Source of the DNA: Nitrospira sp.
Lineage (GTDB): Bacteria; Nitrospirota; Nitrospiria; Nitrospirales; Nitrospiraceae
Assembly: GCA_024998685.1 (NCBI GenBank)
Contig: JACOEH010000019.1
Coordinates: forward strand, 1-64,000
Length of the DNA: 64,000 bases
Direction of reading: 5' to 3'
Shown here: piece by piece, positions 1 to 64,000 of the stretch
Position numbering within the stretch: the first letter of the stretch is position 1
How the letters are laid out: the number at the start of each line of letters is the position of its first letter
Notes under the pieces: generated by a model
What the model was told of the DNA's origin: nothing
The model's database searches: none
Seen by the model: the letters and a program-made list of their open reading frames with translations, nothing else
Made by a program: the position numbers and the translations under genes

Positions 1-52
1 TCATCTATCTTGCCGCCTCTGTGCAATGGGTGCTGTAATTGTCAACAGGCCC
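1..52 (+). mobile_element. 3' end of an IS5-family-like insertion sequence (partial)
   Basis: Bases 3-38 read as the last codons of a transposase, IYLAASVQWVL then a stop, which resembles the usual C-terminus of IS5-family transposases. The following end, gtcaacaggccc (41-52), closely matches the end of the IS5 remnant at 53010-53021 (gtgaacaggccc), and both are followed by TA. The rest of the element lies upstream of the window. The family call rests on the shared end and a very short peptide, so it is tentative. Confidence 0.5.
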
Positions 53-535
53 TAACGTGTTGAGTATCAATTAATAATCACTCTGTTCGGCATTGAGTCG
101 GTCCGCCCGTCGTAGAGAAGCGGTGCAGAGAAAAGCAAATGTGAGAGACCGTTGTTAAGAGCCCCTCGTCCGAACGATCGATTCTTCCAAGCCCCTGCAG
201 CCGCGTCCACAAGACATTAAGACATTCAGTCTGCATAAGACAGAGTGTCTCTCCCTCGCCGACGAAACGATTCGCCTGAAGACCATTGTCACGACGAAGA
301 AGCGCAGAGATAACCGCTCGTGTACATTGGCGGTGCACTCTTGTGAGGGAGTTATCTGCAATGGCGAAGTCGAGGAGAACAATACTGGTACGGTGGTTGC
401 AGTTTTTTGACGAAGAGGCTGTGGCATGGGTCGGCTACTCAATCTCCCGAGGCAGAGGAATTGCCGGGAGCCGTGAAAGAGAATTTCTCCGAAAGACGCC
501 TAATGGAGGACCTCTGGGTTCGAAAGGAGAAACGT
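53..535. other. Intergenic region, no supported gene
   Basis: This 483-bp stretch between the IS end and the BON-domain gene has short open frames on both strands. None has a convincing ribosome binding site, signal peptide or recognisable motif. It presumably carries the promoter of the gene starting at 536, but I see no clear consensus. Confidence 0.4.
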
Positions 536-1336
536 ATGATGCAAGTAACCTATAAAATATCCGTACCGGTCGCGGTTTTCAGCCTGACGGTAAGCTTGTG
601 TTTTGCCGGTAGTTCCGAAGCTCTATCTCAATCCCGTGATCAATCCCGGCAATCTCTCATGGAATCGTCTTCACCACTACAACAAAAGTCCGAGCTCCGC
701 TGGTTGCAAGTCACAGGCGAAGTCGAGGAGACAAAGAATGTGGCGGGGCGGGGTTTTAAAGAAGAGCATCTTGTGGTGCTGCTGGTTACCGATACAGACC
801 GTCGAGCCAGCTTTGATACGGAGGGCCGAACCATCGTTGATCTGGGACCGGCGAGACAGTGGCGCGATCTCGAAATTAGGAAGGGGGACCGACTCATCGC
901 TCGCGGCCCGATCGGGCGAGTCGGAAATCGCCCCATCATCCTCGCCAAACAAGTGCAGACCAATGGACAGCTGCTGAAAATTCAGCGGGAAAGTTCGGAG
1001 CAACAGTCGGAGCAGCAGGCCGATGACTATCCATACGCTCATGACAACCGGGCCTACAACGCCGATGATGCGTGCCGGAATGTCTCCAGAGGCATGATGG
1101 GCGGCACGCTGGATTGGCAGTGGAAATCGGACGCGGAACTCAGGCTAGCCGTGGAATGCCGGCTTTCAAACAGTCCATTTATCAAGGGGGAAAGCATCAC
1201 GGTGTCGGTCGATGACGGCACCGCCACATTGAGTGGGATGGTGCAGGACAAAGACTCCATTCGAAGTGCAATAGTGGACGTCTATGGTGCCGGCGTGAAG
1301 GATGTCGTCAGCAAGTTGGAGGTCGTAGAGGAATAG
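536..1336 (+). CDS. Secreted/periplasmic BON-domain protein
   Basis: The chosen start (536) is preceded by AAAGGAGA at 522-529 and opens a signal-peptide-like sequence (MMQVTYKISVPVAVFSLTVS). A longer frame begins at 407 but lacks these features. The product is 266 aa. Its middle section (roughly residues 60-155) contains a compact beta-rich stretch, possibly OB-like, and the C-terminal ~65 residues form a BON domain with the typical pattern of amphipathic helix, VSVDDGTATLSGMV strand pair and terminal VVSKLEVVEE. BON domains are associated with envelope and phospholipid interfaces (OsmY-type). The exact role is unknown. It is the first of several BON proteins in the window. Confidence 0.8.
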   Translation: MMQVTYKISVPVAVFSLTVSLCFAGSSEALSQSRDQSRQSLMESSSPLQQKSELRWLQVTGEVEETKNVAGRGFKEEHLVVLLVTDTDRRASFDTEGRTIVDLGPARQWRDLEIRKGDRLIARGPIGRVGNRPIILAKQVQTNGQLLKIQRESSEQQSEQQADDYPYAHDNRAYNADDACRNVSRGMMGGTLDWQWKSDAELRLAVECRLSNSPFIKGESITVSVDDGTATLSGMVQDKDSIRSAIVDVYGAGVKDVVSKLEVVEE

Positions 1337-1392
1337 GGTTTCCGTTCAGAATGTTTAATGTGGGGACGTTGATATCACGGAGGGGGTATTCG

Positions 1393-1662
1393 ATGAAATA
1401 TAAAAAAACGATCTATACCTTGGTATTGATGGGTGTCTCGTTAACCATGCCCGTCTTAGCCTCGGCCAATGGGCTGCAATACTCAGAAGAGAACCGGAGC
1501 GCGCCCAGCTCATTCATCCTCAAAGTGCAGACTGAACGCTGGGAACTCGATCGTCCGCCCCTCGGAGGTAAAGGGGTTTACAGTTACGACAGTGAGCTGT
1601 CCGATGAAACGTGGGGGGGGGAAAGTCCGGTGAACGTGAATCTCGGGAAAGTTCCAGTGTAA
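1393..1662 (+). CDS. Small secreted protein, probably frameshifted at a 9-G run
   Basis: The start at 1393 follows a GGAGGGGG Shine-Dalgarno and encodes a signal peptide (MKYKKTIYTLVLMGVSL, cleavage near VLASA-NG). As read, the 89-aa product ends at 1662. A run of nine G (1613-1621) lies near its end. Adding one G would join it to the frame running to 1856, which encodes a Gly/Pro/Ser-rich tail ending in YTGSERRR, much like the Gly/Pro-rich tail of the PRC-barrel protein at 35520. A perfect hairpin at 1871-1889 just after 1856 supports the longer gene. No family is recognised. Confidence 0.6.
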   Translation: MKYKKTIYTLVLMGVSLTMPVLASANGLQYSEENRSAPSSFILKVQTERWELDRPPLGGKGVYSYDSELSDETWGGESPVNVNLGKVPV

Positions 1663-1856
1663 CGGACACACAGTCCTCGAGTAGTCCATCAGCCGATTTT
1701 CCCCCTAGCGTCGGTGGCCACACCGGAGGTGTAGACCGTCCCTTCTTCGGCGGCAGTCCGTCTGGAGGCGATCCGACGGTCAAGGATTTGAGCGGGATGG
1801 ATGGTGGTGGGTTTGCACCTCCTGGTGCGTATACCGGTTCTGAGAGACGCCGATAA
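1611..1856 (+). other. Likely downstream half of the 1393 gene in a shifted frame
   Basis: An open frame enters from the 9-G run and encodes a low-complexity Gly/Pro/Ser-rich segment (GGSPSGGDPTVKDLSGMD, then GGGFAPPGAYTG). It has no ribosome binding site of its own. It is best read as the continuation of the 1393 gene after a one-base slip. Confidence 0.45.
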
Positions 1857-1870
1857 GGGCGACCATTGCA

Positions 1871-1889
1871 GCCGCCCCACCGGGGCGGC
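1871..1889 (+). terminator. GC-rich hairpin downstream of the 1393-1856 gene
   Basis: A perfect 8-bp stem (gccgcccc / ggggcggc) encloses a 3-nt loop, 15 nt after the stop at 1856. There is no T-run, so it may be a transcript-stabilising hairpin or a weak terminator. Confidence 0.4.
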
Positions 1890-2111
1890 GTGATGCCAAC
1901 GAACCATATCGGCGAGTCGGTTCGCATATTCGAATGAAAGAATCAAACCAGCCGACAGGCGGCGTGAACAATCTTACTATCTGCGGATAATTTGCTCTCG
2001 AGACCTTCTTTTGGGGAAGTAATGTTCATCTACTGGAAAGATGTGTTTACCGCAACAGGAGCCGGGCTTTCCGCACACGAAAAACGGAGCGTGTGATACA
2101 TCGTACCCGCA

Positions 2112-3962
2112 ATGGCGAGTGAGCGAATCAATAGTGAATGGAAACCCCTCGTCTACACGGACGGATATCTCCCGCTGGAAGATTACGGGTTGATCGGAGA
2201 TGGAACGACCGCCGCGCTGGTGGGCCGTGACGGCAGTATCCCATGGCTCTGTGTGCCGCGATTCGATTCTACGCCGCTGTTTTGCGGCATCCTGGATGCC
2301 CGACGGGGCGGGACGTTCAAGATTGCGCCGGAGGGTCATACAGAGTCGAGGCACTACTATGAGCCGGATACCGCCGTCTTAGTGACCGAAATGCGGACCG
2401 CCTCCGGCACCGTACGGCTGACGGACGCCATGTTGTTTCGGTCCGGCGCCGATCTCAGGGAAGACGTGCTGGCCGGACGACAAGAACTCCTGCGCCATGT
2501 CCATGTGGTGCGCGGGCGCGTGCGCCTCAGAATTACAATCGAGCCAAGAGGCGGTGCGACATTTGAACCGCGCGGCGACGGTCTCCGTATACGCTGTGTC
2601 GATCAGGATCAGCCGGATCTCCAGTTGTGGGCCGGAGTGTCACTGAGGGGTTCGGATACGATCGTCGAGCTGAAAAGCGGCGACCGGCTGCCGATTCTCG
2701 TTCGTTGGGGCGGCGAGCAATTCCATCATCATCCTTTGGCTCCGAGCGAACGATTGACCGCTACGCGTAAGGCCTGGCGCCGGTGGGCCGCGCTCGTGAA
2801 GTATGTCGGGCCGCAAACCGATATGGTGCGGCGGTCCGCCATCACACTGAAGCTGTTGGATCATTTCGAGAGTGGGGCCATTGTCGCTGCGCCGACGTCC
2901 TCGCTGCCGGAAGAGTTGGGAGGAGAAAGAAATTGGGATTACCGTTATGCATGGATCCGGGATGCGGCGCTGTCGGTGTACGCGCTCCAGCGAGTCGGGC
3001 TTCCCCGCGAGGCGTCCGGATTCTTGGGGTGGGTGCTCGATGCGGTGGAAGGTGAAGTAGAGAGGGAAGGGCGGCCTCGTGTGCTCTACAATCTCGACGG
3101 CCGACGCCCACCTAAAGAAGCAGTAGACTCTCATCTGGAAGGCTACCGCCGTTCGTCGCCGGTTCGGTGGGGCAATGGCGCGTCTGAACAGCGTCAACAC
3201 GACGTATTCGGCGAGATCGTCGATTGCGCCTATCAATGGACAAGGCATCACGGCGAGGTTACGGAGGCGCTCTGGGAGAAGTTACGCAGGCTGATCGATG
3301 CCGCGGAGGCAGAATGGCGCGACCCCGATCAGGGGATCTGGGAGGTCCGCACCTCCGGCCGGCGGTTCACGTACTCCGCGGCCCTCTGCCATGTGGCGCT
3401 CGACCGTGGCATACGTATCGCTGAACGGTTCGGACTACCGTGCGATCTGTCGCGCTGGAAAACCGAAGCGGATACCATCGTCCAAGCCATCATCGATGAG
3501 GCCTGGGATCCTCGGCTCAATTCATTCACGGAACATCTCGGCGGCGGTGGTCTGGACTCCAGTTTGCTGGCGCTGCCCATTCGTCGCGTCATTCCGGCCG
3601 ACCATCCCCGAATGGTGGCGACGACCGAAGCCGTCGTCCGCCGTTTGGGCGCCGGCAACGGACTGTTGTATCGCTATCGGCCGGAGGAGTCGCCGGATGG
3701 ATTGACAGGACATGAAGGAGCCTTTCTGCTGTGCAGCTTCTGGCTCGTCGACAATTGGGCAAAACAAGGGCGATTCGACGAGGCATTGGGGCTCTACGAG
3801 TCGCTCTGCGCGAGAGCCAATCCGCTCGGCCTGCTTCCCGAACAAATCGACCCATCAAGCGGCGCATTTCTTGGAAACTATCCCCAAGCGTTCAGTCATA
3901 TCGGCGTCATCGCGAGCGGAGTGGGTTTGGAGCGAGCCTCCCGAGAAAGAGGCGCGACATGA
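2112..3962 (+). CDS. Glycoside hydrolase family 15 protein (glucoamylase/trehalase-like)
   Basis: This 616-aa protein has the two-part GH15 layout: an N-terminal beta domain (about 1-240, opening YLPLEDYGLIGDGTTAALV) and an alpha/alpha-barrel catalytic domain. Family marks include ERNWDYRYAWIRDA (about residues 272-285), the region around DVFGEIVD (about 362-369), and LLPEQIDPSSGAFLGNYPQA (about 574-593), whose Glu near 577 is the expected catalytic acid/base region. GH15 enzymes hydrolyse alpha-glucosidic bonds in starch or glycogen oligomers, or trehalose. No signal peptide is visible, so it is probably cytosolic. Length is normal for the bacterial subgroup. Substrate cannot be decided. It may act with the GH57 enzyme at 55524 in storage-glucan turnover. 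No clear ribosome binding site precedes the ATG. Confidence 0.92.
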   Translation: MASERINSEWKPLVYTDGYLPLEDYGLIGDGTTAALVGRDGSIPWLCVPRFDSTPLFCGILDARRGGTFKIAPEGHTESRHYYEPDTAVLVTEMRTASGTVRLTDAMLFRSGADLREDVLAGRQELLRHVHVVRGRVRLRITIEPRGGATFEPRGDGLRIRCVDQDQPDLQLWAGVSLRGSDTIVELKSGDRLPILVRWGGEQFHHHPLAPSERLTATRKAWRRWAALVKYVGPQTDMVRRSAITLKLLDHFESGAIVAAPTSSLPEELGGERNWDYRYAWIRDAALSVYALQRVGLPREASGFLGWVLDAVEGEVEREGRPRVLYNLDGRRPPKEAVDSHLEGYRRSSPVRWGNGASEQRQHDVFGEIVDCAYQWTRHHGEVTEALWEKLRRLIDAAEAEWRDPDQGIWEVRTSGRRFTYSAALCHVALDRGIRIAERFGLPCDLSRWKTEADTIVQAIIDEAWDPRLNSFTEHLGGGGLDSSLLALPIRRVIPADHPRMVATTEAVVRRLGAGNGLLYRYRPEESPDGLTGHEGAFLLCSFWLVDNWAKQGRFDEALGLYESLCARANPLGLLPEQIDPSSGAFLGNYPQAFSHIGVIASGVGLERASRERGAT

Positions 3963-4337
3963 TGCTCTCATTCATTCTTTCGGCGAGACCGTGATCTGGC
4001 GGGGCGTGTGTTGGTGCCGTCCTTCGCGCATTTGATCCAAGCCGACAAGCTGCCTTCCGTGCCGACCACCACAGGCCCTTACGAGAATATGTCGCTGGAA
4101 GCGGAGGCCCCGCCGGAGAGGGGAATGAACACATCGTGCTCATGCAAGCGGGATAATCTCTTCTATCGAGGACAAGTTGTCTGTTCAGGCAATATTTCAA
4201 GCAATCACGCCGTCTGATGAGAGCAGAAAGTGCGGTGCTTTCATGCGAGGACAACAATGGGACGGTATTCATTCGAGGAATCGATATTGCACACAGCTAA
4301 GTTTACATGTCAGCGTCTGAGGGAAGGGGAGGGAGTC
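3963..4337 (+). other. Intergenic region, no supported gene
   Basis: This 375-bp stretch after the GH15 gene holds short open frames only (for example 4008-4217), without ribosome binding site or recognisable motif. It ends in the purine-rich leader of the first slp-like gene. Confidence 0.35.
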
Positions 4338-4534
4338 ATGAAGCGCACAAGTCTTTCGTTGAGCATTGCCCTGTTGTGCCTAGTTGCAAGCGCCTGTCAG
4401 AAGGATGTGATTCCCGATCGGTTGGAAGGCCGCGTCGATCGAGATCTCCGATATTCCGACATCAAGAGCAATCCAGAAGCTTATCGAGGAAAGCTTATGC
4501 TGGCAGGCGGCAAGGTATTGTCGGCAAAGCGGAC
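4328..4534 (+). repeat. Direct repeat, copy 1 (207 bp, identical to 4959-5165)
   Basis: By base-by-base reading this block is identical to 4959-5165 at an offset of 631 bp. It covers the ribosome binding site and first ~65 codons of the first slp-like gene. Identity stops abruptly at both ends. Confidence 0.95.
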
Positions 4535-4898
4535 TGAAGAGGGGACAAGGCTTGAGGTGTTGCAGATTCCGCTGTCCGGAGATCTGATCCCCACCGGGAA
4601 AGACACAGAATCCAAAGGCCGGTTCATCGTCCTCGATCGCAACAGCAATCAGGTACCGGATCCGGCTGTGTTTAATGACGAGAATAGACGTGTGACGGTC
4701 GTGGGGGAAGTACGGGGCATGACCACAATTCAGATCGTCGACGATATCAAGCAGCAAGTTCCTGAGCTGGCCATCAAACACATCACGGTCTGGGATTGGG
4801 ATCATGTGAATAGGGGCTATGGTCCATATGCCGGCTTCGCGGCCCCCTCTGGATGGAAGGGATACTCGGGGCACTACGGATATCCCTATTATTGGTGA
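4338..4898 (+). CDS. Slp-family outer membrane lipoprotein, copy 1
   Basis: The start at 4338 follows GGAGGGAG and opens a lipoprotein signal (MKRTSLSLSIALLCLVASAC), so the mature 186-aa precursor would be lipidated on the Cys. The body matches Slp-type lipoproteins: an N-terminal (V/I)IPD motif, a SDIKSNPEAYRGK segment, strands around GGKVL and RLEVLQIPL, and a C-terminal WDWD followed by a Tyr/Gly-rich tail. Slp proteins are starvation- and stress-related outer membrane lipoproteins of unclear mechanism. The first 65 codons are nucleotide-identical to the next gene while the rest has diverged. A third paralog lies at 36255. Confidence 0.88.
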   Translation: MKRTSLSLSIALLCLVASACQKDVIPDRLEGRVDRDLRYSDIKSNPEAYRGKLMLAGGKVLSAKRTEEGTRLEVLQIPLSGDLIPTGKDTESKGRFIVLDRNSNQVPDPAVFNDENRRVTVVGEVRGMTTIQIVDDIKQQVPELAIKHITVWDWDHVNRGYGPYAGFAAPSGWKGYSGHYGYPYYW

Positions 4899-4958
4899 AA
4901 CCCGGTACGGCAGAGTCGGTTTATTACATGCCAGACGGTCGAAGTGTCCAAAGGAAAC

Positions 4959-5165
4959 GGAGGGAGTCATGAAGCGCACAAGTCTTTCGTTGAGCATTGC
5001 CCTGTTGTGCCTAGTTGCAAGCGCCTGTCAGAAGGATGTGATTCCCGATCGGTTGGAAGGCCGCGTCGATCGAGATCTCCGATATTCCGACATCAAGAGC
5101 AATCCAGAAGCTTATCGAGGAAAGCTTATGCTGGCAGGCGGCAAGGTATTGTCGGCAAAGCGGAC
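4959..5165 (+). repeat. Direct repeat, copy 2 (207 bp, identical to 4328-4534)
   Basis: Second copy of the identical block. It includes the Shine-Dalgarno and first ~65 codons of the second slp-like gene. Sequence on either side differs between the copies. Confidence 0.95.
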
Positions 5166-5520
5166 GCAAAACGGGACACTGATCGAGGTGCTGCAGATTC
5201 CACTGTCCGAAGATCTGATGCCTACCGGGGAGGATACCGAGTCGAAAGGACGATTTGTCGTCATCGACCGTGGCGATCAGGTGTCGGATCCGGCGGTGTT
5301 TGACGATGAGAAGAGACGTGTGACGGTCGTAGGAGAAGTGCTGGGCATGACGACCATCCAAATCGACGAGGTTCAGCAGCAAGTTCCTCAATTGGCTCTC
5401 AAACATGTCACGGTATGGGATTGGGATCGCACGAGCAGCGGCTATGCACCATACTATGGCTATGGGTATCCCTATGCATGGGGATATCGTGGGTATTACG
5501 GGTATCCCTTCTATTGGTAG
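4969..5520 (+). CDS. Slp-family outer membrane lipoprotein, copy 2
   Basis: This 183-aa tandem paralog of the 4338 gene has the same start context, lipoprotein signal and Slp body. After codon 65 the two proteins differ by many substitutions (for example TQNGTLIEV against TEEGTRLEV), and this copy has a longer aromatic tail rich in Tyr-Gly (YAPYYGYGYPYAWGYRGYYG). The two genes lie 70 bp apart and are probably co-transcribed. The location is inferred to be the inner face of the outer membrane; molecular function is unknown. Confidence 0.88.
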   Translation: MKRTSLSLSIALLCLVASACQKDVIPDRLEGRVDRDLRYSDIKSNPEAYRGKLMLAGGKVLSAKRTQNGTLIEVLQIPLSEDLMPTGEDTESKGRFVVIDRGDQVSDPAVFDDEKRRVTVVGEVLGMTTIQIDEVQQQVPQLALKHVTVWDWDRTSSGYAPYYGYGYPYAWGYRGYYGYPFYW

Positions 5521-5595
5521 GGCGGCTTTTTCTCAATCGTGAGCCGTACGGCGTTTCGGAAATACAATAATCTTTCATGAGGCAAGGAGGACGTG

Positions 5596-6087
5596 ATGAG
5601 TCGGCGATCAGCAATCATCATAGCGTTGGCAATGGCCTTATCAGGCTGCCAGCACACGGGGCTCGGGGAAAGATATGGGACACCGACGATCACGAGAACC
5701 GGGGAAATAAAGGAGATCATCATTCGGGATGATGATGTATCGCCGGCAATAGTGACTGCTCATCCTGGGGATGAGATTCGTTGGATCAACCGGCAGCAGG
5801 ACGAGGCACGCGTGATCTTTCTCTTGCCGATGGAAGGACAGTTGTCCTGCCAGCGCGGCTTCGGTGGGTTGATGAGCGCGAATGAGAATCAGTATACGGC
5901 CAAGTTGCGCGCCAATGAGACGGCGAGCGTGTGTTTCAAGCACCCATCGGAAATCAAGTACGTGGTGCGCGCGAATTCCGCTCTTTCCAACGGCGAAGAA
6001 CATATCGCGGGCACGATCAACATCGGCGGCCGACAGGGCCTCTCGAACAAGGAGGACGGGGGCAAGAGAGCCCAGTCAAGCCAGTGA
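5596..6087 (+). CDS. Lipoprotein with cupredoxin-like fold, paralog of 20246
   Basis: AAGGAGG at 5584-5590 supports the ATG at 5596. The 163-aa precursor has a lipobox (AMALSGC). The body has the strand pattern of small cupredoxins (IIIRDDDVSPAIVTAHPGDE, IRWINR, then a SVCFKHPSEIKYVVR strand). The usual copper ligand set (His, Cys, His, Met) is not evident. Instead two Cys (LSCQRGF and VCFKH) are shared with the paralog at 20246, suggesting a disulfide. It follows the slp pair and is probably an envelope protein. Function is unknown. Confidence 0.75.
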   Translation: MSRRSAIIIALAMALSGCQHTGLGERYGTPTITRTGEIKEIIIRDDDVSPAIVTAHPGDEIRWINRQQDEARVIFLLPMEGQLSCQRGFGGLMSANENQYTAKLRANETASVCFKHPSEIKYVVRANSALSNGEEHIAGTINIGGRQGLSNKEDGGKRAQSSQ

Positions 6088-6127
6088 ACAGCAATGAGAT
6101 GGTAGTTTCTCTGAGGAGGGTACAACT

Positions 6128-7285
6128 ATGGCGACCTCTCAAAAGGTCGGTAATCCATTAGAGCAGCTTCCTACGTACGGACAGAGCTACTGGTTGGATA
6201 ATCTCACCCGACATATGATCGCCGGCGGCGAGTTGCAAGGATGGATTCGAGACCGTGGACTTCGGGGAATTACGGCAAATCCCACGACATTTCGCGAGGC
6301 GTTGACGAGCCGTGACTATGACCGGCACATTGAATCTCTGACGCAAGAAGGTCGATCTACGAAGGAAATTTACGAAGCATTGCTGATCCACGATGTGCAG
6401 CAGGCCTGTGACTTATTTTCTGACGTGTATCGCGAGACCGACGGTCTTGACGGATATGTCAGCCTGGAGGTATCTCCCCATCTCGCACACGATACCGAGG
6501 CCACAATGGCCGAGGCTCGACGATATGTCGAACGCGTGAATCGGCCCAATCTCTACATCAAAGTTCCAGCGACGGACGCCGGGATCCCAGCCATCGAACA
6601 ACTGCTCTTCGAGGGTGTTGCGGTCAATATCACCCTCTTGTTCTCGATTCCGAGCTATCAGGCCGTCATCGAAGCCTATATTTCCGCTCTCGAACGACGC
6701 GTCACGTCCCGTCAACCGCTGGAGACGGTTGTGTCGGTGGCGAGCTTTTTCGTGAGTCGAATCGACGTTCTGGTCGATCAATTGTTGCAGCGGCGCATTC
6801 CTCTCGGTAACGGCGGTCGACAATCGTCTGCGGCCCAATTGCAGGGCCGAGCGGCGATCGCCAACGCCAAATTGGCTTATCGGACGTTTCGACAAGCGTT
6901 CGGCAGTGATCGATGGGCTCGACTGGCGGTGAAAGGCGCGCGTGTCCAGCGGCCTTTATGGGCCAGCACCGGAACGAAGAATCCGGCCTATCGGGATGTC
7001 ATGTATGTCGAATCCTTAGTGGGACGAGACACCGTCAATACCATGCCCGAGACGACGCTGCGTGCCTTTGCCGATCATGGTCGGGTAGTCTCCGATGCCG
7101 TTGAGGCGGAGCTGGAGCAAGCGGAACTCGTCATGGTCCAGTTGGAGAAGACGGGCATCAACTTCAACTGCGTCACATGGCAGCTCGAACATGAAGGAGT
7201 GCAAAAATTCGTCGATGCCTATGATGCCGCCATGGCAGCTCTCGACAAAAAGCGAAGTCACCTTCGTCTCGGACACACGGCATGA
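6128..7285 (+). CDS. tal: Transaldolase
   Basis: This 385-aa protein is preceded by GAGGAGGG. Transaldolase marks include the N-terminal YWLDNLTR and GITANPTTF, the Schiff-base lysine in NLYIKVPATDAG (Lys145) and the VAVNITLLFS strand. The enzyme transfers a dihydroxyacetone unit from sedoheptulose 7-phosphate to glyceraldehyde 3-phosphate in the non-oxidative pentose phosphate pathway, in the cytosol. Its length matches the longer transaldolase form common in actinobacteria, cyanobacteria and Nitrospirota. GAPDH follows 19 bp downstream, so the two glyceraldehyde-3-phosphate enzymes are probably one operon. Confidence 0.95.
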   Translation: MATSQKVGNPLEQLPTYGQSYWLDNLTRHMIAGGELQGWIRDRGLRGITANPTTFREALTSRDYDRHIESLTQEGRSTKEIYEALLIHDVQQACDLFSDVYRETDGLDGYVSLEVSPHLAHDTEATMAEARRYVERVNRPNLYIKVPATDAGIPAIEQLLFEGVAVNITLLFSIPSYQAVIEAYISALERRVTSRQPLETVVSVASFFVSRIDVLVDQLLQRRIPLGNGGRQSSAAQLQGRAAIANAKLAYRTFRQAFGSDRWARLAVKGARVQRPLWASTGTKNPAYRDVMYVESLVGRDTVNTMPETTLRAFADHGRVVSDAVEAELEQAELVMVQLEKTGINFNCVTWQLEHEGVQKFVDAYDAAMAALDKKRSHLRLGHTA

Positions 7286-7304
7286 TGTTGAGGAGGAGAT
7301 ATCG

Positions 7305-8318
7305 ATGATGAAAGTGGCCATCAACGGTCTCGGACGAATCGGCCGGGCGACGTTCAAAATTATGGCGAACCAGCCGGGACTTGAGTTGGTGGCGATCAAT
7401 GATCCGGCTTCTCCCGACGATTTGGCCTACTTGCTCAATCACGATACGGTGTATGGTCGCTATCCTATTCAGGTAAAAGCCGATCCGGATGCGATTGCGA
7501 TGGCGGACAGAAGGTATCCCGTTTTTGCGGAACGCGACCCGCACCGTCTTCCATGGAAGGAGCTGGGGGTCGATGCGGTATTTGAGTGTTCGGGGAAATT
7601 CAACACGAAGGCCGCGTTGTCAAAACACCTTGAGGCCGGCGCCAAGCGGGTGATCCTGTCGGCGCCGGCCAAGGATGAAGATATTCCGACCGTCATTTAT
7701 GGGGTGAACGCGTATGACGAGAAGGCCGGGCCGATCTTATCGTGCGCCAGTTGCACGACGAATTGCGTGGCGCCGATCGTGGAAATCATCGACCGGCGGC
7801 TCGGGTTACAAAAGGCGGTCATGACGACGACACATGCGTACACGGCCAGTCAGGCATTGGTAGACGGACGACATAAGAGCAAGCGTCGAGGGCGGGCGGC
7901 CGCGGTGAATCTTGTGCCGTCTGTCACCGGCGCAGCGGTCGCAACGACACGCGCGTTGCCGAACCTCACCGGGCGATTTCAAGGCGCGGCCGTCAGAGTG
8001 CCGGTCCCGATTTGTTCCCTTTCCGATATCGTGATGGTGACGGAACGGGAGACGAGTATTCCCGAGGTGAACGACATCTTTTTGGAAGAGGCGCGGAGCG
8101 ACCGGTATGCCGAAGTACTGGGAGTGACGGAGGATCCGATCGTATCCTCCGACATCATTCAAGATTCGCGTGCGTCCATCGTCGATGTCGATATGACGCA
8201 GGTCGTCGGCGGCAATCTGGTCAAGGTGATGAGTTGGTATGACAATGAGTGGGGGTACGCCAGCCAAATGGTTCGTCAGGCGGTCTCGATGGCGCTCATC
8301 GTGCCGGTGGAGGATTGA
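7305..8318 (+). CDS. gap: Glyceraldehyde-3-phosphate dehydrogenase, type I
   Basis: The start at 7305 (or the adjacent ATG at 7308) follows GAGGAGG. The 337-aa product begins with the NAD(P)-binding INGLGRIGRA and carries the catalytic Cys150 in SCASCTTNCVAP, the downstream TTTHAYT, and the C-terminal SWYDNEWGYASQM. It oxidises glyceraldehyde 3-phosphate to 1,3-bisphosphoglycerate in glycolysis, or the reverse in the Calvin cycle or gluconeogenesis. Coenzyme preference cannot be fixed by eye. Cotranscription with the transaldolase is likely. Confidence 0.97.
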   Translation: MMKVAINGLGRIGRATFKIMANQPGLELVAINDPASPDDLAYLLNHDTVYGRYPIQVKADPDAIAMADRRYPVFAERDPHRLPWKELGVDAVFECSGKFNTKAALSKHLEAGAKRVILSAPAKDEDIPTVIYGVNAYDEKAGPILSCASCTTNCVAPIVEIIDRRLGLQKAVMTTTHAYTASQALVDGRHKSKRRGRAAAVNLVPSVTGAAVATTRALPNLTGRFQGAAVRVPVPICSLSDIVMVTERETSIPEVNDIFLEEARSDRYAEVLGVTEDPIVSSDIIQDSRASIVDVDMTQVVGGNLVKVMSWYDNEWGYASQMVRQAVSMALIVPVED

Positions 8319-8391
8319 CGCCGCCGTGGATCGCATGACGAATCCGTTGCTCCATCCTCCCTGATGGGTGGACTTCTTCTTGAGCACTGCG

Positions 8392-11073
8392 ATGAAAACT
8401 TCAAGGAAATTGCAGCAATATCGGAAGAAGCGGAATTTTCTGCACACCACCGAACCACGCGGTGGCCGCCTTCCCTCACAACCCGGACCTGCGCTGCGTT
8501 ATGTCGTTCAAAAACACGCCGCCAGGCGTCTTCACTATGACTTTCGACTGGAGCTCGACGGGACCTTGAAAAGCTGGGCGGTTCCCAAGGGACCGAGCCT
8601 CAATCCCTCCGATAAGCGGTTGGCCGTGCACGTCGAAGATCATCCGATGGAATATGCCGATTTTGAAGGCATCATTCCCCCACGGCAGTACGGCGCCGGC
8701 ACCGTGATGGTCTGGGATCGAGGACAGTGGATTCCCGATGGAGATCCAAAGGCGGCTTATGAGAAGGGACACCTTAAGTTTAGACTGGCGGGGCAAAAGC
8801 TGCAGGGGCGCTGGACCTTGGTGCGGATGGGCGGAGCGCGCAATCGGGAGGAAAACAACTGGTTGCTCATCAAGGAACGTGACGAATCCGCCCGTACGGC
8901 AACGGCCATCGATTCAACGGCCACATTGTCGAACAGCGTGAAAAGTGGACTGAGCATGGATGAAATCGCCACAGGTCGGCCGGCGGAGTGGCATTCGAAT
9001 CGAGCGACACATCGGAGTGCCGGATTTATTCAAAAAGAGTCAGATAGAACGATACATCGGCGAGGCAGTCAACAATCCCGTCTCAAAATCGAGCGAGGAG
9101 CTGGAAAAACATCCTGCCCCGAATGGATAAAGCCGCAACTGGCCACGCTGGTGGATGAAGTCCCCAAGGACAAAGGCTGGCTGTACGAGCTGAAATACGA
9201 CGGCTACCGCATGCTCTGTCGGATCAGCAACGGGGCCGCAGAGCTGTTTTCCAGAAACGGACGGGAATGGACGGCGAAGTTGGCGGACCATGCCAAGGCC
9301 GCAGTCGGCTTGCGCGTCAGCAATGCCTGGCTCGACGGCGAACTCGTGGCGCTTGCTCCGGATGGAACGATGAATTTCCAAGCGCTGCAAAATGCGTTCG
9401 ATCGCGCGAAGCTCGGCCGGCTCGTCTATTTCGTGTTCGATCTTCTCTTTCTCGATGGGAACGATCTGCGCGGGATGCCGCTGCATGAACGTAAGCAAAG
9501 ACTGTCGGCGCTGCTGGCCGGACAACCGGAAGACGGTCTCCTGCGTTACAGCGACCATATTCGAGAGGAAGGCCGCACCGTCTTCGAAACCGCCTGTCGC
9601 CAAGGCCTGGAAGGACTGATCGCCAAGCAAACGGACAGTCGGTATCTTTCGGGACGCAACCGCAATTGGGTCAAGTTGAAATGCCGGCGCCGTCAGGAAT
9701 TTGTCATCGGCGGCTTCACCGATCCGACCGGTTCGCGACGGGGGTTTGGTGCATTGCTGCTCGGCGTGTATGAGGGAAAGGGGAACTTGGTCTACGTGGG
9801 ACGAGTCGGAACCGGGTTTTCCGAGGAACAACTCTCTCGATTGCATCGTGCCTTGCGATCGCTTCAACAACCGCAGCCGGCATTCATGAAGCCCCCGACG
9901 GGTGGAGAGGCCAAGGGTGTACACTGGGTGAAGCCGGAATTGGTGGCCGAGGTGAGATTCGCAGAATGGACGCAAGAAGGGCTCCTCCGTCAAGCGTCGT
10001 TCGTGGGCATGCGTCACGACAAACCGGCCGATGTCATCGTGCGTGAATCCCCCGCACATGTGCCGGCGAGTCGGCTGACGGCCGATCGACGAGACGACGA
10101 AGCAGGTCTTAGCCGGAACAACGGTTCCTCCCGTGCCCGTCGGATTCAATCTCCAAACGGAACTCAGAAGCGTACCGCGACAACGACGGTGGCGGGTATG
10201 AGGATCTCGAATCCCTATCGAGTGTTGTTTTCCCACGACGGCATCACCAAACTGGAGCTCGCGCAATTCTACGAGCGCATCGCGGATTGGATTCTCCCGC
10301 AGCTGCGAGGGCGTCCATTGACGCTGGTGCGTTGTCCGGACGGCCACGGCAGCGGCTGCTTCTATCAGAAACACGTGACGGATCAGGTCCAGGAGGCGAT
10401 TGATCGCATTGAAGTCGAGGAAGCGGACGGCCCCGCTTGCTACATGGTGGCGAATACACCTGCCGCCTTGGTTGCGCTCGCGCAGCTGGGCGTTCTGGAG
10501 TTCCATACATGGGGTGCCATGCAGGACCGGCTGGATCGGCCGGACCGGATGATTCTCGATCTAGATCCGGCGCCCGATGTGCCCTGGCATGAAGTCGTTG
10601 AGGCGGCACTTCTCATAAGAACATTGCTTGATGAATTGAGCCTGGCGTCTTTTGTCAAGACCACCGGAGGAAAAGGGCTGCACATCGTGGTTCCATTGGA
10701 ACGCCGGCACTCATGGGACGAGGTCAAACAATTCGCCAGATCTTTGGCCGGACATCTGGTGCGAACCCTTCCAGCGCGCTTTACCGACAACATGTCGAAG
10801 AGGAGGCGTAAGGGAAGGGTCTATCTGGATTATCTCAGAAACGGTCGAGGTGCGACCGCAGTGGCCGCCTATTCGACGCGCGCCAAACCGCGGGCGCCCA
10901 TTTCCGTTCCGCTGACGTGGGAGGAGTGCTCTCCTGAGTTCCGTTCGGATCAGTTTACACTGCATAATATCGAGGAACGATTGTCACGACTTACCCAAGA
11001 TCCTTGGGGCGAGTATGCCAAGGTGCAGCAGCACTTGACGGCGGACATGAAGCGACGTCTCGCCGGCCGTTGA
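8392..11073 (+). CDS. ligD: DNA ligase D (phosphoesterase-ligase-polymerase) for non-homologous end joining
   Basis: Three domains are visible in order: an N-terminal 3'-phosphoesterase (about 1-170; RRLHYDFRLELDG and YGAGTVMVWDRG), an ATP-dependent ligase (about 240-560) with the adenylated lysine in ELKYDGYR (Lys268), and a C-terminal primase/polymerase (about 600-893; MILDLDPAPDVPW and KTTGGKGLHIVVP). This is the order found in Pseudomonas LigD. I chose the ATG at 8392 (893 aa) over a GTG at 8368, because homologs start near the KLQQYRKKR segment. LigD repairs double-strand breaks with Ku; no Ku gene is in this window. Confidence 0.95.
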   Translation: MKTSRKLQQYRKKRNFLHTTEPRGGRLPSQPGPALRYVVQKHAARRLHYDFRLELDGTLKSWAVPKGPSLNPSDKRLAVHVEDHPMEYADFEGIIPPRQYGAGTVMVWDRGQWIPDGDPKAAYEKGHLKFRLAGQKLQGRWTLVRMGGARNREENNWLLIKERDESARTATAIDSTATLSNSVKSGLSMDEIATGRPAEWHSNRATHRSAGFIQKESDRTIHRRGSQQSRLKIERGAGKTSCPEWIKPQLATLVDEVPKDKGWLYELKYDGYRMLCRISNGAAELFSRNGREWTAKLADHAKAAVGLRVSNAWLDGELVALAPDGTMNFQALQNAFDRAKLGRLVYFVFDLLFLDGNDLRGMPLHERKQRLSALLAGQPEDGLLRYSDHIREEGRTVFETACRQGLEGLIAKQTDSRYLSGRNRNWVKLKCRRRQEFVIGGFTDPTGSRRGFGALLLGVYEGKGNLVYVGRVGTGFSEEQLSRLHRALRSLQQPQPAFMKPPTGGEAKGVHWVKPELVAEVRFAEWTQEGLLRQASFVGMRHDKPADVIVRESPAHVPASRLTADRRDDEAGLSRNNGSSRARRIQSPNGTQKRTATTTVAGMRISNPYRVLFSHDGITKLELAQFYERIADWILPQLRGRPLTLVRCPDGHGSGCFYQKHVTDQVQEAIDRIEVEEADGPACYMVANTPAALVALAQLGVLEFHTWGAMQDRLDRPDRMILDLDPAPDVPWHEVVEAALLIRTLLDELSLASFVKTTGGKGLHIVVPLERRHSWDEVKQFARSLAGHLVRTLPARFTDNMSKRRRKGRVYLDYLRNGRGATAVAAYSTRAKPRAPISVPLTWEECSPEFRSDQFTLHNIEERLSRLTQDPWGEYAKVQQHLTADMKRRLAGR

Positions 11074-11211
11074 AAAGTCCTCCGGCTTAGTTGCCCGCGA
11101 TGTAATCTCAGGAGATCGGCTGCATGGTACTCGCGAATGCGACAGTCCCGCCCAATTCATAAGTACCGATGAGCCGCTCTAGGTATAACCCTAGTTTTTA
11201 GCGGGGCCGGT
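11074..11211 (+). promoter_or_regulatory. Upstream region of the kinase gene with a CTAGG-N6-CCTAG inverted repeat
   Basis: Bases 11179-11194 read CTAGG-TATAAC-CCTAG, a perfect 5-bp inverted repeat with a 6-bp spacer, ending 18 bp before the ATG at 11212. The same motif occurs at 20793-20808, with one mismatch at 33141-33156 and 45574-45589. It may be an operator or promoter element; this is inferred from recurrence only. Confidence 0.35.
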
Positions 11212-14200
11212 ATGCTAGAGAATGTCCGCTCATTCATCACCGTTTCTCTGGCAAGCGTGTGGCGACAAAGAGTAGATGAGGGTCCCGTGGATCACGCGCC
11301 ATTATCCGATTTGCTAAAAGAAGACCCCAAAGGGCTGACATCCGATTCGGCTTTTCTCTCTGGAGGCGGGGAGATGGGCGCGTTCACGGCCGCTGCGCTG
11401 CGCGAGAGCGAGGCTCACTTCCGCGAGATGATCGATGCGTTGCCGGCGGCCATCTATACCACCGACGCCCAAGGTAGGCTCACACACTTTAATCCGGCAG
11501 CCGTGGAATTCGCCGGCCGCGTGCCGGAGCTGGGCACCGACCAATGGTGCGTCACTTTGAAGCTGTACCATTCCGACGGCACACCGATGCCGCACGACGA
11601 ATGTCCAATGGCCATCACGCTGAAAGAGAACTGTGTGGTCCGTGGGGCTGAAGCCATCGCCGAGCGCCCCGACGGCACGCGCGTCTGGTTCACGCCTTAT
11701 CCGACGCCGTTGCGCGACGCCAAGGGCAACATCGTGGGCGGCATCAACATGCTGGTAGACATCACCGAGCGGAAGCGGGCCGAGGCACTGTTGTTCGAAC
11801 AGAAACACCTGATGGAACAAATTGCTTCCAGTAGCCCGCTCGACGAAATCCTCACCGAACTGTGCCTTGCTGTGCCTAAACTCAATCCACGAGCCCGCGC
11901 CTGTATTGTTCTCGCCGACGAGCGGCGCAAAAAGATTTCCGGCTCTATCACTCCGGACGTGGTGCCGGCCTTCAGCGCGACGCTTCAGGACGCGCCGATC
12001 AACGATCTCCGCATCGGCGCCTGCGGCCAGGCGATGTATGCCGGCAAACCGGTCACCTGCGCGGACGTGACGAAGGACGAGCGCTGGTCGAAGATGTGGC
12101 GGGATTTGTGCTTGAGCTGCGGGATATTCGCCGGCTACTTCAAGCCGATTCTGGGCTCGGACGGCTTGCCGATCGCCTCATTTTTTCTCTGCTTCGGCGA
12201 ACCGCACACACCCGATGATTCGGAATTGAAATTGGCAGAATTCGGTGCCCACGTTGCCAGCATTGCCATCCAACGCGACCGGGCCAACGAGGCTCGACAG
12301 CGCGATCTCGACGATGCTCGACGCTTGCAGATGATTAGTGCCCAATTGATTCAGGAGGACAGTGTTCAAGCCCTGTACGAACGCATTCTTGACGCGGCGA
12401 TGGGCATCATGCGGTCGGACTTCGGGAGCATGCAGATGCTTGTCCCCGAGGGAATGCAAGGTCGAGGTGAGTTGTTGCTACTGGCCCATCACGGATTTAC
12501 CGCAGAAGCTGCTGAAGCATGGAAGCGGGTCGGCACAGACTCACACTGTATCTGCGGCGAAGCCCTGCGGACCGATGAGCGGGTCATCGTAGCTGATTTC
12601 GAGGCTTGCGACTTCATGGCCGGCGCGCCTGAGCTTGAGACGTATCGGACCGCCGGGATTCGTGCGGCGCAATCCACATTGTTACGTTCTCGTGCAGGCA
12701 AAGTGCTCGGCATGATTTCCACGCACTGGCGCGAGCCGTACCGGCCGAGTGAGCGTGACCTGCGCCTCTTCGACGTGCTGGCCCGGCAGGCGACGGATCT
12801 GATCGAACGCAAGCAGGCGGAGGAGGCCTTGCGGGCCAGCGAGGAAGAGATCAAGCGCGCGCGCGATTACGCCGAGGCCACGCTGCGTACCTCACCTATT
12901 CCGTTGCTCGTGTTGGAAAAGAATTTGCGCGTGAACACCGCCAACGTGGCGTTCTATCAAACGTTCCACGTCAATCCTGCCGAGACCCAAGGGCGTCTTG
13001 TGTATGAGTTGGGTAATGGCCAGTGGAACATTCCGAAGTTGCGGGAATTGCTCGAGAATATTCTATCGCAATGCACCGAGTTTAGAGAGTTCGAGGTCAC
13101 GCACGACTTTGAATACATCGGTCGCCGCACCATGCTTCTCAATGCTCGCCGAATGGAGAATGAGCCGGACATACCGGAATGCATCGTGCTCGTCATCGAA
13201 GACGTCACCGATCGCAAGGTACTCGAGGAACGGCTGCGGTCATTCACCCAGGAGCTTGAAGTGCAAGTCGAGGACCGCACGCAGGATCTCGTGCAGTCGC
13301 AGAACCGCCTGCGCGCGATGGCGACGGAGTTGAATCTTGCGGAGCAACGCGAGCGCAAACGACTTGCCACCGAGTTGCACGATCATCTCCAGCAGACCTT
13401 GGTGCTCGGCAGGCTCCTCACGGGCCAAGGCAAGCGGGCAGCTGCCCCCGTGCCGGCTTGCCTTGATGTGATGAAGAAGATAGACGACATCTTCTCAGAG
13501 GCGCTCACCTACACGCGCACCTTGGTGGCGGATCTCAGTCCCCCCGTGTTGCGCGATCACGGGTTGACGGCCGGGTTGAAATGGCTGGGCGAGTATATGA
13601 GGAAGCATCAGATCACCGTAGCGGTGACCGTGCCCGAGACGGACGCTCTCAAGCTGCCGGAAGATCAGGCCGTCTTATTGTTTCAATCGGTGCGAGAACT
13701 CCTGATCAACTCTTCCAAACATGCGGGAACCAGGGAGGCCGACGTCCGGCTGGAGCGGTATGACGGACAGTTGCGAATCGAGGTCAGGGATCAAGGAGTA
13801 GGCTTCGATCTTGCTGCTGCTGCTGCTGCTGCTGGGACACCTAGTGGAGGCATTTCGTCCAAGTTCGGGCTGTTCAGCATCCAAGAACGCATGCGCGCGT
13901 TAGGGGGCACATTCGAGGTGCAGTCCGCTCTCGGACAAGGCACCACTGCGACGCTGTCCTTGCCTTTGGCAAGGAGTACTGAGGCGAAAGTGCTGAGTGC
14001 TGAGTTATCCGGGGAAAGTTCAGCGCTCAAATCTCAGGACTCAGCACTCCAGCAGCACGCGGAAATCCGCGTGCTGCTGGTAGATGACCATCCGATGATG
14101 CGACAAGGCTTGCGGAGCATTGTCACGGCGTATGATCATTTCGAAGTCGTCGGCGAAGCGGGCGATGGAGCGGAAGCAGTTGAACTCGTTCAACGACTTG

Positions 14201-14460
14201 AGCCGGATGTGGTGGTAATGGACATTGATATGCCGAAAATGGATGGAATCGAAGCGACGCAGCAAATAAAAGCGAATCAGCCGGCCACCGTCGTCATCGG
14301 CCTGTCGGTGAATCAATCAACCGATACGGAGCAAAGAATGAAAGAGGCCGGCGCGTCCGCCTATTTGACCAAAGAAAGCGCCGTTGACGCGTTGTGCCAC
14401 GCCATTGAACAAGCCGTATCCTGCACACAGTATGCGGCCGGTGCCAGTCCAACCTTATAA
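11212..14460 (+). CDS. PAS-GAF-GAF-PAS histidine kinase fused to a receiver domain
   Basis: This 1082-aa soluble signalling protein has no membrane segments. In order: a PAS domain (about 66-190), a GAF domain (about 200-360), a second GAF (about 385-545), a second PAS (about 560-690), HisKA_3 with phospho-acceptor His723 in ATELHDHLQQ, HATPase_c (about 790-905; ELLINSSKHAG and GISSKFGLFSIQERM), a 40-residue linker and a NarL-type receiver (about 948-1070) with Asp1004 in VVMDIDMPKMDG. The protein ends after the receiver, without the LuxR-type HTH usual for NarL regulators, so output must go through another protein. The linker is encoded by the window's heptanucleotide repeat. A seven-Ala tract interrupts the ATPase domain. 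The ligands are unknown. Confidence 0.9.
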   Translation: MLENVRSFITVSLASVWRQRVDEGPVDHAPLSDLLKEDPKGLTSDSAFLSGGGEMGAFTAAALRESEAHFREMIDALPAAIYTTDAQGRLTHFNPAAVEFAGRVPELGTDQWCVTLKLYHSDGTPMPHDECPMAITLKENCVVRGAEAIAERPDGTRVWFTPYPTPLRDAKGNIVGGINMLVDITERKRAEALLFEQKHLMEQIASSSPLDEILTELCLAVPKLNPRARACIVLADERRKKISGSITPDVVPAFSATLQDAPINDLRIGACGQAMYAGKPVTCADVTKDERWSKMWRDLCLSCGIFAGYFKPILGSDGLPIASFFLCFGEPHTPDDSELKLAEFGAHVASIAIQRDRANEARQRDLDDARRLQMISAQLIQEDSVQALYERILDAAMGIMRSDFGSMQMLVPEGMQGRGELLLLAHHGFTAEAAEAWKRVGTDSHCICGEALRTDERVIVADFEACDFMAGAPELETYRTAGIRAAQSTLLRSRAGKVLGMISTHWREPYRPSERDLRLFDVLARQATDLIERKQAEEALRASEEEIKRARDYAEATLRTSPIPLLVLEKNLRVNTANVAFYQTFHVNPAETQGRLVYELGNGQWNIPKLRELLENILSQCTEFREFEVTHDFEYIGRRTMLLNARRMENEPDIPECIVLVIEDVTDRKVLEERLRSFTQELEVQVEDRTQDLVQSQNRLRAMATELNLAEQRERKRLATELHDHLQQTLVLGRLLTGQGKRAAAPVPACLDVMKKIDDIFSEALTYTRTLVADLSPPVLRDHGLTAGLKWLGEYMRKHQITVAVTVPETDALKLPEDQAVLLFQSVRELLINSSKHAGTREADVRLERYDGQLRIEVRDQGVGFDLAAAAAAAGTPSGGISSKFGLFSIQERMRALGGTFEVQSALGQGTTATLSLPLARSTEAKVLSAELSGESSALKSQDSALQQHAEIRVLLVDDHPMMRQGLRSIVTAYDHFEVVGEAGDGAEAVELVQRLEPDVVVMDIDMPKMDGIEATQQIKANQPATVVIGLSVNQSTDTEQRMKEAGASAYLTKESAVDALCHAIEQAVSCTQYAAGASPTL
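13813..13833 (+). repeat. (GCT)7 microsatellite inside the kinase ATPase domain
   Basis: Seven GCT triplets encode seven Ala residues between FDL and GTPSGG. The paralogous kinase at 26704 has two Ala (GCG GCG) at the same place. The in-frame tract is likely variable in length by slippage. Confidence 0.9.
13989..14048 (+). repeat. Heptanucleotide repeat arms inside the kinase-receiver linker
   Basis: The left arm (13989-14005, agtgctgagtgctgagt) and right arm (14032-14048, tctcaggactcagcact) are largely inverse complements. They belong to the same repeat family seen between genes at 28758, 47657, 55433 and 59391. Here they lie in frame and encode the linker residues KVLSAELSG and SALKSQDSAL. 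Confidence 0.85.
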
Positions 14461-14527
14461 CATATATCCTAATCCGACCGGAGCGGAACATTCACCGGTA
14501 TTTGGCCGGATGGCCGATTGTCCTGTA

Positions 14528-15649
14528 TCACGCCGCTGCCTCGATGCGGGCATCGTCGGTGGTCGACGAACGCGTGAACTCCCGCACGGCTCGGGAGGCA
14601 ACTTGATCGGCCGACTGGTGGTCCATTTTGTGCATCGATCGCTGATACAACGAGAGATACTCCTGCACCATGCGGTCGACGGTGAACCGATCTTCGAAGG
14701 CCGATCGGCAGCGGCGGCGATCGATATTGGGGACCCACGCCACTGTATGGGCCATCTCCTCCAGGGTGTCGCTGAAATATCCCGTCGATCCATGATCCAC
14801 TATTTCTGAAACGCTCCCCCGTCGATAGGCCAGCACAGGTGTCCCGCACGCCAGCGCCTCGATCAAGACCAAGCCGAAGGGGTCCGGCCGATCGACAGGG
14901 CAGATCAACGCATACGCCTCACCGAGAAAATCGTCTTTCTCACCGTCGGTGACCTCACCGACATATTCCACTAGCGGATGTTCGAATAACGGCGCGATGT
15001 GGTCAAAGTAATTCCGATCCGCCGGGTCCACCCTGGCCGCGATCCGAATCGGCATCTCAGTGCGTTTGGCCAGCTCGATAGCCTGCTCCACGCCTCTGTC
15101 GGGAGAGATTCGGCCCAAGAATGCCAGATACCTGCCGAGATTGGGATGCATGGAATACAGACTGCGGGGCAGTCCGGGATGGATGGTGTTCCGCCAATTG
15201 ATCCACGGTATCGGACCTCGCTGAGCCTCCGATACGGAGACGATAGGTAATTCGGAGAACTGCTCAAACACCGGAATCAGTTCCGGCAAATCGAGCCGAC
15301 CATAGAATGTCGTCAATACCGGCGTGCGGCACCGACGGGCGAGGGGAAAACCCAGGAGATCGATGTGTGAATGGATGAGATCGAAGTCCTCGGCGTAGGT
15401 TCCGAATGCCCGCTCAAGGAAGAGACACAAGGGAGCGTCCGGGTACAACATTTTCGGAGTGGAACGTAAGGAGGATGAGCAGGCGGCGGACAGAGCGGCC
15501 GATGTCGAAGAATCACCGGACGCGAACAGCGTCACGTCATGACCGAGGCGCACGAGTTCTTCCGTCAAATAAGACACGACACGTTCTGTGCCTCCATGAT
15601 ATTGAGGGGGAACGCTTTCCCGCAACGGCGCGACTTGAGCAATCTTCAT
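14528..15649 (-). CDS. Glycosyltransferase family 4 (GT-B fold)
   Basis: The start at 15649 is preceded by GGAAAGG on the minus strand. The frame extends further upstream to 15703 but without such a site. The 373-aa product begins MKIAQVAPLRESVPPQYHGG, a common GT4 opening (GGTE nucleotide-side glycine loop), and has the second Rossmann half with FLGRISPDRGVEQAI and the donor-binding E-x7-E region near DPFGLVLIEALACGTPV. Such enzymes transfer a sugar from an NDP-sugar to a glycan or lipid acceptor. The acceptor cannot be told. It lies in the same direction as the efflux genes, about 150 bp downstream of them. Confidence 0.88.
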   Translation of the reverse strand: MKIAQVAPLRESVPPQYHGGTERVVSYLTEELVRLGHDVTLFASGDSSTSAALSAACSSSLRSTPKMLYPDAPLCLFLERAFGTYAEDFDLIHSHIDLLGFPLARRCRTPVLTTFYGRLDLPELIPVFEQFSELPIVSVSEAQRGPIPWINWRNTIHPGLPRSLYSMHPNLGRYLAFLGRISPDRGVEQAIELAKRTEMPIRIAARVDPADRNYFDHIAPLFEHPLVEYVGEVTDGEKDDFLGEAYALICPVDRPDPFGLVLIEALACGTPVLAYRRGSVSEIVDHGSTGYFSDTLEEMAHTVAWVPNIDRRRCRSAFEDRFTVDRMVQEYLSLYQRSMHKMDHQSADQVASRAVREFTRSSTTDDARIEAAA

Positions 15650-15801
15650 CTCAATCCTTTCCTCTGTAGATTTAGTGATGTGTGGGCTGATCGACCGCAG
15701 CACATGTCGCTATCGGAATGCGTTCGACAACCGGAGTGAGACTATGTTGATTGTAAAGACAAGGAAACGAGGGGATCCCCTAGTCCGAGGGCAGGATGTG
15801 G

Positions 15802-18800
15802 TTAAGAGCGTTTGCGATCGGACCAGAGAAACAGGATGGGAAGCACGAGGAGCGTCAATGCGGTCGACGTCAAAAGGCCGCTGATGACGACGATGGCGAG
15901 CGGACGCTGCACTTCCGATCCGACGCCTGTGGCCAAGGCGAGAGGCGTCAATGCGAGCAGCGCCACCGTGGCGGTCATCAGCACGGGCCGGAGTCTCAAC
16001 ATACAGCCACGGACGACCGCCTCCTTCACCGTCTCCGATTCCGCTTTCAGTTGATCGATGTACGATACCAGCACGAGGCCGTTCAACACCGCGACACCGA
16101 AGAGGTTGATGAATCCGACCGAGGCCGGCACACTGAGATATTCGCCGGTCACCCACAGTCCGACGATACCGCCGATCAGAGCGAATGGAAGATTGAGCAT
16201 GATCAAGGTCGCATACCGGAACGAATTGAACGAGACGTACAGCAGCAGAAACATGATGCCGATCGTGATCGGAATGATGATCTTCAAGCGGGACATGGCC
16301 CTCCGCATGTTCTCAAACGATCCTCCCCATATGATTTGATAACTAGGCGGCAATTTGAGTTTTGCGATCTTGCTCTGCGCTTCCGTGACGATACTTTCGA
16401 TGTCTCGGCCATACGTATTGAAGCCGATGTAGATTCGCCGCTGCAATTGTTCCCGGCTGATCAAGGCGGGGCCCTCGCGGAGTTCGACTCGCGCCAGGTC
16501 GCCCAAGGGAACGAGAGAGCCCGTCGTGGTGCGCAGCAGAATATTGCGGATGGTCTCGACGCTGTTGCGGTCCGACTCCGGATAGCGCAACGTCAAATCG
16601 AAACGCTTTTCGCCTTCATAGACCTGGGTGGCTGCTTCCATGCCGATCGCCGTCGAGATGATTTCCTGGATCTGAGCGACATTGACGCCGTATCGGGCGA
16701 TTTTCCCCCGATCGATATCGATCGCCAAATAGACTTGCCCGAACAGCTGCTCGATGCGGACATCGGCGACCCCTCGAATGTCGCTCATGATGGTCCTGAT
16801 TTGCTCGCCGGTTTTGCGCAGCACGTTGAGATCGTCACCCAAGACTTTGACGGTGGCTTCCGATCGGACGCCTGATAAGAGCTCATCGACACGCTGTTGA
16901 ATGGGTTGGCTCAGCAGGAACGTGGCTCCGGGAACCTTTTCGAGGCGTTTGCGCACGGCTTGATCCAATTCCGATTTGGTCGTCGCCGTGGTCCATTCTT
17001 CCATCGGCTTGAGCGACACGACGGGATCGCTCGCGTTCGGTTCTTGCGGATCGTTGCCGATTTCGGAGCGGCCGATTTTTGACACGACCTTGGTGACTTC
17101 CGGAAATTCCATGACGGCCCGCTGCATGTCCATTTCGATTTGTATCGACTCCTCAAGGGAGATGCTGGGGTGACGAATGGTTTGAGGGGTGATGGCGACC
17201 TCATTGAGAATCGGGATGAATTCTCCGCCGAGAAACGGGAAGAGCGCCAGGCTGCCGATCAATAAGGCGCCGGCGCCGCTGAGGAGAATCATGGGATGCG
17301 CCATGGCCCAATCCAACATGGGACGGTACCCACGCTTGGCCCATCGCACCACAAAGGGATCGTCATGCCCTTCTCCTCGCAGGAGCAACAGGCAGAGCGC
17401 CGGAGACAGCGTAAACGATAACAGCAGCGAAACGAACAGCGCCATCATGATCGTGACGGCCAGCGGGCCGAACATTTTGCCTTCCATCCCCACGAGTCCC
17501 AGGATCGGCAAGAAGGTCAGCGCAATGATCAATTCTCCGAACAGGCTGGGGCCGCGGACTTCCGCCACACCCTTCAGCACGATCGGAAGCCGACGTTCCA
17601 CGGATTGGAGGTCCTCTTCCGGGGCTTCCGAGAGGTGTCGCGAGACGTTCTCCACTTGAATGATCGCGGCGTCGGTCATCATCCCCAAGGATATGGCTAA
17701 ACCGCCGAGCGACATCAAATTGGCCGTCAGATCGTAGTATCGCATGACGATGAACGTGCCGAGCGGCGCGACGATCAGCACGATCGTCACGGCCAGGGCG
17801 CTGCGAATATTGCCGAGATACAGGTACAGGACGATCACGACGAACACGATCCCTTCGATGAGCGCTTTGTACACCGTGTGTAACGCGGCATTGACCAATT
17901 CCATGCGGTCGTAGAACGGCACAATGCGAAGACCGCCCGGTAAAATATGTTTGCTGTGGATCTCATCGATTTTGTCCTTGACCGCCTGGACCACTTCCCG
18001 GGCGTTGCCGCCACGGAGCATGAGAACCAGGGCGCTCACGACCTCGCGGGAACCGTCGAGCACGGTGGCGCCATGTCGCACGGCATGCCCGAACCGCACC
18101 TCCGCCACGTCGCGAATGTATACCGGCGTGCCGTGGACTTCCCGCAAGATGATGTTGCCGATGTCCTCCAAGGTATGGATCAGCCCGAGGCCGCGGACGA
18201 TATACTTTTCTTCGTCTTTTTCAAGGATGTTCCCTCCGGCATTGGCGTTGTTCTTCGCCACGGCGCCGAAGACATCGTGAAGCGCGAGATCATACTTCCG
18301 AAGCAGGCCGGGATCGACGATGACCTGATATTGTTTCACATAGCCGCCCATCGAGTTGACATCCACGACGTCCGGCAGCCCCTTGAGCATGGGACGGATC
18401 ACCCAATCCACTAATGTTCGCCGTTCGGTCAATTCCTCGACGGTCGGCCGGTACCCCGGTTCGTTATCATGCGGACCATCCAGATAAAATTGGTAGACCT
18501 CTCCCAAGCCGGTGTAGTTGGGTACGAGTTGCGACGAGGCGCCGGGCGGCAACAGGCCTTGAACCTCGAGAACCCGCTCCAGAACGATCTGCCGGGCTAA
18601 ATAAATATCGATATCGTCCCGAAAGACCACCGTGATGATCGAAGCACCCACTTTGGAAAAGGAACGAATGTCCGTCAGACCGGGAGCGCCCCGCAATTGC
18701 AATTCGATCGGAAAGGTGACGAACCGTTCGATTTCCGCGGGCGACAGTCCCTCGGCTTTGGTGACCACCTGTATCAGAATCGTCGTGACGTCGGGAAAGG

Positions 18801-18909
18801 CGTCGATCGGAATCGTCTTGAATGCATACAGTCCTCCGGCGGCCAGACTCGCGGAAAAAATAAGAACGAGAATCCGTTGCCGAAGGGAAAATTCGAGCAG
18901 CGTCAGCAT
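15802..18909 (-). CDS. Heavy-metal efflux RND transporter, CusA/CzcA family
   Basis: This 1035-aa inner membrane pump has RND topology: an N-terminal helix (MLTLLEFSLRQRILVLIFSA), two large periplasmic loops and two blocks of about five to six helices. The fourth-helix signature GMMTDAAIIQVEN carries the proton-relay Asp and Glu typical of the HME subfamily. Met-rich segments in the first helix block are compatible with Cu/Ag export, but substrate cannot be fixed. It follows the adaptor gene by 3 bp, so the two are translationally coupled. No TolC/CusC-type outer membrane channel is adjacent, so a channel encoded elsewhere must be used. Confidence 0.93.
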   Translation of the reverse strand: MLTLLEFSLRQRILVLIFSASLAAGGLYAFKTIPIDAFPDVTTILIQVVTKAEGLSPAEIERFVTFPIELQLRGAPGLTDIRSFSKVGASIITVVFRDDIDIYLARQIVLERVLEVQGLLPPGASSQLVPNYTGLGEVYQFYLDGPHDNEPGYRPTVEELTERRTLVDWVIRPMLKGLPDVVDVNSMGGYVKQYQVIVDPGLLRKYDLALHDVFGAVAKNNANAGGNILEKDEEKYIVRGLGLIHTLEDIGNIILREVHGTPVYIRDVAEVRFGHAVRHGATVLDGSREVVSALVLMLRGGNAREVVQAVKDKIDEIHSKHILPGGLRIVPFYDRMELVNAALHTVYKALIEGIVFVVIVLYLYLGNIRSALAVTIVLIVAPLGTFIVMRYYDLTANLMSLGGLAISLGMMTDAAIIQVENVSRHLSEAPEEDLQSVERRLPIVLKGVAEVRGPSLFGELIIALTFLPILGLVGMEGKMFGPLAVTIMMALFVSLLLSFTLSPALCLLLLRGEGHDDPFVVRWAKRGYRPMLDWAMAHPMILLSGAGALLIGSLALFPFLGGEFIPILNEVAITPQTIRHPSISLEESIQIEMDMQRAVMEFPEVTKVVSKIGRSEIGNDPQEPNASDPVVSLKPMEEWTTATTKSELDQAVRKRLEKVPGATFLLSQPIQQRVDELLSGVRSEATVKVLGDDLNVLRKTGEQIRTIMSDIRGVADVRIEQLFGQVYLAIDIDRGKIARYGVNVAQIQEIISTAIGMEAATQVYEGEKRFDLTLRYPESDRNSVETIRNILLRTTTGSLVPLGDLARVELREGPALISREQLQRRIYIGFNTYGRDIESIVTEAQSKIAKLKLPPSYQIIWGGSFENMRRAMSRLKIIIPITIGIMFLLLYVSFNSFRYATLIMLNLPFALIGGIVGLWVTGEYLSVPASVGFINLFGVAVLNGLVLVSYIDQLKAESETVKEAVVRGCMLRLRPVLMTATVALLALTPLALATGVGSEVQRPLAIVVISGLLTSTALTLLVLPILFLWSDRKRS

Positions 18910-18912
18910 GAA

Positions 18913-20088
18913 CTAGAGGTCTTCGCCCATCAACTCAGACTTCAGAATGAATCCGCCGTTCGTCACGACCCGTTCTCCGTCGCGAAGGCCCTCGACGATC
19001 GCGACCTCTTTCCCGTTGGAGTCGCCCAATCGGACGTCGCGGGCTTCGAACGTGTGCGCATCGCGCTGCACGAACACGAAGTGTCGGTCCCGGTCGCGTT
19101 GAATCGCGTTCTCCGGAACCGCCAATACGTCGCGGGTGGGCTGAGAGTATACTCGAACGGTCGCATACATCTCGGGTTTCAACAGGTGGTCCCGATTCGG
19201 CAGTTCGATGCGAAGGTTCATCGTCCGCGTGGCCACGTCCAGAACATCACCGACGTACGTCACCTTACCGTGGAAGACTTCATCCGGGTAGGCGTTGAGG
19301 CGCACCTCGACGTTGCGACTTCCGTCGATGCGTTCGGCATTGCGGATGAACGGAATATCTTTTTCGGGAATGTTCGCCAATATCCAGACTTCCGAGAGAT
19401 CGGCGATCGTAAACAGATGGTGCGTCACTTCCACGACTTCGCCTTTGGTCAAATTGCGGAAGATGATGCGACCGTTGAACGGCGCGGTGATCGGAATATT
19501 CGAGCGGATCTTTTGATCTTGATCCAGTTTATCGATTTGATCTTCGGTCATGCCCAGGAGGCGGAGACGATCTTGTGCTTCTCGGCGTTCGGCTCGTGCG
19601 CTCAGCATTTCTCCTTTGCGACGCTGGAGATCCGCCAGGGCGATGACTTTTTCCCGCAACAGCATGTTGCCGCGCTCATAAGCCTGTTCCGTCACGTACA
19701 GCCTCGCGCCGGACTTTAAGTAAGAGGACTGGGCCATGCCGAGTTCGCCGCTATACAACATGGCCAGCACCTCTCCTCTTTTCACTTCCTGCCCGAAATC
19801 GGCGTACACCTCGAGGACACGTCCCCTGACGAGAGCGGTGATTTGGGCCGTGGCATGATGATTGGGGGTCACCGTCGCGGGAAACTCGCGATGCACTCTG
19901 AAATCGCCGCTCGTAACCGAGCGGACGACGATCTCGCCGCTCCGTATTTCCTCGGCTGTCAGGCGGACGATGCCGGCTTGCTGTGTGGTGTGGGGAGCAT
20001 GTGCGGCGTCTGAGCCGGACGTTGGATCGTCGCTGCACCCTGTGAGCAGGAACATCAGGATCATGCAGACAACATGTCGTATGATCAT
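18913..20088 (-). CDS. RND efflux periplasmic adaptor (CusB/membrane fusion protein)
   Basis: The product (391 aa from the chosen start at 20088) has a lipoprotein signal (MIIRHVVCMILMFLLTGCS). It then has the adaptor architecture: lipoyl-like half motif (ITALVRGRVLEVYADFGQEV), a helical hairpin (about 115-190), the second lipoyl half (NIPITAPFNGRIIFRNLTKG) and beta-barrel and membrane-proximal domains. It links the inner-membrane pump to an outer-membrane channel. An N-terminal His/Met-rich metal-binding segment is weak (DAAHAPHTTQQ). The frame is open up to 20157, but the later ATG starts a better signal sequence. Confidence 0.9.
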   Translation of the reverse strand: MIIRHVVCMILMFLLTGCSDDPTSGSDAAHAPHTTQQAGIVRLTAEEIRSGEIVVRSVTSGDFRVHREFPATVTPNHHATAQITALVRGRVLEVYADFGQEVKRGEVLAMLYSGELGMAQSSYLKSGARLYVTEQAYERGNMLLREKVIALADLQRRKGEMLSARAERREAQDRLRLLGMTEDQIDKLDQDQKIRSNIPITAPFNGRIIFRNLTKGEVVEVTHHLFTIADLSEVWILANIPEKDIPFIRNAERIDGSRNVEVRLNAYPDEVFHGKVTYVGDVLDVATRTMNLRIELPNRDHLLKPEMYATVRVYSQPTRDVLAVPENAIQRDRDRHFVFVQRDAHTFEARDVRLGDSNGKEVAIVEGLRDGERVVTNGGFILKSELMGEDL

Positions 20089-20245
20089 GTCGTTAGCAAA
20101 GAGGGGTGAGGTTGCAGGCTGTTGTGATTGGCGACTTAGCAAGTGAACTCCGGACACATGCCGACTCTCTCACGGGGCTCCTGTACCGCCACGGCCGTCA
20201 CGGTCTGTGCATCAATAATGCATGAATGCAGGGGATCCTTCCGTA

Positions 20246-20695
20246 CTACGGTGGTGCAACGGCGATAGATCCGTTCCGCGTGAGATGTTCTGAAGGCGCT
20301 TCGACCTGAACCAGCCCGGACCGGGCGATTTCTCCGTTGCCGAGACTGGATTGCATTCTGACGATATAACGAATCGTTCCGAGTTTGTCAAAGCACAGGC
20401 CGGCGCTTTCGTTCGGTAGGAGGACGGCTTCTGCTCCACTATAAAAGTGTCCGCTGAAGTTGTTGCGGCACGATAGCTTGTCCAGCACATAATCCAAAAA
20501 CGTGATCCGCACCGGAGTCCTGAGCCTATTCGTCCAGCGGATTTCATCTCCACCATTCACCTGAACGGCAGCGGCCGGCAACCGATCGGTGATTGTGATA
20601 TCCCTCACTTTTCCGCTGCCGGAGAAGTGCGGCAAGCTTTGGCAGGCGGCGAACGTCAGAACAATCGATGCGAGTACGGTGCCGTAACCGTTCAT
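20246..20695 (-). CDS. Lipoprotein with cupredoxin-like fold, paralog of 5596
   Basis: The ATG at 20695 follows AAGGAGA at suitable spacing and starts MNGYGTVLASIVLTFAAC, a lipoprotein signal. The 149-aa product aligns with the 5596 protein: (I/V)xxDRLPAAAVQVNGGDEIRW, a Cys in LSCRNNF, and LCFDKLGTIRYIVRMQSSLGNGE. As there, normal copper ligands are not evident, and the two conserved Cys probably form a disulfide. It sits upstream of the CusB/A genes in the same direction, so an envelope metal or redox role is possible. That is inference. Confidence 0.72.
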   Translation of the reverse strand: MNGYGTVLASIVLTFAACQSLPHFSGSGKVRDITITDRLPAAAVQVNGGDEIRWTNRLRTPVRITFLDYVLDKLSCRNNFSGHFYSGAEAVLLPNESAGLCFDKLGTIRYIVRMQSSLGNGEIARSGLVQVEAPSEHLTRNGSIAVAPP

Positions 20696-21182
20696 CGGTG
20701 ACCATCTCCTTGCCGGCATGGCGTAGATATTCTCGCATGGATGTCTTCGATGGTTCACTCGGAACCTACCGAGCATGCCGACTCATACAAACCTAGGCGG
20801 TCTCCTAGTTAATGATCGAGGGCACGTCGGATATAAGGTGAAGCATGGTGCATGAGATACGGGCTGTGGAAACGGGATATGCAAGAGGCGCTTCACATGG
20901 GGAGGGCATCATGTTTGTGCGATTGCTGGCTCCAGGTTGCTGGGCTCTGACCTCTGATCGCCGCGTGTTCTACCTTCACAGAAGGCAAAGTCACCGAGGG
21001 CATCCTCGTGGTGTGCGTTTCTTCGATTGTCGCGATCCATGGTCGCCCGACAAAGGAATCGCATAGCGGGAGTGAATCAAGGCCTCCGACCGGGGTACTG
21101 CGATGTCGATCAAGCAGTTGCTGCCGTCGAAGCGGAGAGTAATCGAGCGTCCACTATAAACAGATACACACTGGGAGAGGAG
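20696..21182. promoter_or_regulatory. Divergent intergenic region with CTAGG-N6-CCTAG
   Basis: This 487-bp region separates the minus-strand lipoprotein from the plus-strand DUF2934 gene. At 20793-20808 it carries CTAGG-CGGTCT-CCTAG, the perfect form of the inverted repeat also found at 11179. It lies about 100 bp upstream of the 20695 start. Short open frames here (for example 20845-21066) lack support. Confidence 0.35.
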
Positions 21183-21611
21183 ATGGCACGAGCACGTTCG
21201 GACAAAAGTAAAAGCAAGCCGTTGGACAAGTCAGTGGAGAAGAAAAAGAAGATGAAGACCGGTCGGTCGGGGGAGGCGGATGCGGCGAAGGGGGAATCGA
21301 TTGAACTTGCGAGGAGCGAAGATTCCACTCAACACCATTCATTGGAACCAGCCGGTAAATCCACAGAGCGGCAAGAGCAGCAGCGTACACAGCATGCACA
21401 AGAGCCGCCTTCTGATTTGGAAGAATTAAACATACTGCCCGAAGACACTCTTTCAACTGCTTCTCCTGATAATGGACATCACGGTATTGAGGAGGATTCG
21501 ATGCATCGTCGAGTCGCGGAGCGGGCATTCATGCTGTTTCAAGAACACGGTTGCGAACATGGCAACGATTGGGCCCATTGGTTTGAAGCGGAACGGCAGA
21601 TTCGAATGTAA
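21183..21611 (+). CDS. DUF2934 domain protein with a long charged N-terminal region
   Basis: The start at 21183 follows GGGAGAGGAG. The 142-aa product has a Lys/Ser/Glu-rich, probably disordered N-terminal ~100 residues (SVEKKKKMKTGRSGE and similar) and a C-terminal DUF2934 segment (RVAERAFMLFQEHGCEHGND, then WAHWFEAERQI). DUF2934 is a short helical domain of unknown function, found in many copies in Nitrospirota and proteobacteria. It leads a run of YtxH and BON genes, suggesting a shared stress role. Confidence 0.72.
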   Translation: MARARSDKSKSKPLDKSVEKKKKMKTGRSGEADAAKGESIELARSEDSTQHHSLEPAGKSTERQEQQRTQHAQEPPSDLEELNILPEDTLSTASPDNGHHGIEEDSMHRRVAERAFMLFQEHGCEHGNDWAHWFEAERQIRM

Positions 21612-21649
21612 TCAACAGTGTTTTAGATCAAAAAGGGGAGGGTGATCTT

Positions 21650-22033
21650 ATGCGTAACGGACGTTATTACGATGAAGGAATTGAAGATGCCACCGGGTGG
21701 TCCGCGTTTATGGCTGGAGCGCTGATCGGAGCGGGGGTCGCACTTCTGTTTGCTCCTCAGCCCGGCTCAGAGCTGCGCGGCATGTTGCGCAATTATGCCA
21801 ATCGTGCGAAGGATGATTTGGTTGATAGGGGTCAAGAGGCATGGGATACCGCGGTGGAGCGAGGAAGAGAATATTATGACAAGGGAGAAGAGGTCATTCG
21901 GGATGCCGGACGATCAGCCAGGGAATTTGCAAAACAGGGACAGGAGGCGGTAAAGGAGGCCGGACGGTCGGCAAAGGACTTTGCCAAACAAGCCCAAGAC
22001 GTGGCCCGCGAGCCGGGACGTTCAGCTCTGTAA
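21650..22033 (+). CDS. YtxH-domain protein
   Basis: This 127-aa protein starts with GGGGAGGG upstream. A transmembrane helix (WSAFMAGALIGAGVALLFAP) is followed by the YtxH-type PQPGSELR and a long helical tail with imperfect 11-residue repeats (REFAKQGQEAVKEAGRSAKD). Those repeats resemble LEA/apolipoprotein-type amphipathic helices. YtxH proteins are general-stress membrane proteins of unknown mechanism. It lies 16 bp ahead of a BON lipoprotein and is probably co-transcribed with it. Confidence 0.85.
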   Translation: MRNGRYYDEGIEDATGWSAFMAGALIGAGVALLFAPQPGSELRGMLRNYANRAKDDLVDRGQEAWDTAVERGREYYDKGEEVIRDAGRSAREFAKQGQEAVKEAGRSAKDFAKQAQDVAREPGRSAL

Positions 22034-22049
22034 ATATGGATTCTACAGG

Positions 22050-22367
22050 ATGATGCTGCGTGGGCGATTATGGATTGTCCTGGTGCTGAGCATCGGGAGC
22101 TTCGCTGCGTGTCAAGCTACGACGGGGAAAACGGCTTCGCAGACCATGGATGACACCTTGGTTACGGTGTCTGTGGAAAGGAAGCTCACCTCCGAGCGAG
22201 CGGCCGATTTTACGCGAGTCGACGTCGATACGAAGGAGGGTATTGTGCAACTCAGCGGAGTGGTACAAACATCCGAACAAAGGGCACGGGCGGAGGATCT
22301 TGCAAAACAAGTCACTGGTGTCAGACGCGTCCGCAATAACCTGCAGGTTCAAACCGCCCAACCGTGA
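22050..22367 (+). CDS. BON-domain lipoprotein
   Basis: This 105-aa precursor begins MMLRGRLWIVLVLSIGSFAAC, a lipoprotein signal. One BON domain follows (residues ~35-100; SVERKLTSERAADFTRVDVD, GIVQLSGVV, VRRVRNNLQVQ). It is the first of three consecutive BON genes (next at 22419 and 22890), each with a similar C-terminal NNLQVQ. BON proteins associate with the cell envelope and are often osmotically or stress induced. Confidence 0.85.
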   Translation: MMLRGRLWIVLVLSIGSFAACQATTGKTASQTMDDTLVTVSVERKLTSERAADFTRVDVDTKEGIVQLSGVVQTSEQRARAEDLAKQVTGVRRVRNNLQVQTAQP

Positions 22368-22418
22368 AGCGGGAAAGCCTTTATTATGGACCGTGCCGTA
22401 ACATGAAGGAGGTATTCT

Positions 22419-22763
22419 GTGAGGATGCCGTCGGTTCTTCTCGTGCTTCTCGTTCTCGTACTAAGTGGCGTGAGCGAAATCATGGCCGATCAGGCCACGG
22501 CAAACAAAACCGCCTTAGAAAAATTGAATGATGATTCCATCACGGCGGCCGTAGAAGGAAAATTGGCGGCCGATAATCTTCAAAATATGAATGTGGTGGC
22601 TTTTGCGCAGGTCGAGGTGCAGACAGAACGAGGGACTGTGATTCTCAACGGCGTGGTGGGAACTTCCGAGCAGAAAGCTCGCGCGGAACAGCTTGCTAGA
22701 CAGGTGAATGGCGTCAATGACGTCACCAATAATCTCCAAGTTCAGACGGTCAAGCAACGGTGA
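22419..22763 (+). CDS. Periplasmic BON-domain protein, tandem copy 1
   Basis: A GTG start at 22419 has an excellent AAGGAGG at 22406-22412. The 114-aa product has a cleavable signal (MRMPSVLLVLLVLVLSGVSE, cut near IMA-DQ) and one BON domain (SITAAVEGKLAADNL, GTVILNGVVGTSEQKARAEQ, VTNNLQVQ). It is closely similar to the next gene, so the pair arose by duplication. Confidence 0.85.
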   Translation: MRMPSVLLVLLVLVLSGVSEIMADQATANKTALEKLNDDSITAAVEGKLAADNLQNMNVVAFAQVEVQTERGTVILNGVVGTSEQKARAEQLARQVNGVNDVTNNLQVQTVKQR

Positions 22764-22889
22764 GCGCGCATTCGGCATGATTATAGACGGCTCGATGCCG
22801 ACCCAAACCGGTCTCTCCGCGAGGGCGACCATGGGAAGTTGAGAATTGGAGCATAGAAAGCACCGTCATTTTATATAGGGAATGCTTCC

Positions 22890-23234
22890 ATGAGAATGTT
22901 GTCGCTTGTTCCCGTACTTCTCATTCTCGTCCTGAGCGGAGTCGGCGAAGCTATGGCCGGTCAAGCCGCCACCGACAAAACCGCCTTAGAAAGCTTGAAC
23001 GACGGTTCAATCACATCTGCCATAAAAGGGAAACTGGCGGCCGATAATATCAATCACATGAGTTCGAAGACCTTGGTCCGGATCGATGTGCAGACAGAAC
23101 GAGGCGATGTGACTCTCAGCGGAGTGGTCCAAACTGCGGAGCAGAAGGCTCGCGCGGAACAGCTGGTCCGAGAGGTCAACGGCGTCAAGCGCGTCACCAA
23201 CAATCTCCAGGTGCAGGCCGCCAAGCAGCAGTAA
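22890..23234 (+). CDS. Periplasmic BON-domain protein, tandem copy 2
   Basis: This 114-aa protein is a duplicate of the 22419 protein, with the same layout: signal peptide (MRMLSLVPVLLILVLSGVGE) and one BON domain ending VKRVTNNLQVQAAKQQ. It follows after a 126-bp spacer that may hold its own promoter. The Shine-Dalgarno is weaker than in copy 1. Confidence 0.85.
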   Translation: MRMLSLVPVLLILVLSGVGEAMAGQAATDKTALESLNDGSITSAIKGKLAADNINHMSSKTLVRIDVQTERGDVTLSGVVQTAEQKARAEQLVREVNGVKRVTNNLQVQAAKQQ

Positions 23235-23264
23235 GCGCATTCAGGCAAATCACGGAATAGCCAG

Positions 23265-24072
23265 ATGCAGAGAGCCATCAGTTTTACGATGGGACATGGG
23301 GATAATGGCAAATTGAGAATCGGCGCTGTGGGTGATTTGCATTGGCCCCGGATTGGAGAAGCGGAGCTGCGCGGGCTGTTCACTCAGTTGGGAGAGCAGT
23401 CGGATGTCGTTCTGCTGTGTGGGGACATTACCGATTACGGCAAACCGGACCGATTACGGCAAACCGGAAGAAGCGCTTCAGTATGTCGCTCATCTCGCCG
23501 TTCTGAAGGGGATTCCCATTTTGGCCGTATTAGGCAATCACGACTATGAATGCGGGCAAGCCGACCGCGTGACCGAGATCTTGGAGCGGTACGGTGTACG
23601 GGTGCTTGACGGCACGGCAGTGGAAGTGCATGGCGTCGGATTTGCCGGCGTCAAAGGATTTGCCGGAGGATTCGGCGATCGGTTGTTGCAGCCTTGGGGA
23701 GAACCGGTGCTCAAACAATTCGTGCATGAAGCGGCGGAGAAGGCCATCAAGCTCGAATCGGCATTGGCAAAACTCACGACATCGACGCGGGTGGTGCTTC
23801 TGCATTATGCGCCCATCGTGGACACCGTGCTGGGGGAGGCCCCGGAAATTATCCCCTTTTTGGGTACCAGTCGCTTGGAGGAGCCCATCAACCGCTACGG
23901 TGCCACGGCGGTGTTTCATGGGCATGCACATCACGGTGCGGTGGAGGGATGAACCCGAGACGGCACCCCCGTGTTCAACGTTGCGCTTCCTTTGCTTCGT
24001 CGCGCGGCGCCGGCTCAAGCGCCCGTGCGGATACTGCACGTTCCGATTCCACAAAAGGTACAGGTGACATGA
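23265..24072 (+). pseudogene. Broken metallophosphoesterase gene (19-bp duplication and internal stop)
   Basis: Calcineurin-like phosphoesterase motifs are split over two frames: IGAVGDLHW and VVLLCGDITDYG in the first, then VLGNHDYECG, LLHYAP and FHGHAHHG in the second. The break is a perfect 19-bp tandem duplication (23431-23449, 23450-23468); removing one unit restores DYGKPEEALQYVAHL. The second frame meets TGA at 23950-23952, yet the same frame continues sensibly (TRDGTPVFNVALPLLRR) to a TGA at 24070-24072. That last stop overlaps the next gene's ATG in the ATGA manner. Two independent lesions indicate decay rather than one sequencing error. The original would be a metal-dependent phosphohydrolase of unknown substrate. 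Confidence 0.85.
23431..23468 (+). repeat. Perfect 19-bp tandem duplication causing a frameshift
   Basis: Two adjacent copies of ccgattacggcaaaccgga lie in the phosphoesterase gene. The unit length is not a multiple of three, so the reading frame shifts. Confidence 0.95.
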
Positions 24073-24802
24073 GCCCTCGCGCGATGTCGGTCAATCAATC
24101 CGCGCCGAATCTGTACCGTCTCGGATTGCAGGATATACAGCGATCGGGAGTTCCTTTTTTGGTGGGCGGCGCATTTGCGTTGGAGAGCTATACGGGGGTG
24201 GTTCGGCGCACCAAGGATCTCGATATCTTCGCATTGCGGGAGAATGTGGACGGCCTCATGCGATTCCTCGCCGCTGCGGGGTATGAGACGGAAGTCCGAT
24301 TTCCTCATTGGATCAGTAAAGCGCATAAAGGCGGCCATGTTATCGACATCATTTTCGGGTCGGGTAACGGGATTTGCGCCGTCGATCAGAAATGGTTCGA
24401 TGCAGCGCCGACTGCGACGATCATGGGAGAACGAGTCCGATTGGTGCCCGCCGAGGAAATGATTTGGTCCAAAGCGTTTATCATGGAACGTGAGCGGTAG
24501 GACGGGGCGGACATCGCGCATCTGTTGCATGCACGATCCGAAAAGCTGGATTGGGGACGGTTGTTGTGGAGATTTGATCGTCAGTGGCGCGTTTTGCTCA
24601 GCCATCGCGTGTTGTTCGGCTTCGTCTACCCCTGCAAATTCCCCATTGGCTGATGCGCGAACTCATTCATCGGCTCGATATGGAAATGCAGACCCTGTCG
24701 TCAAATCGTGATGTATGCTCGGGAACCTTGCTGTCCTAGGGACAATATCTCGATCACATCGAGCGTGGAGACTATACGGAAGGATCAGGAGGTCGAGTCT
24801 GA
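24069..24802 (+). pseudogene. Decayed nucleotidyltransferase gene (stops and frameshift)
   Basis: The ATG at 24069 overlaps the phosphoesterase stop. The first 143 codons look like a nucleotidyltransferase-fold protein (PFLVGGAFALESYTG, then RRTKDLDIFA with the DxD metal motif, and HVIDIIFG), similar to DUF6036/AbiEii-type sequences. A TAG at 24498 stops it, but the same frame continues as DGADIAHLLHARSEKLDWGR. Around 24632 the sense shifts frame (IPHWLMRELIHRLDMEMQ), then a TAG at 24737 is followed by GQYLDHIERGDYTEGSG to a final stop at 24800-24802. At least three lesions mark it as a pseudogene. Confidence 0.8.
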
Positions 24803-24890
24803 GGTATCTCCTCTCAAGAAAGTGGTGCACCAATAGAGGACACATCCCGCTGAGCGCAGATATCCCATGCATCCCATGTAGCGCCCTGTT

Positions 24891-26441
24891 CTATTGAGTA
24901 TGATCGCGCCGGCTGGTATTGATCGCGGGGTTGTCCTTGGCGCCGCCGACTCCGGCTATGCTCAAATGGAAATCATCGGTTTGCGCGGACGGCGTCGAGA
25001 GGCGGCTCCTCAATTGACTCGCGCGATGACGCATGCGCGTGATCAGGTCCTGTTCAACCGGACCCTGCTGTGAAAGCCGACCCAGTGCTTGCTCCCATAC
25101 GGCCAATGCCCCGGTCGACTCGCCGCGACGTTCGAGTTCAATGCCGAGTTGATAGGCCGCCAGTGAGGAAGGAGATGGACAATGGGCCACGACCTGAAAC
25201 ATCCGCCTAGCCTCGCGAGAGTCACCCTGTTCGGATTTCATAGTCCCGAGGCTCAGCAGGGCGGGGGAATAGCAGGGCTCTTGCTGTAAGGCCTTTCGGT
25301 AGAACACTTCCGCCTTGTCGAATTGTTGCTGATGACGACGAAGATCGCCGGCGTCAGTCAAGAGTTTGAAATCGTCGGGCAGGAGGGTCAAAGCCAGTTC
25401 ATATCTCGCCCATGCCTCATCGGCGTTGCCTTTGGAAGCCAATGCCCGGCCGAGATCATGTAAAATATCCGGCCGATTCGATTTCACCAGCAAGGCCGAC
25501 TCATAGTGCCGGATCGCTATATCCAGGAGGTCGGGATCTTTCCGTATGACGTCGGCCATCAACTGTAGTAAGTGAGCCGTCGCAACATGTGCATCGAACG
25601 CAGTGGGCTTAGGGATGGCGCGCGCTGTTCGACCGGGTGGCTCATCAGACTCGTCCCCCGAGAGGTGATTGGCGGCAAGCCATTCGCGGATCCTCGCCGA
25701 GGGAATGCAATAACTCAAACCGGCCCGCAACATCACCCGTCCGATCGACTCGCCCTGCATATTTTTAGCCGTCTCCAGATACGGAACGGTATGCACCATG
25801 AGCCCTACGATATGCCCGGACGCAGCGTCGACGAGGGGACCGCCGCTGCTTCCCGCATTCATGAGCCCGGTAATGTGAAGAAAAGGCAGGGGCTTGTGGG
25901 CGATGCGGGACTGCCCCATCGCTTCTCCGCTCACCGTTACGGGGAACACAGTCGGATGGATCGTTAAACCTGTCTGAAGCACGTCCGGCAAGCGGGGATA
26001 TCCGATGGTCACCGCGGACATGCCTTCTTCAGCCGGTTCCTTGGCCAACGACAAGTACGGAACGGGATGGGTGTAGGTGAGGCGTAGCGCCGCGAGGTCG
26101 AGATCAGGATCCACCGCTAGAATCTCTGGAACCGGTGTCGGGCCATCGGCCGCTCCATAGACCATGATGCGTGTGGCTTCATGGATGACATGGGCATTGG
26201 TAATCAGCAAGCCGTCTTGAGAGATGAACACGCCGCTGCCGAAAGATAGGGCGTGTGTTTCATCATCGATTCCGATGACGAGCGCCGTCGCTCCTTTGCC
26301 GGAACGGTACAAATCGCCTGTCGTCAACCCCCAGGCGGGCCATGCAGTGAACAGTCCCGCGCAGACGAGGATGGTACGGACGGCAAGAAGACTATGGGGC
26401 CCTGCGAGTGTGATGGTGTCCCTCGGTGCGATGAGATGCAC
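24891..26441 (-). CDS. Trypsin-like serine protease with TPR repeats
   Basis: This 516-aa protein (GTG start at 26441) has a hydrophobic N-terminal segment suggesting export. The protease domain (about 50-260) shows the triad regions: His in ITNAHVIHEA, Asp in DPDLDLAALRL and Ser in MNAGSSGGPLVDA, the arrangement of DegP/S1C-like enzymes. No PDZ domain is seen. The second half (about 285-470) is a series of TPR helices (LHDLGRALASKGNADEAWAR, LGTMKSEQGDSREARRMF). It probably acts on periplasmic proteins, with the TPRs as partner-binding surface. It is transcribed away from the kinase at 26704. Confidence 0.88.
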   Translation of the reverse strand: MHLIAPRDTITLAGPHSLLAVRTILVCAGLFTAWPAWGLTTGDLYRSGKGATALVIGIDDETHALSFGSGVFISQDGLLITNAHVIHEATRIMVYGAADGPTPVPEILAVDPDLDLAALRLTYTHPVPYLSLAKEPAEEGMSAVTIGYPRLPDVLQTGLTIHPTVFPVTVSGEAMGQSRIAHKPLPFLHITGLMNAGSSGGPLVDAASGHIVGLMVHTVPYLETAKNMQGESIGRVMLRAGLSYCIPSARIREWLAANHLSGDESDEPPGRTARAIPKPTAFDAHVATAHLLQLMADVIRKDPDLLDIAIRHYESALLVKSNRPDILHDLGRALASKGNADEAWARYELALTLLPDDFKLLTDAGDLRRHQQQFDKAEVFYRKALQQEPCYSPALLSLGTMKSEQGDSREARRMFQVVAHCPSPSSLAAYQLGIELERRGESTGALAVWEQALGRLSQQGPVEQDLITRMRHRASQLRSRLSTPSAQTDDFHLSIAGVGGAKDNPAINTSRRDHTQ

Positions 26442-26703
26442 TGTACACTACGCAGGAAGAGTGAATAAAGCGAGGATAATTTCATAAGGAGAATCGCAGC
26501 AACACTAGGCGAATCCCTGGTTTTGGCGAGTCGTCATGGAGTGAAGCGCCGGGATGGTAGATTGTCAACGAGTTTCTAGGGAACTTGTATGTAGGATCTC
26601 CCTTCTCTATTGTGCACCATTCCCTGCCGTTTTGTGTGTAATGGTGGATAGTGATTGATCGAGGTGGATCGCCGGTTGAGAGCGTCTATCAGGAGACCGG
26701 TTC
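26442..26703. promoter_or_regulatory. Divergent intergenic region
   Basis: This 262-bp region separates the protease and chimeric kinase genes. CAGGAGA at 26690-26696 is a plausible ribosome binding site for the kinase. A half-site TTTCTAGGGAAC (26573-26584) resembles half of the CTAGG-N6-CCTAG element. No clear terminator or promoter was found. Confidence 0.3.
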
Positions 26704-28740
26704 ATGAAGAGGACGAATAGCCGAGGCGTCATGTCGCGGAGTTTGCCCAAAGCTCCAAGCGGGATCAATGGATTCGATGACATCACCGGGGGAGGGTTTC
26801 CGCGCGGCAGGCCGACGCTTATCTGCGGTAGCGCCGGCTGCGGCAAAACGCTCATGGCGATGGAATTCTTCATGCGCGGGGCCACGCTCCACGATGAGCG
26901 AGGCGTGTTCATGGCATTCGAGGAAACCGAAGAGGAATTAACGCAGAACGTGCGATCGCTCGGGTTCGACTTGGACGACTTGGTGAGCCAGAAAAAGCTC
27001 GTCGTCGATTTTGTGCGGGTCGAGCGTCATGAAATTGAAGAGACGGGCGATTACGATTTGGAAGGCCTGTTCGTCCGGTTGGGTCATGCCATCGACAGCA
27101 TTGGAGCCAAGCGGGTCGTTCTAGACACAATCGAGGCGCTGTTCAGCGGTCTCTCGAACGCCGCTTGGAATGCAGGCGCAGAGAGGCTGTTTGGTTATAG
27201 GGAGGGGGAAGTAGTAGGTCAACCGGTGCTCATGCTCATACCACCCAACCGAGTCGATGAAGAGCCCCGCATTCTCGAACGCATCGGTCGCGGAGAGCGT
27301 ATTGAACATTACGAGACCGTTCGTCGCCGCAAAGATGGCACGCTGCTGGATGTCTCTCTGACGGTCTCCCCCATTATGAACGCCTATGGCCAGATTATAG
27401 GCGCATCGAAAATCGCGCGGGATATTAGCGAACCCAAGCAGGCGCAGGAAACGCTGCGCACGAGTGAAGAACGACTGCGCGTGTTTGCCAGTCAATTGGA
27501 GCAACGCGTGGCCGAACGCACGCAGGAACTCGCTCAGTCGGAAGATCATCTCCGCACGCTGGCTAAGGAGTTGAATCTGGCCGAGCAGCGCGAGCGCAAA
27601 CGGCTCGCCACCGAGCTGCACGATCATCTTCGACAGATGCTGGTACTAGGAAGGCTCACGATCGGGCAAAGCAAGCGAGTAGCGGCCGTTGTGCCGGCCG
27701 TTGAACAAATCCTCAAAAAGATGGACGACATCTTCTCGGACTCGCTGACCTATACCCGCACTCTCGTCGCGGACCTGAGCCCCACTGTTCTGCGCGATCA
27801 TGGATTGGCGGCGGCGCTTCAATGGCTGGGGACCTACATGCGGAAGTACAATCAGACCGTCACCGTGACCGTGCCGGGCGACGAGGATCTGAAATTGCCG
27901 GAAGACCAAGTCATCTTATTGTTCCAATCCGTGCGAGAACTCCTGATCAATTCTTCAAAATATGCGGGAACTGGACAAGCGAAAGTGACGATTGAACAGC
28001 GCGATGGTCTACTGAGAATCGACGTGCGCGATGAAGGGGCTGGTTTCGATCTTGCGGCGGCGGGGACACCTAGCGGGGGCATTTCTTCTAAATTCGGACT
28101 CTTTAGTATCCGGGAACGCATGCGGGCGCTCGGCGGATCGTTCGAGATCGAGTCGGCGCTGGGACAGGGAACCACTGCGACGCTTATGCTGCCGCTCGGC
28201 GGCGAAGCCGCCGCCAGGACTGAGGACTCAGAACTGAGGACTGAGTTGTCTGGAAAAAACTCAGCACTCAACACTCAGGACTCAGCACTTCCTGGCCGTT
28301 CAGTCCTCAGCACTCTGGCCTCAGCACTCCAACAAGACACGAAACGAATTCGCGTCTTGTTGGTGGACGACCACACCATGGTGCGCCAAGGCCTGAAGGC
28401 GGTACTCGATGGCTATGCCGATATTGAACTGGTGGGCGAGGTGGGCAGCGGCGAGGAGGCGGTGCGGTTGGTGGACCAGCTTCGGCCCGACGTCGTCGTC
28501 ATGGATATCAATATGCCGAAGATGAACGGGATCAAGGCAACGGTGGAGATCAAAGCCCGCTCTCCCGAGACCGTCGTGGTCGGCTTGTCCGTCGACGCTG
28601 TGGGAGATCATCAACAGGCCATGCTGCGAGCGGGCGCCATCCGATTCATGACCAAAGAAGCGGCAGTGGAGCAACTCTATGATGCGATTCAGAGGGAGGT
28701 CAAAAAGAGAGCCGTGATGAGGAATGAGGGCGAGCGCTGA
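26704..28740 (+). CDS. Chimeric KaiC-fragment / PAS / histidine kinase / receiver protein
   Basis: Residues 18-152 are the front part of a KaiC-type RecA ATPase: SGINGFDDITGGGFPRGR, Walker A GSAGCGKT (42-49), the catalytic Glu pair in FEETEEE, and Walker B RVVLDTIEAL (to ~146). It stops abruptly at GLSN152 and the next residues (AAWNAGAERLFGYREGEVVG) are PAS sequence lacking its first strands. Then come a coiled linker, HisKA_3 with His306 in ATELHDHLRQ, HATPase_c, a repeat-encoded linker and a NarL-type receiver with Asp601 in VVMDINMPKMNG. There is no HTH. The C-terminal half is paralogous to the 11212 protein. The mid-domain junction near nt 27160 suggests a deletion fused two genes. Confidence 0.88.
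   Translation: MKRTNSRGVMSRSLPKAPSGINGFDDITGGGFPRGRPTLICGSAGCGKTLMAMEFFMRGATLHDERGVFMAFEETEEELTQNVRSLGFDLDDLVSQKKLVVDFVRVERHEIEETGDYDLEGLFVRLGHAIDSIGAKRVVLDTIEALFSGLSNAAWNAGAERLFGYREGEVVGQPVLMLIPPNRVDEEPRILERIGRGERIEHYETVRRRKDGTLLDVSLTVSPIMNAYGQIIGASKIARDISEPKQAQETLRTSEERLRVFASQLEQRVAERTQELAQSEDHLRTLAKELNLAEQRERKRLATELHDHLRQMLVLGRLTIGQSKRVAAVVPAVEQILKKMDDIFSDSLTYTRTLVADLSPTVLRDHGLAAALQWLGTYMRKYNQTVTVTVPGDEDLKLPEDQVILLFQSVRELLINSSKYAGTGQAKVTIEQRDGLLRIDVRDEGAGFDLAAAGTPSGGISSKFGLFSIRERMRALGGSFEIESALGQGTTATLMLPLGGEAAARTEDSELRTELSGKNSALNTQDSALPGRSVLSTLASALQQDTKRIRVLLVDDHTMVRQGLKAVLDGYADIELVGEVGSGEEAVRLVDQLRPDVVVMDINMPKMNGIKATVEIKARSPETVVVGLSVDAVGDHQQAMLRAGAIRFMTKEAAVEQLYDAIQREVKKRAVMRNEGER
28216..28330 (+). 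repeat. Heptanucleotide repeats inside the second kinase-receiver linker
   Basis: Tandem 7-bp units (CTCAGCA, CTCAACA, CTCAGGA on one arm; GGACTGA and GAACTGA on the other) fill the coding sequence between the ATPase and receiver domains. They encode TEDSELRTELSG, SALNTQDSAL and VLSTLASALQQ. It is the longest member of the family here and remains open in frame. Confidence 0.85.
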
Positions 28741-29077
28741 GAATTTTTCTGAACCAATTCAGGACTCAGAATGCGTCGCCTTCCGAGGCACTTACCGCTC
28801 AGGACTCAGTACCCAATACCCTACAAGGCACGCGTGATTTCGCACTCAGGTCGAAATAGACGGTCACTGAGGAGCTGTACGATGCGAGCATGACGGCGAC
28901 ACGGCAAGCCTCCTGACGATAACCTTATGCTCTCGGGACTTCCTCTACTGCGCGAAGGGTAGCCAGCAGTAGCCATACTAAGGCCGCTGATCCCACAAGT
29001 GTCCGCTCCCTCCTACTCAGAATTTACCCACCCTTCTTCGAAATGGCGTCCAGGGACGATGGCATGTGGTGGAAGGC
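28741..29077. repeat. Intergenic region with heptanucleotide repeats
   Basis: This 337-bp region follows the chimeric kinase. Copies of the CTCAGGACTCAG motif lie at about 28759-28770 and 28797-28808, with a weaker one near 28842. The remainder up to the DksA-like gene on the other strand shows no supported gene. Confidence 0.6.
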
Positions 29078-29497
29078 TTACGCGTCGTCCCGTCGGTCCT
29101 CTTGTCGCGCAATCTTCTCCAGCACTTCGGCCTGATGTTGGCACGACAAACACCGTTTTGCGAAAGGGAGGGCTTTCAAACGCCCCGCGCCTATTTTGGC
29201 ACCGCAATCTTCGCACAATCCGTACTCTCCATCGTCTAGTCGGCGGAGTGCGGTATCGAGCATCATGCGGGTGCGGTTACGCGCCTCCAGCAACGACAGT
29301 TGTTGTTCGCCGGTGCTGTCACGTAGAGACATATCTTCAAGGTCAAGAACGGAGTCATTGTGGTTCGCCGAGTGGTGCTCCCGATATTGCGCCAAGAGAT
29401 CATGGATCTGTTGTTGAATCGCTGAGCGCCTTTCGAGCAGCATGGCCCGAAGCTCATCCGTTGATGTGGAAGTAGGTTCAATGAGTGTCTTTGCCAT
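29078..29497 (-). CDS. TraR/DksA-family zinc-finger protein
   Basis: The start at 29497 follows AAGGAGCC on the minus strand. The 139-aa product has an N-terminal coiled-coil (ELRAMLLERRSAIQQQIHDL, then LEDMSLRDSTGEQQLS) and a C-terminal zinc finger with the DksA-type CEDCG and CLSC cysteines (GEYGLCEDCGAKIGAGRL, then RCLSCQ). Family members bind the RNA polymerase secondary channel and alter promoter output with ppGpp. The acidic tip residues typical of true DksA are not clearly conserved, so I call only the family. Confidence 0.88.
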   Translation of the reverse strand: MAKTLIEPTSTSTDELRAMLLERRSAIQQQIHDLLAQYREHHSANHNDSVLDLEDMSLRDSTGEQQLSLLEARNRTRMMLDTALRRLDDGEYGLCEDCGAKIGAGRLKALPFAKRCLSCQHQAEVLEKIARQEDRRDDA

Positions 29498-29847
29498 GAT
29501 CAGGCTCCTTCGTGTTGAAGTTTGAATCAGTGACGGTACGTTTGCTTGATCTGCAAAAATGAGACCGCGCTTGTCTCGTTCGCATCCTTCCAAAATGAAA
29601 AATTTTTAGAAATCAAATCTCCACAATGCATCAGCTTTTTCAAGAGCGGACTGTTGATGGATTTCCTCATCTCACGCGATGTGCATAAAGATGGAAGGAC
29701 AAATTGTCCTCTCAGGCGCATAATTCCTGGATGTTGTCTCGCCCAAAGTGGCAAGGGATCGACCTCTTCTGTTCGTTAGTCTAGACGCTACAGACATTAC
29801 GATTGCACCCCTGCTGGATCACCAGTAAATTTCCTAGGGATGGAATC
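29498..29847. promoter_or_regulatory. AT-richer divergent intergenic region
   Basis: This 350-bp region lies between the DksA-like gene and the endonuclease/phosphatase gene. It is visibly more AT-rich than its neighbours around 29546-29660. An interrupted palindrome, aggacaa-a-ttgtcct (29696-29710), could be an operator. No gene is supported. Confidence 0.35.
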
Positions 29848-30507
29848 ATGCGTCTCACGGTGGCCACGTATAATGTACATCGCTGCATCGGATGGGATGG
29901 ACGGTATAGCCGCGAACGTATCCTTGCTGTGCTTCAAGAATTGCAGGCGGATCTCATTGCACTTCAAGAAGTGGATGAGGAAGACACCTTGCAGCGGTTG
30001 GCCGTTCATTTGAACATGACCGCGATCGCCGGACCGAATTTACGTCGCCACGGCGCATACGGGAACGGCGTGCTGACGACGTGCAAGCTGGGAGAACTCC
30101 GGCTGGTTGATCTCAGCTTCCGCGGACATGAGCCTCGCGGCGCCATCGATGTCGATGTGATGTGCGGGAGAGAGCGGCTGCAGGTCATCGCGACACATCT
30201 CGGTTTACGACCCAGCGAGAGGCGCTGGCAAGTGCGTGAACTCCTCAAACGGTTCGGCACGCGCCATTGCATTCTCTTGGGGGACATCAACGAATGGTTT
30301 TTATGGGGGCGGCCTCTTCGGTGGATCACGAAGATTTTCGGATATACGCCCTCACTCCGATCGTTTCCCTCCCCGCAGCCTATTTTTGCCCTCGACCGTA
30401 TCTGGATTCGGCCTCCCGGCAGCGTCATCGACATTCGAACTCATAAGACAACCCTCTCGCGTGTGGCTTCAGATCATCTACCTTTGAGAGCGGTCATCCG
30501 ATTGTAA
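29848..30507 (+). CDS. Endonuclease/exonuclease/phosphatase family protein
   Basis: This 219-aa protein from ATG 29848 shows the EEP fold motifs in order: TVATYNVHRCIG, the metal-binding Glu in LIALQEVDEED, the HLGLRPSERRWQ catalytic region, GDINEW, and the C-terminal SDHLPLRAVI His. These Mg-dependent enzymes cleave phosphodiesters in nucleic acids, inositol phosphates or sphingolipids. The short form without signal peptide is usually cytosolic and its substrate is unknown. It converges on the SOD gene with a 20-bp gap. Confidence 0.88.
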   Translation: MRLTVATYNVHRCIGWDGRYSRERILAVLQELQADLIALQEVDEEDTLQRLAVHLNMTAIAGPNLRRHGAYGNGVLTTCKLGELRLVDLSFRGHEPRGAIDVDVMCGRERLQVIATHLGLRPSERRWQVRELLKRFGTRHCILLGDINEWFLWGRPLRWITKIFGYTPSLRSFPSPQPIFALDRIWIRPPGSVIDIRTHKTTLSRVASDHLPLRAVIRL

Positions 30508-30527
30508 CCACACGAATGTCATCGATA

Positions 30528-31178
30528 TCACTTCAGCGACGGAATGGATGTCGGCATCATCGTGCGCTCCAGCCGATGCTCCACGGCCTTCCAGTCGATA
30601 TTGGAAAAAAAGGCCTCGATGTAGGAGACGCGTTCCGAAGGCTTGTAATCGAGGATGAAGGCATGTTCCCACACATCCATGACCAACACGGGGGCGAAGC
30701 CGGCCACATTGCCGGTTTCATGCAGCGTAATCCAATGATTGGTGAGTCTGCCGTTGTAAGGGTTGAGGTAACAGACGGCCCACCCGACCCCTCGCATCTT
30801 CCCCACGCCGATGAAATCACTTTTCCAAGCTTCATATGTGCCGAAGCTGCTTTCAGCCGCTTGTCGGAACGGAGAATGCGCCACGGGATCGGCCGATCCG
30901 TTGGTCATGAGATTGTCGAAATAGTATTCGTGCAAGACCATGCCGTTGTATTCGAACCCGTATCGCCGTTTGAGCTCCGAGTAGACCGGCATCTCTTCCT
31001 GATCGACCTTTCCGTCCTCCACGAGTTGATGAATGCGCGCCGTGAGATTGTTCGTCTCTTTGACGTACCCTTCGTAGAGTTTGAAATGCATGGCGAGCGT
31101 CCGGTCGGAAATGCCGTGAAGGCCGTGGAGATCATAGGATCGCGGTTCATACTTTCGTGGCAGCGTTTCGGTGTGCAT
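30528..31178 (-). CDS. Superoxide dismutase, Fe/Mn family
   Basis: This 216-aa protein is preceded by GGGAG. Fe/Mn-SOD features include the first-helix His in LAMHFKLYEGYVKETN, a second His in MVLHEYYFDN, the central WKSDFIGVG region and the C-terminal metal ligands Asp and His in VLVMDVWEHAF, followed by DYKP and YIEAFFSNIDW. Several segments depart from textbook SodA/SodB (LHEYYFDNL rather than NHxxFW), placing it in a divergent branch. No signal peptide is seen. It probably disproportionates superoxide in the cytosol. The metal cannot be told. Confidence 0.88.
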   Translation of the reverse strand: MHTETLPRKYEPRSYDLHGLHGISDRTLAMHFKLYEGYVKETNNLTARIHQLVEDGKVDQEEMPVYSELKRRYGFEYNGMVLHEYYFDNLMTNGSADPVAHSPFRQAAESSFGTYEAWKSDFIGVGKMRGVGWAVCYLNPYNGRLTNHWITLHETGNVAGFAPVLVMDVWEHAFILDYKPSERVSYIEAFFSNIDWKAVEHRLERTMMPTSIPSLK

Positions 31179-31295
31179 CGTGTTACTCCCTAAAGTGGTT
31201 CATGTTCCTGCATAGATGAGGCGACTCACGTCTGAGAAGATAAGGCCTCATGGACAGCCGTAGGCACATCCGGGATGCGACATCATACGGACTCC

Positions 31296-31526
31296 TCACG
31301 CCGAGCCAAGGGCCGGTGAAGGCGACGGGTGCGATGGATTGGGCTTTGGAACAGGCGGCTGAGGAGGCGGAATCGGCCCGGACGGTTTGGGAGTCGGGTC
31401 GGTCGGTCCCGGACTGGGATCGGTAGGCGGACCGACTTCTTGCAGGCGGACCGTGGTCGCTGCTTCCATCGGGCCGGTTATCAAACAGATCACCGACAAC
31501 AGACTGACGACAACAATACTCCGCAT
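31296..31526 (-). CDS. Small secreted proline-rich protein
   Basis: GGAGGAG precedes the ATG at 31526. The 76-aa product has a signal peptide (MRSIVVVSLLSVICLITGPM, cleaved near MEA-AT). After about ten residues it becomes almost only Pro, Ser, Lys and Gly (PTDPSPGPTDPTPKPSGPIP). It probably is an extended periplasmic or surface spacer peptide. It lies between SOD and the Cys-rich copper-bundle gene, all in one direction. Confidence 0.72.
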   Translation of the reverse strand: MRSIVVVSLLSVICLITGPMEAATTVRLQEVGPPTDPSPGPTDPTPKPSGPIPPPQPPVPKPNPSHPSPSPALGSA

Positions 31527-31571
31527 GCGCTTCTCCTCCAGAAAAGTCCCTGGTTCCGGCTCTCGTACAGG

Positions 31572-31955
31572 TCATGCGGAATGAGCCGCAGTCCCGACCA
31601 TTTCGCGACAGAGATCCGCGCATCGACGGCACTCTTCCGCGCATGGACCGCACATGGCATGTTGCGGCGCATGGCGCTCGCACACCTCGGCACACTCGTC
31701 ACAAATCTCCGCGCAGAGCCGGCACAGCGACTCGGCTCGCTGTGAGGAGCGGCTGATGAATTTCGCGGCGAGGACACAGATGTCGGCGCAGTCGCGGCAG
31801 AGCCGGATACAACGGGTCATCAAATCATCATGGTGTTGATGGTCGTGATGTTCCATGCCGATCATGTCGTTGGCGCAAGCTTCGCACATGTGCGCGCATG
31901 AGAAACACGCGTTCAGGGAATTCTGATGCTGTTGCGATAATGTCTTCATTTCCAT
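31572..31955 (-). CDS. Four-helix-bundle Cys-rich copper-binding protein (DUF326)
   Basis: AAAGGAGC precedes the ATG at 31955 (an ATG two codons on is also possible). The 127-aa product has the repeated CxxxC helix pattern of DUF326: ACFSCAHMCEACAND, CIRLCRDCADICVLAA, LCRLCAEICDECAEVC and CGPCAEECRRCADLC. Characterised relatives (Csp-type) form a four-helix bundle filled with Cys thiolates that stores many Cu(I) ions. A His cluster (MEHHDHQHHDD) lies in a loop. There is no signal peptide, so it is a cytosolic form. It fits with the nearby SOD and the CusBA efflux pair as copper or oxidative defence. Confidence 0.9.
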   Translation of the reverse strand: MEMKTLSQQHQNSLNACFSCAHMCEACANDMIGMEHHDHQHHDDLMTRCIRLCRDCADICVLAAKFISRSSQRAESLCRLCAEICDECAEVCERHAPQHAMCGPCAEECRRCADLCREMVGTAAHSA

Positions 31956-32013
31956 AACAATCGGCTCCTTTCGGTGAAGATCAACGTCCGTCCATCGGCT
32001 CATTGAATCCATA

Positions 32014-32520
32014 TCAGTGTTTCTGTTGCGCCCTTCTGCCGCCGGACTTTTTGGTTTTGACGGCTCGCCCCGGTCGTTTCGCTCCCGGACTTGTCGGTGT
32101 CGGTGTGCCGGGTTCGGTGAGCTCCCGCAATCGTTCCTGATATCCCTCTGAAGAAGCGGGGTTCAGCTCCCATCGCTGCACATCGCGATCGGCCTCTTTA
32201 TCGCCGAACCGCAAAGGCTCGGCGTCATCGTATGTAATGCCTACCGCCTTCCCTAATTCGTCGACTACGTCCTGATCCGGGGTTGGAGTCGAACCACCTA
32301 CCGCCTCTTCGCCGTCGTCCGTCCCGCTCCATGTCGCATCGACATCGCCGCCGGACAGCGTTGTGTCGGGCGCGGCCGTATCGGAGGAGGGCGGAGAGAC
32401 GCTCGAGACAGACTCCATCGTGTCTTCAGGAAAAGCCCCCTCTTGCCCGGTATCCTCTCCTTCTCCTTCATAGTACCGACGGATAAGGCGATCGGCGTCT
32501 ATACGTTTCGGTTCTGACAT
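32014..32520 (-). CDS. Acidic hypothetical protein, DUF6335-like
   Basis: The ATG at 32520 follows GAAGGA. The 168-aa product has an acidic N-terminal half, a central conserved-looking section (LSGGDVDATW, then EEAVGGSTPTPDQDVVDELG, then DRDVQRWELNPASSEGY) and a basic tail (KTKKSGGRRAQQKH). The central motif resembles DUF6335 proteins of cyanobacteria and Nitrospirota; this is from memory, not a search. Function is unknown. Confidence 0.7.
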   Translation of the reverse strand: MSEPKRIDADRLIRRYYEGEGEDTGQEGAFPEDTMESVSSVSPPSSDTAAPDTTLSGGDVDATWSGTDDGEEAVGGSTPTPDQDVVDELGKAVGITYDDAEPLRFGDKEADRDVQRWELNPASSEGYQERLRELTEPGTPTPTSPGAKRPGRAVKTKKSGGRRAQQKH

Positions 32521-32587
32521 GATCGATCCTTCAATGTGCAGCCTGCTCACAAGATGATGTGAGGGGCTGTCGGGTTGAAATTCGCTC

Positions 32588-33055
32588 TTAGTTCCTCTCA
32601 GGCCAGGCCACGGTCGTCAACCGATGCAAGGATTCGATCGGCGCCGTGTCTGCGGAATAGATGGTGGTATAGCGATCTTGTAGCATGGCAAAAAATTGGG
32701 CGCGTCGTTCTTGTGGGATGCCTGCAAGTGTTGCAAGCGACGTCAAATATTCCCCCTGACCTTGGGCGATGTCTCGCTGGACGTTATTGAAGGTGTAGGC
32801 GACGAATACCTGGAATCGATGCTTTGCCTTGAGCGGATCGTTATACATCGCGCCGGGAGTGGTGCTGGAAGTAAACTCCTTGAGCGGTTCCAGGAGTTCG
32901 CTTGTGGCCTGCGTCGTCCCATTGGACAGCGCCGTTGTCGCCTCAAACGGCGCTTTGACCAGTTCTCTGGTCGCGTCGCATCCAGCAGCTCCAAACAGAA
33001 ATAAAAGTAAAAAGGAAAGATACTTTTCCCAAAGATACTTTTCCTCCGGTGCCAT
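32588..33055 (-). CDS. DUF3015-like lipoprotein
   Basis: AAAGGAG precedes the ATG at 33055. The 155-aa precursor starts MAPEEKYLWEKYLSFLLLFL and has a lipobox (LFGAAGC). The body carries a DUF3015-like core (RFQVFVAYTFNNVQRDIAQG, then QGEYLTSLATLAG and FFAMLQDRYTTIY). A 15-bp near-perfect tandem duplication (33016-33030, 33031-33044) lies in the signal-peptide codons and gives YLWEKYLSF without shifting frame. A CTAGG-N6-CCGAG element lies about 86 bp upstream. Function is unknown. Confidence 0.72.
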   Translation of the reverse strand: MAPEEKYLWEKYLSFLLLFLFGAAGCDATRELVKAPFEATTALSNGTTQATSELLEPLKEFTSSTTPGAMYNDPLKAKHRFQVFVAYTFNNVQRDIAQGQGEYLTSLATLAGIPQERRAQFFAMLQDRYTTIYSADTAPIESLHRLTTVAWPERN

Positions 33056-33140
33056 GGCAGGCTCCTTTCTTCTCACGCCGCTGCTCGCCCCGATATCTTG
33101 ACTTGCTGCTTAATGTACGCAGACTCCTCGGAAGGCTGTA

Positions 33141-33156
33141 CTCGGTCATACCCTAG
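33141..33156 (-). promoter_or_regulatory. CTAGG-N6-CCTAG-like inverted repeat
   Basis: On the plus strand it reads CTCGG-TCATAC-CCTAG, one mismatch from the perfect repeat at 11179 and 20793. It lies upstream of the DUF3015-like gene. Confidence 0.3.
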
Positions 33157-33167
33157 ATTGAGGGGGG

Positions 33168-34325
33168 CTAAGCCTCGCGGACCCATTGCAGCCACCGCGG
33201 CCTAATATATTCCTCGATCAGAATTTTGATACAGGTGGCGGCGGGAATCGCAAAGATCAGCCCGAACAGCCCTCCTACGGCTCCGCCCAAGAAGACCACG
33301 ATGAGAATCGTCGCGGCGCCCATGTCTGTGGAGTGGCTTTGCAGCCAGGGAGTCAAGACCCAGCTTTCGATGAATTGCACGACCAGGTAGGCCAGGCTCG
33401 GCCAGAGCAAAATGGCCATCCATTCTGTCTCGGTGGATTGACCGGCGGTCACGGCATCGGCGTACTTCAGTATGACGGCTAAGGGCCACCCGATGGCGGA
33501 GAGGTACGGCACCAGGGAGGCTAAACCGATAGCCACGCCTAACAGGAACCAATAGGGGACTTCGGTCAACTCCCATCCTATTGCGTACAATACAGCGGTG
33601 ATCACCGCAATGAGGAGACGTTCGGAAACGAAGCCACGCACGGCCGTATCCATTCGGCTCAAGACATGCAGAATGTGCGGTCGATGCACAATAGGAATCA
33701 GGCGGACGACGGTCTGACTCATGCGCTCAAAATTCCAAGCGAAGAAGAAAAAGTAGATGGGGATCAAGATCGTATAGAGCGCGGCATTGACCGTGATCCC
33801 GAGCACCTGTCCCAGCAGGCCGAATGCGTGACCGGTCCCAACGAAAAGAGGTTGGAGGGTTGCCAGCGGGTCGTCGTACATCCGCCCAAGGATGTCGCGT
33901 AAATTGAAGGAGTTACTCAGGAGGTCCTGATAGCGTTGTGAAAGACTCCGTACATAGACCGGAATTTTCTGTATCAATGTCTGAGCTTGTTCGATCAAGA
34001 GAGGGATGAGCCACAATCCGAGGCCGACGAAGATGAGAGTCAAGAGCAGCATGAGTATGCCGACCGTCAAGGGGCGAGGCACCGACCACCGTGTGAACGC
34101 ATACTCGACAAACGGATTCACCAGATAGGCGAAGAAAACGGCGATAAACACAGGCAGGAAGACAGTATGCAATTCGTAGAGAGACCAAAGCAGCCCGGCG
34201 ATGGCGCCGAAGATGAACAGGTCGCGAATAGGGCGGATTTCCCACAGATGCCGGTCGATTCCTGGCTTGTCATGCACGGGTTCTTCTGGCGGCGAGGATC
34301 TCGGCATAGGAGGAAGCGAACTCAT
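33168..34325 (-). CDS. AI-2E family transporter (PerM-like membrane protein)
   Basis: This 385-aa membrane protein has about seven to eight helices. The first pair is near residues 35-75 (LFIFGAIAGLLWSLYELHTV, then FFAYLVNPFVEY). A soluble segment with LSQRYQDLLSN lies between helices and the GVAIGLASLVPYLSAIGWPL and ATILIVVFLGGAVGGLFGLI helices typical of the AI-2E/UPF0118 family follow. Known members export or pass small molecules or ions (TqsA autoinducer-2, sodium antiporters), so substrate is not predictable. Confidence 0.9.
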   Translation of the reverse strand: MSSLPPMPRSSPPEEPVHDKPGIDRHLWEIRPIRDLFIFGAIAGLLWSLYELHTVFLPVFIAVFFAYLVNPFVEYAFTRWSVPRPLTVGILMLLLTLIFVGLGLWLIPLLIEQAQTLIQKIPVYVRSLSQRYQDLLSNSFNLRDILGRMYDDPLATLQPLFVGTGHAFGLLGQVLGITVNAALYTILIPIYFFFFAWNFERMSQTVVRLIPIVHRPHILHVLSRMDTAVRGFVSERLLIAVITAVLYAIGWELTEVPYWFLLGVAIGLASLVPYLSAIGWPLAVILKYADAVTAGQSTETEWMAILLWPSLAYLVVQFIESWVLTPWLQSHSTDMGAATILIVVFLGGAVGGLFGLIFAIPAATCIKILIEEYIRPRWLQWVREA

Positions 34326-34454
34326 CGAATCACGGCGTATTCAAGCGCGATCGCTGCGCCTGACCGTATCCCTTATGCCTTCGGGAAGGGTCGATACCAG
34401 AGCCATTACAACGACAATGACGATAAGGGCGATAACAAGGAGGGGTTACGCGGA

Positions 34455-34832
34455 TCACATGTCACCCGCAAATGCGATGGTGCTGAGCAAGGCGTTTTCC
34501 GCCTGGCGCGAATCAAGGCGGGTGTGTTGTACGACGATCGGTACATCTGATTCGACGAGACTGGCAAAGTCGGTATCGTGCGGGATCGGTTCCGGATCAT
34601 GGAGATCGTTGAAGCGGATATGCCTCGTTCGTCGTCCCGGCACCATAAGTCGGTACGGCCCGACCGGTTCACGGTCGCTATAAAAGACGGTGATGCGCAC
34701 ATGAGCCTCTTGATCGGATGTATTCAACAGGCAAACGGTTTCATGACTGGTCATCTGTGGCGAGGGGCCGTGGCTGCTCGCGGGAATATAACCTTCGGCA
34801 ATGGCCCATCGTCTGCGTCCGATACTTTCCAT
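34455..34832 (-). CDS. Sensory rhodopsin transducer-like protein (ASRT family)
   Basis: GGAGGTG precedes the ATG at 34832. The 125-aa soluble beta-rich protein matches the Anabaena sensory rhodopsin transducer family: GRRRWAIAEGYIPASSHGPS, HETVCLLNTSDQEAHV, YSDREPVGPYRL and VVQHTRLDSRQAENALLST. In Anabaena, ASRT is a tetramer that binds the sensory rhodopsin and may bind DNA. No rhodopsin gene is in this window. Homologs also occur in non-phototrophs, where the fold may bind sugars or other small molecules. Confidence 0.85.
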   Translation of the reverse strand: MESIGRRRWAIAEGYIPASSHGPSPQMTSHETVCLLNTSDQEAHVRITVFYSDREPVGPYRLMVPGRRTRHIRFNDLHDPEPIPHDTDFASLVESDVPIVVQHTRLDSRQAENALLSTIAFAGDM

Positions 34833-35198
34833 AGCGACACCTCCGACTGAAATAAAGGGAATCATGCAAGCGAGGTGCCTCGTATGTGCGGGGGGATTTT
34901 GCCGACAGGGCTCCACCAAACTGCATCATTGAACTGAGTTTTCATGGAAGACTTGTCTCAGGGCAGACATCTTGTCCGAATATATCCTGGTTGATTGCTT
35001 CCGTTTCCAGGCTCTTTGTCTCTCACGGTTATGAGCGGGAGATCCAACGGTAGATTGATTGAAGGGCGGCTTTTAGACGGAAAGAAAGAATGAAAAAAGG
35101 ATGGCCACAAACGGCCTATGTTTTGCAGAGATGCCTTCTATGTCGGATGGTTTACAGGGAGAGCCGTCTCTTGAAATCAAAGCTGGAGCGAGCGGTGA
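34833..35198. other. Intergenic region between divergent genes
   Basis: This 366-bp region lies upstream of both the ASRT-like gene and the small metal-binding-like protein. Short open frames overlap (for example 35090-35434) but have no support. No clear promoter motif was found. Confidence 0.3.
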
Positions 35199-35468
35199 AT
35201 GAAGGGGGAAATCGTCATATTGACGCTTATCGTGTTTGTCTGGGTGGGGACCCTAGCTCAAGCCGAGGAACAGCCGGTGGGAATGTCGCATTCCACGGAA
35301 CGGCTCAACGAAGGCGTCTATGCATTGGGCGAAGCCATCGAACATGGAGAAAAACAGCAGACCGCGGATGCGACCGAACATATGATGCACGCCATTATGA
35401 AGCTGTCGCAGTCTGCCGGGCTTCAAATTCCTGAAGGAGTTGCAACCGGCAAAACGTCCACCAATTGA
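35199..35468 (+). CDS. Small periplasmic protein, SmbP-like
   Basis: This 89-aa product starts with a signal peptide (MKGEIVILTLIVFVWVGTLA, cleavage near AQA-EE). The mature part is two amphipathic helices with spaced His and Met (MSHSTERLNEGVYALGEAIE, HGEKQQTADATEHMMHAIMK). This resembles the four-helix His-rich small metal-binding protein SmbP of nitrifiers, though with fewer His. Metal binding is a weak inference. It lies 51 bp before the PRC-barrel gene. Confidence 0.6.
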   Translation: MKGEIVILTLIVFVWVGTLAQAEEQPVGMSHSTERLNEGVYALGEAIEHGEKQQTADATEHMMHAIMKLSQSAGLQIPEGVATGKTSTN

Positions 35469-35519
35469 ACGTCCGGGTTCCATACTGTTCACAAAATGAT
35501 AGACAGATTGGAGGTAGCC

Positions 35520-36188
35520 ATGAAGAAAGGGAGTAACGGATTGGGCCGTACGATGCTCATCGCCGCGATAGTGCTGACACCGGTTTGGGGCTTCGCCGAG
35601 GGTACCCGCAGTGAGCGACCCGGTGACGCAATGGTCGATCAAAACATGAATCAGTCGGAATCGTCTTTCGAGAAACAAGCGACCGATATGACCGCAGGCC
35701 GAGAGGGGATTGTCGGAAAATATGACGTTGTACCGGTTCTTCGCGGTAAGTTAGTCGACGAAAAGGGAGGACCGTTGGATCAAATTGTGAAAAATAAAAA
35801 GGGTGAGACCTTAGGCACCATCGAAAAGTTACTGAAGGACACCAAGACGGGAAAGATTCAGTATGCCGTCCTTGAGTTGGAAGAGACAAAAGATCAGCTG
35901 CCTGTCCAGTGGAGCCAGTTCAAACAGGAAAAGGGCCATCTGACGTTGAATGCCTCCCAAAAAGATTTGTATCCGATCGCGAGTTCCGTCTATTCCAAAG
36001 ATATGTCACCGGAAGTCTCTCAGTACATGGGTGAGATCAACAAGCTCCGCGAGCAACCGAAGCCGAAAGGCGATGGTCCAGGGGCACCGGGCCTTCCGTT
36101 TGAATCCGTGGGTGGCTTTGGGTCATCAGGACCCCCGCCGGGTCCGGCTCCGGGATATGAAGGTGGCAATCCGAGCAGCAAGCGGTAA
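35520..36188 (+). CDS. Secreted PRC-barrel domain protein
   Basis: TTGGAGGTAG precedes the ATG at 35520. The 222-aa product has a signal peptide (IAAIVLTPVWGFAEG), an unstructured stretch, then a PRC-barrel fold (about 80-150; LVDEKGGPLDQIVKNKKGET, GKIQYAVLELEE, DQLPVQWSQF) and a Gly/Pro-rich C-terminus (PGLPFESVGGFGSSGPPPGP). PRC barrels bind proteins or act as envelope-stress modules. A strong hairpin terminator follows at 36198-36229. Confidence 0.82.
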   Translation: MKKGSNGLGRTMLIAAIVLTPVWGFAEGTRSERPGDAMVDQNMNQSESSFEKQATDMTAGREGIVGKYDVVPVLRGKLVDEKGGPLDQIVKNKKGETLGTIEKLLKDTKTGKIQYAVLELEETKDQLPVQWSQFKQEKGHLTLNASQKDLYPIASSVYSKDMSPEVSQYMGEINKLREQPKPKGDGPGAPGLPFESVGGFGSSGPPPGPAPGYEGGNPSSKR

Positions 36189-36197
36189 AGGGGTTGT

Positions 36198-36229
36198 GCG
36201 AGGCGTCTCTCTACGACGCCTCGCTTTTT
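36198..36229 (+). terminator. Rho-independent terminator after the PRC-barrel gene
   Basis: A perfect 10-bp stem (gcgaggcgtc 36198-36207, gacgcctcgc 36215-36224) with a 7-nt loop is followed by TTTTT at 36225-36229. Confidence 0.9.
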
Positions 36230-36254
36230 GCTGCTCTACGAGGAGAGGTGTTCT

Positions 36255-36824
36255 ATGAAAGTCACTGTTGGGTTCTGGATCGGATGCGCGCTTCTCTCGA
36301 TTGTCGTGAGCGGGTGTAATCGGTATCAGGTCATTCCGGATCAGTGGGCGAATCGGGTCAACACACAATTGACATACGAACAGGTGAAAGCTGCGCCCGA
36401 CGCCGCGCGCGGACAAATAGTGGTCTGGGGAGGAGAAGTGCTCAACGCCGTACGAGACAATGAGAGGACGACGATCGAAGTGCTTGAGGTACCGTTGAAT
36501 AAGGATCATATTCCCCTCGAAAGCCGGGCGTCATCACGAGGACGATTCTTAGTGTTAGACAGTCGTGGCGAAATAATCGACCCTGCTATCTTTAAGGAAG
36601 GATCGAAAATTACCGTCATCGGGGAGGTTCTCGGCATTCGCACTGAGACGCTCGATAAAGCGGCCTATGACTTTCCGATTGTCGCGATACGCGATATGAC
36701 CATGTGGGACGAAAGCACGAGGCCCAACTATCCGCTTGCCGGATACTCCAATTATTACGGATACGGCTACTACGGGCACCGACCGTATATGTTTTTGGAA
36801 GGGGCTCACGTGTCGGGAAGTTAG
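36255..36824 (+). CDS. Slp-family outer membrane lipoprotein, third copy
   Basis: AGGAGAGG precedes the ATG at 36255. The 189-aa precursor has a lipoprotein signal (MKVTVGFWIGCALLSIVVSG, Cys next) and the Slp body (VIPDQWANRVNTQLTYEQVK, GQIVVWGGEVLNAV, IEVLEVPLN, FKEGSKITVIGEVLG), ending in a Tyr/Gly-rich tail (YSNYYGYGYYGHRPYM). It is clearly paralogous to the pair at 4338 and 4969 but shows no recent sequence sharing with them. Confidence 0.87.
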   Translation: MKVTVGFWIGCALLSIVVSGCNRYQVIPDQWANRVNTQLTYEQVKAAPDAARGQIVVWGGEVLNAVRDNERTTIEVLEVPLNKDHIPLESRASSRGRFLVLDSRGEIIDPAIFKEGSKITVIGEVLGIRTETLDKAAYDFPIVAIRDMTMWDESTRPNYPLAGYSNYYGYGYYGHRPYMFLEGAHVSGS

Positions 36825-36926
36825 GCCCGTAGGAATGCCGTAAGTTCGATTCGCAGTGGCACAAGCAGTCCGTGCAGATATCGCTCTACCCAAGTCGATG
36901 CTAATTCGCCCTATGGCCGAACACCT

Positions 36927-38648
36927 ATGAGATATGTTGCCGTCGCGACGGATTACGACAACACGCTGGCCGTCGATGGCCGGGTGGATCGCAAGACGAT
37001 CGCCGCCCTTGAGCGCCTCATCCAATCCGGGCGAAAAATCATTCTGGTCACCGGACGCCGGCTGCCGGACATTCTGGACGTCTTTCCAGAAATCGGGTTG
37101 TGCGAACGAGTCGTCGCAGACAACGGCGGCTTGCTCTATCGTCCCGCGACACGCGAACATACGATGTTGGCCCCTCCGATTCCTCCGGCGTTCATCGATG
37201 AACTCCGCCGCCGACAGGTTCCTGAGCTTTCGTTCGGGAACTCTATCGTAGGTACGGTTCGGCCGCATGAGGTCACGCTGCTTGAGGTCATTCGAGATTT
37301 GGGTCTTGAACTGCAAGTTATTTTCAATCGCGACTCCGTCATGGTCGTCCCGTCCGGCATCAACAAAGCCGGCGGTCTTGTGGCCGCATTGCAAGAGATA
37401 GGCTTATCGCCGCGCAACGTCGTGGCGATCGGGGATGCGGAAAACGATCATGCCCTGCTCAATCAATGTGAGTATGCGGTGGCCGTAGCCAACGCCGTCC
37501 CGACACTCAAAGACATCGCCGATTGGGTCACCGTCGGTACGGCTGGACAGGGAGTCGCCGAGGTCATCGATGAACTCGTGGCGCACGATCTTACCGCGTC
37601 CCCGTTCAGCTCGAGCCGCCGCAATGTCCTCATCGGTATGCGCCGGACCGGTGAGGAGGTGTCGATACCCACCACAGGCCTCAACTTGTTGCTGGCGGGC
37701 TCGTCGGGAAGCGGCAAATCGACGTTGGCCACCGGGATTCTTGAGCGTGTGATAGAGCAAGGGTACCAGATTTGTGTCATCGACCCTGAAGGAGACTACG
37801 AAGGGTTTGCGGGAGCGGTCATGTTCGGGACTCCGCAACGGGGACCGGGAATGACGGAGATTCTGACCGCGCTGGAAAGTCCGGACACGAATTTGGTCGT
37901 CAATCTCGTGGGCTTGCCGTTACAAGATCGTCCGGCCTTTTTCCTCGCTCTCTTGCCAGCCCTCCAGGAGCGTCGGGCCAAATCCGGTCGACCCCATTGG
38001 ATTCTCGTCGACGAAACGCACCATTTACTGCCTCGTGACTGGCAACCGGTGCAAGCTGTGCTGGCAAAAGATTTGACGGGCATGGTGTATGTCACCGTGC
38101 ACCCGGACCATGTCGCGAAATCGGTGCTCCTTGCAGTGGATGTGGTGGTGGCCTTAGGCGATGACCCGGCTGGTACGATCGCGGGATTTTGTCGTACGCT
38201 TGGCCTGCCTTTGCCGAAGGTAGAATCGACATCGCTGGACCATGGTGAAGCGGTTTTTTGGGATCGGCGGTCCACCGATTCGCCCAGCACATTGCGCATC
38301 GCCCCCTGTGAAGCAGACCGTCGGCGCCATCGCCGGAAATATGCCGAAGGCGAGTTGCCGGAGGATCGAAGCTTTTTTTTTCGGGGTCCGGACAATCTGC
38401 TGAACTTACGCGCGCACAATCTCATTCTCTTCATGCAACTCGCGGAGGGCGTCGATGAGAAGACGTGGTTGCACCACCTTCGACAGGGGGATTACAGTCA
38501 ATGGATGTCGGGGGGCATTAAGGATTCTCATTTGGCCGATACCGTTCGGCGGATTGAACAACAGCCGTCCATCAGCGCCGAACGCAGCCGACAGCTGATA
38601 CGTTCCGCCATTGAGGAACGGTACACGGTTCCCGCGACCGGTGTGTGA
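36927..38648 (+). CDS. HAD-IIB phosphatase fused to a HerA/DUF87-like ATPase
   Basis: This 573-aa protein has two parts. Residues 1-225 form a HAD-IIB (Cof-type) phosphatase: motif I DYDNTL (Asp9, Asp11), motif II LVTGR, and motifs III/IV in SGINKAGGLVAAL and VAIGDAENDHALL. Residues ~235-500 are a P-loop ATPase with Walker A AGSSGSGKST (about 257-266), DPEGDYEG, and Walker B HWILVDETHHLLP, matching the HerA/VirB4-like DUF87 ATPases in ordering. The C-terminal ~80 residues are helical. The role is unknown; sugar-phosphate or trehalose-type phosphatase activity combined with a DNA- or protein-moving ATPase is unusual. No clear ribosome binding site precedes the ATG. Confidence 0.82.
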   Translation: MRYVAVATDYDNTLAVDGRVDRKTIAALERLIQSGRKIILVTGRRLPDILDVFPEIGLCERVVADNGGLLYRPATREHTMLAPPIPPAFIDELRRRQVPELSFGNSIVGTVRPHEVTLLEVIRDLGLELQVIFNRDSVMVVPSGINKAGGLVAALQEIGLSPRNVVAIGDAENDHALLNQCEYAVAVANAVPTLKDIADWVTVGTAGQGVAEVIDELVAHDLTASPFSSSRRNVLIGMRRTGEEVSIPTTGLNLLLAGSSGSGKSTLATGILERVIEQGYQICVIDPEGDYEGFAGAVMFGTPQRGPGMTEILTALESPDTNLVVNLVGLPLQDRPAFFLALLPALQERRAKSGRPHWILVDETHHLLPRDWQPVQAVLAKDLTGMVYVTVHPDHVAKSVLLAVDVVVALGDDPAGTIAGFCRTLGLPLPKVESTSLDHGEAVFWDRRSTDSPSTLRIAPCEADRRRHRRKYAEGELPEDRSFFFRGPDNLLNLRAHNLILFMQLAEGVDEKTWLHHLRQGDYSQWMSGGIKDSHLADTVRRIEQQPSISAERSRQLIRSAIEERYTVPATGV

Positions 38649-38714
38649 TGCGCAAGACATTTTGCGGTATGGTTTTCGATATTATGAGCGCTATCCTGCC
38701 ATAACTTCATCACA

Positions 38715-39163
38715 TCACGAATGTTTGGGAATGACCGAAATTCCTCCGCTCACCTCCAAGACGGCTATTTGATTTGATCCATACGCTCGATCCCGGGGCC
38801 TTGCCTGGCGGCCGCCAGCACATCCTCCTCGTCGATTCGCGCCCGGTCCATCAACGGCTTCAGAGGAATGCCGTTTCCAACGATAATCATCGGCAGGCCG
38901 TCCAACCACCGTTCCGTCGCCGCCGCCGAGCGATGTTTCCAACAAGAGAGCAAAATATCCGCTCCGACCAGAGTGACGATGGCCAATACACCGGCCGTGA
39001 TCGAATAGTCGTCGCCCAGCATGGCATTTTGGCAGGCTTCGCTGATGATCAGCAGCAAGACGAAATCAAAGCTCGTCATCTGCATAAGGGGCCGGCGACC
39101 GGCCAGCCGAAAAACCAACAACAACACGAGGTAAATGGTCAGCGCCCGCAAAACCGTTTCCAT
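38715..39163 (-). pseudogene. DUF421/YetF-like membrane protein with a 3'-terminal frameshift
   Basis: From ATG 39163 the frame encodes three membrane helices (VLRALTIYLVLLLVFRLAG, FDFVLLLIISEACQNAMLG, VLAIVTLVGADILLSC) and the start of a YetF/DUF421 domain (IIVGNGIPLKPLMDRARIDE, then VLAAARQGPGIERMDQIK). It stops at 38765. One missing base there (aaatagcc for aaata-T-gcc) would give KYAVLEVSGGISVIPK and a stop at 38715, the normal family ending. Only about 16 residues are lost, so the protein may still work. A sequencing error is an alternative. Confidence 0.78.
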
Positions 39164-39199
39164 ACGGAACCTCACTGGTTAAATCAATGAAGACCGGCC

Positions 39200-39728
39200 C
39201 TAGGGAAACATGAATTGATGGAATCGGAGTGGACCGGCATTGTTGACGCGAATGCGACCAAAGTCCATCGCACCGATGGACTTTGGTCGCAGACGGAAGA
39301 CGATGACCGACGGCGTAGACGGTGCGTTGGTTTCAAACGTATACAGGCGTATACAGGAATCCGTCGATGCCGATGCTTGAGATGAGAGGTTCGGGAGTGA
39401 TGTGTTCGACGGCATGGCTGGTCCAGTACGTCCGATCGATTTCGACGGTTACTCGGTTCGACATTGTCGTTTCGGGCGACAGCATGAGCTGCAAGACCAA
39501 TTCGCCCTCATAGTGCCCGAAACGATCGTACAACAGCCGAAAGGTTTGCGGATTGTCCGTAACCTCCGTGCGTGTCAAGGGTCCGCTCCCGAACACACCA
39601 GCCAACGCCGCCACGACGATCAGGGCCATGCCGCCCCAACCGATGCGCTGTACGGTCCAGGTTTTTCGCTGTAGGTCGAGGTCTTGGTTGAGCTCAAGAT
39701 CGCCGATTCGTACGAGAGGGGATGTCAT
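39200..39728 (-). pseudogene. Membrane-anchored hypothetical protein frameshifted by a 10-bp duplication
   Basis: The first frame (from ATG 39728) has a short cytosolic part (VRIGDLELNQDLDLQRKTWT), one membrane helix (GGMALIVVAALAGVFG) and an extracytoplasmic beta-rich domain. It ends early at 39333. A perfect 10-bp tandem duplication (cgtatacagg at 39338-39347 and 39348-39357) shifts the frame. Removing one unit gives GIDGFLYTFETNAPSTPS and continues to a stop at 39200 (FGRIRVNNAGPLRFHQFMFP). It neighbours the YetF-like gene, a pairing I recall in other genomes. No function is known. Confidence 0.82.
39338..39357 (-). repeat. Perfect 10-bp tandem duplication causing a frameshift
   Basis: Two adjacent copies of cgtatacagg (plus strand). 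Deleting one unit restores a continuous reading frame in the minus-strand gene. Confidence 0.95.
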
Positions 39729-39768
39729 ACCGCCTAAAAACACCCGTCGTATGCATGAGTGCGGAGTC

Positions 39769-40245
39769 TTAATTGGTGAGTGGAACCGCCCTCGTCGCTT
39801 GAAGATGGCTTTGTAATGGAAAAGATCGTGGACCAGTTGTCGTCACTTTGCAAGGCTCGAATTCCTCTCTTTGCGGAAGGTTGTGACAGGCCTGATTCAC
39901 GAGTTCAATCAATCGAGGGAGTTCAAACGGTTTCGCGATACGCCCGAAGATGCCTTCGGCAAGATCAGGATGATCGGTCACATAGGTATCGACCGACATC
40001 AGAATAATGGGGGTCCCGGGCCAGATTATGCGGCACATCCCGATAAATTGCAGGCCGTTAAGCCGGGGCATGTGGTAGTCCACCAGCACGACGTCATACC
40101 GTCTTTTTTTCATCTGTTCCGACCCTCCGAAGCCGTCGGAAGCCGTGTATACGTTATAGCCGCGATCCATCAGGGTTATTCCGGTCAGATGCAGGATGTC
40201 CTCATTGTCATCTATGATCAGTGCCCGTTTCCCATATCCATCCAT
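39769..40245 (-). CDS. Single-domain response regulator
   Basis: GGAGGGCG precedes the ATG at 40245. The 158-aa product is a CheY-like receiver (LIIDDNEDILHLTGITLMD acidic pair; VVLVDYHMPRLNG phospho-acceptor Asp; ILMSVD; AKPFELPRLIELV with the conserved Lys-Pro), followed by about 35 residues of unremarkable tail. No output domain is present, so it acts through partners. It sits 91 bp downstream of the sigma-54 regulator on the same strand and may be co-transcribed. Confidence 0.88.
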   Translation of the reverse strand: MDGYGKRALIIDDNEDILHLTGITLMDRGYNVYTASDGFGGSEQMKKRRYDVVLVDYHMPRLNGLQFIGMCRIIWPGTPIILMSVDTYVTDHPDLAEGIFGRIAKPFELPRLIELVNQACHNLPQREEFEPCKVTTTGPRSFPLQSHLQATRAVPLTN

Positions 40246-40336
40246 CTCGCGCCCTCCCGCGTTACAACGGCGTTGTCGTTCTTTTAGTCGACACTCATAT
40301 TTCGCCCAAGAATCAAGCAAAGAACAGTCCACCGAT

Positions 40337-41794
40337 CTAGAGACGTGATAAGTCCAATTCCCGCGGATTGGACATTTCGTGAGACGGCTCGCTGTGCACC
40401 GGCGTAGACAAGATGTCCGGAGGCAGATACTTTGTCCGCTGCCCGTTTGCAAGACCGTATTGCCGCAGTTTGCGTAACAACGTCTTTCGATGAATCCCCA
40501 AAATCGCAGCCGATCGACCTAGATCTTGATGATGGTGCTTCAGGACTCGTACGATATGCTCTCGTTCCAATTCCTCCAAAGTGACCCATCCTTGCGCTTG
40601 AGCCGCCGTCTGCACTGTTGCCGTATGCACAGCATGTGGAAGGTCTTCGGGATAAATAATGGGATGCGGAGTGAGGGCGACCGCTCGCTCAATGGCGTGT
40701 TCGAGTTCCCGCACGTTTCCCGGCCACCAGTATCGGGTCAGAACCGAGATGGCGTCGGCCGACATTCCCGTGACCGGCTTCGGTTTGGAAGAACCATAGA
40801 TCTGCACGAAATGTTGTGCCAAGAGCGGCACGTCTTCCATGCGCTCCCGTAACGGAGGGATCCGTATCGTCACCACATTCAACCGATAATACAGGTCTTC
40901 GCGAAACGTTCCCGCCTGCACGAGTGAGCTCAGGTCTTTTTTTGACGCGGCAATAATGCGTACGTCGACGGTCGTGGTCATGGTACTGCCGACGCGTCGG
41001 AATTCTTTTTCCTGAATGACACGAAGCAATTTCCCTTGCAGCGCCGGCGAGAGATCGGCCACTTCGTCGAGGAAACAGGTGCCGAGATGGGCTTTCTCCA
41101 ATAAACCCTTCTTGGAGCTCACCGCGCCGGTGAACGCGCCTCGTTCGTGCCCGAACAGTTCGGATTCGAGCAACGTTTCGGTCAACGCTCCGCCATCGAC
41201 CGTCACGAAGGGGCCGGTACTACGCGCGCTGTTCACATGAATCGCCCGGGCGATGAGTTCTTTGCCGGTTCCGCTTTCACCCTCCAGCAGCACCGTGCTG
41301 TCCGTCTGAGCCACCCGAGCGATGGATTTGTAAACGGACACGACGGCCGGGCTGCTGCCGACGAGATTGTCGAACCGATAACGATCGCGAAGCTGTTCTT
41401 TGAGTTGCTGGTTCTGCCGGGATAGCTGGGTATGTTCGAGCGCCCGATGGACCACCAACCGCACGTCGTCCATGATGAACGGTTTACTCAGGTAGTCGAA
41501 CGCCCCTGCTCGGATGCCGTCCACCGCCGTCTTCAGGCTTCCGTAGGCCGTCATGAGTATCACGGGCATGTCGTGTCCGCGAGAACGTAACTCCCCAAGG
41601 AGACCGAGGCCGTCGAGCCCCGGCATATTGATGTCGGATATCACGAGATCCGGCGCCTGCCGAGCGACCATATCCAGGGCGATTTTTCCATCGGCCGCTG
41701 TGTCGACGCAGTACTCTTCTTTCAACAACGCATCTTGGAGCAACGCCTGCGTTTCAGCGTCATCATCCACGATCAAGATAGTGAGACGGTGCAT
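40337..41794 (-). CDS. NtrC-family sigma-54-dependent response regulator
   Basis: This 485-aa protein has a receiver (1-120; ILIVDDDAETQ, LVISDINMPGLDG), a sigma-54 AAA+ domain (about 140-375) with Walker A GESGTGKE, the sigma-54 contact loop GAFTGA, Walker B CFLDEVADLS and the arginine-finger region, and a C-terminal Fis-type HTH (DLGRSAAILGIHRKTLLRKL). It activates sigma-54 promoters upon phosphorylation. The cognate kinase is not adjacent, and no sigma-54 promoter is obvious nearby. Confidence 0.95.
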   Translation of the reverse strand: MHRLTILIVDDDAETQALLQDALLKEEYCVDTAADGKIALDMVARQAPDLVISDINMPGLDGLGLLGELRSRGHDMPVILMTAYGSLKTAVDGIRAGAFDYLSKPFIMDDVRLVVHRALEHTQLSRQNQQLKEQLRDRYRFDNLVGSSPAVVSVYKSIARVAQTDSTVLLEGESGTGKELIARAIHVNSARSTGPFVTVDGGALTETLLESELFGHERGAFTGAVSSKKGLLEKAHLGTCFLDEVADLSPALQGKLLRVIQEKEFRRVGSTMTTTVDVRIIAASKKDLSSLVQAGTFREDLYYRLNVVTIRIPPLRERMEDVPLLAQHFVQIYGSSKPKPVTGMSADAISVLTRYWWPGNVRELEHAIERAVALTPHPIIYPEDLPHAVHTATVQTAAQAQGWVTLEELEREHIVRVLKHHHQDLGRSAAILGIHRKTLLRKLRQYGLANGQRTKYLPPDILSTPVHSEPSHEMSNPRELDLSRL

Positions 41795-42121
41795 AGTTCA
41801 CTCCATACGGCAATGGCGTGCCGTTGTTGCGCTCTTCGTATACGGTCGATCTACGGCATTGCGCGGGCAGACTCGACGAAGGCTGCACGCAGCATCATCG
41901 TTGTGCCGACCAGGACGGCTCACGACATGTCGTCGATGAGCGGGAACAAGTTGTCTCATTCGTCGGAGGGGACCTGTAGTCAAGCGGCATGCCTGACATG
42001 CTGATTTGTCAATAACTTCGCTCGACGCATCTGTCTGGCAGTGTTCGTGCTTAGGCAGCAGATACATGTTCCACTCAAATGGGAGGCATGTCATTTCACA
42101 ATCCACGAAAGGAGTACTGCC
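41795..42121. other. Intergenic region, no supported gene
   Basis: This 327-bp region lies between the divergent sigma-54 regulator and zinc-ribbon genes. Overlapping short frames exist without ribosome binding sites. AAAGGAG before 42122 is the leader of the next gene. Confidence 0.3.
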
Positions 42122-42322
42122 ATGGTTTGCGAACGATGCGGTGGATTTACAATCCATGATTATTTCTACGGCGCCACAGATTACTTTGCGTGGCAATGTT
42201 TGGGTTCCCGCTGTGTAAATTGTGGAGCGATCACGAACATTCAACCCATCGATTCCGGTGACACAAGCGCTGGGCGCAGGACGAATCATTCACGAACGCG
42301 ACAAGCAACTATCGCGCGATGA
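42122..42322 (+). CDS. Small zinc-ribbon protein
   Basis: AAAGGAG at 42108-42114 precedes the ATG. The 66-aa product has two Cys pairs (MVCERCGG and SRCVNCG) separated by an aromatic segment (FYGATDYFAWQC), a one-domain zinc-ribbon layout, followed by a basic tail (GRRTNHSRTRQATIAR). Such small ribbons often bind RNA or protein. Function is unknown. Confidence 0.7.
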   Translation: MVCERCGGFTIHDYFYGATDYFAWQCLGSRCVNCGAITNIQPIDSGDTSAGRRTNHSRTRQATIAR

Positions 42323-42672
42323 TAAGCGTGCTTATTCGTCAACACGTCCGAATGCACGTCATCGAGTGCGCGGAGCCAGGTGTCATTCACCGTCATCACC
42401 GTTTTGCGCCTGGTGGGGCGGTGACGGCACCAGGCGACCAGCACACCGGCTGCGAGTAACCATGAGCACAAATTGTCTCGACCGGATGTGTTACGCATAA
42501 CTGTAGGCAACAGTGTGATCTAAGATGCAATGTCCGCCTACTGGAAATACCCCTGGTGCCGACTCCGATGTGCGAAGCGGACTCGCTTCATCGTATAAAG
42601 TGTGCCGATTCACGACCACGAAGGTATGTAAGGTATGTATTGAGTGACAACAAGGTTGACTAAGGAGGTGAG
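42323..42672 (+). other. Intergenic region, no supported gene
   Basis: This 350-bp stretch has no convincing open frame. A 9-bp direct repeat (aggtatgta, 42623-42631 and 42632-42640) lies just before the Shine-Dalgarno of the gene at 42673. Confidence 0.3.
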
Positions 42673-43035
42673 ATGGGATGGAACGTGTCGAATAAAATCG
42701 TCTGTCTTGGTTTCGCGCTGCTGGCATGGGATATCGGCGATGTGGGATATGCCGAACAAACGACAGAAATCGCCGACAGTTCCTCCGGCGAAGATTTTCA
42801 ATACCACCACGTCGTCACCGGCACCTTGGACCAGCTTGATTTCGACACCGGTAAGGGGTTGCTGAAAACCGATCTCGGTAAACCGGTATTCTTTGAGATG
42901 ATCAGGCCGGAATTATTCAGACGGTTGTCGGTGGGGCAGCGTGTGACAATCGGAATGAATGAACAGGGTCAGGCTGTTAAGGTCATGGAAATTCCACCGG
43001 GCGAACTTCCGAGTCCCCCGTCTACGGTGCAATAA
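42673..43035 (+). CDS. Hypothetical secreted protein
   Basis: TAAGGAGGTGAG, a near-perfect ribosome binding site, precedes the ATG at 42673. The 120-aa product has a signal peptide (NKIVCLGFALLAWDIGDVGY, cleavage near YAE). Its middle resembles a small beta-barrel (YHHVVTGTLDQLDFDTGKGL, FFEMIRPELFRRLSVGQRVT, IGMNEQGQAVKVME), ending Pro-rich. A ligand-binding OB-like fold is conceivable. The family is not recognised. Confidence 0.7.
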   Translation: MGWNVSNKIVCLGFALLAWDIGDVGYAEQTTEIADSSSGEDFQYHHVVTGTLDQLDFDTGKGLLKTDLGKPVFFEMIRPELFRRLSVGQRVTIGMNEQGQAVKVMEIPPGELPSPPSTVQ

Positions 43036-43148
43036 CCTCTTCATGCCGCAAGGGGAGTACTCAAGCATGACGACTGCTCCCCTGTCCTCACCTTTGCGGA
43101 GGAGTAACCTTACAAGGAATGCGCGTCGGTCGGATCGCGGTGGGTGGC

Positions 43149-43174
43149 ACCCGGGGTGAGAAAGCACCCCGGGT
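43149..43174. terminator. Perfect 10-bp hairpin between convergent genes
   Basis: The arms acccggggtg (43149-43158) and caccccgggt (43165-43174) are perfect complements around a 6-nt loop. AAAAAA follows on the plus strand, so on the minus strand T-run precedes the stem. It probably serves as a bidirectional stop between the 42673 gene and the minus-strand DUF1328 gene, though it is not a canonical intrinsic terminator in either direction. Confidence 0.5.
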
Positions 43175-43193
43175 AAAAAATCTCAGGAAATCG

Positions 43194-43361
43194 TCACGTA
43201 ACCGGCGGTCGTCGACCCAAGACCAGGCCGACAATAGCGACGATGAGGAAGATGACAAACAGGATATAGGCGATGTTTGTCGCCGTCCCTGCAACTCCCG
43301 AGAGGCCCAAAACGCCTGCAATGATCGCGATGATCAGAAATGTTATAGCCCAGCTCAGCAT
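43194..43361 (-). CDS. DUF1328 small membrane protein
   Basis: TAAGGAGGTGTAACC precedes the ATG at 43361. The 55-aa product is two hydrophobic helices ([19 protein letters not shown] and [20 protein letters not shown]) with a short GLSGVAGTA turn and a basic end (GRRPPVT), the exact DUF1328/YtjA pattern. These tiny inner-membrane proteins are often stress-induced and of unknown function. Confidence 0.9.
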
Positions 43362-43434
43362 GGTTACACCTCCTTAGAAATCGATCAAACGATGATTGCA
43401 CTCACTTCTAGCGGACGGGATTCACGGCCCTCGC

Positions 43435-44187
43435 TCAATGTGCTGGGTTCTTGTCGTCCTTGTGATCAACTTCATCAGCCGATTCAGAGTCGGAACTTGG
43501 CCTTTGGCGAATCGTATGAAGGCGGGCCTCGAGTATTTGGGCTTCGCGCTCTCGATGGGTCGTCCACATGAGTTTGATCATCATTTCTAGGCTTTGAGCA
43601 GTCTCCGGGTGGCGTTCGCCCAACGTATTTTCAAGAATGACGATCGATCGTTCCGCGAAGCCCTCCGCTTCCTCATATTTACCTTCCAGCGTATAGACCG
43701 TCGCCACCGTCCGACAAATGGACCCAATACGAGGATGGTAGACTCCAAACAACTGAAGACCGATCTCTAACCCTTCCCGCGCCGCTTTGTCTGCCTCGGC
43801 GAATTTATTCTGCGAGGCGTAAATCACGCTGAGATTTTGCAACGTCAAGATGACGGAAGGATGTTGTCGTCCGAAGGCTTTTTCATTAATGGCCAATGCC
43901 CGTTCAAAAAGCGGCTCGGCTTCAATGTCTCGATTTTGCATGCCGTACAACACGCCCAGGTCGTTGAGTGTATTGGCTAGACGGGGATCGTCGCGACTGA
44001 TGATCTCAATGTGCTTGACTGCGGCAAGCAGCAACCGTTCGGCATCGGCCACACGCCGATCTTCTATGGCTTGGTGCCCTGCCGACTGATACGTTTCCCA
44101 CAACGTGACCTGCGCTCTGCTCGGCATGCGGTCGAACAACAGAAGGAGTGCGATGAGTATCGGTGCCAAAATCATGACAAGTTTCAT
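43435..44187 (-). CDS. TPR-repeat protein, exported or membrane-anchored
   Basis: This 250-aa protein starts with a hydrophobic segment (MKLVMILAPILIALLLLF), probably a signal or anchor. It then has about four 42-residue kinesin-light-chain-like TPR units (LANTLNDLGVLYGMQNRDIE, LTLQNLSVIYASQNKFAEAD, ICRTVATVYTLEGKYEEAEG, TAQSLEMMIKLMWTTHRERE) with the alternating A/L/G pattern. The tail is acidic (SDSESADEVDHKDDKNPAH). TPR scaffolds mediate protein assembly. Partner unknown. Confidence 0.82.
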   Translation of the reverse strand: MKLVMILAPILIALLLLFDRMPSRAQVTLWETYQSAGHQAIEDRRVADAERLLLAAVKHIEIISRDDPRLANTLNDLGVLYGMQNRDIEAEPLFERALAINEKAFGRQHPSVILTLQNLSVIYASQNKFAEADKAAREGLEIGLQLFGVYHPRIGSICRTVATVYTLEGKYEEAEGFAERSIVILENTLGERHPETAQSLEMMIKLMWTTHREREAQILEARLHTIRQRPSSDSESADEVDHKDDKNPAH

Positions 44188-44249
44188 ATTGATAACTTAT
44201 CGTTCCGGGCTTACTTCCGATACTCGGAAGTCCCCTTGATAAGACGTCG

Positions 44250-45428
44250 TCAGAAATAGAAGTGGAGACCGATGCCGAACCAGTGCTCATGCCGGACATA
44301 GAACTGGCCGTTGGGCGAGGGACCTGCAAAATATTCAGCCAAGAGTTGTAATTGGCGATTGCCGATTCGTGCATTTTCGAACCTCAGGCCCGCCATGACG
44401 GATTGAGCGACCGACCAATTCGCACGCTCATTGACCTGAAAGTCCGCATAGCAGACCGGCTTGATCGAACCGTCAAGGAAGGAGATGGGACCGGTCAACT
44501 CGACGCCCCATTCTGTCATAACAGGTTTTACGTCGCCCGGATCGCGATGAACTAAATATCCTCCGCCACCGTATAGGCGTACCCAGTCGGACAATTCATA
44601 GGAGAGTTTTATGTCGACTTCTTCATAACTCAGATTGATCCGTCGGACCCTCGGATTCTCGACCAGAAATTCATCGCCCAAATGAGAGCTTTGATGGTGC
44701 AGGCGAAAAATACCCGAAAAGTTACCGGAGCGATAGGTCGTCAATGCTCCCACCGTATAGTCGGCATTGATGAGGTTGAACGATGCGGAATTCAGGTTGA
44801 ACAGGCTGAAGAGACCGGCCTGGATCACGAATTCCCACTGACCGTTCAGCGGAGCACGATTTCGATAGATCGAAAACGTTTCGCCGAAATTTCCGCCAAA
44901 AGTCGCCGTGAGATTATTGGTGCGGTACCCGCGATAGGCCGCGGAGAAATGAGGCCATCGAGGATCTGCGTGAAGAGGAGCGAACAGGAGACCGCGGGGC
45001 AAGAAGCTGGATTCTGTCTCAGGGATGTCCACAAGGACGCCTCGCTGGGGTGGCGGGGACGCCTGAGGTTCTTCGTTCTCGATGATGACTACGTCTTTGA
45101 CGCCGGCGATGCCCGCCAGCGCGCGCGTTACCTTTTCGCGGTCGAGTCCGCCGAGCGATCGCGCATTGACGCGGACCACGCCATTGTGTACCTGCAGGGT
45201 CGAATCGGTCGCTTTGAACTCATGTCGTAAGACCGCCGCGGCAAAACCGGCAATATATTCATCCGTGGTGACTTGCGACCATGACGGGTGGGCACCGAGT
45301 AGAAAGAAACAGAAAAGAATTATCGGGCATATTAGGAATGGCGTGGCGACATGAAGCACAAAATCTGTGCCGACGGATGGTCCCATGCGTGATGTCCATC
45401 GGTGTTCGGTTTCTGTGAAGGACGGCAT
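44250..45428 (-). CDS. DUF1207-like outer membrane protein with an N-terminal BON-like domain
   Basis: This 392-aa protein has a hydrophobic export segment (about 27-50), then a BON-type segment (YIAGFAAAVLRHEFKATDST, VVRVNARSLGGLDREKVTRA, VKDVVIIENEE). The remainder is a beta-barrel-like domain with a DUF1207 flavour (FLPRGLLFAPLHADPRWPHF, FGGNFGETFSIYRN, then strands such as VMAGLRFENARI and ending HEHWFGIGLHFYF with terminal Phe). It should sit in the outer membrane, with the BON domain periplasmic. A BON-barrel combination is uncommon. A CTAGG-like repeat lies about 150 bp upstream. Confidence 0.8.
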   Translation of the reverse strand: MPSFTETEHRWTSRMGPSVGTDFVLHVATPFLICPIILFCFFLLGAHPSWSQVTTDEYIAGFAAAVLRHEFKATDSTLQVHNGVVRVNARSLGGLDREKVTRALAGIAGVKDVVIIENEEPQASPPPQRGVLVDIPETESSFLPRGLLFAPLHADPRWPHFSAAYRGYRTNNLTATFGGNFGETFSIYRNRAPLNGQWEFVIQAGLFSLFNLNSASFNLINADYTVGALTTYRSGNFSGIFRLHHQSSHLGDEFLVENPRVRRINLSYEEVDIKLSYELSDWVRLYGGGGYLVHRDPGDVKPVMTEWGVELTGPISFLDGSIKPVCYADFQVNERANWSVAQSVMAGLRFENARIGNRQLQLLAEYFAGPSPNGQFYVRHEHWFGIGLHFYF

Positions 45429-45811
45429 AACCGCTAGAAGTGAATGTCTGTGGCCATATAACCCGCCCAGTTGCTCGTATCAGCGCCGGTTTCGTGTGCG
45501 TCTGCGTTTCACCGATTGATTCCAGTTACCTTTAAATGCGTATCTTTTTAATGCATGACAACGCTGGTATCGACTAGCCTGTTCCCTAGTAAACCGATCT
45601 GAAGATAGGCTCCTTAGGTTGAAAGAAATCAGATGCGGCCACACCTATCAGAAAAAGCTTAATAGATTTAGTTGGTCCGCGTTGAGCATGCGGTCAAGGA
45701 TTACATGCTGGGATAAATGCTAATACGGAAGTCTTATTGAATGGGATGGTTCAACAAAGGCAAGGTGGTTCAACCGATATACAGGCGGATGCAGCACCAC
45801 GAGAACAACGG
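45429..45811. promoter_or_regulatory. Intergenic region with a CTAG-type inverted repeat
   Basis: This 383-bp region lies between two minus-strand genes. At 45574-45589 it reads CTAGC-CTGTTC-CCTAG, one base from the CTAGG-N6-CCTAG element. Around it the sequence is AT-rich (tatctttttaatgcatg). No gene is supported. Confidence 0.35.
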
Positions 45812-47353
45812 CTAGGTCTCGATCGGAGAAAGATCGCTGTTCGCAGGTCCGTTTAGCACTTTGCCATACGCATCGAAGCGGGATCCGTGGCATGGACAAT
45901 TCCAGGTGCGTTCTATGGAATCCCATGCAACAATACACTTCAGGTGAGGACACACGGCTGAACGGCGATGTACGGTTCCTTCCTCATCGCGATACACGGC
46001 TACCTTCTGCACACCGCTTCGAAGGACCGCTCCACTGTCTTTGGGAATTTGATCTTCGGACCCGATGTCACCTGCCGAGACCCAGTCTGCATACTGTGCC
46101 GCCACATTCAGATTTTCTTGAACAAACGTGCCGATCGACTTCAATGACTTACGGGACGGATCGTATAACGCGGCCCAGTCGTTGTCGCGCTCTTGAATGA
46201 GATCGGTAATGAGCATGCCGGCGATCATGCCATGCGTCATTCCCATGCCTGAATCGCCGGTGGCGATATAGACATTTGATGTAACATCGGGATTCCGGCC
46301 GATCAACGCCAGACCATCCGTCGGCTCCATGACCTGACCCGACCATCGATATTCAATCTGTTCCATCATGGGAAACCGTTTGCGGGCCCAACGTTCCAAT
46401 CGTTGATAACGCTGCGCTCCATCGTTCGCCTGACCCGTTTTGTGGTCTTCACCGCCCACGATCAATAGATCATGGCCATTGGCTGCCGCATCCTTCTGAA
46501 TCCTTACGTAGTGGTAGGGGTCTGCTTGGTCCCAATACAACGCGACGGGTACGGAGTCCTTCGGCACGCCGGCTCCGAGCACATACGTGGTATAGGGCGC
46601 CTGTTTGGTGTGTACGACAACCATGTCGTTAATAGGTGTATTCGTGGCAACGACAACTGATTGCGCAACGATGGCATGGCCCTGTCGAGTTTCGATGCGG
46701 GCCTGTTGCCCACCCTTCACCGTGCTCACGTGAGCGTCCGTGAAGATGCGTCCGCCACATCGTTCAATCGCCTGCGCAAGGCCGGTCACAAACTTTACTG
46801 GATGAAATTGCGCCTGGCGAGGAAACCTGAGGCATCCTCCCGCTTCAAGGACAGGACCGGCAGGCCGTTCAATCCGTTCCACACCCACGAGGCCGGCACG
46901 GAGAGCCGCCAACCGTTCTTCTTCCAGTCGTTCCGGAGGTTGATCTGGTGCCGGAAAGAGAAAGCCTTCGACCCGCTCGAAGTCGCAGTCAAAACGTTCG
47001 GTTACGACGATGGTTTCGATGCGATCGATCGCCGCAGTATGGCTGTCGGCAGCCATCCGGGCGCCTCGTTCGCCGTGAAGCCGTTCGATTGTTACATAGC
47101 CGTCGTCAATGGCGTTCGACAGGTGCGCCGTGGTACGTTCCGTCATGCCTCCGCCGATCGGGCCGTCGTCGAGGACGACCACCGATTTGCCCTCACATGA
47201 CAGGGAATAGGCAGTCGATAAACCGACGATTCCGGCTCCCACAACACACACATCCGTTTCCAAAGAGCGATCGAGTGGGCGTGAGGCTGACACTACCGAT
47301 GAGCTCATCCAAATCGATTGAGTTCCACGGATATTCTCTTTCATACTGCCCAT
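45812..47353 (-). CDS. FAD-dependent oxidoreductase with C-terminal Rieske domain
   Basis: About 513 aa from the chosen start at 47353; the frame is open to 47413. It begins with a dinucleotide-binding site (DVCVVGAGIVGLSTAYSLSC) of the DAO/glycine-oxidase fold, has the closing FAD motif (VYIATGDSGMGMTHGMIAGM), and ends in a Rieske [2Fe-2S] domain with CPHLKC and CPCHGSRFDAYG ligands (Cys-X-His and Cys-X2-His). Such proteins oxidise amines or similar substrates and pass electrons through the Rieske centre. Substrate is unknown. Cytosolic. Confidence 0.9.
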   Translation of the reverse strand: MGSMKENIRGTQSIWMSSSVVSASRPLDRSLETDVCVVGAGIVGLSTAYSLSCEGKSVVVLDDGPIGGGMTERTTAHLSNAIDDGYVTIERLHGERGARMAADSHTAAIDRIETIVVTERFDCDFERVEGFLFPAPDQPPERLEEERLAALRAGLVGVERIERPAGPVLEAGGCLRFPRQAQFHPVKFVTGLAQAIERCGGRIFTDAHVSTVKGGQQARIETRQGHAIVAQSVVVATNTPINDMVVVHTKQAPYTTYVLGAGVPKDSVPVALYWDQADPYHYVRIQKDAAANGHDLLIVGGEDHKTGQANDGAQRYQRLERWARKRFPMMEQIEYRWSGQVMEPTDGLALIGRNPDVTSNVYIATGDSGMGMTHGMIAGMLITDLIQERDNDWAALYDPSRKSLKSIGTFVQENLNVAAQYADWVSAGDIGSEDQIPKDSGAVLRSGVQKVAVYRDEEGTVHRRSAVCPHLKCIVAWDSIERTWNCPCHGSRFDAYGKVLNGPANSDLSPIET

Positions 47354-47496
47354 TGGTCCATATTCTTCTGTACCGCACAATGGGGGAATACCCTTGAGAA
47401 GACCAGAGCGCATGGCGGCTGGAGAGGTGCGTATTTACCGCCCAGCAATTCCACAAAATTTTAAAGTGATGGCCGTACACACGATGGACAGTCTAA

Positions 47497-47516
47497 TGCG
47501 CCCGACAGGGACTGAA
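47497..47516 (-). repeat. Partial copy of the tRNA-Arg 3' end (att-like)
   Basis: Bases 47497-47509 (tgcgcccgacagg) exactly repeat the acceptor/T-arm end of the tRNA-Arg at 47572-47584, and the next bases (gactgaa for acttgaa) are near-matching. Duplicated tRNA 3' ends mark integration sites of phages and islands. Here only about 60 bp separate the copies. Confidence 0.55.
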
Positions 47517-47568
47517 TAGGACATACCCGGATTTGTTAGTGAGGTTTCAATGAAGAACCGACGAGGTT

Positions 47569-47644
47569 TGGTGCGCCCGACAGGACTTGAACCTGTAACC
47601 CCCAGATCCGTAGTCTGGTGCTCTATCCATTGAGCTACGGGCGC
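47569..47644 (-). tRNA. tRNA-Arg (anticodon ACG)
   Basis: The minus strand folds as a full cloverleaf: acceptor GCGCCCG/CGGGCGC, D-arm GCTC/GAGC, anticodon stem CCAGA/TCTGG with loop CTACGGA (anticodon ACG), T-arm ACAGG/CCTGT with TTCAAGT, discriminator A and encoded CCA (47569-47571). It is 76 nt including CCA. Confidence 0.97.
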
Positions 47645-47656
47645 CTTCCGAAGAAG

Positions 47657-47743
47657 TACTGAGTCGTGAGGGCTGAGTTCTGAGTTAAAAGATACGCTTG
47701 GTGAGATTGCGCAAGACTGTCTGTCACCTCAGCACTCAGCACT
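47657..47743. repeat. Intergenic heptanucleotide repeat pair
   Basis: A left arm of tactgagtcgtgagggctgag-type units (47657-47686) and a right arm CTCAGCACTCAGCACTG (about 47728-47744) frame a 40-bp loop containing ordinary sequence. Same family as at 55433 and 59391. Confidence 0.8.
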
Positions 47744-47839
47744 GCCCAGAGTCAGTGGTTATACAGTTCTCGGAGATAGGGGGTCAAGAGACGACGCTGG
47801 AAAAGTCTGGAGTCGAGATTCGGCGTCGACGAAGGTCGG

Positions 47840-48205
47840 TTAGAGGATGGTCTTGGTCACTTCGTTGGAGAAGGAACTTTCGGCTCCACTGGAATTATAT
47901 GCGGTGACCGAGAAGAAATAGGTAGTACTGGTTTCGAGACCTGTCACAGTGTAACTGGTGACATCCAGGGGCAACGTGGTAATCGGCGCACCATACCCGC
48001 CTGAGGTCGTTGCCAGATAGATCTTGTATCCCTGAAGGTCCGGTTCGCTATTGGCATTCCACGACAGAGTGGCTGTTTCGCCGGTTGCCGTAGCCATTTC
48101 ACTGGTTGGCGCGGAGTCTGGTGAAGCGCACGCAATAATGGCGAACTGAAACAAGCAGATCAGAGGCCAATGATAATACCTCACTATCGATCTCACGAAG
48201 TCCAT
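47840..48205 (-). CDS. Fibronectin type III lipoprotein
   Basis: TAGGAGCGAGAT precedes the ATG at 48205. The 121-aa precursor has a signal ending in FAIIACAS, a probable lipobox with Cys, and one FN3 domain (about 45-121; ATLSWNANSEPDLQGYKIYL, VTSYTVTGLETSTTYFFSVT, AYNSSGAESSFSNEV). FN3 modules bind glycans or proteins. It is probably envelope-anchored. Confidence 0.8.
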   Translation of the reverse strand: MDFVRSIVRYYHWPLICLFQFAIIACASPDSAPTSEMATATGETATLSWNANSEPDLQGYKIYLATTSGGYGAPITTLPLDVTSYTVTGLETSTTYFFSVTAYNSSGAESSFSNEVTKTIL

Positions 48206-48459
48206 ATCTCGCTCCTACGGCGTGGCAGTTTGTTTGGTGGCCTACGCTTGAGCAAGTGAGCAAGGCTTGTACCAAAGGTATCGCGAATTCATTCCTACAG
48301 AAGTCCTTGGTAGTACAGGGAACAATAGTGGATCGTTAGAGCGATCAGTGGGCGAGCCTCTCTGAGGTGAAGGCAGAGCCGTACAGGTTGCCGGAATTTG
48401 TTACTTTTTATCGCTGTAAGAGGAACTGGTGTAGGGGTCGGCTCACAGGCTCAGGCAAA
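48206..48459. other. Intergenic region, nothing identified
   Basis: This 254-bp region lies between the FN3 lipoprotein and the terminator of the Lys-rich protein. Apart from the terminator at its end I see no supported feature. Confidence 0.3.
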
Positions 48460-48501
48460 CAAAAATGGCCGAGGGCTTCCTCTTTGTATGGAAGCCCTCG
48501 G
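48460..48501 (-). terminator. Rho-independent terminator of the Lys-rich protein gene
   Basis: A perfect 12-bp stem (ccgagggcttcc 48469-48480, ggaagccctcgg 48490-48501) with a 9-nt loop is followed on the minus strand by a T-rich run (ATTTTTGTTTG at about 48456-48466). Confidence 0.9.
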
Positions 48502-48527
48502 CGCATGCTTCAGTGGAGAAGGTTAGG

Positions 48528-48770
48528 TTACTTGCCGGGCTTCTTCTCTCCCTTTCCCTCTCCGAAGGTATCGGCATGGCCGCCTTTCTTCTCTTCCTTC
48601 TTCTCGTTACCGAAGATCTCGTCGGCCTTGCCCTTCTTGCCCTTCTCCTCTTCAGCCATCACAACATGGCCGCTCTTTTTCTCTTCCTTCTTTTGCTCAC
48701 CGGCAAATGTTGGCGCGCTGAACGTCACTGCCACTGCCACTGCCATGACTGCCATCAACATGCTCTTCAT
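48528..48770 (-). CDS. Small secreted Lys/Glu-rich protein
   Basis: AAGGGGG precedes the ATG at 48770. The 80-aa precursor has a signal peptide (MKSMLMAVMAVAVAVTFSAP, cleaved near FAG-EQ). The mature part is almost entirely KEK/GKGE repeats (KKEEKKSGHVVMAEEEKGKK and a repeat KKEEKKGGHADTFGEGKG). The signal peptide codons contain tandem cactgc units. It is probably an extended, charged periplasmic peptide. Its own terminator follows. Confidence 0.72.
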   Translation of the reverse strand: MKSMLMAVMAVAVAVTFSAPTFAGEQKKEEKKSGHVVMAEEEKGKKGKADEIFGNEKKEEKKGGHADTFGEGKGEKKPGK

Positions 48771-49160
48771 TATGAGAACCCCCTTATAAATAAAAAATTA
48801 TTAAATATGTGTGCCACTCACTGGGCACTTACTCTGATGTTCAGCAAGGGTAGTGCCGTTCTTCCCTATTCGAAAGATGAAACGTAGACCATTGAGTAAT
48901 CAGTAGGTTATGAAATTTCTCTCATGAAGCCGCGAATGATTTATCCTACAGGGTGCTGTAGCACAATGGTATGGATACAACTAAACTGCCTCATTCCGGT
49001 ACTTAGCACGGTTGGTTGCGGACAACTTTGCGGATGTCCTCCGTGCTGATGATCCCACTTGGAGGGTTCAAGGACGGGAGATAGGTCTGAGCGCTATGCC
49101 AGATCAGTGAGTCTATCGCGATTGAGGTATTCGATTCCTACCTTTTAAATCGGGCCGGCT
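48771..49160. other. Intergenic region, no supported gene
   Basis: This 390-bp region lies upstream of the Lys-rich gene and downstream of the ThiS-like gene, both minus strand. Its first 50 bp are AT-rich and may hold the promoter of 48770. No open frame is supported. Confidence 0.3.
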
Positions 49161-49355
49161 TCACCCACCAGAAATCACCGGACGAATTTCGATCTCATCC
49201 TTGTCGGAGAGCATCTCGTCTTCGGTGACTAATTCGTCGCCTCGAATCACCAAGTGTGCTTCAGCCAGAAGGTTCAATTCGCGCAGCAGTTCTTTTGCTC
49301 GCTTCGGCCCCTTGATTTCTATCAATCGCGACGGGTGGTTCAATTGGACCTGCAT
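49161..49355 (-). CDS. MoaD/ThiS-family sulfur-carrier-like protein
   Basis: This 64-aa protein has a ubiquitin-like beta-grasp pattern (MQVQLNHPSRLIEIKGPKRA, ELLRELNLLAEAHLVIRGDE, DEIEIRPVISGG) ending in the diagnostic Gly-Gly that is adenylated and thiocarboxylated by an E1-like partner. It could serve thiamin, molybdopterin or tRNA thiolation. No thi or moa gene is adjacent, so the pathway cannot be named. Confidence 0.85.
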   Translation of the reverse strand: MQVQLNHPSRLIEIKGPKRAKELLRELNLLAEAHLVIRGDELVTEDEMLSDKDEIEIRPVISGG

Positions 49356-49807
49356 GGCCGAATGATAAACATTTCAGCGACTAAGGGGCAAGGGGGCAAA
49401 TCGATGAGGGCGGCGTTCAAAAGCCCGCCAAACGTGGTCCCACCAAAATCCTCGGCAACAAGGCTCTATCCCGTTCCCGGAAGAAAATTGCTCATCGAAG
49501 CGGCGACAGGACAGATGGAAGCTCATGCCAAGCCCGGTCTCCGCATCCCGTCACAGCTGGTGCTGAAGCGATCCTCGTCATACCTTCCTTCAATAGCAAT
49601 TGCTCTCTCGCTATGGTATAGTTTGTTATCAATTTCTCTTCTCGCGCTCTTCCCTCCTTGTTTCATCCTTGCGCGATGTATCGATTCCGGTGCAGGAAGG
49701 TCGTTGGGCAAGTTTTTGTTCGCTTGACGCCCGGTACTCACCTGCCGTGTGTGTTCGAGGTCAGAGAAATACACAGTCGCCATTCCGCTCACTGGGAGGA
49801 GCTGTCC
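49356..49807. other. Intergenic region, no supported gene
   Basis: This 452-bp region lies between the divergent ThiS-like gene and the 127-aa protein gene. One open plus frame (to 49727) has a hydrophobic stretch but no ribosome binding site or normal codon pattern, so I do not call it. GGGAGGAG near 49795 is the leader of the 49808 gene. Confidence 0.3.
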
Positions 49808-50191
49808 ATGAGTATCGCGACAACCAATCGACCGACGCCCATGGAGCGTTGGGTCCGCATTCCAGACGGGACGAAAGTGCGTCATCGGACGGAAGCCTAT
49901 GAAGGGGTCATTGACGGATTAACCGAGATCGTGTCCGGTCCAGATCGGAACCCTGATAACAGAACCCAGTATCGCGTAAAGGTTGGTGACGGAAAGCGAT
50001 TGCTCGTCGCCGAGGATCACCTCAATATTCTCCTGGACCAGGAGCACCTGGTTCAGGTGGGTCGTGAATCGGAACTGTATCGACAAAATGTTACCGCCCG
50101 ACTGCGGGCACTCTTCGCGGAGGACCGATTCGTGACCAGTGGCCCAACAGGGCCAGCTTCTCCGCGCAAGAAAACGTCATCGAAAGGTTGA
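49808..50191 (+). CDS. Hypothetical protein, start of a small-gene cluster
   Basis: GGGAGGAG precedes the ATG at 49808. The 127-aa product has a KOW/SH3-like small beta core (WVRIPDGTKVRHRTEAYEGV, IDGLTEIVSG, TQYRVKVGDGKRLLVAEDHL) and a helical C-terminus (LYRQNVTARLRALFAEDRF) with a Lys-rich tail. The YEGVIDG pattern suggests an RNA-, DNA- or protein-binding beta barrel. It heads a run of small genes, including two RRM proteins, on the same strand. Confidence 0.65.
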   Translation: MSIATTNRPTPMERWVRIPDGTKVRHRTEAYEGVIDGLTEIVSGPDRNPDNRTQYRVKVGDGKRLLVAEDHLNILLDQEHLVQVGRESELYRQNVTARLRALFAEDRFVTSGPTGPASPRKKTSSKG

Positions 50192-50239
50192 CCGCCCGTG
50201 CAGGCGTGAGATCACCACTTTGTGCATTGGAGAAACGTG

Positions 50240-50506
50240 ATGTATACCCCCTGGGGGACGAAGGGCTCGCATAGATCAAAGCCACGCACTCCTAAACCGA
50301 AGGTCCACTGGGATGTGCTGGGACTCCAAGACCCGGCGGTGACCTCGTCCACACCGTCAATCGACGATATTCGTCGCCAAATTATCTCAGCCTCAAGTTC
50401 TGGGCTGAGTCTTGAGACACTCGCTCGTGCGCAGACAAAAGGCGCGTCCCGTCACTCAGGTTCCCAGGCAGAGGTACCCACTCGAAAGCGCGGGGCCCGT
50501 CCATAG
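50240..50506 (+). CDS. Hypothetical basic protein
   Basis: This 88-aa protein begins MYTPWGTKGSHRSKPRTPKP. The N-terminus is basic, the middle has SIDDIRRQIISASSSGLSLE and the end is basic (PTRKRGARP). The Shine-Dalgarno is weak (GAGAAACG). It follows the 49808 gene by 48 bp. No family is recognised. Confidence 0.5.
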   Translation: MYTPWGTKGSHRSKPRTPKPKVHWDVLGLQDPAVTSSTPSIDDIRRQIISASSSGLSLETLARAQTKGASRHSGSQAEVPTRKRGARP

Positions 50507-50546
50507 TGGGTCTCGGCATCACGACCCGTGTCGGAAGGAGGACATC

Positions 50547-50738
50547 ATCGCAGGACCAGGGAAAACCACCAGCGGCAAACGCGATCGCGAACGGGCCCGG
50601 CAACAAAAGCAGCGGGAGAAGGAGGCGCGCCGCGCCCAACGCCAATCGAACAAACGGACCCCGGGCCTGAAGAAGCCAGAAGGAGAAGACCCTGATCTTG
50701 CTGGGTTACGTTGGGGGCCTCAAGCTCCGCTGTATTGA
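50547..50738 (+). CDS. Small highly charged protein; start codon appears altered to ATC
   Basis: A strong AAGGAGG (50535-50541) lies 5 nt before ATC at 50547, exactly where ATG is expected. The frame encodes about 63 aa, with a Lys/Arg/Gln/Glu-rich helix (KRDRERARQQKQREKEARRA) and the ending PEGEDPDLAGLRWGPQAPLY, a pattern I recall from small bacterial hypothetical proteins ending DPDLAG-x-GPQ. Either translation starts at ATC, or an upstream TTG at 50412 is used, or the start was lost. Confidence 0.5.
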   Translation: MAGPGKTTSGKRDRERARQQKQREKEARRAQRQSNKRTPGLKKPEGEDPDLAGLRWGPQAPLY

Positions 50739-50783
50739 TGGCTTGTGATGGGACGCGAGGCATAGTTTTGAAGAAAAGCAGGC

Positions 50784-51053
50784 TTGCGTCGCATCGTCCA
50801 GAAACGCACGTCGTTAGACGGCTTGCCGGAGTTACAAGCACACATCGCGATCCCACTGAGGGGACAGAGGCCGACATACACTCTCTCTTACATGCTGCAG
50901 AGGCACGTCAGATCATTGGCTCTCCTTCAGAACTTCGTCCAATGGCTCCTTTACAATCCGCTCGCTACGGCAACCGTGCTGTACATTACGGGCATCATGA
51001 GCGTCCTCGTCTATACGTATTTCGAGACACGGGATCAGCATTCGTCTCGTTAG
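50784..51053 (+). CDS. Possible small membrane protein
   Basis: An open frame of up to 89 aa (TTG start; an internal ATG at 50892 would give 53 aa) has one hydrophobic helix near the C-terminus (PLATATVLYITGIMSVLVYT). There is no convincing ribosome binding site. It could be an authentic small protein or chance. Confidence 0.25.
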   Translation: MRRIVQKRTSLDGLPELQAHIAIPLRGQRPTYTLSYMLQRHVRSLALLQNFVQWLLYNPLATATVLYITGIMSVLVYTYFETRDQHSSR

Positions 51054-51078
51054 GACATGGTCACGTTCAGAATGGGGC

Positions 51079-51385
51079 ATGATCTTGGATAAACGCGTGG
51101 GGTATGTGGGTGGCCTCACCGACATCATTTCCGATGGTGAGCTTCGTGACCTATTGGGAGCAGTATGGCCTTGTGGCATGTACCACGGTCATCCGGTATA
51201 AACCGAGTGGAAAATCGGCCGGCTATGGATTCGTGGAGATGGGATCAGAGGAGCAGGCGCTGCGTGCGGTCGTCGCCCTAGACGGGGTACGCGTTCAAGG
51301 CCATCGCCTGCGCCTCTTCGTCATGCCACAGTTCTCCCTCCGCAGTAAACCTTTGTCCCCACAGCCGAAGGAGTCCCCCTCATGA
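51079..51385 (+). pseudogene. RRM RNA-binding protein gene frameshifted by one G
   Basis: The ATG at 51079 opens MILDKRVGYVGGLTDIISDG and then ELRDLL, the RNP2 side of an RRM domain. The rest (EQYGLVACTTVIRYKPSGKS, RNP1 SAGYGFVEM, then ALDGVRVQGHRLRLFVMPQ) lies in another frame. Dropping one G of the GGG at 51156-51158 joins them. The stop at 51383-51385 overlaps the next ATG (ATGA), so the genes are coupled. RRM proteins bind single-stranded RNA. It may be a recent lesion or a sequencing error. Confidence 0.75.
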
Positions 51386-51666
51386 GTCGCCTCAACTTAG
51401 ATCCGTTGATGACCCTTCCAGACGGGTCCCATCTGGTGATCAGTACACAACAGTCAGTCGGGGGTGAGTTCTCCTGCGTGTTGTACAGCGCAATGATGGG
51501 ACACGATGACCGCATCGCATTCCACGTGATCTCGCACGAGTTTGCCGCCTCGACCTGCATGAGTGCACAAGAGTCCGCCTATGGCTATGCCCTCCGGTGT
51601 TATCCGAGTGCGGCAACGGGCATCAAGAAACCACCCTATTTGGTCTGGCACGGGCCACGCTCGTGA
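51382..51666 (+). CDS. Hypothetical protein coupled to the RRM gene
   Basis: This 94-aa protein starts inside the preceding stop (ATGA). The sequence (MSRLNLDPLMTLPDGSHLVI, then EFSCVLYSAMMGHDDRIAFH) suggests a small mixed alpha/beta protein. No family is recognised. The tight overlap with an RRM gene suggests a linked role. Confidence 0.6.
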   Translation: MSRLNLDPLMTLPDGSHLVISTQQSVGGEFSCVLYSAMMGHDDRIAFHVISHEFAASTCMSAQESAYGYALRCYPSAATGIKKPPYLVWHGPRS

Positions 51667-51936
51667 GGGAGCGAGTGATCGCTCTTCTGAGGGGCACTGC
51701 ATGTCTGATTAGGTATAGAGGGATAGCTTTTACGCATGCTTCTCAGTACAATCATGATGTTTCACTGTGTAGGGCCTCACATGAAACGCGTTGAAAACGG
51801 CCTATCACTGATGTTGTTCCTGCCAAGAATCTGATCGGAAGCCGAACCTGAGCCGTTCACCAACTACGTCTTTGGCCCTCTCCTTCCCCAGTTCCTTGAG
51901 TTCAGGGCAATGTCATCATTAAAGGAGAAGCGACAC
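51667..51936 (+). promoter_or_regulatory. Leader region before the second RRM gene
   Basis: This 270-bp stretch has no supported gene. AAAGGAGAAG (51921-51930) is the ribosome binding site of the 51937 gene. Long leaders ahead of small RRM genes often carry cold-shock-type regulation, but I see no specific element. Confidence 0.3.
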
Positions 51937-52254
51937 ATGGGTTCGAAGCTTTACGTCGGGGGGTTGCCTTATTCGGCGACCGAGCAGCAATTGAATGAGG
52001 TGTTTGGGGCGCATGGCACGGTGGCCTCTGCGAAGATTATCGCCGACAAGTTCACAGGACAGTCGCGTGGCTTTGGCTTCGTGGAGATGTCCTCGGATGC
52101 TGAGGCGAAAGCCGCGATCACGGCGCTCAACGGCACGGACATGGGTGGCCGCACGTTAACGGTCAATGAAGCCAAACCGATGGAGCAGCGTTCTGGTGGC
52201 GGCGGTGGATTCGGTGGTGGCCGTGGGCCCGGTGGAAAGCGCGATCGCTGGTAA
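51937..52254 (+). CDS. RRM-domain RNA-binding protein with Gly/Arg-rich tail
   Basis: This 105-aa protein has a complete RRM: RNP2 KLYVGGLPY (about residues 4-12), RNP1 RGFGFVEM and the C-terminal ALNGTDMGGRTLTVNEA, followed by a Gly-rich RGG-like tail (GGGGGFGGGRGPGGKRDRW). It matches the glycine-rich RNA-binding proteins of cyanobacteria and Nitrospirota, which are often cold-responsive. It ends 5 bp before the degraded IS element. Confidence 0.92.
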   Translation: MGSKLYVGGLPYSATEQQLNEVFGAHGTVASAKIIADKFTGQSRGFGFVEMSSDAEAKAAITALNGTDMGGRTLTVNEAKPMEQRSGGGGGFGGGRGPGGKRDRW

Positions 52255-52258
52255 GCGG

Positions 52259-53021
52259 CTAACGCACATCAAAACGCCAAAGGGCTCTCCGGCCCAAACA
52301 TTCCGCATCTGCTCCTAAATGGCATTATGCGGCGCGGTGTTGAGCGCGATCTTGTACGTGACCGAGCAGGGATGCAAGTGGCGCGGTCTGCCCAAACGGT
52401 TCGGCAACTGGCACACGATCGACACCCGTATGAATCGCTGGTCTAAAGGCGGTGTGTTGGATCGGGTTTTCGCGCAGTTGCAGCATGAGCAGATCGTCCG
52501 CCTCAAGATCGAAGCCGGGGCGTTGGACAGTACGACCGTCAACGTGCATCCGGATGGAACCGGGGCGCTAAAAACGGTCCGCAAGCCATCGGGAAGTCCC
52601 GCGCCGGATGGACCACCCGGATTCATATGGTGGCCGCGGATGCCCGCACGGCCATAATCTTGGCACGATCTCCCGGCCAGGCCCACGACGCGCCAGAGGG
52701 GCGCAAACTCCTGCGGAGGCCGGGCACAGCGCCGTGGCCGGGGCACGTGGTGATGGACCGGGCGTGCGAAGGTGAGGAGACTGGGCAAGTGGCGCTTGAC
52801 CTCGGCTTGATCCTCATGGTGCCACCCAAGCAGAACCGGGTCACGGCGTGGGAATACAACCGCGCCATGTACAAGCGGCGCAACGAGGTCGAACGGCTGT
52901 TTCGCAGGCTCAAGGGCTTTCGCCGCATCTTCTCGCGGTTCGAAAAGCTCGACGTCATGTTTATCGGATTTTTCCCCTTCGCGCTCATCACTGATGGATT
53001 GCGAATAGTGTGAACAGGCCC
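52259..53021 (+). mobile_element. Degraded IS5-family element
   Basis: The right end (gtgaacaggccc, 53010-53021) is preserved and followed by TA. The left end and transposase N-terminus are missing. The end sequence resembles that at 41-52. The element lies between an RRM gene and cca. Confidence 0.75.
52319..53013 (+). pseudogene. IS5-family transposase, truncated and frameshifted
   Basis: Frame one (52319-52657) encodes AILYVTEQGCKWRGLPKRFG, then NWHTIDTRMNRWSKGGVLDR and VDST with a metal-ligand Asp, of the DDE transposase. Frame two encodes TRIHMVAADARTAIILARSP, then MDRACEGEE and YKRRNEVERLFRRLKGFRRI with the YREK-like catalytic Glu. A -1 shift near the ctaaaaacgg (52568-52577) would join them; this could be programmed, as in many IS5 relatives, but the missing N-terminus (stop TAA directly before the ATG) shows the copy is dead. 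Confidence 0.85.
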
Positions 53022-54403
53022 TAGTTCGGACCGGAAAGTCGGCTTTTTACATAGGCGAGGCCGTCCTCAAGCGTTCCAACATCTCCATCGAGTTGAGCTT
53101 CATAACAATCCTCAAGGAGTCGGCCCATGTCAGGACCTGGCTGGACTCCCAATTTCAAGAGGTGACGGCCCATGACGATGGGAAGAGGAGCACGACGGTC
53201 CACGACCAGCCGCTTGGCTCTGGTCAACAACCACTCGCCGGCGGGAAATCCATCAAACTGTTTCGGCGGGCGGCCTGCATGGTCGGCCCGCGCCACACGC
53301 ACCAGTCGGTCGATGCGGCGGACTTGCTTTGCCAATCGGCGGACGGCGCTGTCCGAAGCGTCGGCGTCATAGAGCGCGCGGGGACGAAGATGGCAACACA
53401 CCAGAGGAACCACCTCATCGATGAGATCGTGCTGGTTGGTCAATCGTTGGAGAAACCGCCTCGTCGGACCTGCCCCTTCCGATTCATGTCCCCGCGAGGT
53501 GACGACCCCATATTCATCTTTGGTCGTGGCAGGTTTACCAAAATCGTGGCACAGTACGCCCAACCCGACGGCAAGGTCGTCCGACTCGTCACCGGTTCGC
53601 TCCGCAGCGAACCAGTCCAGGCAGTGGAGTGTATGAACCCACACGTCGCCTTCCGGATGCCAGATGGGATCTTGCGGGCAGCCCTCAAGGGCAGCGAGTT
53701 CTGGATAGAACCGGAGCCAGCCGCAGTGATGTAAGAACTGCAAACCCAGCGACGGCTTGCGTCCTTGAAGGAGCAGCTTCTTCCATTCTTCCCACAGCCG
53801 CTCGCTCGGCAGACTCTCTTGGGACAGTGTTCGGGAGAGAGCCACTGTTTCCGGCGCCACCGTAAGCTCAAAGCGGGCGGACAGCTGCATGCCGCGCAAG
53901 ACGCGCAGAGGATCTTCGGCGAATCTGGTCGACGCGTGACGCAATATCCGTGAATCAAGATCGCCGCGACCATTGAAGGGATCGCGAAGCTCCATGGTGT
54001 CCGGATCCCAGGCCATCGCGTTGATGGTGAAGTCTCGCCGCGTCAACGCCTCATCGATCGACATGTCTGGATCGGCTTGTCTCAGCAAGCCGGGGAGTGA
54101 TGTGTCGTCCGCGAGCCTGCGGGAAGGAATGGAAAGATCGATCGGCAAACCTTGCAGCTTGAAGACCTGAAACACTTTCCCGACGAATTGTATGGAGAAC
54201 TGCTCGGCCAGCAGCGCGTGAACTTGACCGGGCGACAGCCCAACGACTTCGATGTCCAGATCTCGGGGTTGTCGACCGAGCGCGAGGTCACGGACGCAGC
54301 CCCCGACCAGCCAAACCCTTCCTCCCCCGCGACGAATGGTGTGTTCAATCCGATGAAGGACCTCCCGGAGGTGGGGATCTTCAAGACGAAAACGGGTCGG
54401 CAC
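53021..54403 (-). CDS. cca: tRNA nucleotidyltransferase (CCA-adding) / poly(A) polymerase family with HD domain
   Basis: This 460-aa protein starts at GTG 54403, directly after the galT stop. It has the class II nucleotidyltransferase head (VWLVGGCVRDLALGRQPRDL, then DIEVVG with the GG and DxD motifs), the RRD motif in SIPSRRLADDTSL and RRDFTINAMAWDP, and an HD domain (LCHDFGKPATTKDEYG). It adds or repairs the 3' CCA of tRNAs, relevant here although this tRNA-Arg encodes CCA. Its stop TAG coincides with the IS target site. Confidence 0.93.
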   Translation of the reverse strand: MPTRFRLEDPHLREVLHRIEHTIRRGGGRVWLVGGCVRDLALGRQPRDLDIEVVGLSPGQVHALLAEQFSIQFVGKVFQVFKLQGLPIDLSIPSRRLADDTSLPGLLRQADPDMSIDEALTRRDFTINAMAWDPDTMELRDPFNGRGDLDSRILRHASTRFAEDPLRVLRGMQLSARFELTVAPETVALSRTLSQESLPSERLWEEWKKLLLQGRKPSLGLQFLHHCGWLRFYPELAALEGCPQDPIWHPEGDVWVHTLHCLDWFAAERTGDESDDLAVGLGVLCHDFGKPATTKDEYGVVTSRGHESEGAGPTRRFLQRLTNQHDLIDEVVPLVCCHLRPRALYDADASDSAVRRLAKQVRRIDRLVRVARADHAGRPPKQFDGFPAGEWLLTRAKRLVVDRRAPLPIVMGRHLLKLGVQPGPDMGRLLEDCYEAQLDGDVGTLEDGLAYVKSRLSGPN

Positions 54404-55408
54404 TTAGATCACCGCGTCGCGGAGGAACGTCGCAGCTTCTTCCGGTGACACCGGATTGATGTAGAAACCGGTACCCCATTCGAAGCCGGCGACTTGTGTC
54501 AATTTGGGGATGATTTCCAAGTGCCAATGGTAGTGATCGCCGGTCTTCTCATGAAGAGGTGAACTATGGAGGATGAAGTTGTATGGAGGGCGGGACAGCA
54601 CTTTATCCATGCGGCGCAACGACTCCGACAGGATCGGAGCCAGAAATTCGAACTGGGACTTCTGACTTTCCTCAAAATACGCCGCATGACGCTTGGGAAG
54701 AATCCACATCTCGAACGGGAAACGCGGCGCGAACGGAGTCACACAGAGGAACTCCGGATTCTCCGCAACGACCCGATCTCCATCCGTGAGATCCTGCCGA
54801 AGGATGTCGCAGTAGATACAACGCTCTTTCTGTTGATAATGAGCGCGGCATCCGTCAAGCTCCTCTTGCACGCTGGTCGGGACGATAGGAAGAGCGATCA
54901 GTTGAGAATGGCTATGCTCCAGTGTGGCACCGGCGGACGCGCCGTGGTTCTTGAAAATGAGAATGTAGCGGAGTCGAAGATCCTTTCGGAGATCCATCAT
55001 ACGGTCCCGATAGGCCCACAGCATATCTTCGATTTTCTTGGTCGGGAGATCGGCGAGACCTTCGACATGGTTGGGTGTTTCGATGATGACTTCGTGGGCG
55101 CCCACTCCATTCATGCGGTCGTAGAGCCCGACCCCTTCGCGACCCAGTTCACCCTCGACGTGCAGCGCCGGAAATTTGTTCGGGATGACACGCACGGTCC
55201 AGTTGGGGGAATTGGCCTCGCTGGGCTGCGGTCGGTAGGCCATGATTTCTTTCGGCGTGAGCCGTTCTTGTCCCGGGCAAAACGGGCAGAGGGCCGTCGA
55301 AACAGGTCGGGTCTGTTGGAGTTTGACGAAGTCATGTGGGCGGCCTCTCCGCTCAGTGGAAATGATCACCCAACGGCCCACAACGGGATCGCGTCTTAGA
55401 TCGGGCAT
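54404..55408 (-). CDS. galT: Galactose-1-phosphate uridylyltransferase
   Basis: This 334-aa protein has the HIT-fold GalT layout: MPDLRRDPVVGRWVIISTER, zinc site CPFCPG and a second Cys pair CIYCD, and the active site HSHSQ with the nucleophilic His in GATLEHSHSQLIALPI, ending HEKTGDHYHWHLEIIP. It exchanges UMP between UDP-glucose and galactose 1-phosphate (Leloir pathway), or acts as a related nucleotidyltransferase. cca follows with no gap, suggesting coupled transcription. Confidence 0.92.
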   Translation of the reverse strand: MPDLRRDPVVGRWVIISTERRGRPHDFVKLQQTRPVSTALCPFCPGQERLTPKEIMAYRPQPSEANSPNWTVRVIPNKFPALHVEGELGREGVGLYDRMNGVGAHEVIIETPNHVEGLADLPTKKIEDMLWAYRDRMMDLRKDLRLRYILIFKNHGASAGATLEHSHSQLIALPIVPTSVQEELDGCRAHYQQKERCIYCDILRQDLTDGDRVVAENPEFLCVTPFAPRFPFEMWILPKRHAAYFEESQKSQFEFLAPILSESLRRMDKVLSRPPYNFILHSSPLHEKTGDHYHWHLEIIPKLTQVAGFEWGTGFYINPVSPEEAATFLRDAVI

Positions 55409-55432
55409 ATATGCTCCACTCTGTTGAAAAGT

Positions 55433-55516
55433 TCTGAGTGTTGAGTCCTGAGTGCGTAGTGTCCCAGAGGAGAAGAAATCTCACAACTCAATACTCAGCA
55501 CTCAATACTCAGCACT
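55433..55516. repeat. Intergenic heptanucleotide repeat pair
   Basis: The left arm (about 55433-55454, tctgagtgttgagtcctgagtg) and right arm (about 55487-55514, CTCAATACTCAGCACTCAAT units) are largely inverse complements. They lie in the gap between galT and the GH57 gene. Confidence 0.85.
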
Positions 55517-55523
55517 GCTCCTC

Positions 55524-57725
55524 TTACACTCTCCACAGTCCGGCCTCAAATTCCGGTCCTGGTACGGTAAGGACGGCCGGAAAATGGCCGGGATAGCGGG
55601 TTACTTCAAGGCCGTGCTCCCGCACGATGATGGACAGCTGAACCGCATTCCCCGGTTCCAAGCACAGCTCTTTCCAGGGAACGGCCAATTCTAAAATGGT
55701 GTGGGCATTGATCGACTCATAGGAACCGATCTTCTGCCAGGCATCCGTCTCGGTCCGTCGAAACAAGAGAAATGCCTCCGGGCCCGGCGAGGAAAGAGGA
55801 AACGTCAGCCGAAACGTGAATTGAGGTCCTTGCACAATGATGTCGATGTCCAGACCCTCTCGTGTCTTGCTCGTTTCGTCCGGGTCGAATCTCATCACGA
55901 GGTAATCCATGTTCCAGCCGAATCGGATCGCCGTGAAAAGTCCATCCGCTTTCCACATGGCGCCAAGCGGGGGTCGGGTATTAATGTTCCCGGCGCCGCG
56001 CCATTCGAAAAAGTCAGTCACCATGCCGTCGATTGTGGGATTCAACAGGACGAGCGGCTGTTGGACGGAATCGGACTCCGAGGCGATGGTCCTCATGCAG
56101 ATCGGATGGTTTAGTTGGTCGGGCGGCGGAATGCCCATATGCGTCCAGACATTGCGGAGATGCGTACGAAAGAGCCGGTCGAATTCCGGTTTGAAATCGG
56201 TATCGAAATCGTCACCGTACCACCAGAACCAGTCGCTGCCTTCCGCGGCGTACAGTTCTTGCCAGGCCGCCCGTGCGCGATCAGATGGAAGAGTCGGCGC
56301 GACATCCATAAGTCGTGCGCGGGTATGACCGAGGAGATCCCATCCGCGATTGTCTTCCTGGTGTCCTATCCAAATCTTGTAATCCGAATTGATCCAGGAG
56401 CCTGAATGAAGACAGGGCAGATGCTGCGTGGGTTGAACGGAGGCGATCGCGTCGGAAATCGTCGACGTTTGGGCCACGATCGGTCCGGCTTGATCCAGTT
56501 CGTGGTTTGTGAAGGCTTCGTACAGGAGAGAAAGGAATCGCTCGCCGCCGTCGTGATAATGTTCCCACGGGTTTTCACCGTCCAACACGATGGCAATGAC
56601 GATCTTCTCTTGTGGTGCATCGTGGAGAATGCCCCGCACACGCCGCAGGACGTCCTCGGCGGCGGATTCGGGGGTGGTCTTGTGGTAAACGAATCCGAAT
56701 GCGTCGGAGATCTCGCGGTCGCGGAACAGGACGGTCAAAGCATGCTCGGTTTCACCGATGCGATAGGGTTGATAGAGCGCGGACTGTCGATGCCATGGGC
56801 GGCCGCACATTCCGAGAGAGCGTGCGAGGATACCTTCGTCCGTGGCGAACCAGCGAAGTCCTGCCTGATGGATAAGAGGAAGCATCTCCGGGCAAACCGA
56901 CCCTTCTGACGGCCACAAGCCGATCGGAGGTCGGCCGAATGAGTGATGATGAAAATCGACGGCTTGTTGAAGTTGGGCTGCGGCATCATCCGGAGCATGG
57001 AAGCGGGCGGGCAAGGGGAGGTCCGGCCTGGCCCGCCGGTTGATATCGGTGTCGATGACCAGCGGCAGAATCGGATGATAGAAGGGAGTCGTGGTCAGCT
57101 CGATTTGCCCCCGTTCCATGAGTCGTCGGTACAAGGGGAGGATTTCTCGTACCCCCATTCGTTGTAGTTCCAATACCTCGTGCTTATCGTCCTCGGTGAA
57201 GCCGCGATTTTTCTGGCGCAGCGCGGCTAGACGAGGATATTGTTGAACGGTGCCGTATCCGAACCAGGCGAGATTGTGCCAAACTTGCAGATCCAGCAGT
57301 TCTTGTGTGGAAAACTGGAGGGCGATGCGGTGGAGATCATGACTCGCGATGTCCAATCCCCGTTTCACCAGCAATTCATGGTATCGTGGATAGGGCCGCA
57401 CCATGGTCGCCCAGTTGGCCGAAAAGAAATGACGGACCAAGAAGGCCTTTTCTTCAAGGGCCAGATTGGCCGCTGGGCGTTGCGCATGTTCCAGAAAAAG
57501 ATCGAGAATCTTACCGGTGCCGACTTCCTGTAACTGCAAGAGAAGGGAGGGCGTAAAATTAAATGTGGCGCGAACCGCGGGAAATTTTTCCAACACATAA
57601 GCCATATCATAATAGGCCTTGGTCGCATGCAGGCGTACCCACGGCATGCTGGCCGATCCGGCCACCGGATCGGTGTAATAGGGTTGGTGCATATGCCACA
57701 GGAAACACAGGTGGACCTGCTTCAT
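55524..57725 (-). CDS. Glycoside hydrolase family 57 protein
   Basis: From ATG 57725 (GAAAGGAAA upstream) the product is 733 aa; the frame runs to 57833. GH57 motif 1 is HLCFLWHMHQPYY, followed by a (beta/alpha)7-type catalytic part with PFYHPILPLV, GLWPSEGSVC and WFATDEG (the expected nucleophile/acid region), and FRDREISDAFGF. The last ~180 residues form a separate beta-sandwich-like domain (MDYLVMRFDPDETSKTREGL, YPGHFPAVLTVPG), similar to glucodextranase C-terminal domains. GH57 enzymes include alpha-amylases, amylopullulanases and branching enzymes. The exact activity is not fixed. Confidence 0.92.
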   Translation of the reverse strand: MKQVHLCFLWHMHQPYYTDPVAGSASMPWVRLHATKAYYDMAYVLEKFPAVRATFNFTPSLLLQLQEVGTGKILDLFLEHAQRPAANLALEEKAFLVRHFFSANWATMVRPYPRYHELLVKRGLDIASHDLHRIALQFSTQELLDLQVWHNLAWFGYGTVQQYPRLAALRQKNRGFTEDDKHEVLELQRMGVREILPLYRRLMERGQIELTTTPFYHPILPLVIDTDINRRARPDLPLPARFHAPDDAAAQLQQAVDFHHHSFGRPPIGLWPSEGSVCPEMLPLIHQAGLRWFATDEGILARSLGMCGRPWHRQSALYQPYRIGETEHALTVLFRDREISDAFGFVYHKTTPESAAEDVLRRVRGILHDAPQEKIVIAIVLDGENPWEHYHDGGERFLSLLYEAFTNHELDQAGPIVAQTSTISDAIASVQPTQHLPCLHSGSWINSDYKIWIGHQEDNRGWDLLGHTRARLMDVAPTLPSDRARAAWQELYAAEGSDWFWWYGDDFDTDFKPEFDRLFRTHLRNVWTHMGIPPPDQLNHPICMRTIASESDSVQQPLVLLNPTIDGMVTDFFEWRGAGNINTRPPLGAMWKADGLFTAIRFGWNMDYLVMRFDPDETSKTREGLDIDIIVQGPQFTFRLTFPLSSPGPEAFLLFRRTETDAWQKIGSYESINAHTILELAVPWKELCLEPGNAVQLSIIVREHGLEVTRYPGHFPAVLTVPGPEFEAGLWRV

Positions 57726-57823
57726 CGATGCCGATTTCCTTTCTTTCGGCGAGTATGTCATAGGGGGTATGAGCATGCAATCCGCGGATGGATTTATGAT
57801 CGAACGTCGCATGAGGAGCTGAG

Positions 57824-58225
57824 ATGACGACATTTCTTCGATACTGGGGGCCGGTGTGTGGATATGCCGGGCTCATTTTCTATTTATCCGCGCAGCCTCA
57901 TCCGGAAACCCATGTGCCGTTCGTCACTCTTTTCAGCGATAAGTTTTTGCATGCCGTCGAATATGCGGTATTCGGTGCATTGTGCTATCGGGCACTTCGT
58001 GGAAGCGGACATGATGCATGGAAACAGCAAGCGATTCCGGCGGCCATTCTGCTGGCCTCATTGTACGGGGTGAGCGACGAGGTCCATCAAGCGTTCGTTC
58101 CGTTTCGAGATTCGAGTTGGCTCGACTGGCTGGCGGATACCGTCGGAGCCACGCTCGGAGTGACCGCCATGCATTGGGTGATGAGTCTCAGACCGGTCGA
58201 CTCGATTCCGGAAGCGCTGCCGTAG
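57824..58225 (+). CDS. VanZ-family membrane protein
   Basis: ATGAGGAGCTGAG precedes the ATG at 57824. The 133-aa product has three to four helices and the VanZ signatures (FLSAQPHPETHVPF-type first helix end, FSDKFLHAVEYAVFGALCYR, LYGVSDEVHQAFVPFRDSSW, DWLADTVGATLG). VanZ proteins confer low-level teicoplanin resistance in enterococci, but most family members have unknown roles. It starts divergently from GH57 and upstream of amgK. Confidence 0.88.
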   Translation: MTTFLRYWGPVCGYAGLIFYLSAQPHPETHVPFVTLFSDKFLHAVEYAVFGALCYRALRGSGHDAWKQQAIPAAILLASLYGVSDEVHQAFVPFRDSSWLDWLADTVGATLGVTAMHWVMSLRPVDSIPEALP

Positions 58226-58286
58226 CGCCGATCGAATGCGTCGTGTTCGTGACAAGTCGCGGGACGCTCGCTATAATTCGCTCAGC

Positions 58287-59390
58287 ATGTTGCCGGCCGA
58301 CACAACCCCTTCCAAGGCTTCGCTGTCTCCTCCCGCTCACACACTCATCGCTCAAACCATCCAGACTCGTCTTTCTTCCGGCCTTTGCTTGAAGACTCTG
58401 ACGCCATTGGCAGGTGATGCCTCCAATCGGCGCTACTATCGAGCCGTCGTTGGGGGGGGGCCACCACATTCACTGATCGTGATGCAGCTGGCTGAGCCGG
58501 AAGGATTCAAGCAGTCTGAAGAGGGGGTGAGCGGGGCTATCCATCAGATCTCCGAACTGCCGTTCATCAATATCATGTCGCATTTGGCCAAAACGAATAT
58601 ACCGGTGCCTACACTCCACTACTATGATCAATCCGCAGGATTGCTCTACCTGGAAGATTTCGGAGATGTGACGTTGGCGGAGGCTGCCAGTCAAGCGGAT
58701 GCGCCGAGCTTGGAGTCGCGGTACAAACAGGCCGTCAACGTCTTGGTCCAGATGCAGATCAACGCCACGACACCGGCGGATCTTGGGTGCGTCGCGTTTC
58801 ACCGGAGCTTTGACGTGCCGCTGTTGATGTGGGAGTTCGATCATTTCCTGGAGTATGGAATCGTGGCACGCAACGGCAAACCGTTGCCGGATGAGGACGC
58901 TACGGCAATAAAGGGAAAGTTCGAAGAGATTGCGGAGCTGCTGGCCGGGCAGCCGCGCGTCTTCACGCATCGTGATTACCACTCCCGCAATTTGATGGTC
59001 GACGGGCTGCGGCTCGGTGTGATCGATTTTCAGGATGCCTTAATGGGACCGGCGACCTACGATCTTGCCTCACTGGTGCGGGACGCTTACATTCAGCTCG
59101 ACGAAGCCCTCGTCGACGATTTGGTGGGGTACTACCTCGACCAGTTGGCCGAACGACGTTTCGTCTGGACCAATCGCACCGCATTCCGACGGCTGTTTGA
59201 TTTGACGAGTATTCAACGCAATCTGAAGGCGGCCGGTCGGTTTGTCTACATTGATCGGGTCAAAGGGAATCCGAAGTTTTTAGCCGATATTCCTCGCGTC
59301 TTGACTTACGTCAAACGCAATCTCGGAAAATATCCGGAACTGGATACACTCCGGAGGCATCTTAGCCCGCATGTGCCGGAATTGCAGTAG
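58287..59390 (+). CDS. amgK: N-acetylmuramate/N-acetylglucosamine anomeric kinase (AmgK-like)
   Basis: This 367-aa aminoglycoside-phosphotransferase-fold kinase shows GDASNRRYYRA in the N-lobe, the catalytic loop FTHRDYHSRN (Asp, Asn) and the metal-binding VIDFQDALMGPATYDLASLV. Followed by a MurU-type nucleotidyltransferase, it matches the AmgK-MurU peptidoglycan-recycling pair of Pseudomonas: AmgK phosphorylates MurNAc at C1, then MurU makes UDP-MurNAc, bypassing fosfomycin-sensitive de novo synthesis. The start at 58287 lacks a clear Shine-Dalgarno. Confidence 0.85.
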   Translation: MLPADTTPSKASLSPPAHTLIAQTIQTRLSSGLCLKTLTPLAGDASNRRYYRAVVGGGPPHSLIVMQLAEPEGFKQSEEGVSGAIHQISELPFINIMSHLAKTNIPVPTLHYYDQSAGLLYLEDFGDVTLAEAASQADAPSLESRYKQAVNVLVQMQINATTPADLGCVAFHRSFDVPLLMWEFDHFLEYGIVARNGKPLPDEDATAIKGKFEEIAELLAGQPRVFTHRDYHSRNLMVDGLRLGVIDFQDALMGPATYDLASLVRDAYIQLDEALVDDLVGYYLDQLAERRFVWTNRTAFRRLFDLTSIQRNLKAAGRFVYIDRVKGNPKFLADIPRVLTYVKRNLGKYPELDTLRRHLSPHVPELQ

Positions 59391-59466
59391 AGGACTGAGG
59401 GGTGAGGACTGAGGACTGAGCATCGGATCATCGACTCAGCACTCAACACTCAGTCCTCAGCACTGA
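59391..59466. repeat. Intergenic heptanucleotide repeat pair between amgK and murU
   Basis: The left arm (aggactgaggggtgaggactgag... from 59391) and right arm (CTCAGCA, CTCAACA, CTCAGTC units to 59465) can pair around a loop. The element begins at the amgK stop and ends just before the murU GTG, so it replaces any standard Shine-Dalgarno. Confidence 0.85.
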
Positions 59467-59470
59467 TCGT

Positions 59471-60229
59471 GTGAAGGCCATGATTCTTGCAGCCGGCCTC
59501 GGTACACGCCTGAGACCGCTGACGAATACCATTCCCAAACCATTGCTGCCGGTCGGCGGAGCGCCGCTCATCGTCTGGAACTTGCTGCTGTTGAAGCGGC
59601 ATGGGTTCCGCCAAGTCGTCATCAACCTGCATCACCTGGGCCCGTTGATTGAACAGGCGTTGGGCACCGGGTCGAAATTCGGGATTCGGATCATTTACTC
59701 CCATGAGCCGGTCATCTTGGGGACCGGCGGTGGGATCAAACAGGCCGAGCCGCATTTTTCAGGAGAGCCGGTTCTGATTCTCAACGGAGATACGTTGGTG
59801 GAATTGGATCTTGAGGCGCTCTGTGATTTTCACCGCGTGCGCAATGCGGCTGCAACCTTAGTGCTCCGGGAAGACCCGGACGCCGCCCGGTGGGGCCTGG
59901 TTGAAGTGGGAGACAAGGGACAGATCTTACGTATCACCGGAAAAGGGCTGGTGGGTTCAGTTTCAGCGACTTCGCGCATGTTCGCCGGGATTCACATCTT
60001 GCATCCTCGGTTGCTCAGGGAAGTGCCGAAAGGAACGCCCTCTTCGATTATTGATCCCTATGTCAGAGCCATCGAGCGTGGAGAACCGGTGCATGGGTAT
60101 GACCTGAAGGGGTATTGGTCTGACATCGGCACGACCGAGCGCTATGCGCAGGCAGAACGGGATGTCCGAGCGGGACTGATTCGTTTGGAGGACCGGCAGT
60201 CTTTCGAGCCGCGCGTTCCGCTCAAATAA
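59471..60229 (+). CDS. murU: NDP-sugar pyrophosphorylase, MurU-like
   Basis: This 252-aa protein (GTG 59471; ATG 59480 also possible) has the nucleotidyltransferase signature ILAAGLGTRLRPLTNTIPKP, the GTGGGIKQA loop, LILNGDTLVELD with metal-binding Asp, and GYWSDIGTTERYAQAE. It resembles MurU (MurNAc-1-P uridylyltransferase) and mannose-1-P guanylyltransferases; the preceding AmgK supports MurU. There is no visible Shine-Dalgarno, because the repeat sits directly upstream. Confidence 0.88.
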   Translation: MKAMILAAGLGTRLRPLTNTIPKPLLPVGGAPLIVWNLLLLKRHGFRQVVINLHHLGPLIEQALGTGSKFGIRIIYSHEPVILGTGGGIKQAEPHFSGEPVLILNGDTLVELDLEALCDFHRVRNAAATLVLREDPDAARWGLVEVGDKGQILRITGKGLVGSVSATSRMFAGIHILHPRLLREVPKGTPSSIIDPYVRAIERGEPVHGYDLKGYWSDIGTTERYAQAERDVRAGLIRLEDRQSFEPRVPLK

Positions 60230-60293
60230 GAAGCAAGTGCACTCGACCACGGCGCTCCACCGATTGGATTGCCGGCCTGCCACCTCCGTCGTC

Positions 60294-61658
60294 CTATACC
60301 TTTTGCTGTTTGAGCAGTCGAGCCAGGTAGGTTCGCTGAAGTTTGAGCGATTCGGCGGCTTTCGTCTGATTGCCTTCGGCCTGTTCCATGGCACGCGTGA
60401 TGATGTAGCGGCTGTGTTGCTCCATCGATTCATGGTAGGGCAGATTCAGATACGGCAGGGGAGCCTCGTCTCTTCGATGGAGAATGGTATCATCCGCCAA
60501 TAATGCCCACATCTCCGGTTCGATGATGTCTTTCTGGCTCAAGACGACGGCGCGCGCGATCACATTATCCAATTCCCGAATGTTTCCAGGCCAGGGATAG
60601 CGGATCAAGGCATCGAGTGCGGCGGCACTCAGTGTCATGCCTGGTCGTTTCGCATCTCTCATGTGTCGATCCAAAAAGAACTGGGCCAGGGCCGCGACAT
60701 CTCCTGCTCGTTCTCGAAGCGGCGGCAGGGTCAGACTCACGACGTTGAGGCGAAAATAGAGGTCTTCACGGAATTGGCCTGCTCGCACAGCTTGCCGAAG
60801 ATCCTTGTTCGTGGCCGCAATGATGCGAATATTCACCGAGACGGTTTTGGAGCCGCCGACCCGGTGAAACTCCCGGTCTTGCAAGACACGTAACAGCTTA
60901 GCTTGCAAAGGAAGGGACATATCGCCGATTTCATCGAGGAAGACGGTTCCACCGTCGGCCATCTCCAGCTTGCCCTTCTGCTGTCGATCGGCTCCGGTGA
61001 ACGCCCCTCGCTCGTGTCCGAACAGCTCATTCTCCAGCAACGTCTCCGTCAAGGCGACGCAGTTGATGACGATAAGCGGCATGGCACAACGATGGCTCCA
61101 CTGATGGATCGATCGGGCGAAGAGTTCCTTGCCGGTTCCGCTTTCACCCAAAAGCAACACACTCGCATCGGATTTGGCGGCTCGTTGTGCCGCTTCCACG
61201 ACGGATCTCACGGACGAACTGTTGCCGACGATGGAGGCGTACCGGCCGTCGACCTCGGAACGCAGATAAGCGACTTGTCGCCGGAGCGCATCCCGTTCCA
61301 AGGCTTTGCGAATCACGATCAAGAGATGGTCTCTGTCGAGGGGTTTGGTCAGGAAGTCATACGCACCTTCCTTCATGGCCTCCACCGCAGCTTCAATGGA
61401 TGCATGCGCGGTCATGACGATAACGGGAATAGTGTCCGACGGCTTCATCTGGGACAGACGCTTGAGGACATCAAGCCCCGACACTTTCGGCAGTGTGAGG
61501 TCCAATAGGATAAGCTGCGGAGTTTCGTGAATGATTTGGTCGATCGCCTGCTGCCCTTCGGTAGCCACGACCGTCTCGTATGCGGAGGCGTGGAGCCGGT
61601 CCTCGAGCATCATGACGATGTCAAGATCATCGTCGACAATAAGAATTTTGGCGTTCAT
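60294..61658 (-). CDS. NtrC-family sigma-54-dependent response regulator
   Basis: About 454 aa from 61658 (an ATG four codons earlier is also possible). Receiver ILIVDDDLDIVMMLEDR and LILLDLTLPKVSG; AAA+ domain with LLGESGTGKELFARS, sigma-54 contact GAFTGA and FLDEIGDMS; C-terminal HTH with AEGNQTKAAESLKLQRTYLA. It is the second such regulator in the window. No cognate kinase is adjacent, and it lies convergent to murU. Confidence 0.95.
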   Translation of the reverse strand: MNAKILIVDDDLDIVMMLEDRLHASAYETVVATEGQQAIDQIIHETPQLILLDLTLPKVSGLDVLKRLSQMKPSDTIPVIVMTAHASIEAAVEAMKEGAYDFLTKPLDRDHLLIVIRKALERDALRRQVAYLRSEVDGRYASIVGNSSSVRSVVEAAQRAAKSDASVLLLGESGTGKELFARSIHQWSHRCAMPLIVINCVALTETLLENELFGHERGAFTGADRQQKGKLEMADGGTVFLDEIGDMSLPLQAKLLRVLQDREFHRVGGSKTVSVNIRIIAATNKDLRQAVRAGQFREDLYFRLNVVSLTLPPLRERAGDVAALAQFFLDRHMRDAKRPGMTLSAAALDALIRYPWPGNIRELDNVIARAVVLSQKDIIEPEMWALLADDTILHRRDEAPLPYLNLPYHESMEQHSRYIITRAMEQAEGNQTKAAESLKLQRTYLARLLKQQKV

Positions 61659-61758
61659 CGGGGTTACCATCTGCCTTTGGCCATCGCGGGCGTTATGGAC
61701 GGTTGGGCCATAGGGTCGTGTTGCGGTTGATAATCGGCGAGTTGTAAAATCTCTCCAC

Positions 61759-63081
61759 TTAACCGTTCATTACATTCATGACGAGTCCCGTCAATGGTTT
61801 CGGGTAAAAATATGTCGATTTGTGCGGCATCCGCTCCCCTGCAGCGGCGACCGCTTGAACTTCACTGACCTTGGTGGCGTTGAGCAGGAATGCGCCCGTT
61901 CCTGTTCCTTGGGCCACCCAGTCCAGGGCTTCGTGGTCGTCTTTGGTATAGAGAACGGCTTCTTGTTCCTGCTGCGTCGGGCAGAGTGTGGTCACGATCA
62001 GTTGTTGCAGCAGGGAGACGTCGAGTTTGGTTCGAGGTGATGCCTGTGTGGGAGGTCGATGGGAAGGCTTCAGGGTGAGGGTGACGTATCGGTCGTCGCC
62101 TTGCCGCGTCAGCCCGAACACCGGGGCATTTGTTCCTTCCGTCCGCAAGCTGGCCAGGAACTGTGACCGCACATGCTGCTGTGTGGATGAGCTGAAGGGG
62201 AATTCTCGAAACTCGAACGTGTCCCCGAGTACCGTCTTGATCCGCTCTGAGGAAGGCAAGGGAGTGGTCGTCACTCGGTGCGTCGGTAATACCGTCAATC
62301 CTGGATCTTCAAGCGGCGTGAGCAGCATGAGCACTGAGTCGTAGGGTTGCAACCCCGTTTGAACGCCGGCCTCCTGTCGCCGAAGCTTCTGATAGTTCAA
62401 CGCCGTTTCATAGCGATGGTGACCGTCGGCGATGAAAAGCGGTTTGCTGTGCATCGCAGCGGTCACGTGTTTCAGCACGGTTTCATCGGTGATGGCCCAC
62501 AGGCATTCGCGACAGCCTGCGTCGTCTTGAAAGTCGTAACGCACCGGCTTGCCTTTTACTGCGGTTTCCAAAAGTTGGATGACGGCACCGAGTGGATCGG
62601 AGTAGAGGGACCAGATCGGGCTGAAGTTTGCGCAACAGGCTTCGATCAGATTCAGGCGATCAGTTTTTGCCGCGGTGCGTGTGTTCTCGTGAGGATAAAT
62701 ATGTCCGGAGTCGAGCGACTCCAATTTTGCCAACGCGAGGAATCCTCGAAGCACCTTCTTCGGAGCATCGGGGGCTGAGTAGGGAGGAGCGTACTCAATC
62801 GTGTGATAGTAGACGGCTGGCCGTGCGTCACGTTTGAGAACACCTTCGTTGAGCCAGGTCTGCAGCATGGCTGCAGCCCGGGTATACCGGTTGTGGGCGG
62901 GGCTGTCACCGGTTTGATCAAGCCCTAATTCCATGCGGATAATGTTGTGGGGATGGCGGTCGTGGAGTCGTTTCTGTTCCTCCGCATCAATGATATCGTA
63001 CGGCGGGGCGACCACGTCCTTGACGGAACCCACGAGCGTCTGGTCGTACAGCATGCCCTGAAACGGAATGATCTGTGACAT
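61759..63081 (-). CDS. DUF1015 family protein
   Basis: GAGGGGTTG precedes the ATG at 63081 (440 aa; a TTG at 63087 is also in frame). The sequence matches DUF1015: SQIIPFQGMLYDQTLVGSVK, VVAPPYDIIDAEEQKRLHDR, IRMELG, GHIYPHENTRTAAKTDRLNL, FIADGHHRYETAL with conserved His residues, and LPTHRV. The family is of unknown function; it has been suggested to be related to serine kinases, but I cannot confirm it here. Confidence 0.9.
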   Translation of the reverse strand: MSQIIPFQGMLYDQTLVGSVKDVVAPPYDIIDAEEQKRLHDRHPHNIIRMELGLDQTGDSPAHNRYTRAAAMLQTWLNEGVLKRDARPAVYYHTIEYAPPYSAPDAPKKVLRGFLALAKLESLDSGHIYPHENTRTAAKTDRLNLIEACCANFSPIWSLYSDPLGAVIQLLETAVKGKPVRYDFQDDAGCRECLWAITDETVLKHVTAAMHSKPLFIADGHHRYETALNYQKLRRQEAGVQTGLQPYDSVLMLLTPLEDPGLTVLPTHRVTTTPLPSSERIKTVLGDTFEFREFPFSSSTQQHVRSQFLASLRTEGTNAPVFGLTRQGDDRYVTLTLKPSHRPPTQASPRTKLDVSLLQQLIVTTLCPTQQEQEAVLYTKDDHEALDWVAQGTGTGAFLLNATKVSEVQAVAAAGERMPHKSTYFYPKPLTGLVMNVMNG

Positions 63082-63206
63082 GAACAACCCCTCGGCAATG
63101 TCGTGACGGCGACGACGGTTTGATGGTTACAGGAGAGAGCGGGATCCTTTCGCCTACGCCGTGCCGTTCCTACGGCTCAGCATCCTTCCAGCTGGCGGGA
63201 AGACAG

Positions 63207-64000
63207 CTACCGATCGCGGGTAATCATATAGTCAGCGGTGACGGACAGCGCGCGCCGTGCAGTACTATCGTCGAAGCGTTCGAGCTCATGTTTGGCGGCG
63301 GCGATATAGGCGCTCGCGCGATCCATAGCATAGGTAATCGAGCCGAAATCGGCCATCAGGAACAAGATACGTTCAAGATCGGCGGTGCTGAGAGTCCGCG
63401 TTTCCATTCGATCCTTGATCATCTGGCGGTCCTGCTCGGAGCAATGCTGCAACAGGTGCAGCAGGGGCAGCGTCGCTTTTCCCTGCCGGAGGTCCTGACC
63501 GATCGTTTTCCCGAGCGACTCGCCGTTTGCGATGTAATCCAAGGTATCGTCGGCCACTTGAAAGGCGATGCCGAGATACTGGCCGAAGCGGAACAGCGCT
63601 TTCTGTTGCGTTTCCGAAGCCTCGGCCAAAATGGCCCCCATGCGGCAGGCCGCGGCAATCAAACCAGCGGTCTTGTGTTCGACGATCTTGATATAATCGA
63701 TCTCCGGCATCGAAGGGTTCCCGTTATAGTACAATTGAAGGACTTCACCTTCCGCCATTTTCTTGCAGGCCTCGGCAAGGACCTCATTGATGCCTTGATT
63801 TTGAAATTCGACGACTTTGCACATAGCTTTCGTATAGAGATAGTCGCCGACCAGAATGCTGATCTGGTTGCCCCAAACCTTGCGGGCGGTTCTTCTGCCT
63901 CTCCGAAGATCGGCGTCATCGACGACATCGTCGTGTAAGAGGGTAGCGGTATGGATGAATTCCACGATGCTGCCGAGCTGATGGTGCTCGGTTCCGGGAT
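63207..64000 (-). CDS. Polyprenyl synthetase family protein (partial, 5' end off the window)
   Basis: The frame is open to the window edge, so the N-terminus is missing. Both aspartate-rich motifs of trans-isoprenyl diphosphate synthases are present: FIHTATLLHDDVVDDADLRR (first DDxxD) and GQYLGIAFQVADDTLDYIAN (second), with KTAGLIAAACRMGAILAEAS between them. It elongates farnesyl or geranylgeranyl diphosphate to a quinone side chain. The chain length cannot be read from this part. It ends 126 bp before the DUF1015 gene, in the same direction. Confidence 0.92.
   Translation of the reverse strand, partial: PGTEHHQLGSIVEFIHTATLLHDDVVDDADLRRGRRTARKVWGNQISILVGDYLYTKAMCKVVEFQNQGINEVLAEACKKMAEGEVLQLYYNGNPSMPEIDYIKIVEHKTAGLIAAACRMGAILAEASETQQKALFRFGQYLGIAFQVADDTLDYIANGESLGKTIGQDLRQGKATLPLLHLLQHCSEQDRQMIKDRMETRTLSTADLERILFLMADFGSITYAMDRASAYIAAAKHELERFDDSTARRALSVTADYMITRDR

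Follow-up and report, generated by a model that had tools for sequence, protein, structure and literature searches.

Recent gene conversion as the probable origin of an identical 5' block in two old tandem slp genes of Nitrospira

Two tandem genes encoding Slp-family lipoproteins, copies A and B, were found to share an identical 5' block of 207 bases in the window, i.e. the whole analysed stretch of 64,000 bases, which forms the beginning of contig C28 in a 4.83 Mb draft Nitrospira genome of 105 contigs. The arrangement is very probably the outcome of an old tandem duplication, followed by a recent, lineage-specific intergenic gene conversion of the 5' thirds of the two genes, which would be identical as the result of a recent overwriting of one copy by the other in this part. 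Comparison with related genomes demonstrates that the duplication is old, that the identity block is specific to this lineage, that orthology is preserved outside of it and that an independent conversion took place in a relative assembled as one contig. The features discussed are collected in Table 1.

Table 1. Position of the slp pair, its neighbours and the tracts of exchanged sequence, in window coordinates
Feature	Position	Strand	Remarks
Glycosyl hydrolase family 15 (GH15) protein, upstream neighbour	2112..3962	+	PF00723; its end lies next to the pair in L052 too
Probable conversion tract, copy A	4328..4534	+	Exact identity, dS 0 over 65 codons, tree incongruence
slp copy A, Slp-family lipoprotein of 186 aa	4338..4898	+	PF03843, E 2e-25, 89.4 bits; 3' part orthologous to copy A of L052 and L082
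First part of the block	4338..4450	+	1 mismatch (4382) in 113 coding bases to G001_1 (L039/L053), slp gene of G001
Swapped segment, copy A	4535..4578	+	B-type base at 4/5 diagnostic sites; normal from 4579
Spacer between the copies	4899..4958	+	Orthologous to the spacer of L052 and L082
Probable conversion tract, copy B	4959..5165	+	Exact identity, dS 0 over 65 codons, tree incongruence
slp copy B, Slp-family lipoprotein of 183 aa	4969..5520	+	PF03843, E 2.2e-29, 102.2 bits; 3' part orthologous to copy B of L052 and L082
Swapped segment, copy B	5166..5209	+	A-type base at 5/5 diagnostic sites
Small lipoprotein-like protein, downstream neighbour	5593..6087	+	No Pfam match; syntenic in L052 and L082
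Transaldolase family protein, downstream neighbour	6128..7285	+	PF00923; syntenic in L052 and L082

The two occurrences of the block match at 207 of 207 bases, the base adjoining each end being mismatched, while the second-longest exact direct repeat of the 64 kb window measures 21 bases; no exact inverted repeat of at least 20 bases was detected in the same sequence. The block contains a purine-rich ribosome-binding region (GGAGGGAGTC), both start codons (4338 and 4969) and the signal peptide with its lipobox cysteine, its coding part amounting to 65 full codons plus 2 bases. On its 3' side 266 of 352 aligned coding bases are shared by the two copies (75.6%), with in-frame indels, and the regions upstream of the two genes align weakly. 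The synonymous divergence between the copies (NG86) is 0 over codons 1-65, versus 0.95 in the remainder. The description given in an earlier note, made from the letters alone, is thereby borne out, as concerns the exact 207 bp identity, the divergence of the rest of both genes, synonymous sites included, the differing flanks, and the coverage of ribosome binding site, signal peptide and about 65 N-terminal residues.

Both proteins score far above the curated cut-off of the Pfam Slp model (22.5 bits) and carry a signal peptide with a lipobox cysteine (MKRTSLSLSIALLCLVASAC, read by eye), followed in each by Gln, not Asp. By these sequence features they belong to the Slp outer membrane lipoprotein family PF03843; an outer-membrane location and induction by starvation or acid would be predicted for them. 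Ten Slp matches were counted in the host genome, the A/B pair included; four other slp genes showed 35-42% protein identity when copy A was used as query.

When 79 genomes of the genus were searched at the DNA level, 14 of them, including the window's own, produced matches, and the four relatives found on named contigs are all Nitrospira; the comparison covered one genome per species, and two relatives are metagenome bins. The whole pair was found in the same setting in two other genomes. The first, G074 (MAG GZL_ISSM_2_bin.53), carries on contig JAICUC010000072.1, to which loci L052 and L084 both belong, the end of the GH15 gene, slp A, slp B, the small protein, transaldolase and GAPDH, in this order; the second, the single-contig genome G080 (locus L082), has the same set of genes minus GH15. 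Their DNA identity to the window over positions 6100-11100 is about 93% and 88%, respectively. The presence of the whole pair in both genomes indicates that the duplication is old, and the orthology of the spacer that the tandem arrangement is old as well. In G001 a single slp gene is located at the corresponding place, near a GH15 remnant, with a second family gene elsewhere, and in G041, a one-contig Nitrospira genome, two adjacent, more diverged slp genes occupy positions 3717-4859 of locus L087. A broken slp gene lacking its middle part was observed at about 4001-4354 of locus L044 (contig C19) in G010, a genome with several copies of the family.

The 3' parts of the two genes correspond one-to-one to those of the relatives. 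The final segment of the alignment gives 123 of 124 matching positions for copy A against copy A of G074 and 117 of 124 for copy B against copy B, versus 89 of 124 for A against B, so the pair predates the split from G074 and G080. These data contradict a recent tandem duplication followed by rapid 3' divergence, which the adjacency of an identical 5' block and diverged 3' parts could suggest; since the trees described below and the synonymous divergence past the block also oppose it, this explanation was rejected as exceedingly improbable.

Within the block the relationships differ. Copies A and B each have 80-82% identity to either copy of G074, and identity to this genome, evaluated per 50 bases, is 72-84% in the block versus 90-98% at both outer ends of the region. 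Trees were built on an alignment of 19 of the 21 extracted family genes, from which G041_a and G041_b were omitted as more distant and the fragments in G010 C19, G017 C1 and G012 C3 were left out. In the tree of codons 1-65 the window copies W_A and W_B join (support 89), with G001_1 next (69), and K_A joins K_B (91). In the tree of the remainder the three A copies are split from all other genes (100) and the three B copies join (79); beyond approximately codon 67, the copies of the different species cluster by type, A with A and B with B. A permutation test, which took in 7 of the 19 aligned genes, found the longest A-B matching run to span 68 of 199 polymorphic sites, or 31 of 72 when silent sites alone were used, and in both cases none of 10,000 shuffles contained a run as long. 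The pair of G074 served as a negative control: its longest run covers 4 polymorphic sites and 9306 of 10,000 shuffles did as well.

The conflict between the trees and the lack of a block in G074 indicate that the identity block is not an ancestral boundary. An ancestral boundary, shared by sister strains, had been named in the earlier note as evidence against its reading; at the level of sister species, G074 is without the block and G080 has a tract placed differently. The claim that an old duplication was followed by gene conversion, or by a partial copying event of recent date, holds, as the 3' orthology is old and the block occurs solely in this genome. Three features described below go beyond that reading: the swapped segment past the block, the mosaic origin of the block and the independent event in G080. 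Two of the features that characterize intergenic gene conversion are present: over a bounded tract the paralogues are closer to each other than to their orthologues, silent sites included, and the duplication, as judged from the syntenic pair and from the one-to-one correspondence of the 3' parts with those of G074 and G080, is older than the homogenised tract. Selection alone might be thought to preserve a 5' part which holds the secretion signal and the ribosome-binding region, but silent sites are identical as well, with dS 0 over 65 codons, and the G074 pair varies freely in the same stretch, where its copies are identical at 41/57 and 116/140 positions in two segments. Being contradicted on both counts, selection as the sole cause was rejected, its probability being negligible.

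A second tract was identified in G080, whose copies are identical at 137 of 140 positions after the signal peptide, versus 42 of 60 in the segment before it, and at 53 of 57 in a segment further downstream. The longest run, of 30 sites, was not equalled in any of 10,000 shuffles, and the run of 15 sites obtained from silent positions only was equalled in 131. The tract appears to derive from a separate conversion event, differently placed from the block of the window. No comparable sharp tract was found by eye, in steps of 45 columns, in six other pairs of the same family (G010_11/G010_59, G017/G052, G012/G001_2, G001_1/G001_2, K_A/K_C and K_B/K_C).

Since G080 is a single contig, its tract counts against an assembly cause for tracts of this kind. 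The same bears on the block of the window, for which it could be argued that the assembler collapsed similar stretches and wrote one 5' part into both places, given that the host assembly is a draft and that the word length of the assembler may be below 207 bases. However, tandem repeats allow a single path, A then B, and flanks, spacer and 3' parts follow the order seen in the relatives; true copies about 75% alike would have no long words in common, when a collapse presupposes near-identity; and the swapped segment described below is located outside any long shared word. An artefact is therefore considered very improbable.

The sequences adjoining the block were analysed at diagnostic sites, i.e. 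those at which the A copies of G074 and G080 agree with each other and differ from the B copies of both. At the five sites directly past the block (4541, 4548, 4549, 4551 and 4560) the two copies of the window carry each other's bases (Table 1), with one exception in copy A, where the fifth site is neither A-type nor B-type. From 4579 to the stop codon both copies show their own type at 32 of the 39 diagnostic sites, and the other 7 give a mixed picture; swapped bases are seen at none. The swap is most simply accounted for, on the thin basis of five sites, by a reciprocal exchange adjoining the tract; a succession of two one-way conversions is an alternative. Copy B has A-type bases at four scattered later sites (4652, 4658, 4673 and 4691 in A numbering), which implies a history more complex than a single event.

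As concerns the origin of the sequence, the block was found in exactly two places of the host assembly when a donor was searched for in the same genome, and a plasmid search with the region gave zero matches. The first part of the block is nearly identical to a gene of G001 (Table 1), while the best matched stretches elsewhere show about 84-87% identity between the window and G001. The likeness ceases further on, with nine mismatches in 4451-4481 and 10 in 4451-4517, and the step of columns 135-180 is closest to the B copy of G074 (0.87); the block is therefore a mosaic. The two genomes G074 and G080 are 86-90% identical to each other in the segment 60-203 and 65-73% in the first 60 bases, a distance mostly as their kinship suggests. 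Together with the low identity of the block to G074, set against about 93% over 6100-11100, this indicates that, on balance, the departure probably arose on the side of the window. Import from another Nitrospira lineage is a possible source of the block, as is a lost third copy.

Separate acquisition by A and by B of one 5' segment, through homologous recombination with another Nitrospira lineage and without any transfer from one copy to the other, would agree with the single mismatch to the G001 gene over the first 113 coding bases, given the lower identity of the matched stretches elsewhere. Yet past 4450 the block is not G001-like and A still equals B; moreover, identical edges would be required twice from one unsampled donor. 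Two independent imports, judged highly unlikely, were rejected on these grounds. As to the direction of the conversion between the copies, the block itself resembles neither of the orthologues. Likeness to G001 extends past the block in copy B only, up to about 5201, with 4 mismatches in 5113-5201 versus 11 in the equivalent stretch of A, and B as the donor and A as the recipient would for this reason be weakly favoured.

The following course of events is proposed. A tandem duplication long ago generated slp A and slp B, about 630 bases apart. One copy may then have taken up a sequence whose source was either a different Nitrospira lineage or a paralogue since lost, and intergenic gene conversion, by recombination of A with B, would lately have made the 5' thirds identical. 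The agent would most likely be ordinary homologous recombination between direct repeats, presumably dependent on RecA. The 5' edge of the tract is situated where close likeness of the two upstream regions ceases, and may reflect a decay of homology ahead of the ribosome-binding region; the 3' edge falls within homologous coding sequence. The copies may have traded the neighbouring segment of 20-45 bases during this event or one adjacent to it.

According to a broader reading, rather unlikely as a whole, the pair would consist of a common front end and separate tails. Repeated conversion would re-spread over both copies a 5' module made up of the translation start, the export signal and the N-terminal domain, at times from other Nitrospira species, and the Tyr/Gly-rich C-terminal tails would be held apart by their divergence and diversify as two functions. 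An old duplication followed by a recent conversion of the 5' thirds is the preferred explanation.

The region upstream of copy A has features of its own. Over window positions 3951-4330 its identity to G074 is 26-62% per 50 bases, and the stretch 4251-4300 is nearer to G080 (75%), which suggests a separate exchange history. At 4277-4291 the sequence GGAATCGATATTGCA displays a GG-N8-TTGC pattern, which resembles a sigma-54 -24/-12 promoter. The pattern occurs 61-111 bases upstream of 6 of the 21 extracted family genes, including copy A of all three genomes with the tandem pair, and is missing upstream of all three B copies; as it has 20 occurrences on the + strand of the window, the putative promoter is to be taken as a lead.

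On the scale of one pair of 560-base genes, the locus is a clear natural example: two relatives expose an old duplication, a recent conversion, an exchange from copy to copy and a probable import between species. It also provides a practical warning, as whole-gene trees of slp in Nitrospira blend several histories; the general view of gene conversion is unchanged. A limited literature search retrieved no paper on slp gene conversion in Nitrospira.

Among known systems, the tuf genes of Salmonella are far more alike than these slp copies, which are about 75% identical outside the tract, are in tandem and feature a swapped segment beside the tract. In both systems recombination homogenises part of two paralogues within the bounds of shared sequence; in the tuf study, conversion is described as starting anywhere in the gene and being bounded by the gene limits, with mismatch repair shortening the tracts and a walk modelled to extend on average about 500 nt to each side (PMC5485169). 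Recurrent concerted evolution of prokaryotic paralogues has been reported for 26 genes, in a study whose main text does not contain the word "lipoprotein" (PMC6053082). As in those cases, so far as they are presented there, paralogues within a species are repeatedly more alike than orthologues; unlike them, the slp genes are homogenised in part only and their 3' parts stay distinct (PMC6053082). Several Slp-family lipoprotein genes per genome are also known in the same phylum, in Leptospirillum and Nitrospira marina, for which horizontal transfer was invoked, and a link of Slp to acid resistance has been proposed in other bacteria (PMC7231039). In the sections of that work available, those copies, unlike the present ones, are located in different genomic contexts and are treated by whole-gene trees, conversion of tandem copies not being among the cases (PMC7231039). 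The class of process is well known, and the slp pair is a new instance of it, with a few instructive extras.

Follow-up and report, generated by a model that had tools for sequence, protein, structure and literature searches.

Among the described systems closest to the one treated here is the KaiBC hourglass timer of Cereibacter/Rhodobacter sphaeroides, whose KaiC is known from the structures 8dba and 8fwi (PMC10076222) and whose kaiBC operon contains a kinase (PMC5520375). Within the Nitrospirota, XS-1 has kaiBC clusters that lie among kinase genes (PMC10278575). In the 64,000-nt stretch of Nitrospira DNA analysed here (the window), one gene has the same kinds of parts as the kaiC-kaiB-histidine kinase clusters of non-cyanobacteria and retains a front and an end part; unlike those clusters, it has lost what lay between, and the parts left at either end now make up one protein. 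Together with 8db3, the two structures named above are the best solved-structure matches to residues 14-165 of that protein. Like the R. sphaeroides KaiC, it has a Walker A motif, a pair of glutamates and a Walker B motif. Unlike it, it has no further part of the CI domain, no CII, no phosphosites, no coiled-coil tail and no KaiB partner, whereas the intact KaiC of a relative (genome G027) aligns to the R. sphaeroides structures over 14-566, C-terminal extension included. No KaiBC-type clock is to be expected, since there is no KaiB and the protein has neither the later part of CI nor CII, which bears the phosphosites. Our main reading, to which we would give a probability of about 0.72, is that an ancestral kai cluster collapsed and left a relic half of KaiC on a hybrid kinase.

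The gene occupies 26704-28740 on the forward strand, a single 678-aa open reading frame with no internal stop, and encodes a 5′ part of KaiC, a PAS remnant, HisKA_3, HATPase_c and a receiver. The initial annotation, made from the letters alone, had described a KaiC-like ATPase spliced in frame onto a PAS domain that lacks its start, and both the Pfam coverage and the switch in DNA homology at 27165 bear this out. The KaiC-derived part (26704-27165, residues 1-154) runs through the CI domain to just past Walker B, and PF06745, the KaiC ATPase family, matches it once, over residues 18-149 and profile positions 2-133 of 231; the G027 protein has two PF06745 stretches, the better of which covers 1-229 of 231. 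The three motifs claimed for it are in place: Walker A as GSAGCGKT (residues 42-49, 26827-26850), the catalytic glutamates E73-E74 within FEET at residues 72-75 (26920-26925), and Walker B as VVLD (residues 138-141, 27115-27126). Judged as a KaiC, then, the protein has these three elements of CI but not the two RecA domains CI and CII; the later strands and the KYRG region of CI are lost, and with them the invariant residues past position 154 of an intact CI. The PAS remnant (27166-27432, residues 155-243) is without its first strands, the Pfam match from residue 155 beginning at profile position 16 for PAS_9 or 26 for PAS, whereas the PAS of the kinase in another relative, G001, is complete (2-113 of 113). 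Downstream, the protein has what a HisKA_3 hybrid histidine kinase should have, namely a phospho-acceptor histidine, a HATPase_c domain and a receiver aspartate. HisKA_3, the dimerisation and phosphotransfer domain, is matched over 1-68 of 68 (27592-27792), with His306 encoded at 27619-27621 and the DxxxQ motif kept; HATPase_c is matched over 4-109 of 111 (27913-28197); and the receiver (Response_reg) is matched over 1-111 of 111 (28354-28692), with its phospho-acceptor Asp601 encoded at 28504-28506. The linker between HATPase_c and receiver is encoded by degenerate ACTCAG-type repeats at 28215-28335.

At the level of single bases, the window DNA follows the intact kaiC of G027 over 26667-27165, at 83.8% identity, and from 27165 on it follows PAS kinases, for example the G001 kinase at 71% up to 28592. 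The window reads CTCTCGAACGCCGCT and then, across the join, TGGAATGCAGGC; the same position in the G027 kaiC reads CTCTCGAACGCCGCT followed by ATTTTGCGGGCC, and in the G001 kinase ATCACGAGT followed by TGGAATAAGGGC. The breakpoint had been put at residue 152, near nt 27160, which is nearly right but two codons short: N152, A153 and A154 still belong to KaiC, and W155 is the first PAS residue. The join thus falls at 27165/27166, between codon 154 (GCT) and codon 155 (TGG), and the frame is kept. Only one base, a T, is common to the two sides, so that illegitimate rather than homologous recombination looks to be the case; a homology-driven join was considered and rejected on the same single-base overlap. 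Judged from the folds of the two families and from the structure model, the join would lie in KaiC in the loop that follows the Walker B strand, and in PAS roughly where strand two ends.

The neighbourhood supports the earlier claim that a kaiC was fused with a PAS-kinase gene. On the left of the fused gene lies a trypsin-like/TPR protease gene (24891-26441, reverse strand), a neighbour shared with G027, G023 and G010, and on the right a gene for a DksA/TraR zinc finger (29078-29593, reverse strand), shared with these three and with G001. In G027 the order is protease, kaiC, kaiB, kaiB, kinase, dksA; in the window it is protease, fusion, dksA. The G027 kaiC encodes 582 aa with two full domains and is 86% identical to the fusion over the shared part, and the kinase of the G027 cluster has the architecture PAS-HisKA_3-HATPase-receiver. 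The initial annotation had suggested looking in close strains for a PAS-kinase gene preceded by an intact kaiC; G027 has this arrangement at the same site, and the order kaiC-kaiB-kaiB-kinase also occurs elsewhere in four further Nitrospirota genomes (G029, G016, G007 and G055). Beyond the phylum, 42 KaiC loci were compared, from Chloroflexi, Verrucomicrobia, Planctomycetes, Bacteroidetes, Methanosarcina and others. The majority likewise show kaiC-kaiB-(kaiB)-kinase, and in all but one, which reaches the contig end first, KaiC extends beyond the point at which it is cut in the window. The picture drawn at the outset needs a first refinement, in that the lost cluster also held two kaiB genes. 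Upstream of the fusion (26451-26703, forward strand), the first ~70 bp and the last 37 bp are homologous to the region upstream of the G027 kaiC. Between protease and kaiC, G027 has a transposase-like gene that looks IS630-like by eye (L062, 3573-4621); it splits this upstream region, which runs continuously in the window. On the 3′ side, a 21-base match is all that the flanks of window and G027 have in common, a hint and no more.

What was lost from the locus was not found elsewhere. The window's own genome (G000, 98.8% complete) has no kaiB gene; the remaining part of the fused kaiC is absent genome-wide, the only thing like it being a 30% paralogue on contig C6; and no strong second copy of the junction region exists in the whole of that genome. 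On C6, the stretch L068 5785-9390 holds a second KaiC, of 516 aa and from another subfamily, and a PocR-PAS kinase gene that the kaiC-type gene overlaps by 20 nt; that kinase gene is split by a frameshift into frames of 354 and 333 aa, and no kaiB is present there. In the genus, KaiC of the type found in the fusion occurs in 4 other genomes out of 79, at 64-86% identity over the half-domain, always in open frames of ~590-627 aa. A 115-aa junction peptide was matched on both sides in only one of 395 genomes of the phylum, the window's own, the other phylum genomes listed matching it on one side, KaiC or PAS, and never on both, and in a scan of GTDB for junction-spanning relatives the matches were again KaiC-only or PAS-only. 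Two matches that appeared to span it, from Rhizobiales (L159) and Omnitrophota (L185), have a different sensor region before PAS, not KaiC, and were set aside. No recurrence of the junction in many species, which the initial annotation had named as the sign of an old architecture, was thus seen in either search.

The protease-dksA site is empty of cluster and fusion alike in G023, G010 and G001, and no recognisable scar of the cluster is left in these three. In a tree of the flanking DNA, the window groups with G023 (91% identical, support 99/100), and G027 is the most divergent. Taken together, the intact cluster in G027, the empty site in G023 and the unique junction lead, on sequence comparison, to a species-specific collapse of a kaiC-kaiB-kaiB-kinase locus. 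The divergence of the KaiC half from its G027 counterpart is similar to that of the adjacent protease gene (82.9% identity), in keeping with vertical inheritance of a cluster once held in common. Such inheritance would account for the distribution if several relatives lost the cluster entirely and it collapsed in the window; gain of the cluster by exchange between lineages is possible. The ancestor would have carried a kaiC-kaiB-kaiB-PAS kinase cluster between protease and dksA, and illegitimate recombination would then have made the join, most simply as one in-frame deletion of ~3 kb that took out all of kaiC past codon 154, both kaiB genes and the front of the downstream PAS-HisKA_3-receiver kinase. 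The length is an estimate from G027 and G001, composed of 1.3 kb of kaiC, 0.7 kb of kaiB genes and ~1 kb of kinase front.

The kinase half is the place where this simple history may be challenged. Deletion was the mechanism originally proposed, and one deletion is indeed likely but unproven, as the fused kinase and the kinase of the G027 cluster are not orthologues: the two are 44% identical in the kinase core and fall in separate clades. In a tree of 43 kinase cores the fused kinase is sister to the G001 kinase, at 84% identity and with support of 99/96, and this G001 gene has the position that another kinase gene occupies in the window, at 11.9-14.4 kb. The G001 kinase (836 aa, PAS-HisKA_3-HATPase-receiver) is like the fusion in its core and has a similar repeat-encoded linker; it is unlike it in its N-terminal part, which consists of a GAF and two PAS regions, the kinase-adjacent PAS being complete, where the fusion has its half-KaiC and PAS remnant. 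A possible, though tentative, alternative is thus a rearrangement in two steps, in which duplication or gene conversion would have brought in the kinase or its 3′ part from a different PAS-HisKA_3-receiver locus, the junction being formed at that step and not through a deletion within a single cluster. The kinase family does show signs of such exchange: at the syntenic locus of window 11956-14418 and L067 5-2515, the G001 core groups with the fused gene and the window's and G023's own kinases do not, which suggests gene conversion among paralogous kinases. Against it, the own genome holds no close duplicate of the fused kinase, and the slot behind kaiB is held by different subclades in different genomes, so that the window's ancestor may simply have carried a kinase of the fused type there. 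In what it means for function, this alternative overlaps with the preferred history, and we regard one deletion as more likely than arrival of the kinase by paralogue exchange.

The window offers further observations on repeats and duplicated frames. The degenerate repeats of the HATPase_c-receiver linker (ACTCAGGACTCAGCACT) are found also at 28760-28815 and at 14037, paralogous kinases have similar linkers (NSAL..TQDSAL), and the repeat is scattered in a 19-mer form in the own genome and in G023, G001 and G027. At 22419-23234 are two tandem, similar frames of 114 aa, BON-domain-like, with a third related frame just before them; the number of copies does not seem to be the same in G023, G001 and G010.

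It is also conceivable, if unlikely, that the fusion is a functional novelty, in which the half-RecA with its P-loop would bind ATP or ADP and the kinase would report the energy state or fill the old output place of KaiC. The motifs of nucleotide binding are intact, the frame is open, and the half-RecA is set ahead of the signalling helix of the kinase. The half-domain, besides its 86% identity to G027, has a dN/dS of 0.14 against it; a relative-rate test gives 12 changes on the window branch against 8, not significant, and at sites invariant in four outgroups there are five on the window branch against two. With that dN/dS and no clear excess on the window branch, either the event is recent or the half-domain is still constrained. 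In the structure model, a PAS helix (152-163) and strand (175-178) occupy the places where CI has a helix (153-170) and a strand (173-179), so that substitution of PAS for the lost CI elements would at least be geometrically not absurd. On the other hand, the CI sheet is cut past the Walker B strand, many invariant residues are gone, KYRG among them, and there is no KaiB in the genome. Moreover, AlphaFold2, itself a weak judge of truncated domains, gives an intact CI a pLDDT of 73.5 and a pTM of 0.76, and the fused residues 1-262 values of 56.6 and 0.55 at near-equal alignment depth, and confidence drops even in retained KaiC residues (for example, 88/79 intact against 66/58 fused at 31-50). 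In this comparison only the KaiC part counts, as the fused run used KaiC rows only and left the PAS part without alignment support; KaiC-only rows were chosen since alignments over both halves put kinase rows wrongly on the KaiC half. That the half-KaiC P-loop has become a new nucleotide-responsive input, loss of the clock cluster having made an energy-sensing kinase, is a specific version that we find doubtful on present sequence evidence.

The rest of the protein is easier to read. Against the nearest relative, dN/dS in the kinase core is 0.19 for HATPase_c, 0.17 for the receiver and 0.05 for HisKA_3, the latter two with saturated dS; the range for the kinase part is 0.05-0.24 where computable, the dS of the PAS remnant not being so. 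With its catalytic residues also intact, the kinase and receiver core looks functional, as far as sequence can tell. Under the collapse reading, expression would start at the old kaiC start (in-frame candidate starts past the join are a GTG at 27226 and an ATG at 27232), the kinase/receiver core could still autophosphorylate, and the half-RecA and damaged PAS would no longer sense as in the parents; with parental sensing lost, signalling would be constitutive, altered or low, and the half-KaiC would mainly be a passenger.

A trivial explanation, the misjoining of two loci in a draft genome, we consider quite improbable. The assembly is a draft of 105 contigs with many kinase paralogues, and the junction is in no second genome, as would be seen with a chimera. 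On both sides, however, the outer flanks are the neighbours that synteny calls for, the junction is not bridged by any repeated k-mer, the longest exact match spanning it in the own-genome DNA examined is 10 nt, the reading frame is preserved, and the orphan pieces that a misjoin should have left, the rest of kaiC and kaiB, are nowhere in the genome. Finally, an ancient, conserved KaiC-PAS-kinase architecture has virtually no chance of being right, being refuted at the sampling used by the ~590-627-aa frames of all other genus copies and by the lack of any other spanning genome in the phylum, with two non-KaiC candidates in GTDB and nothing found in its favour.

The protein is thus most likely a hybrid kinase with a damaged sensing part and a clock relic, not a new type of clock. 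Unless the half-domain proves to work, the biology is modest, and the interest is that of a snapshot of clock-gene decay. The locus is a base-resolved case of the decay of a kai cluster, intact in one relative, with an empty site in others, and reduced here to one fused gene. It is a natural experiment on whether a halved KaiC domain has any function, and a warning that a KaiC domain match in a genome need not imply a clock.
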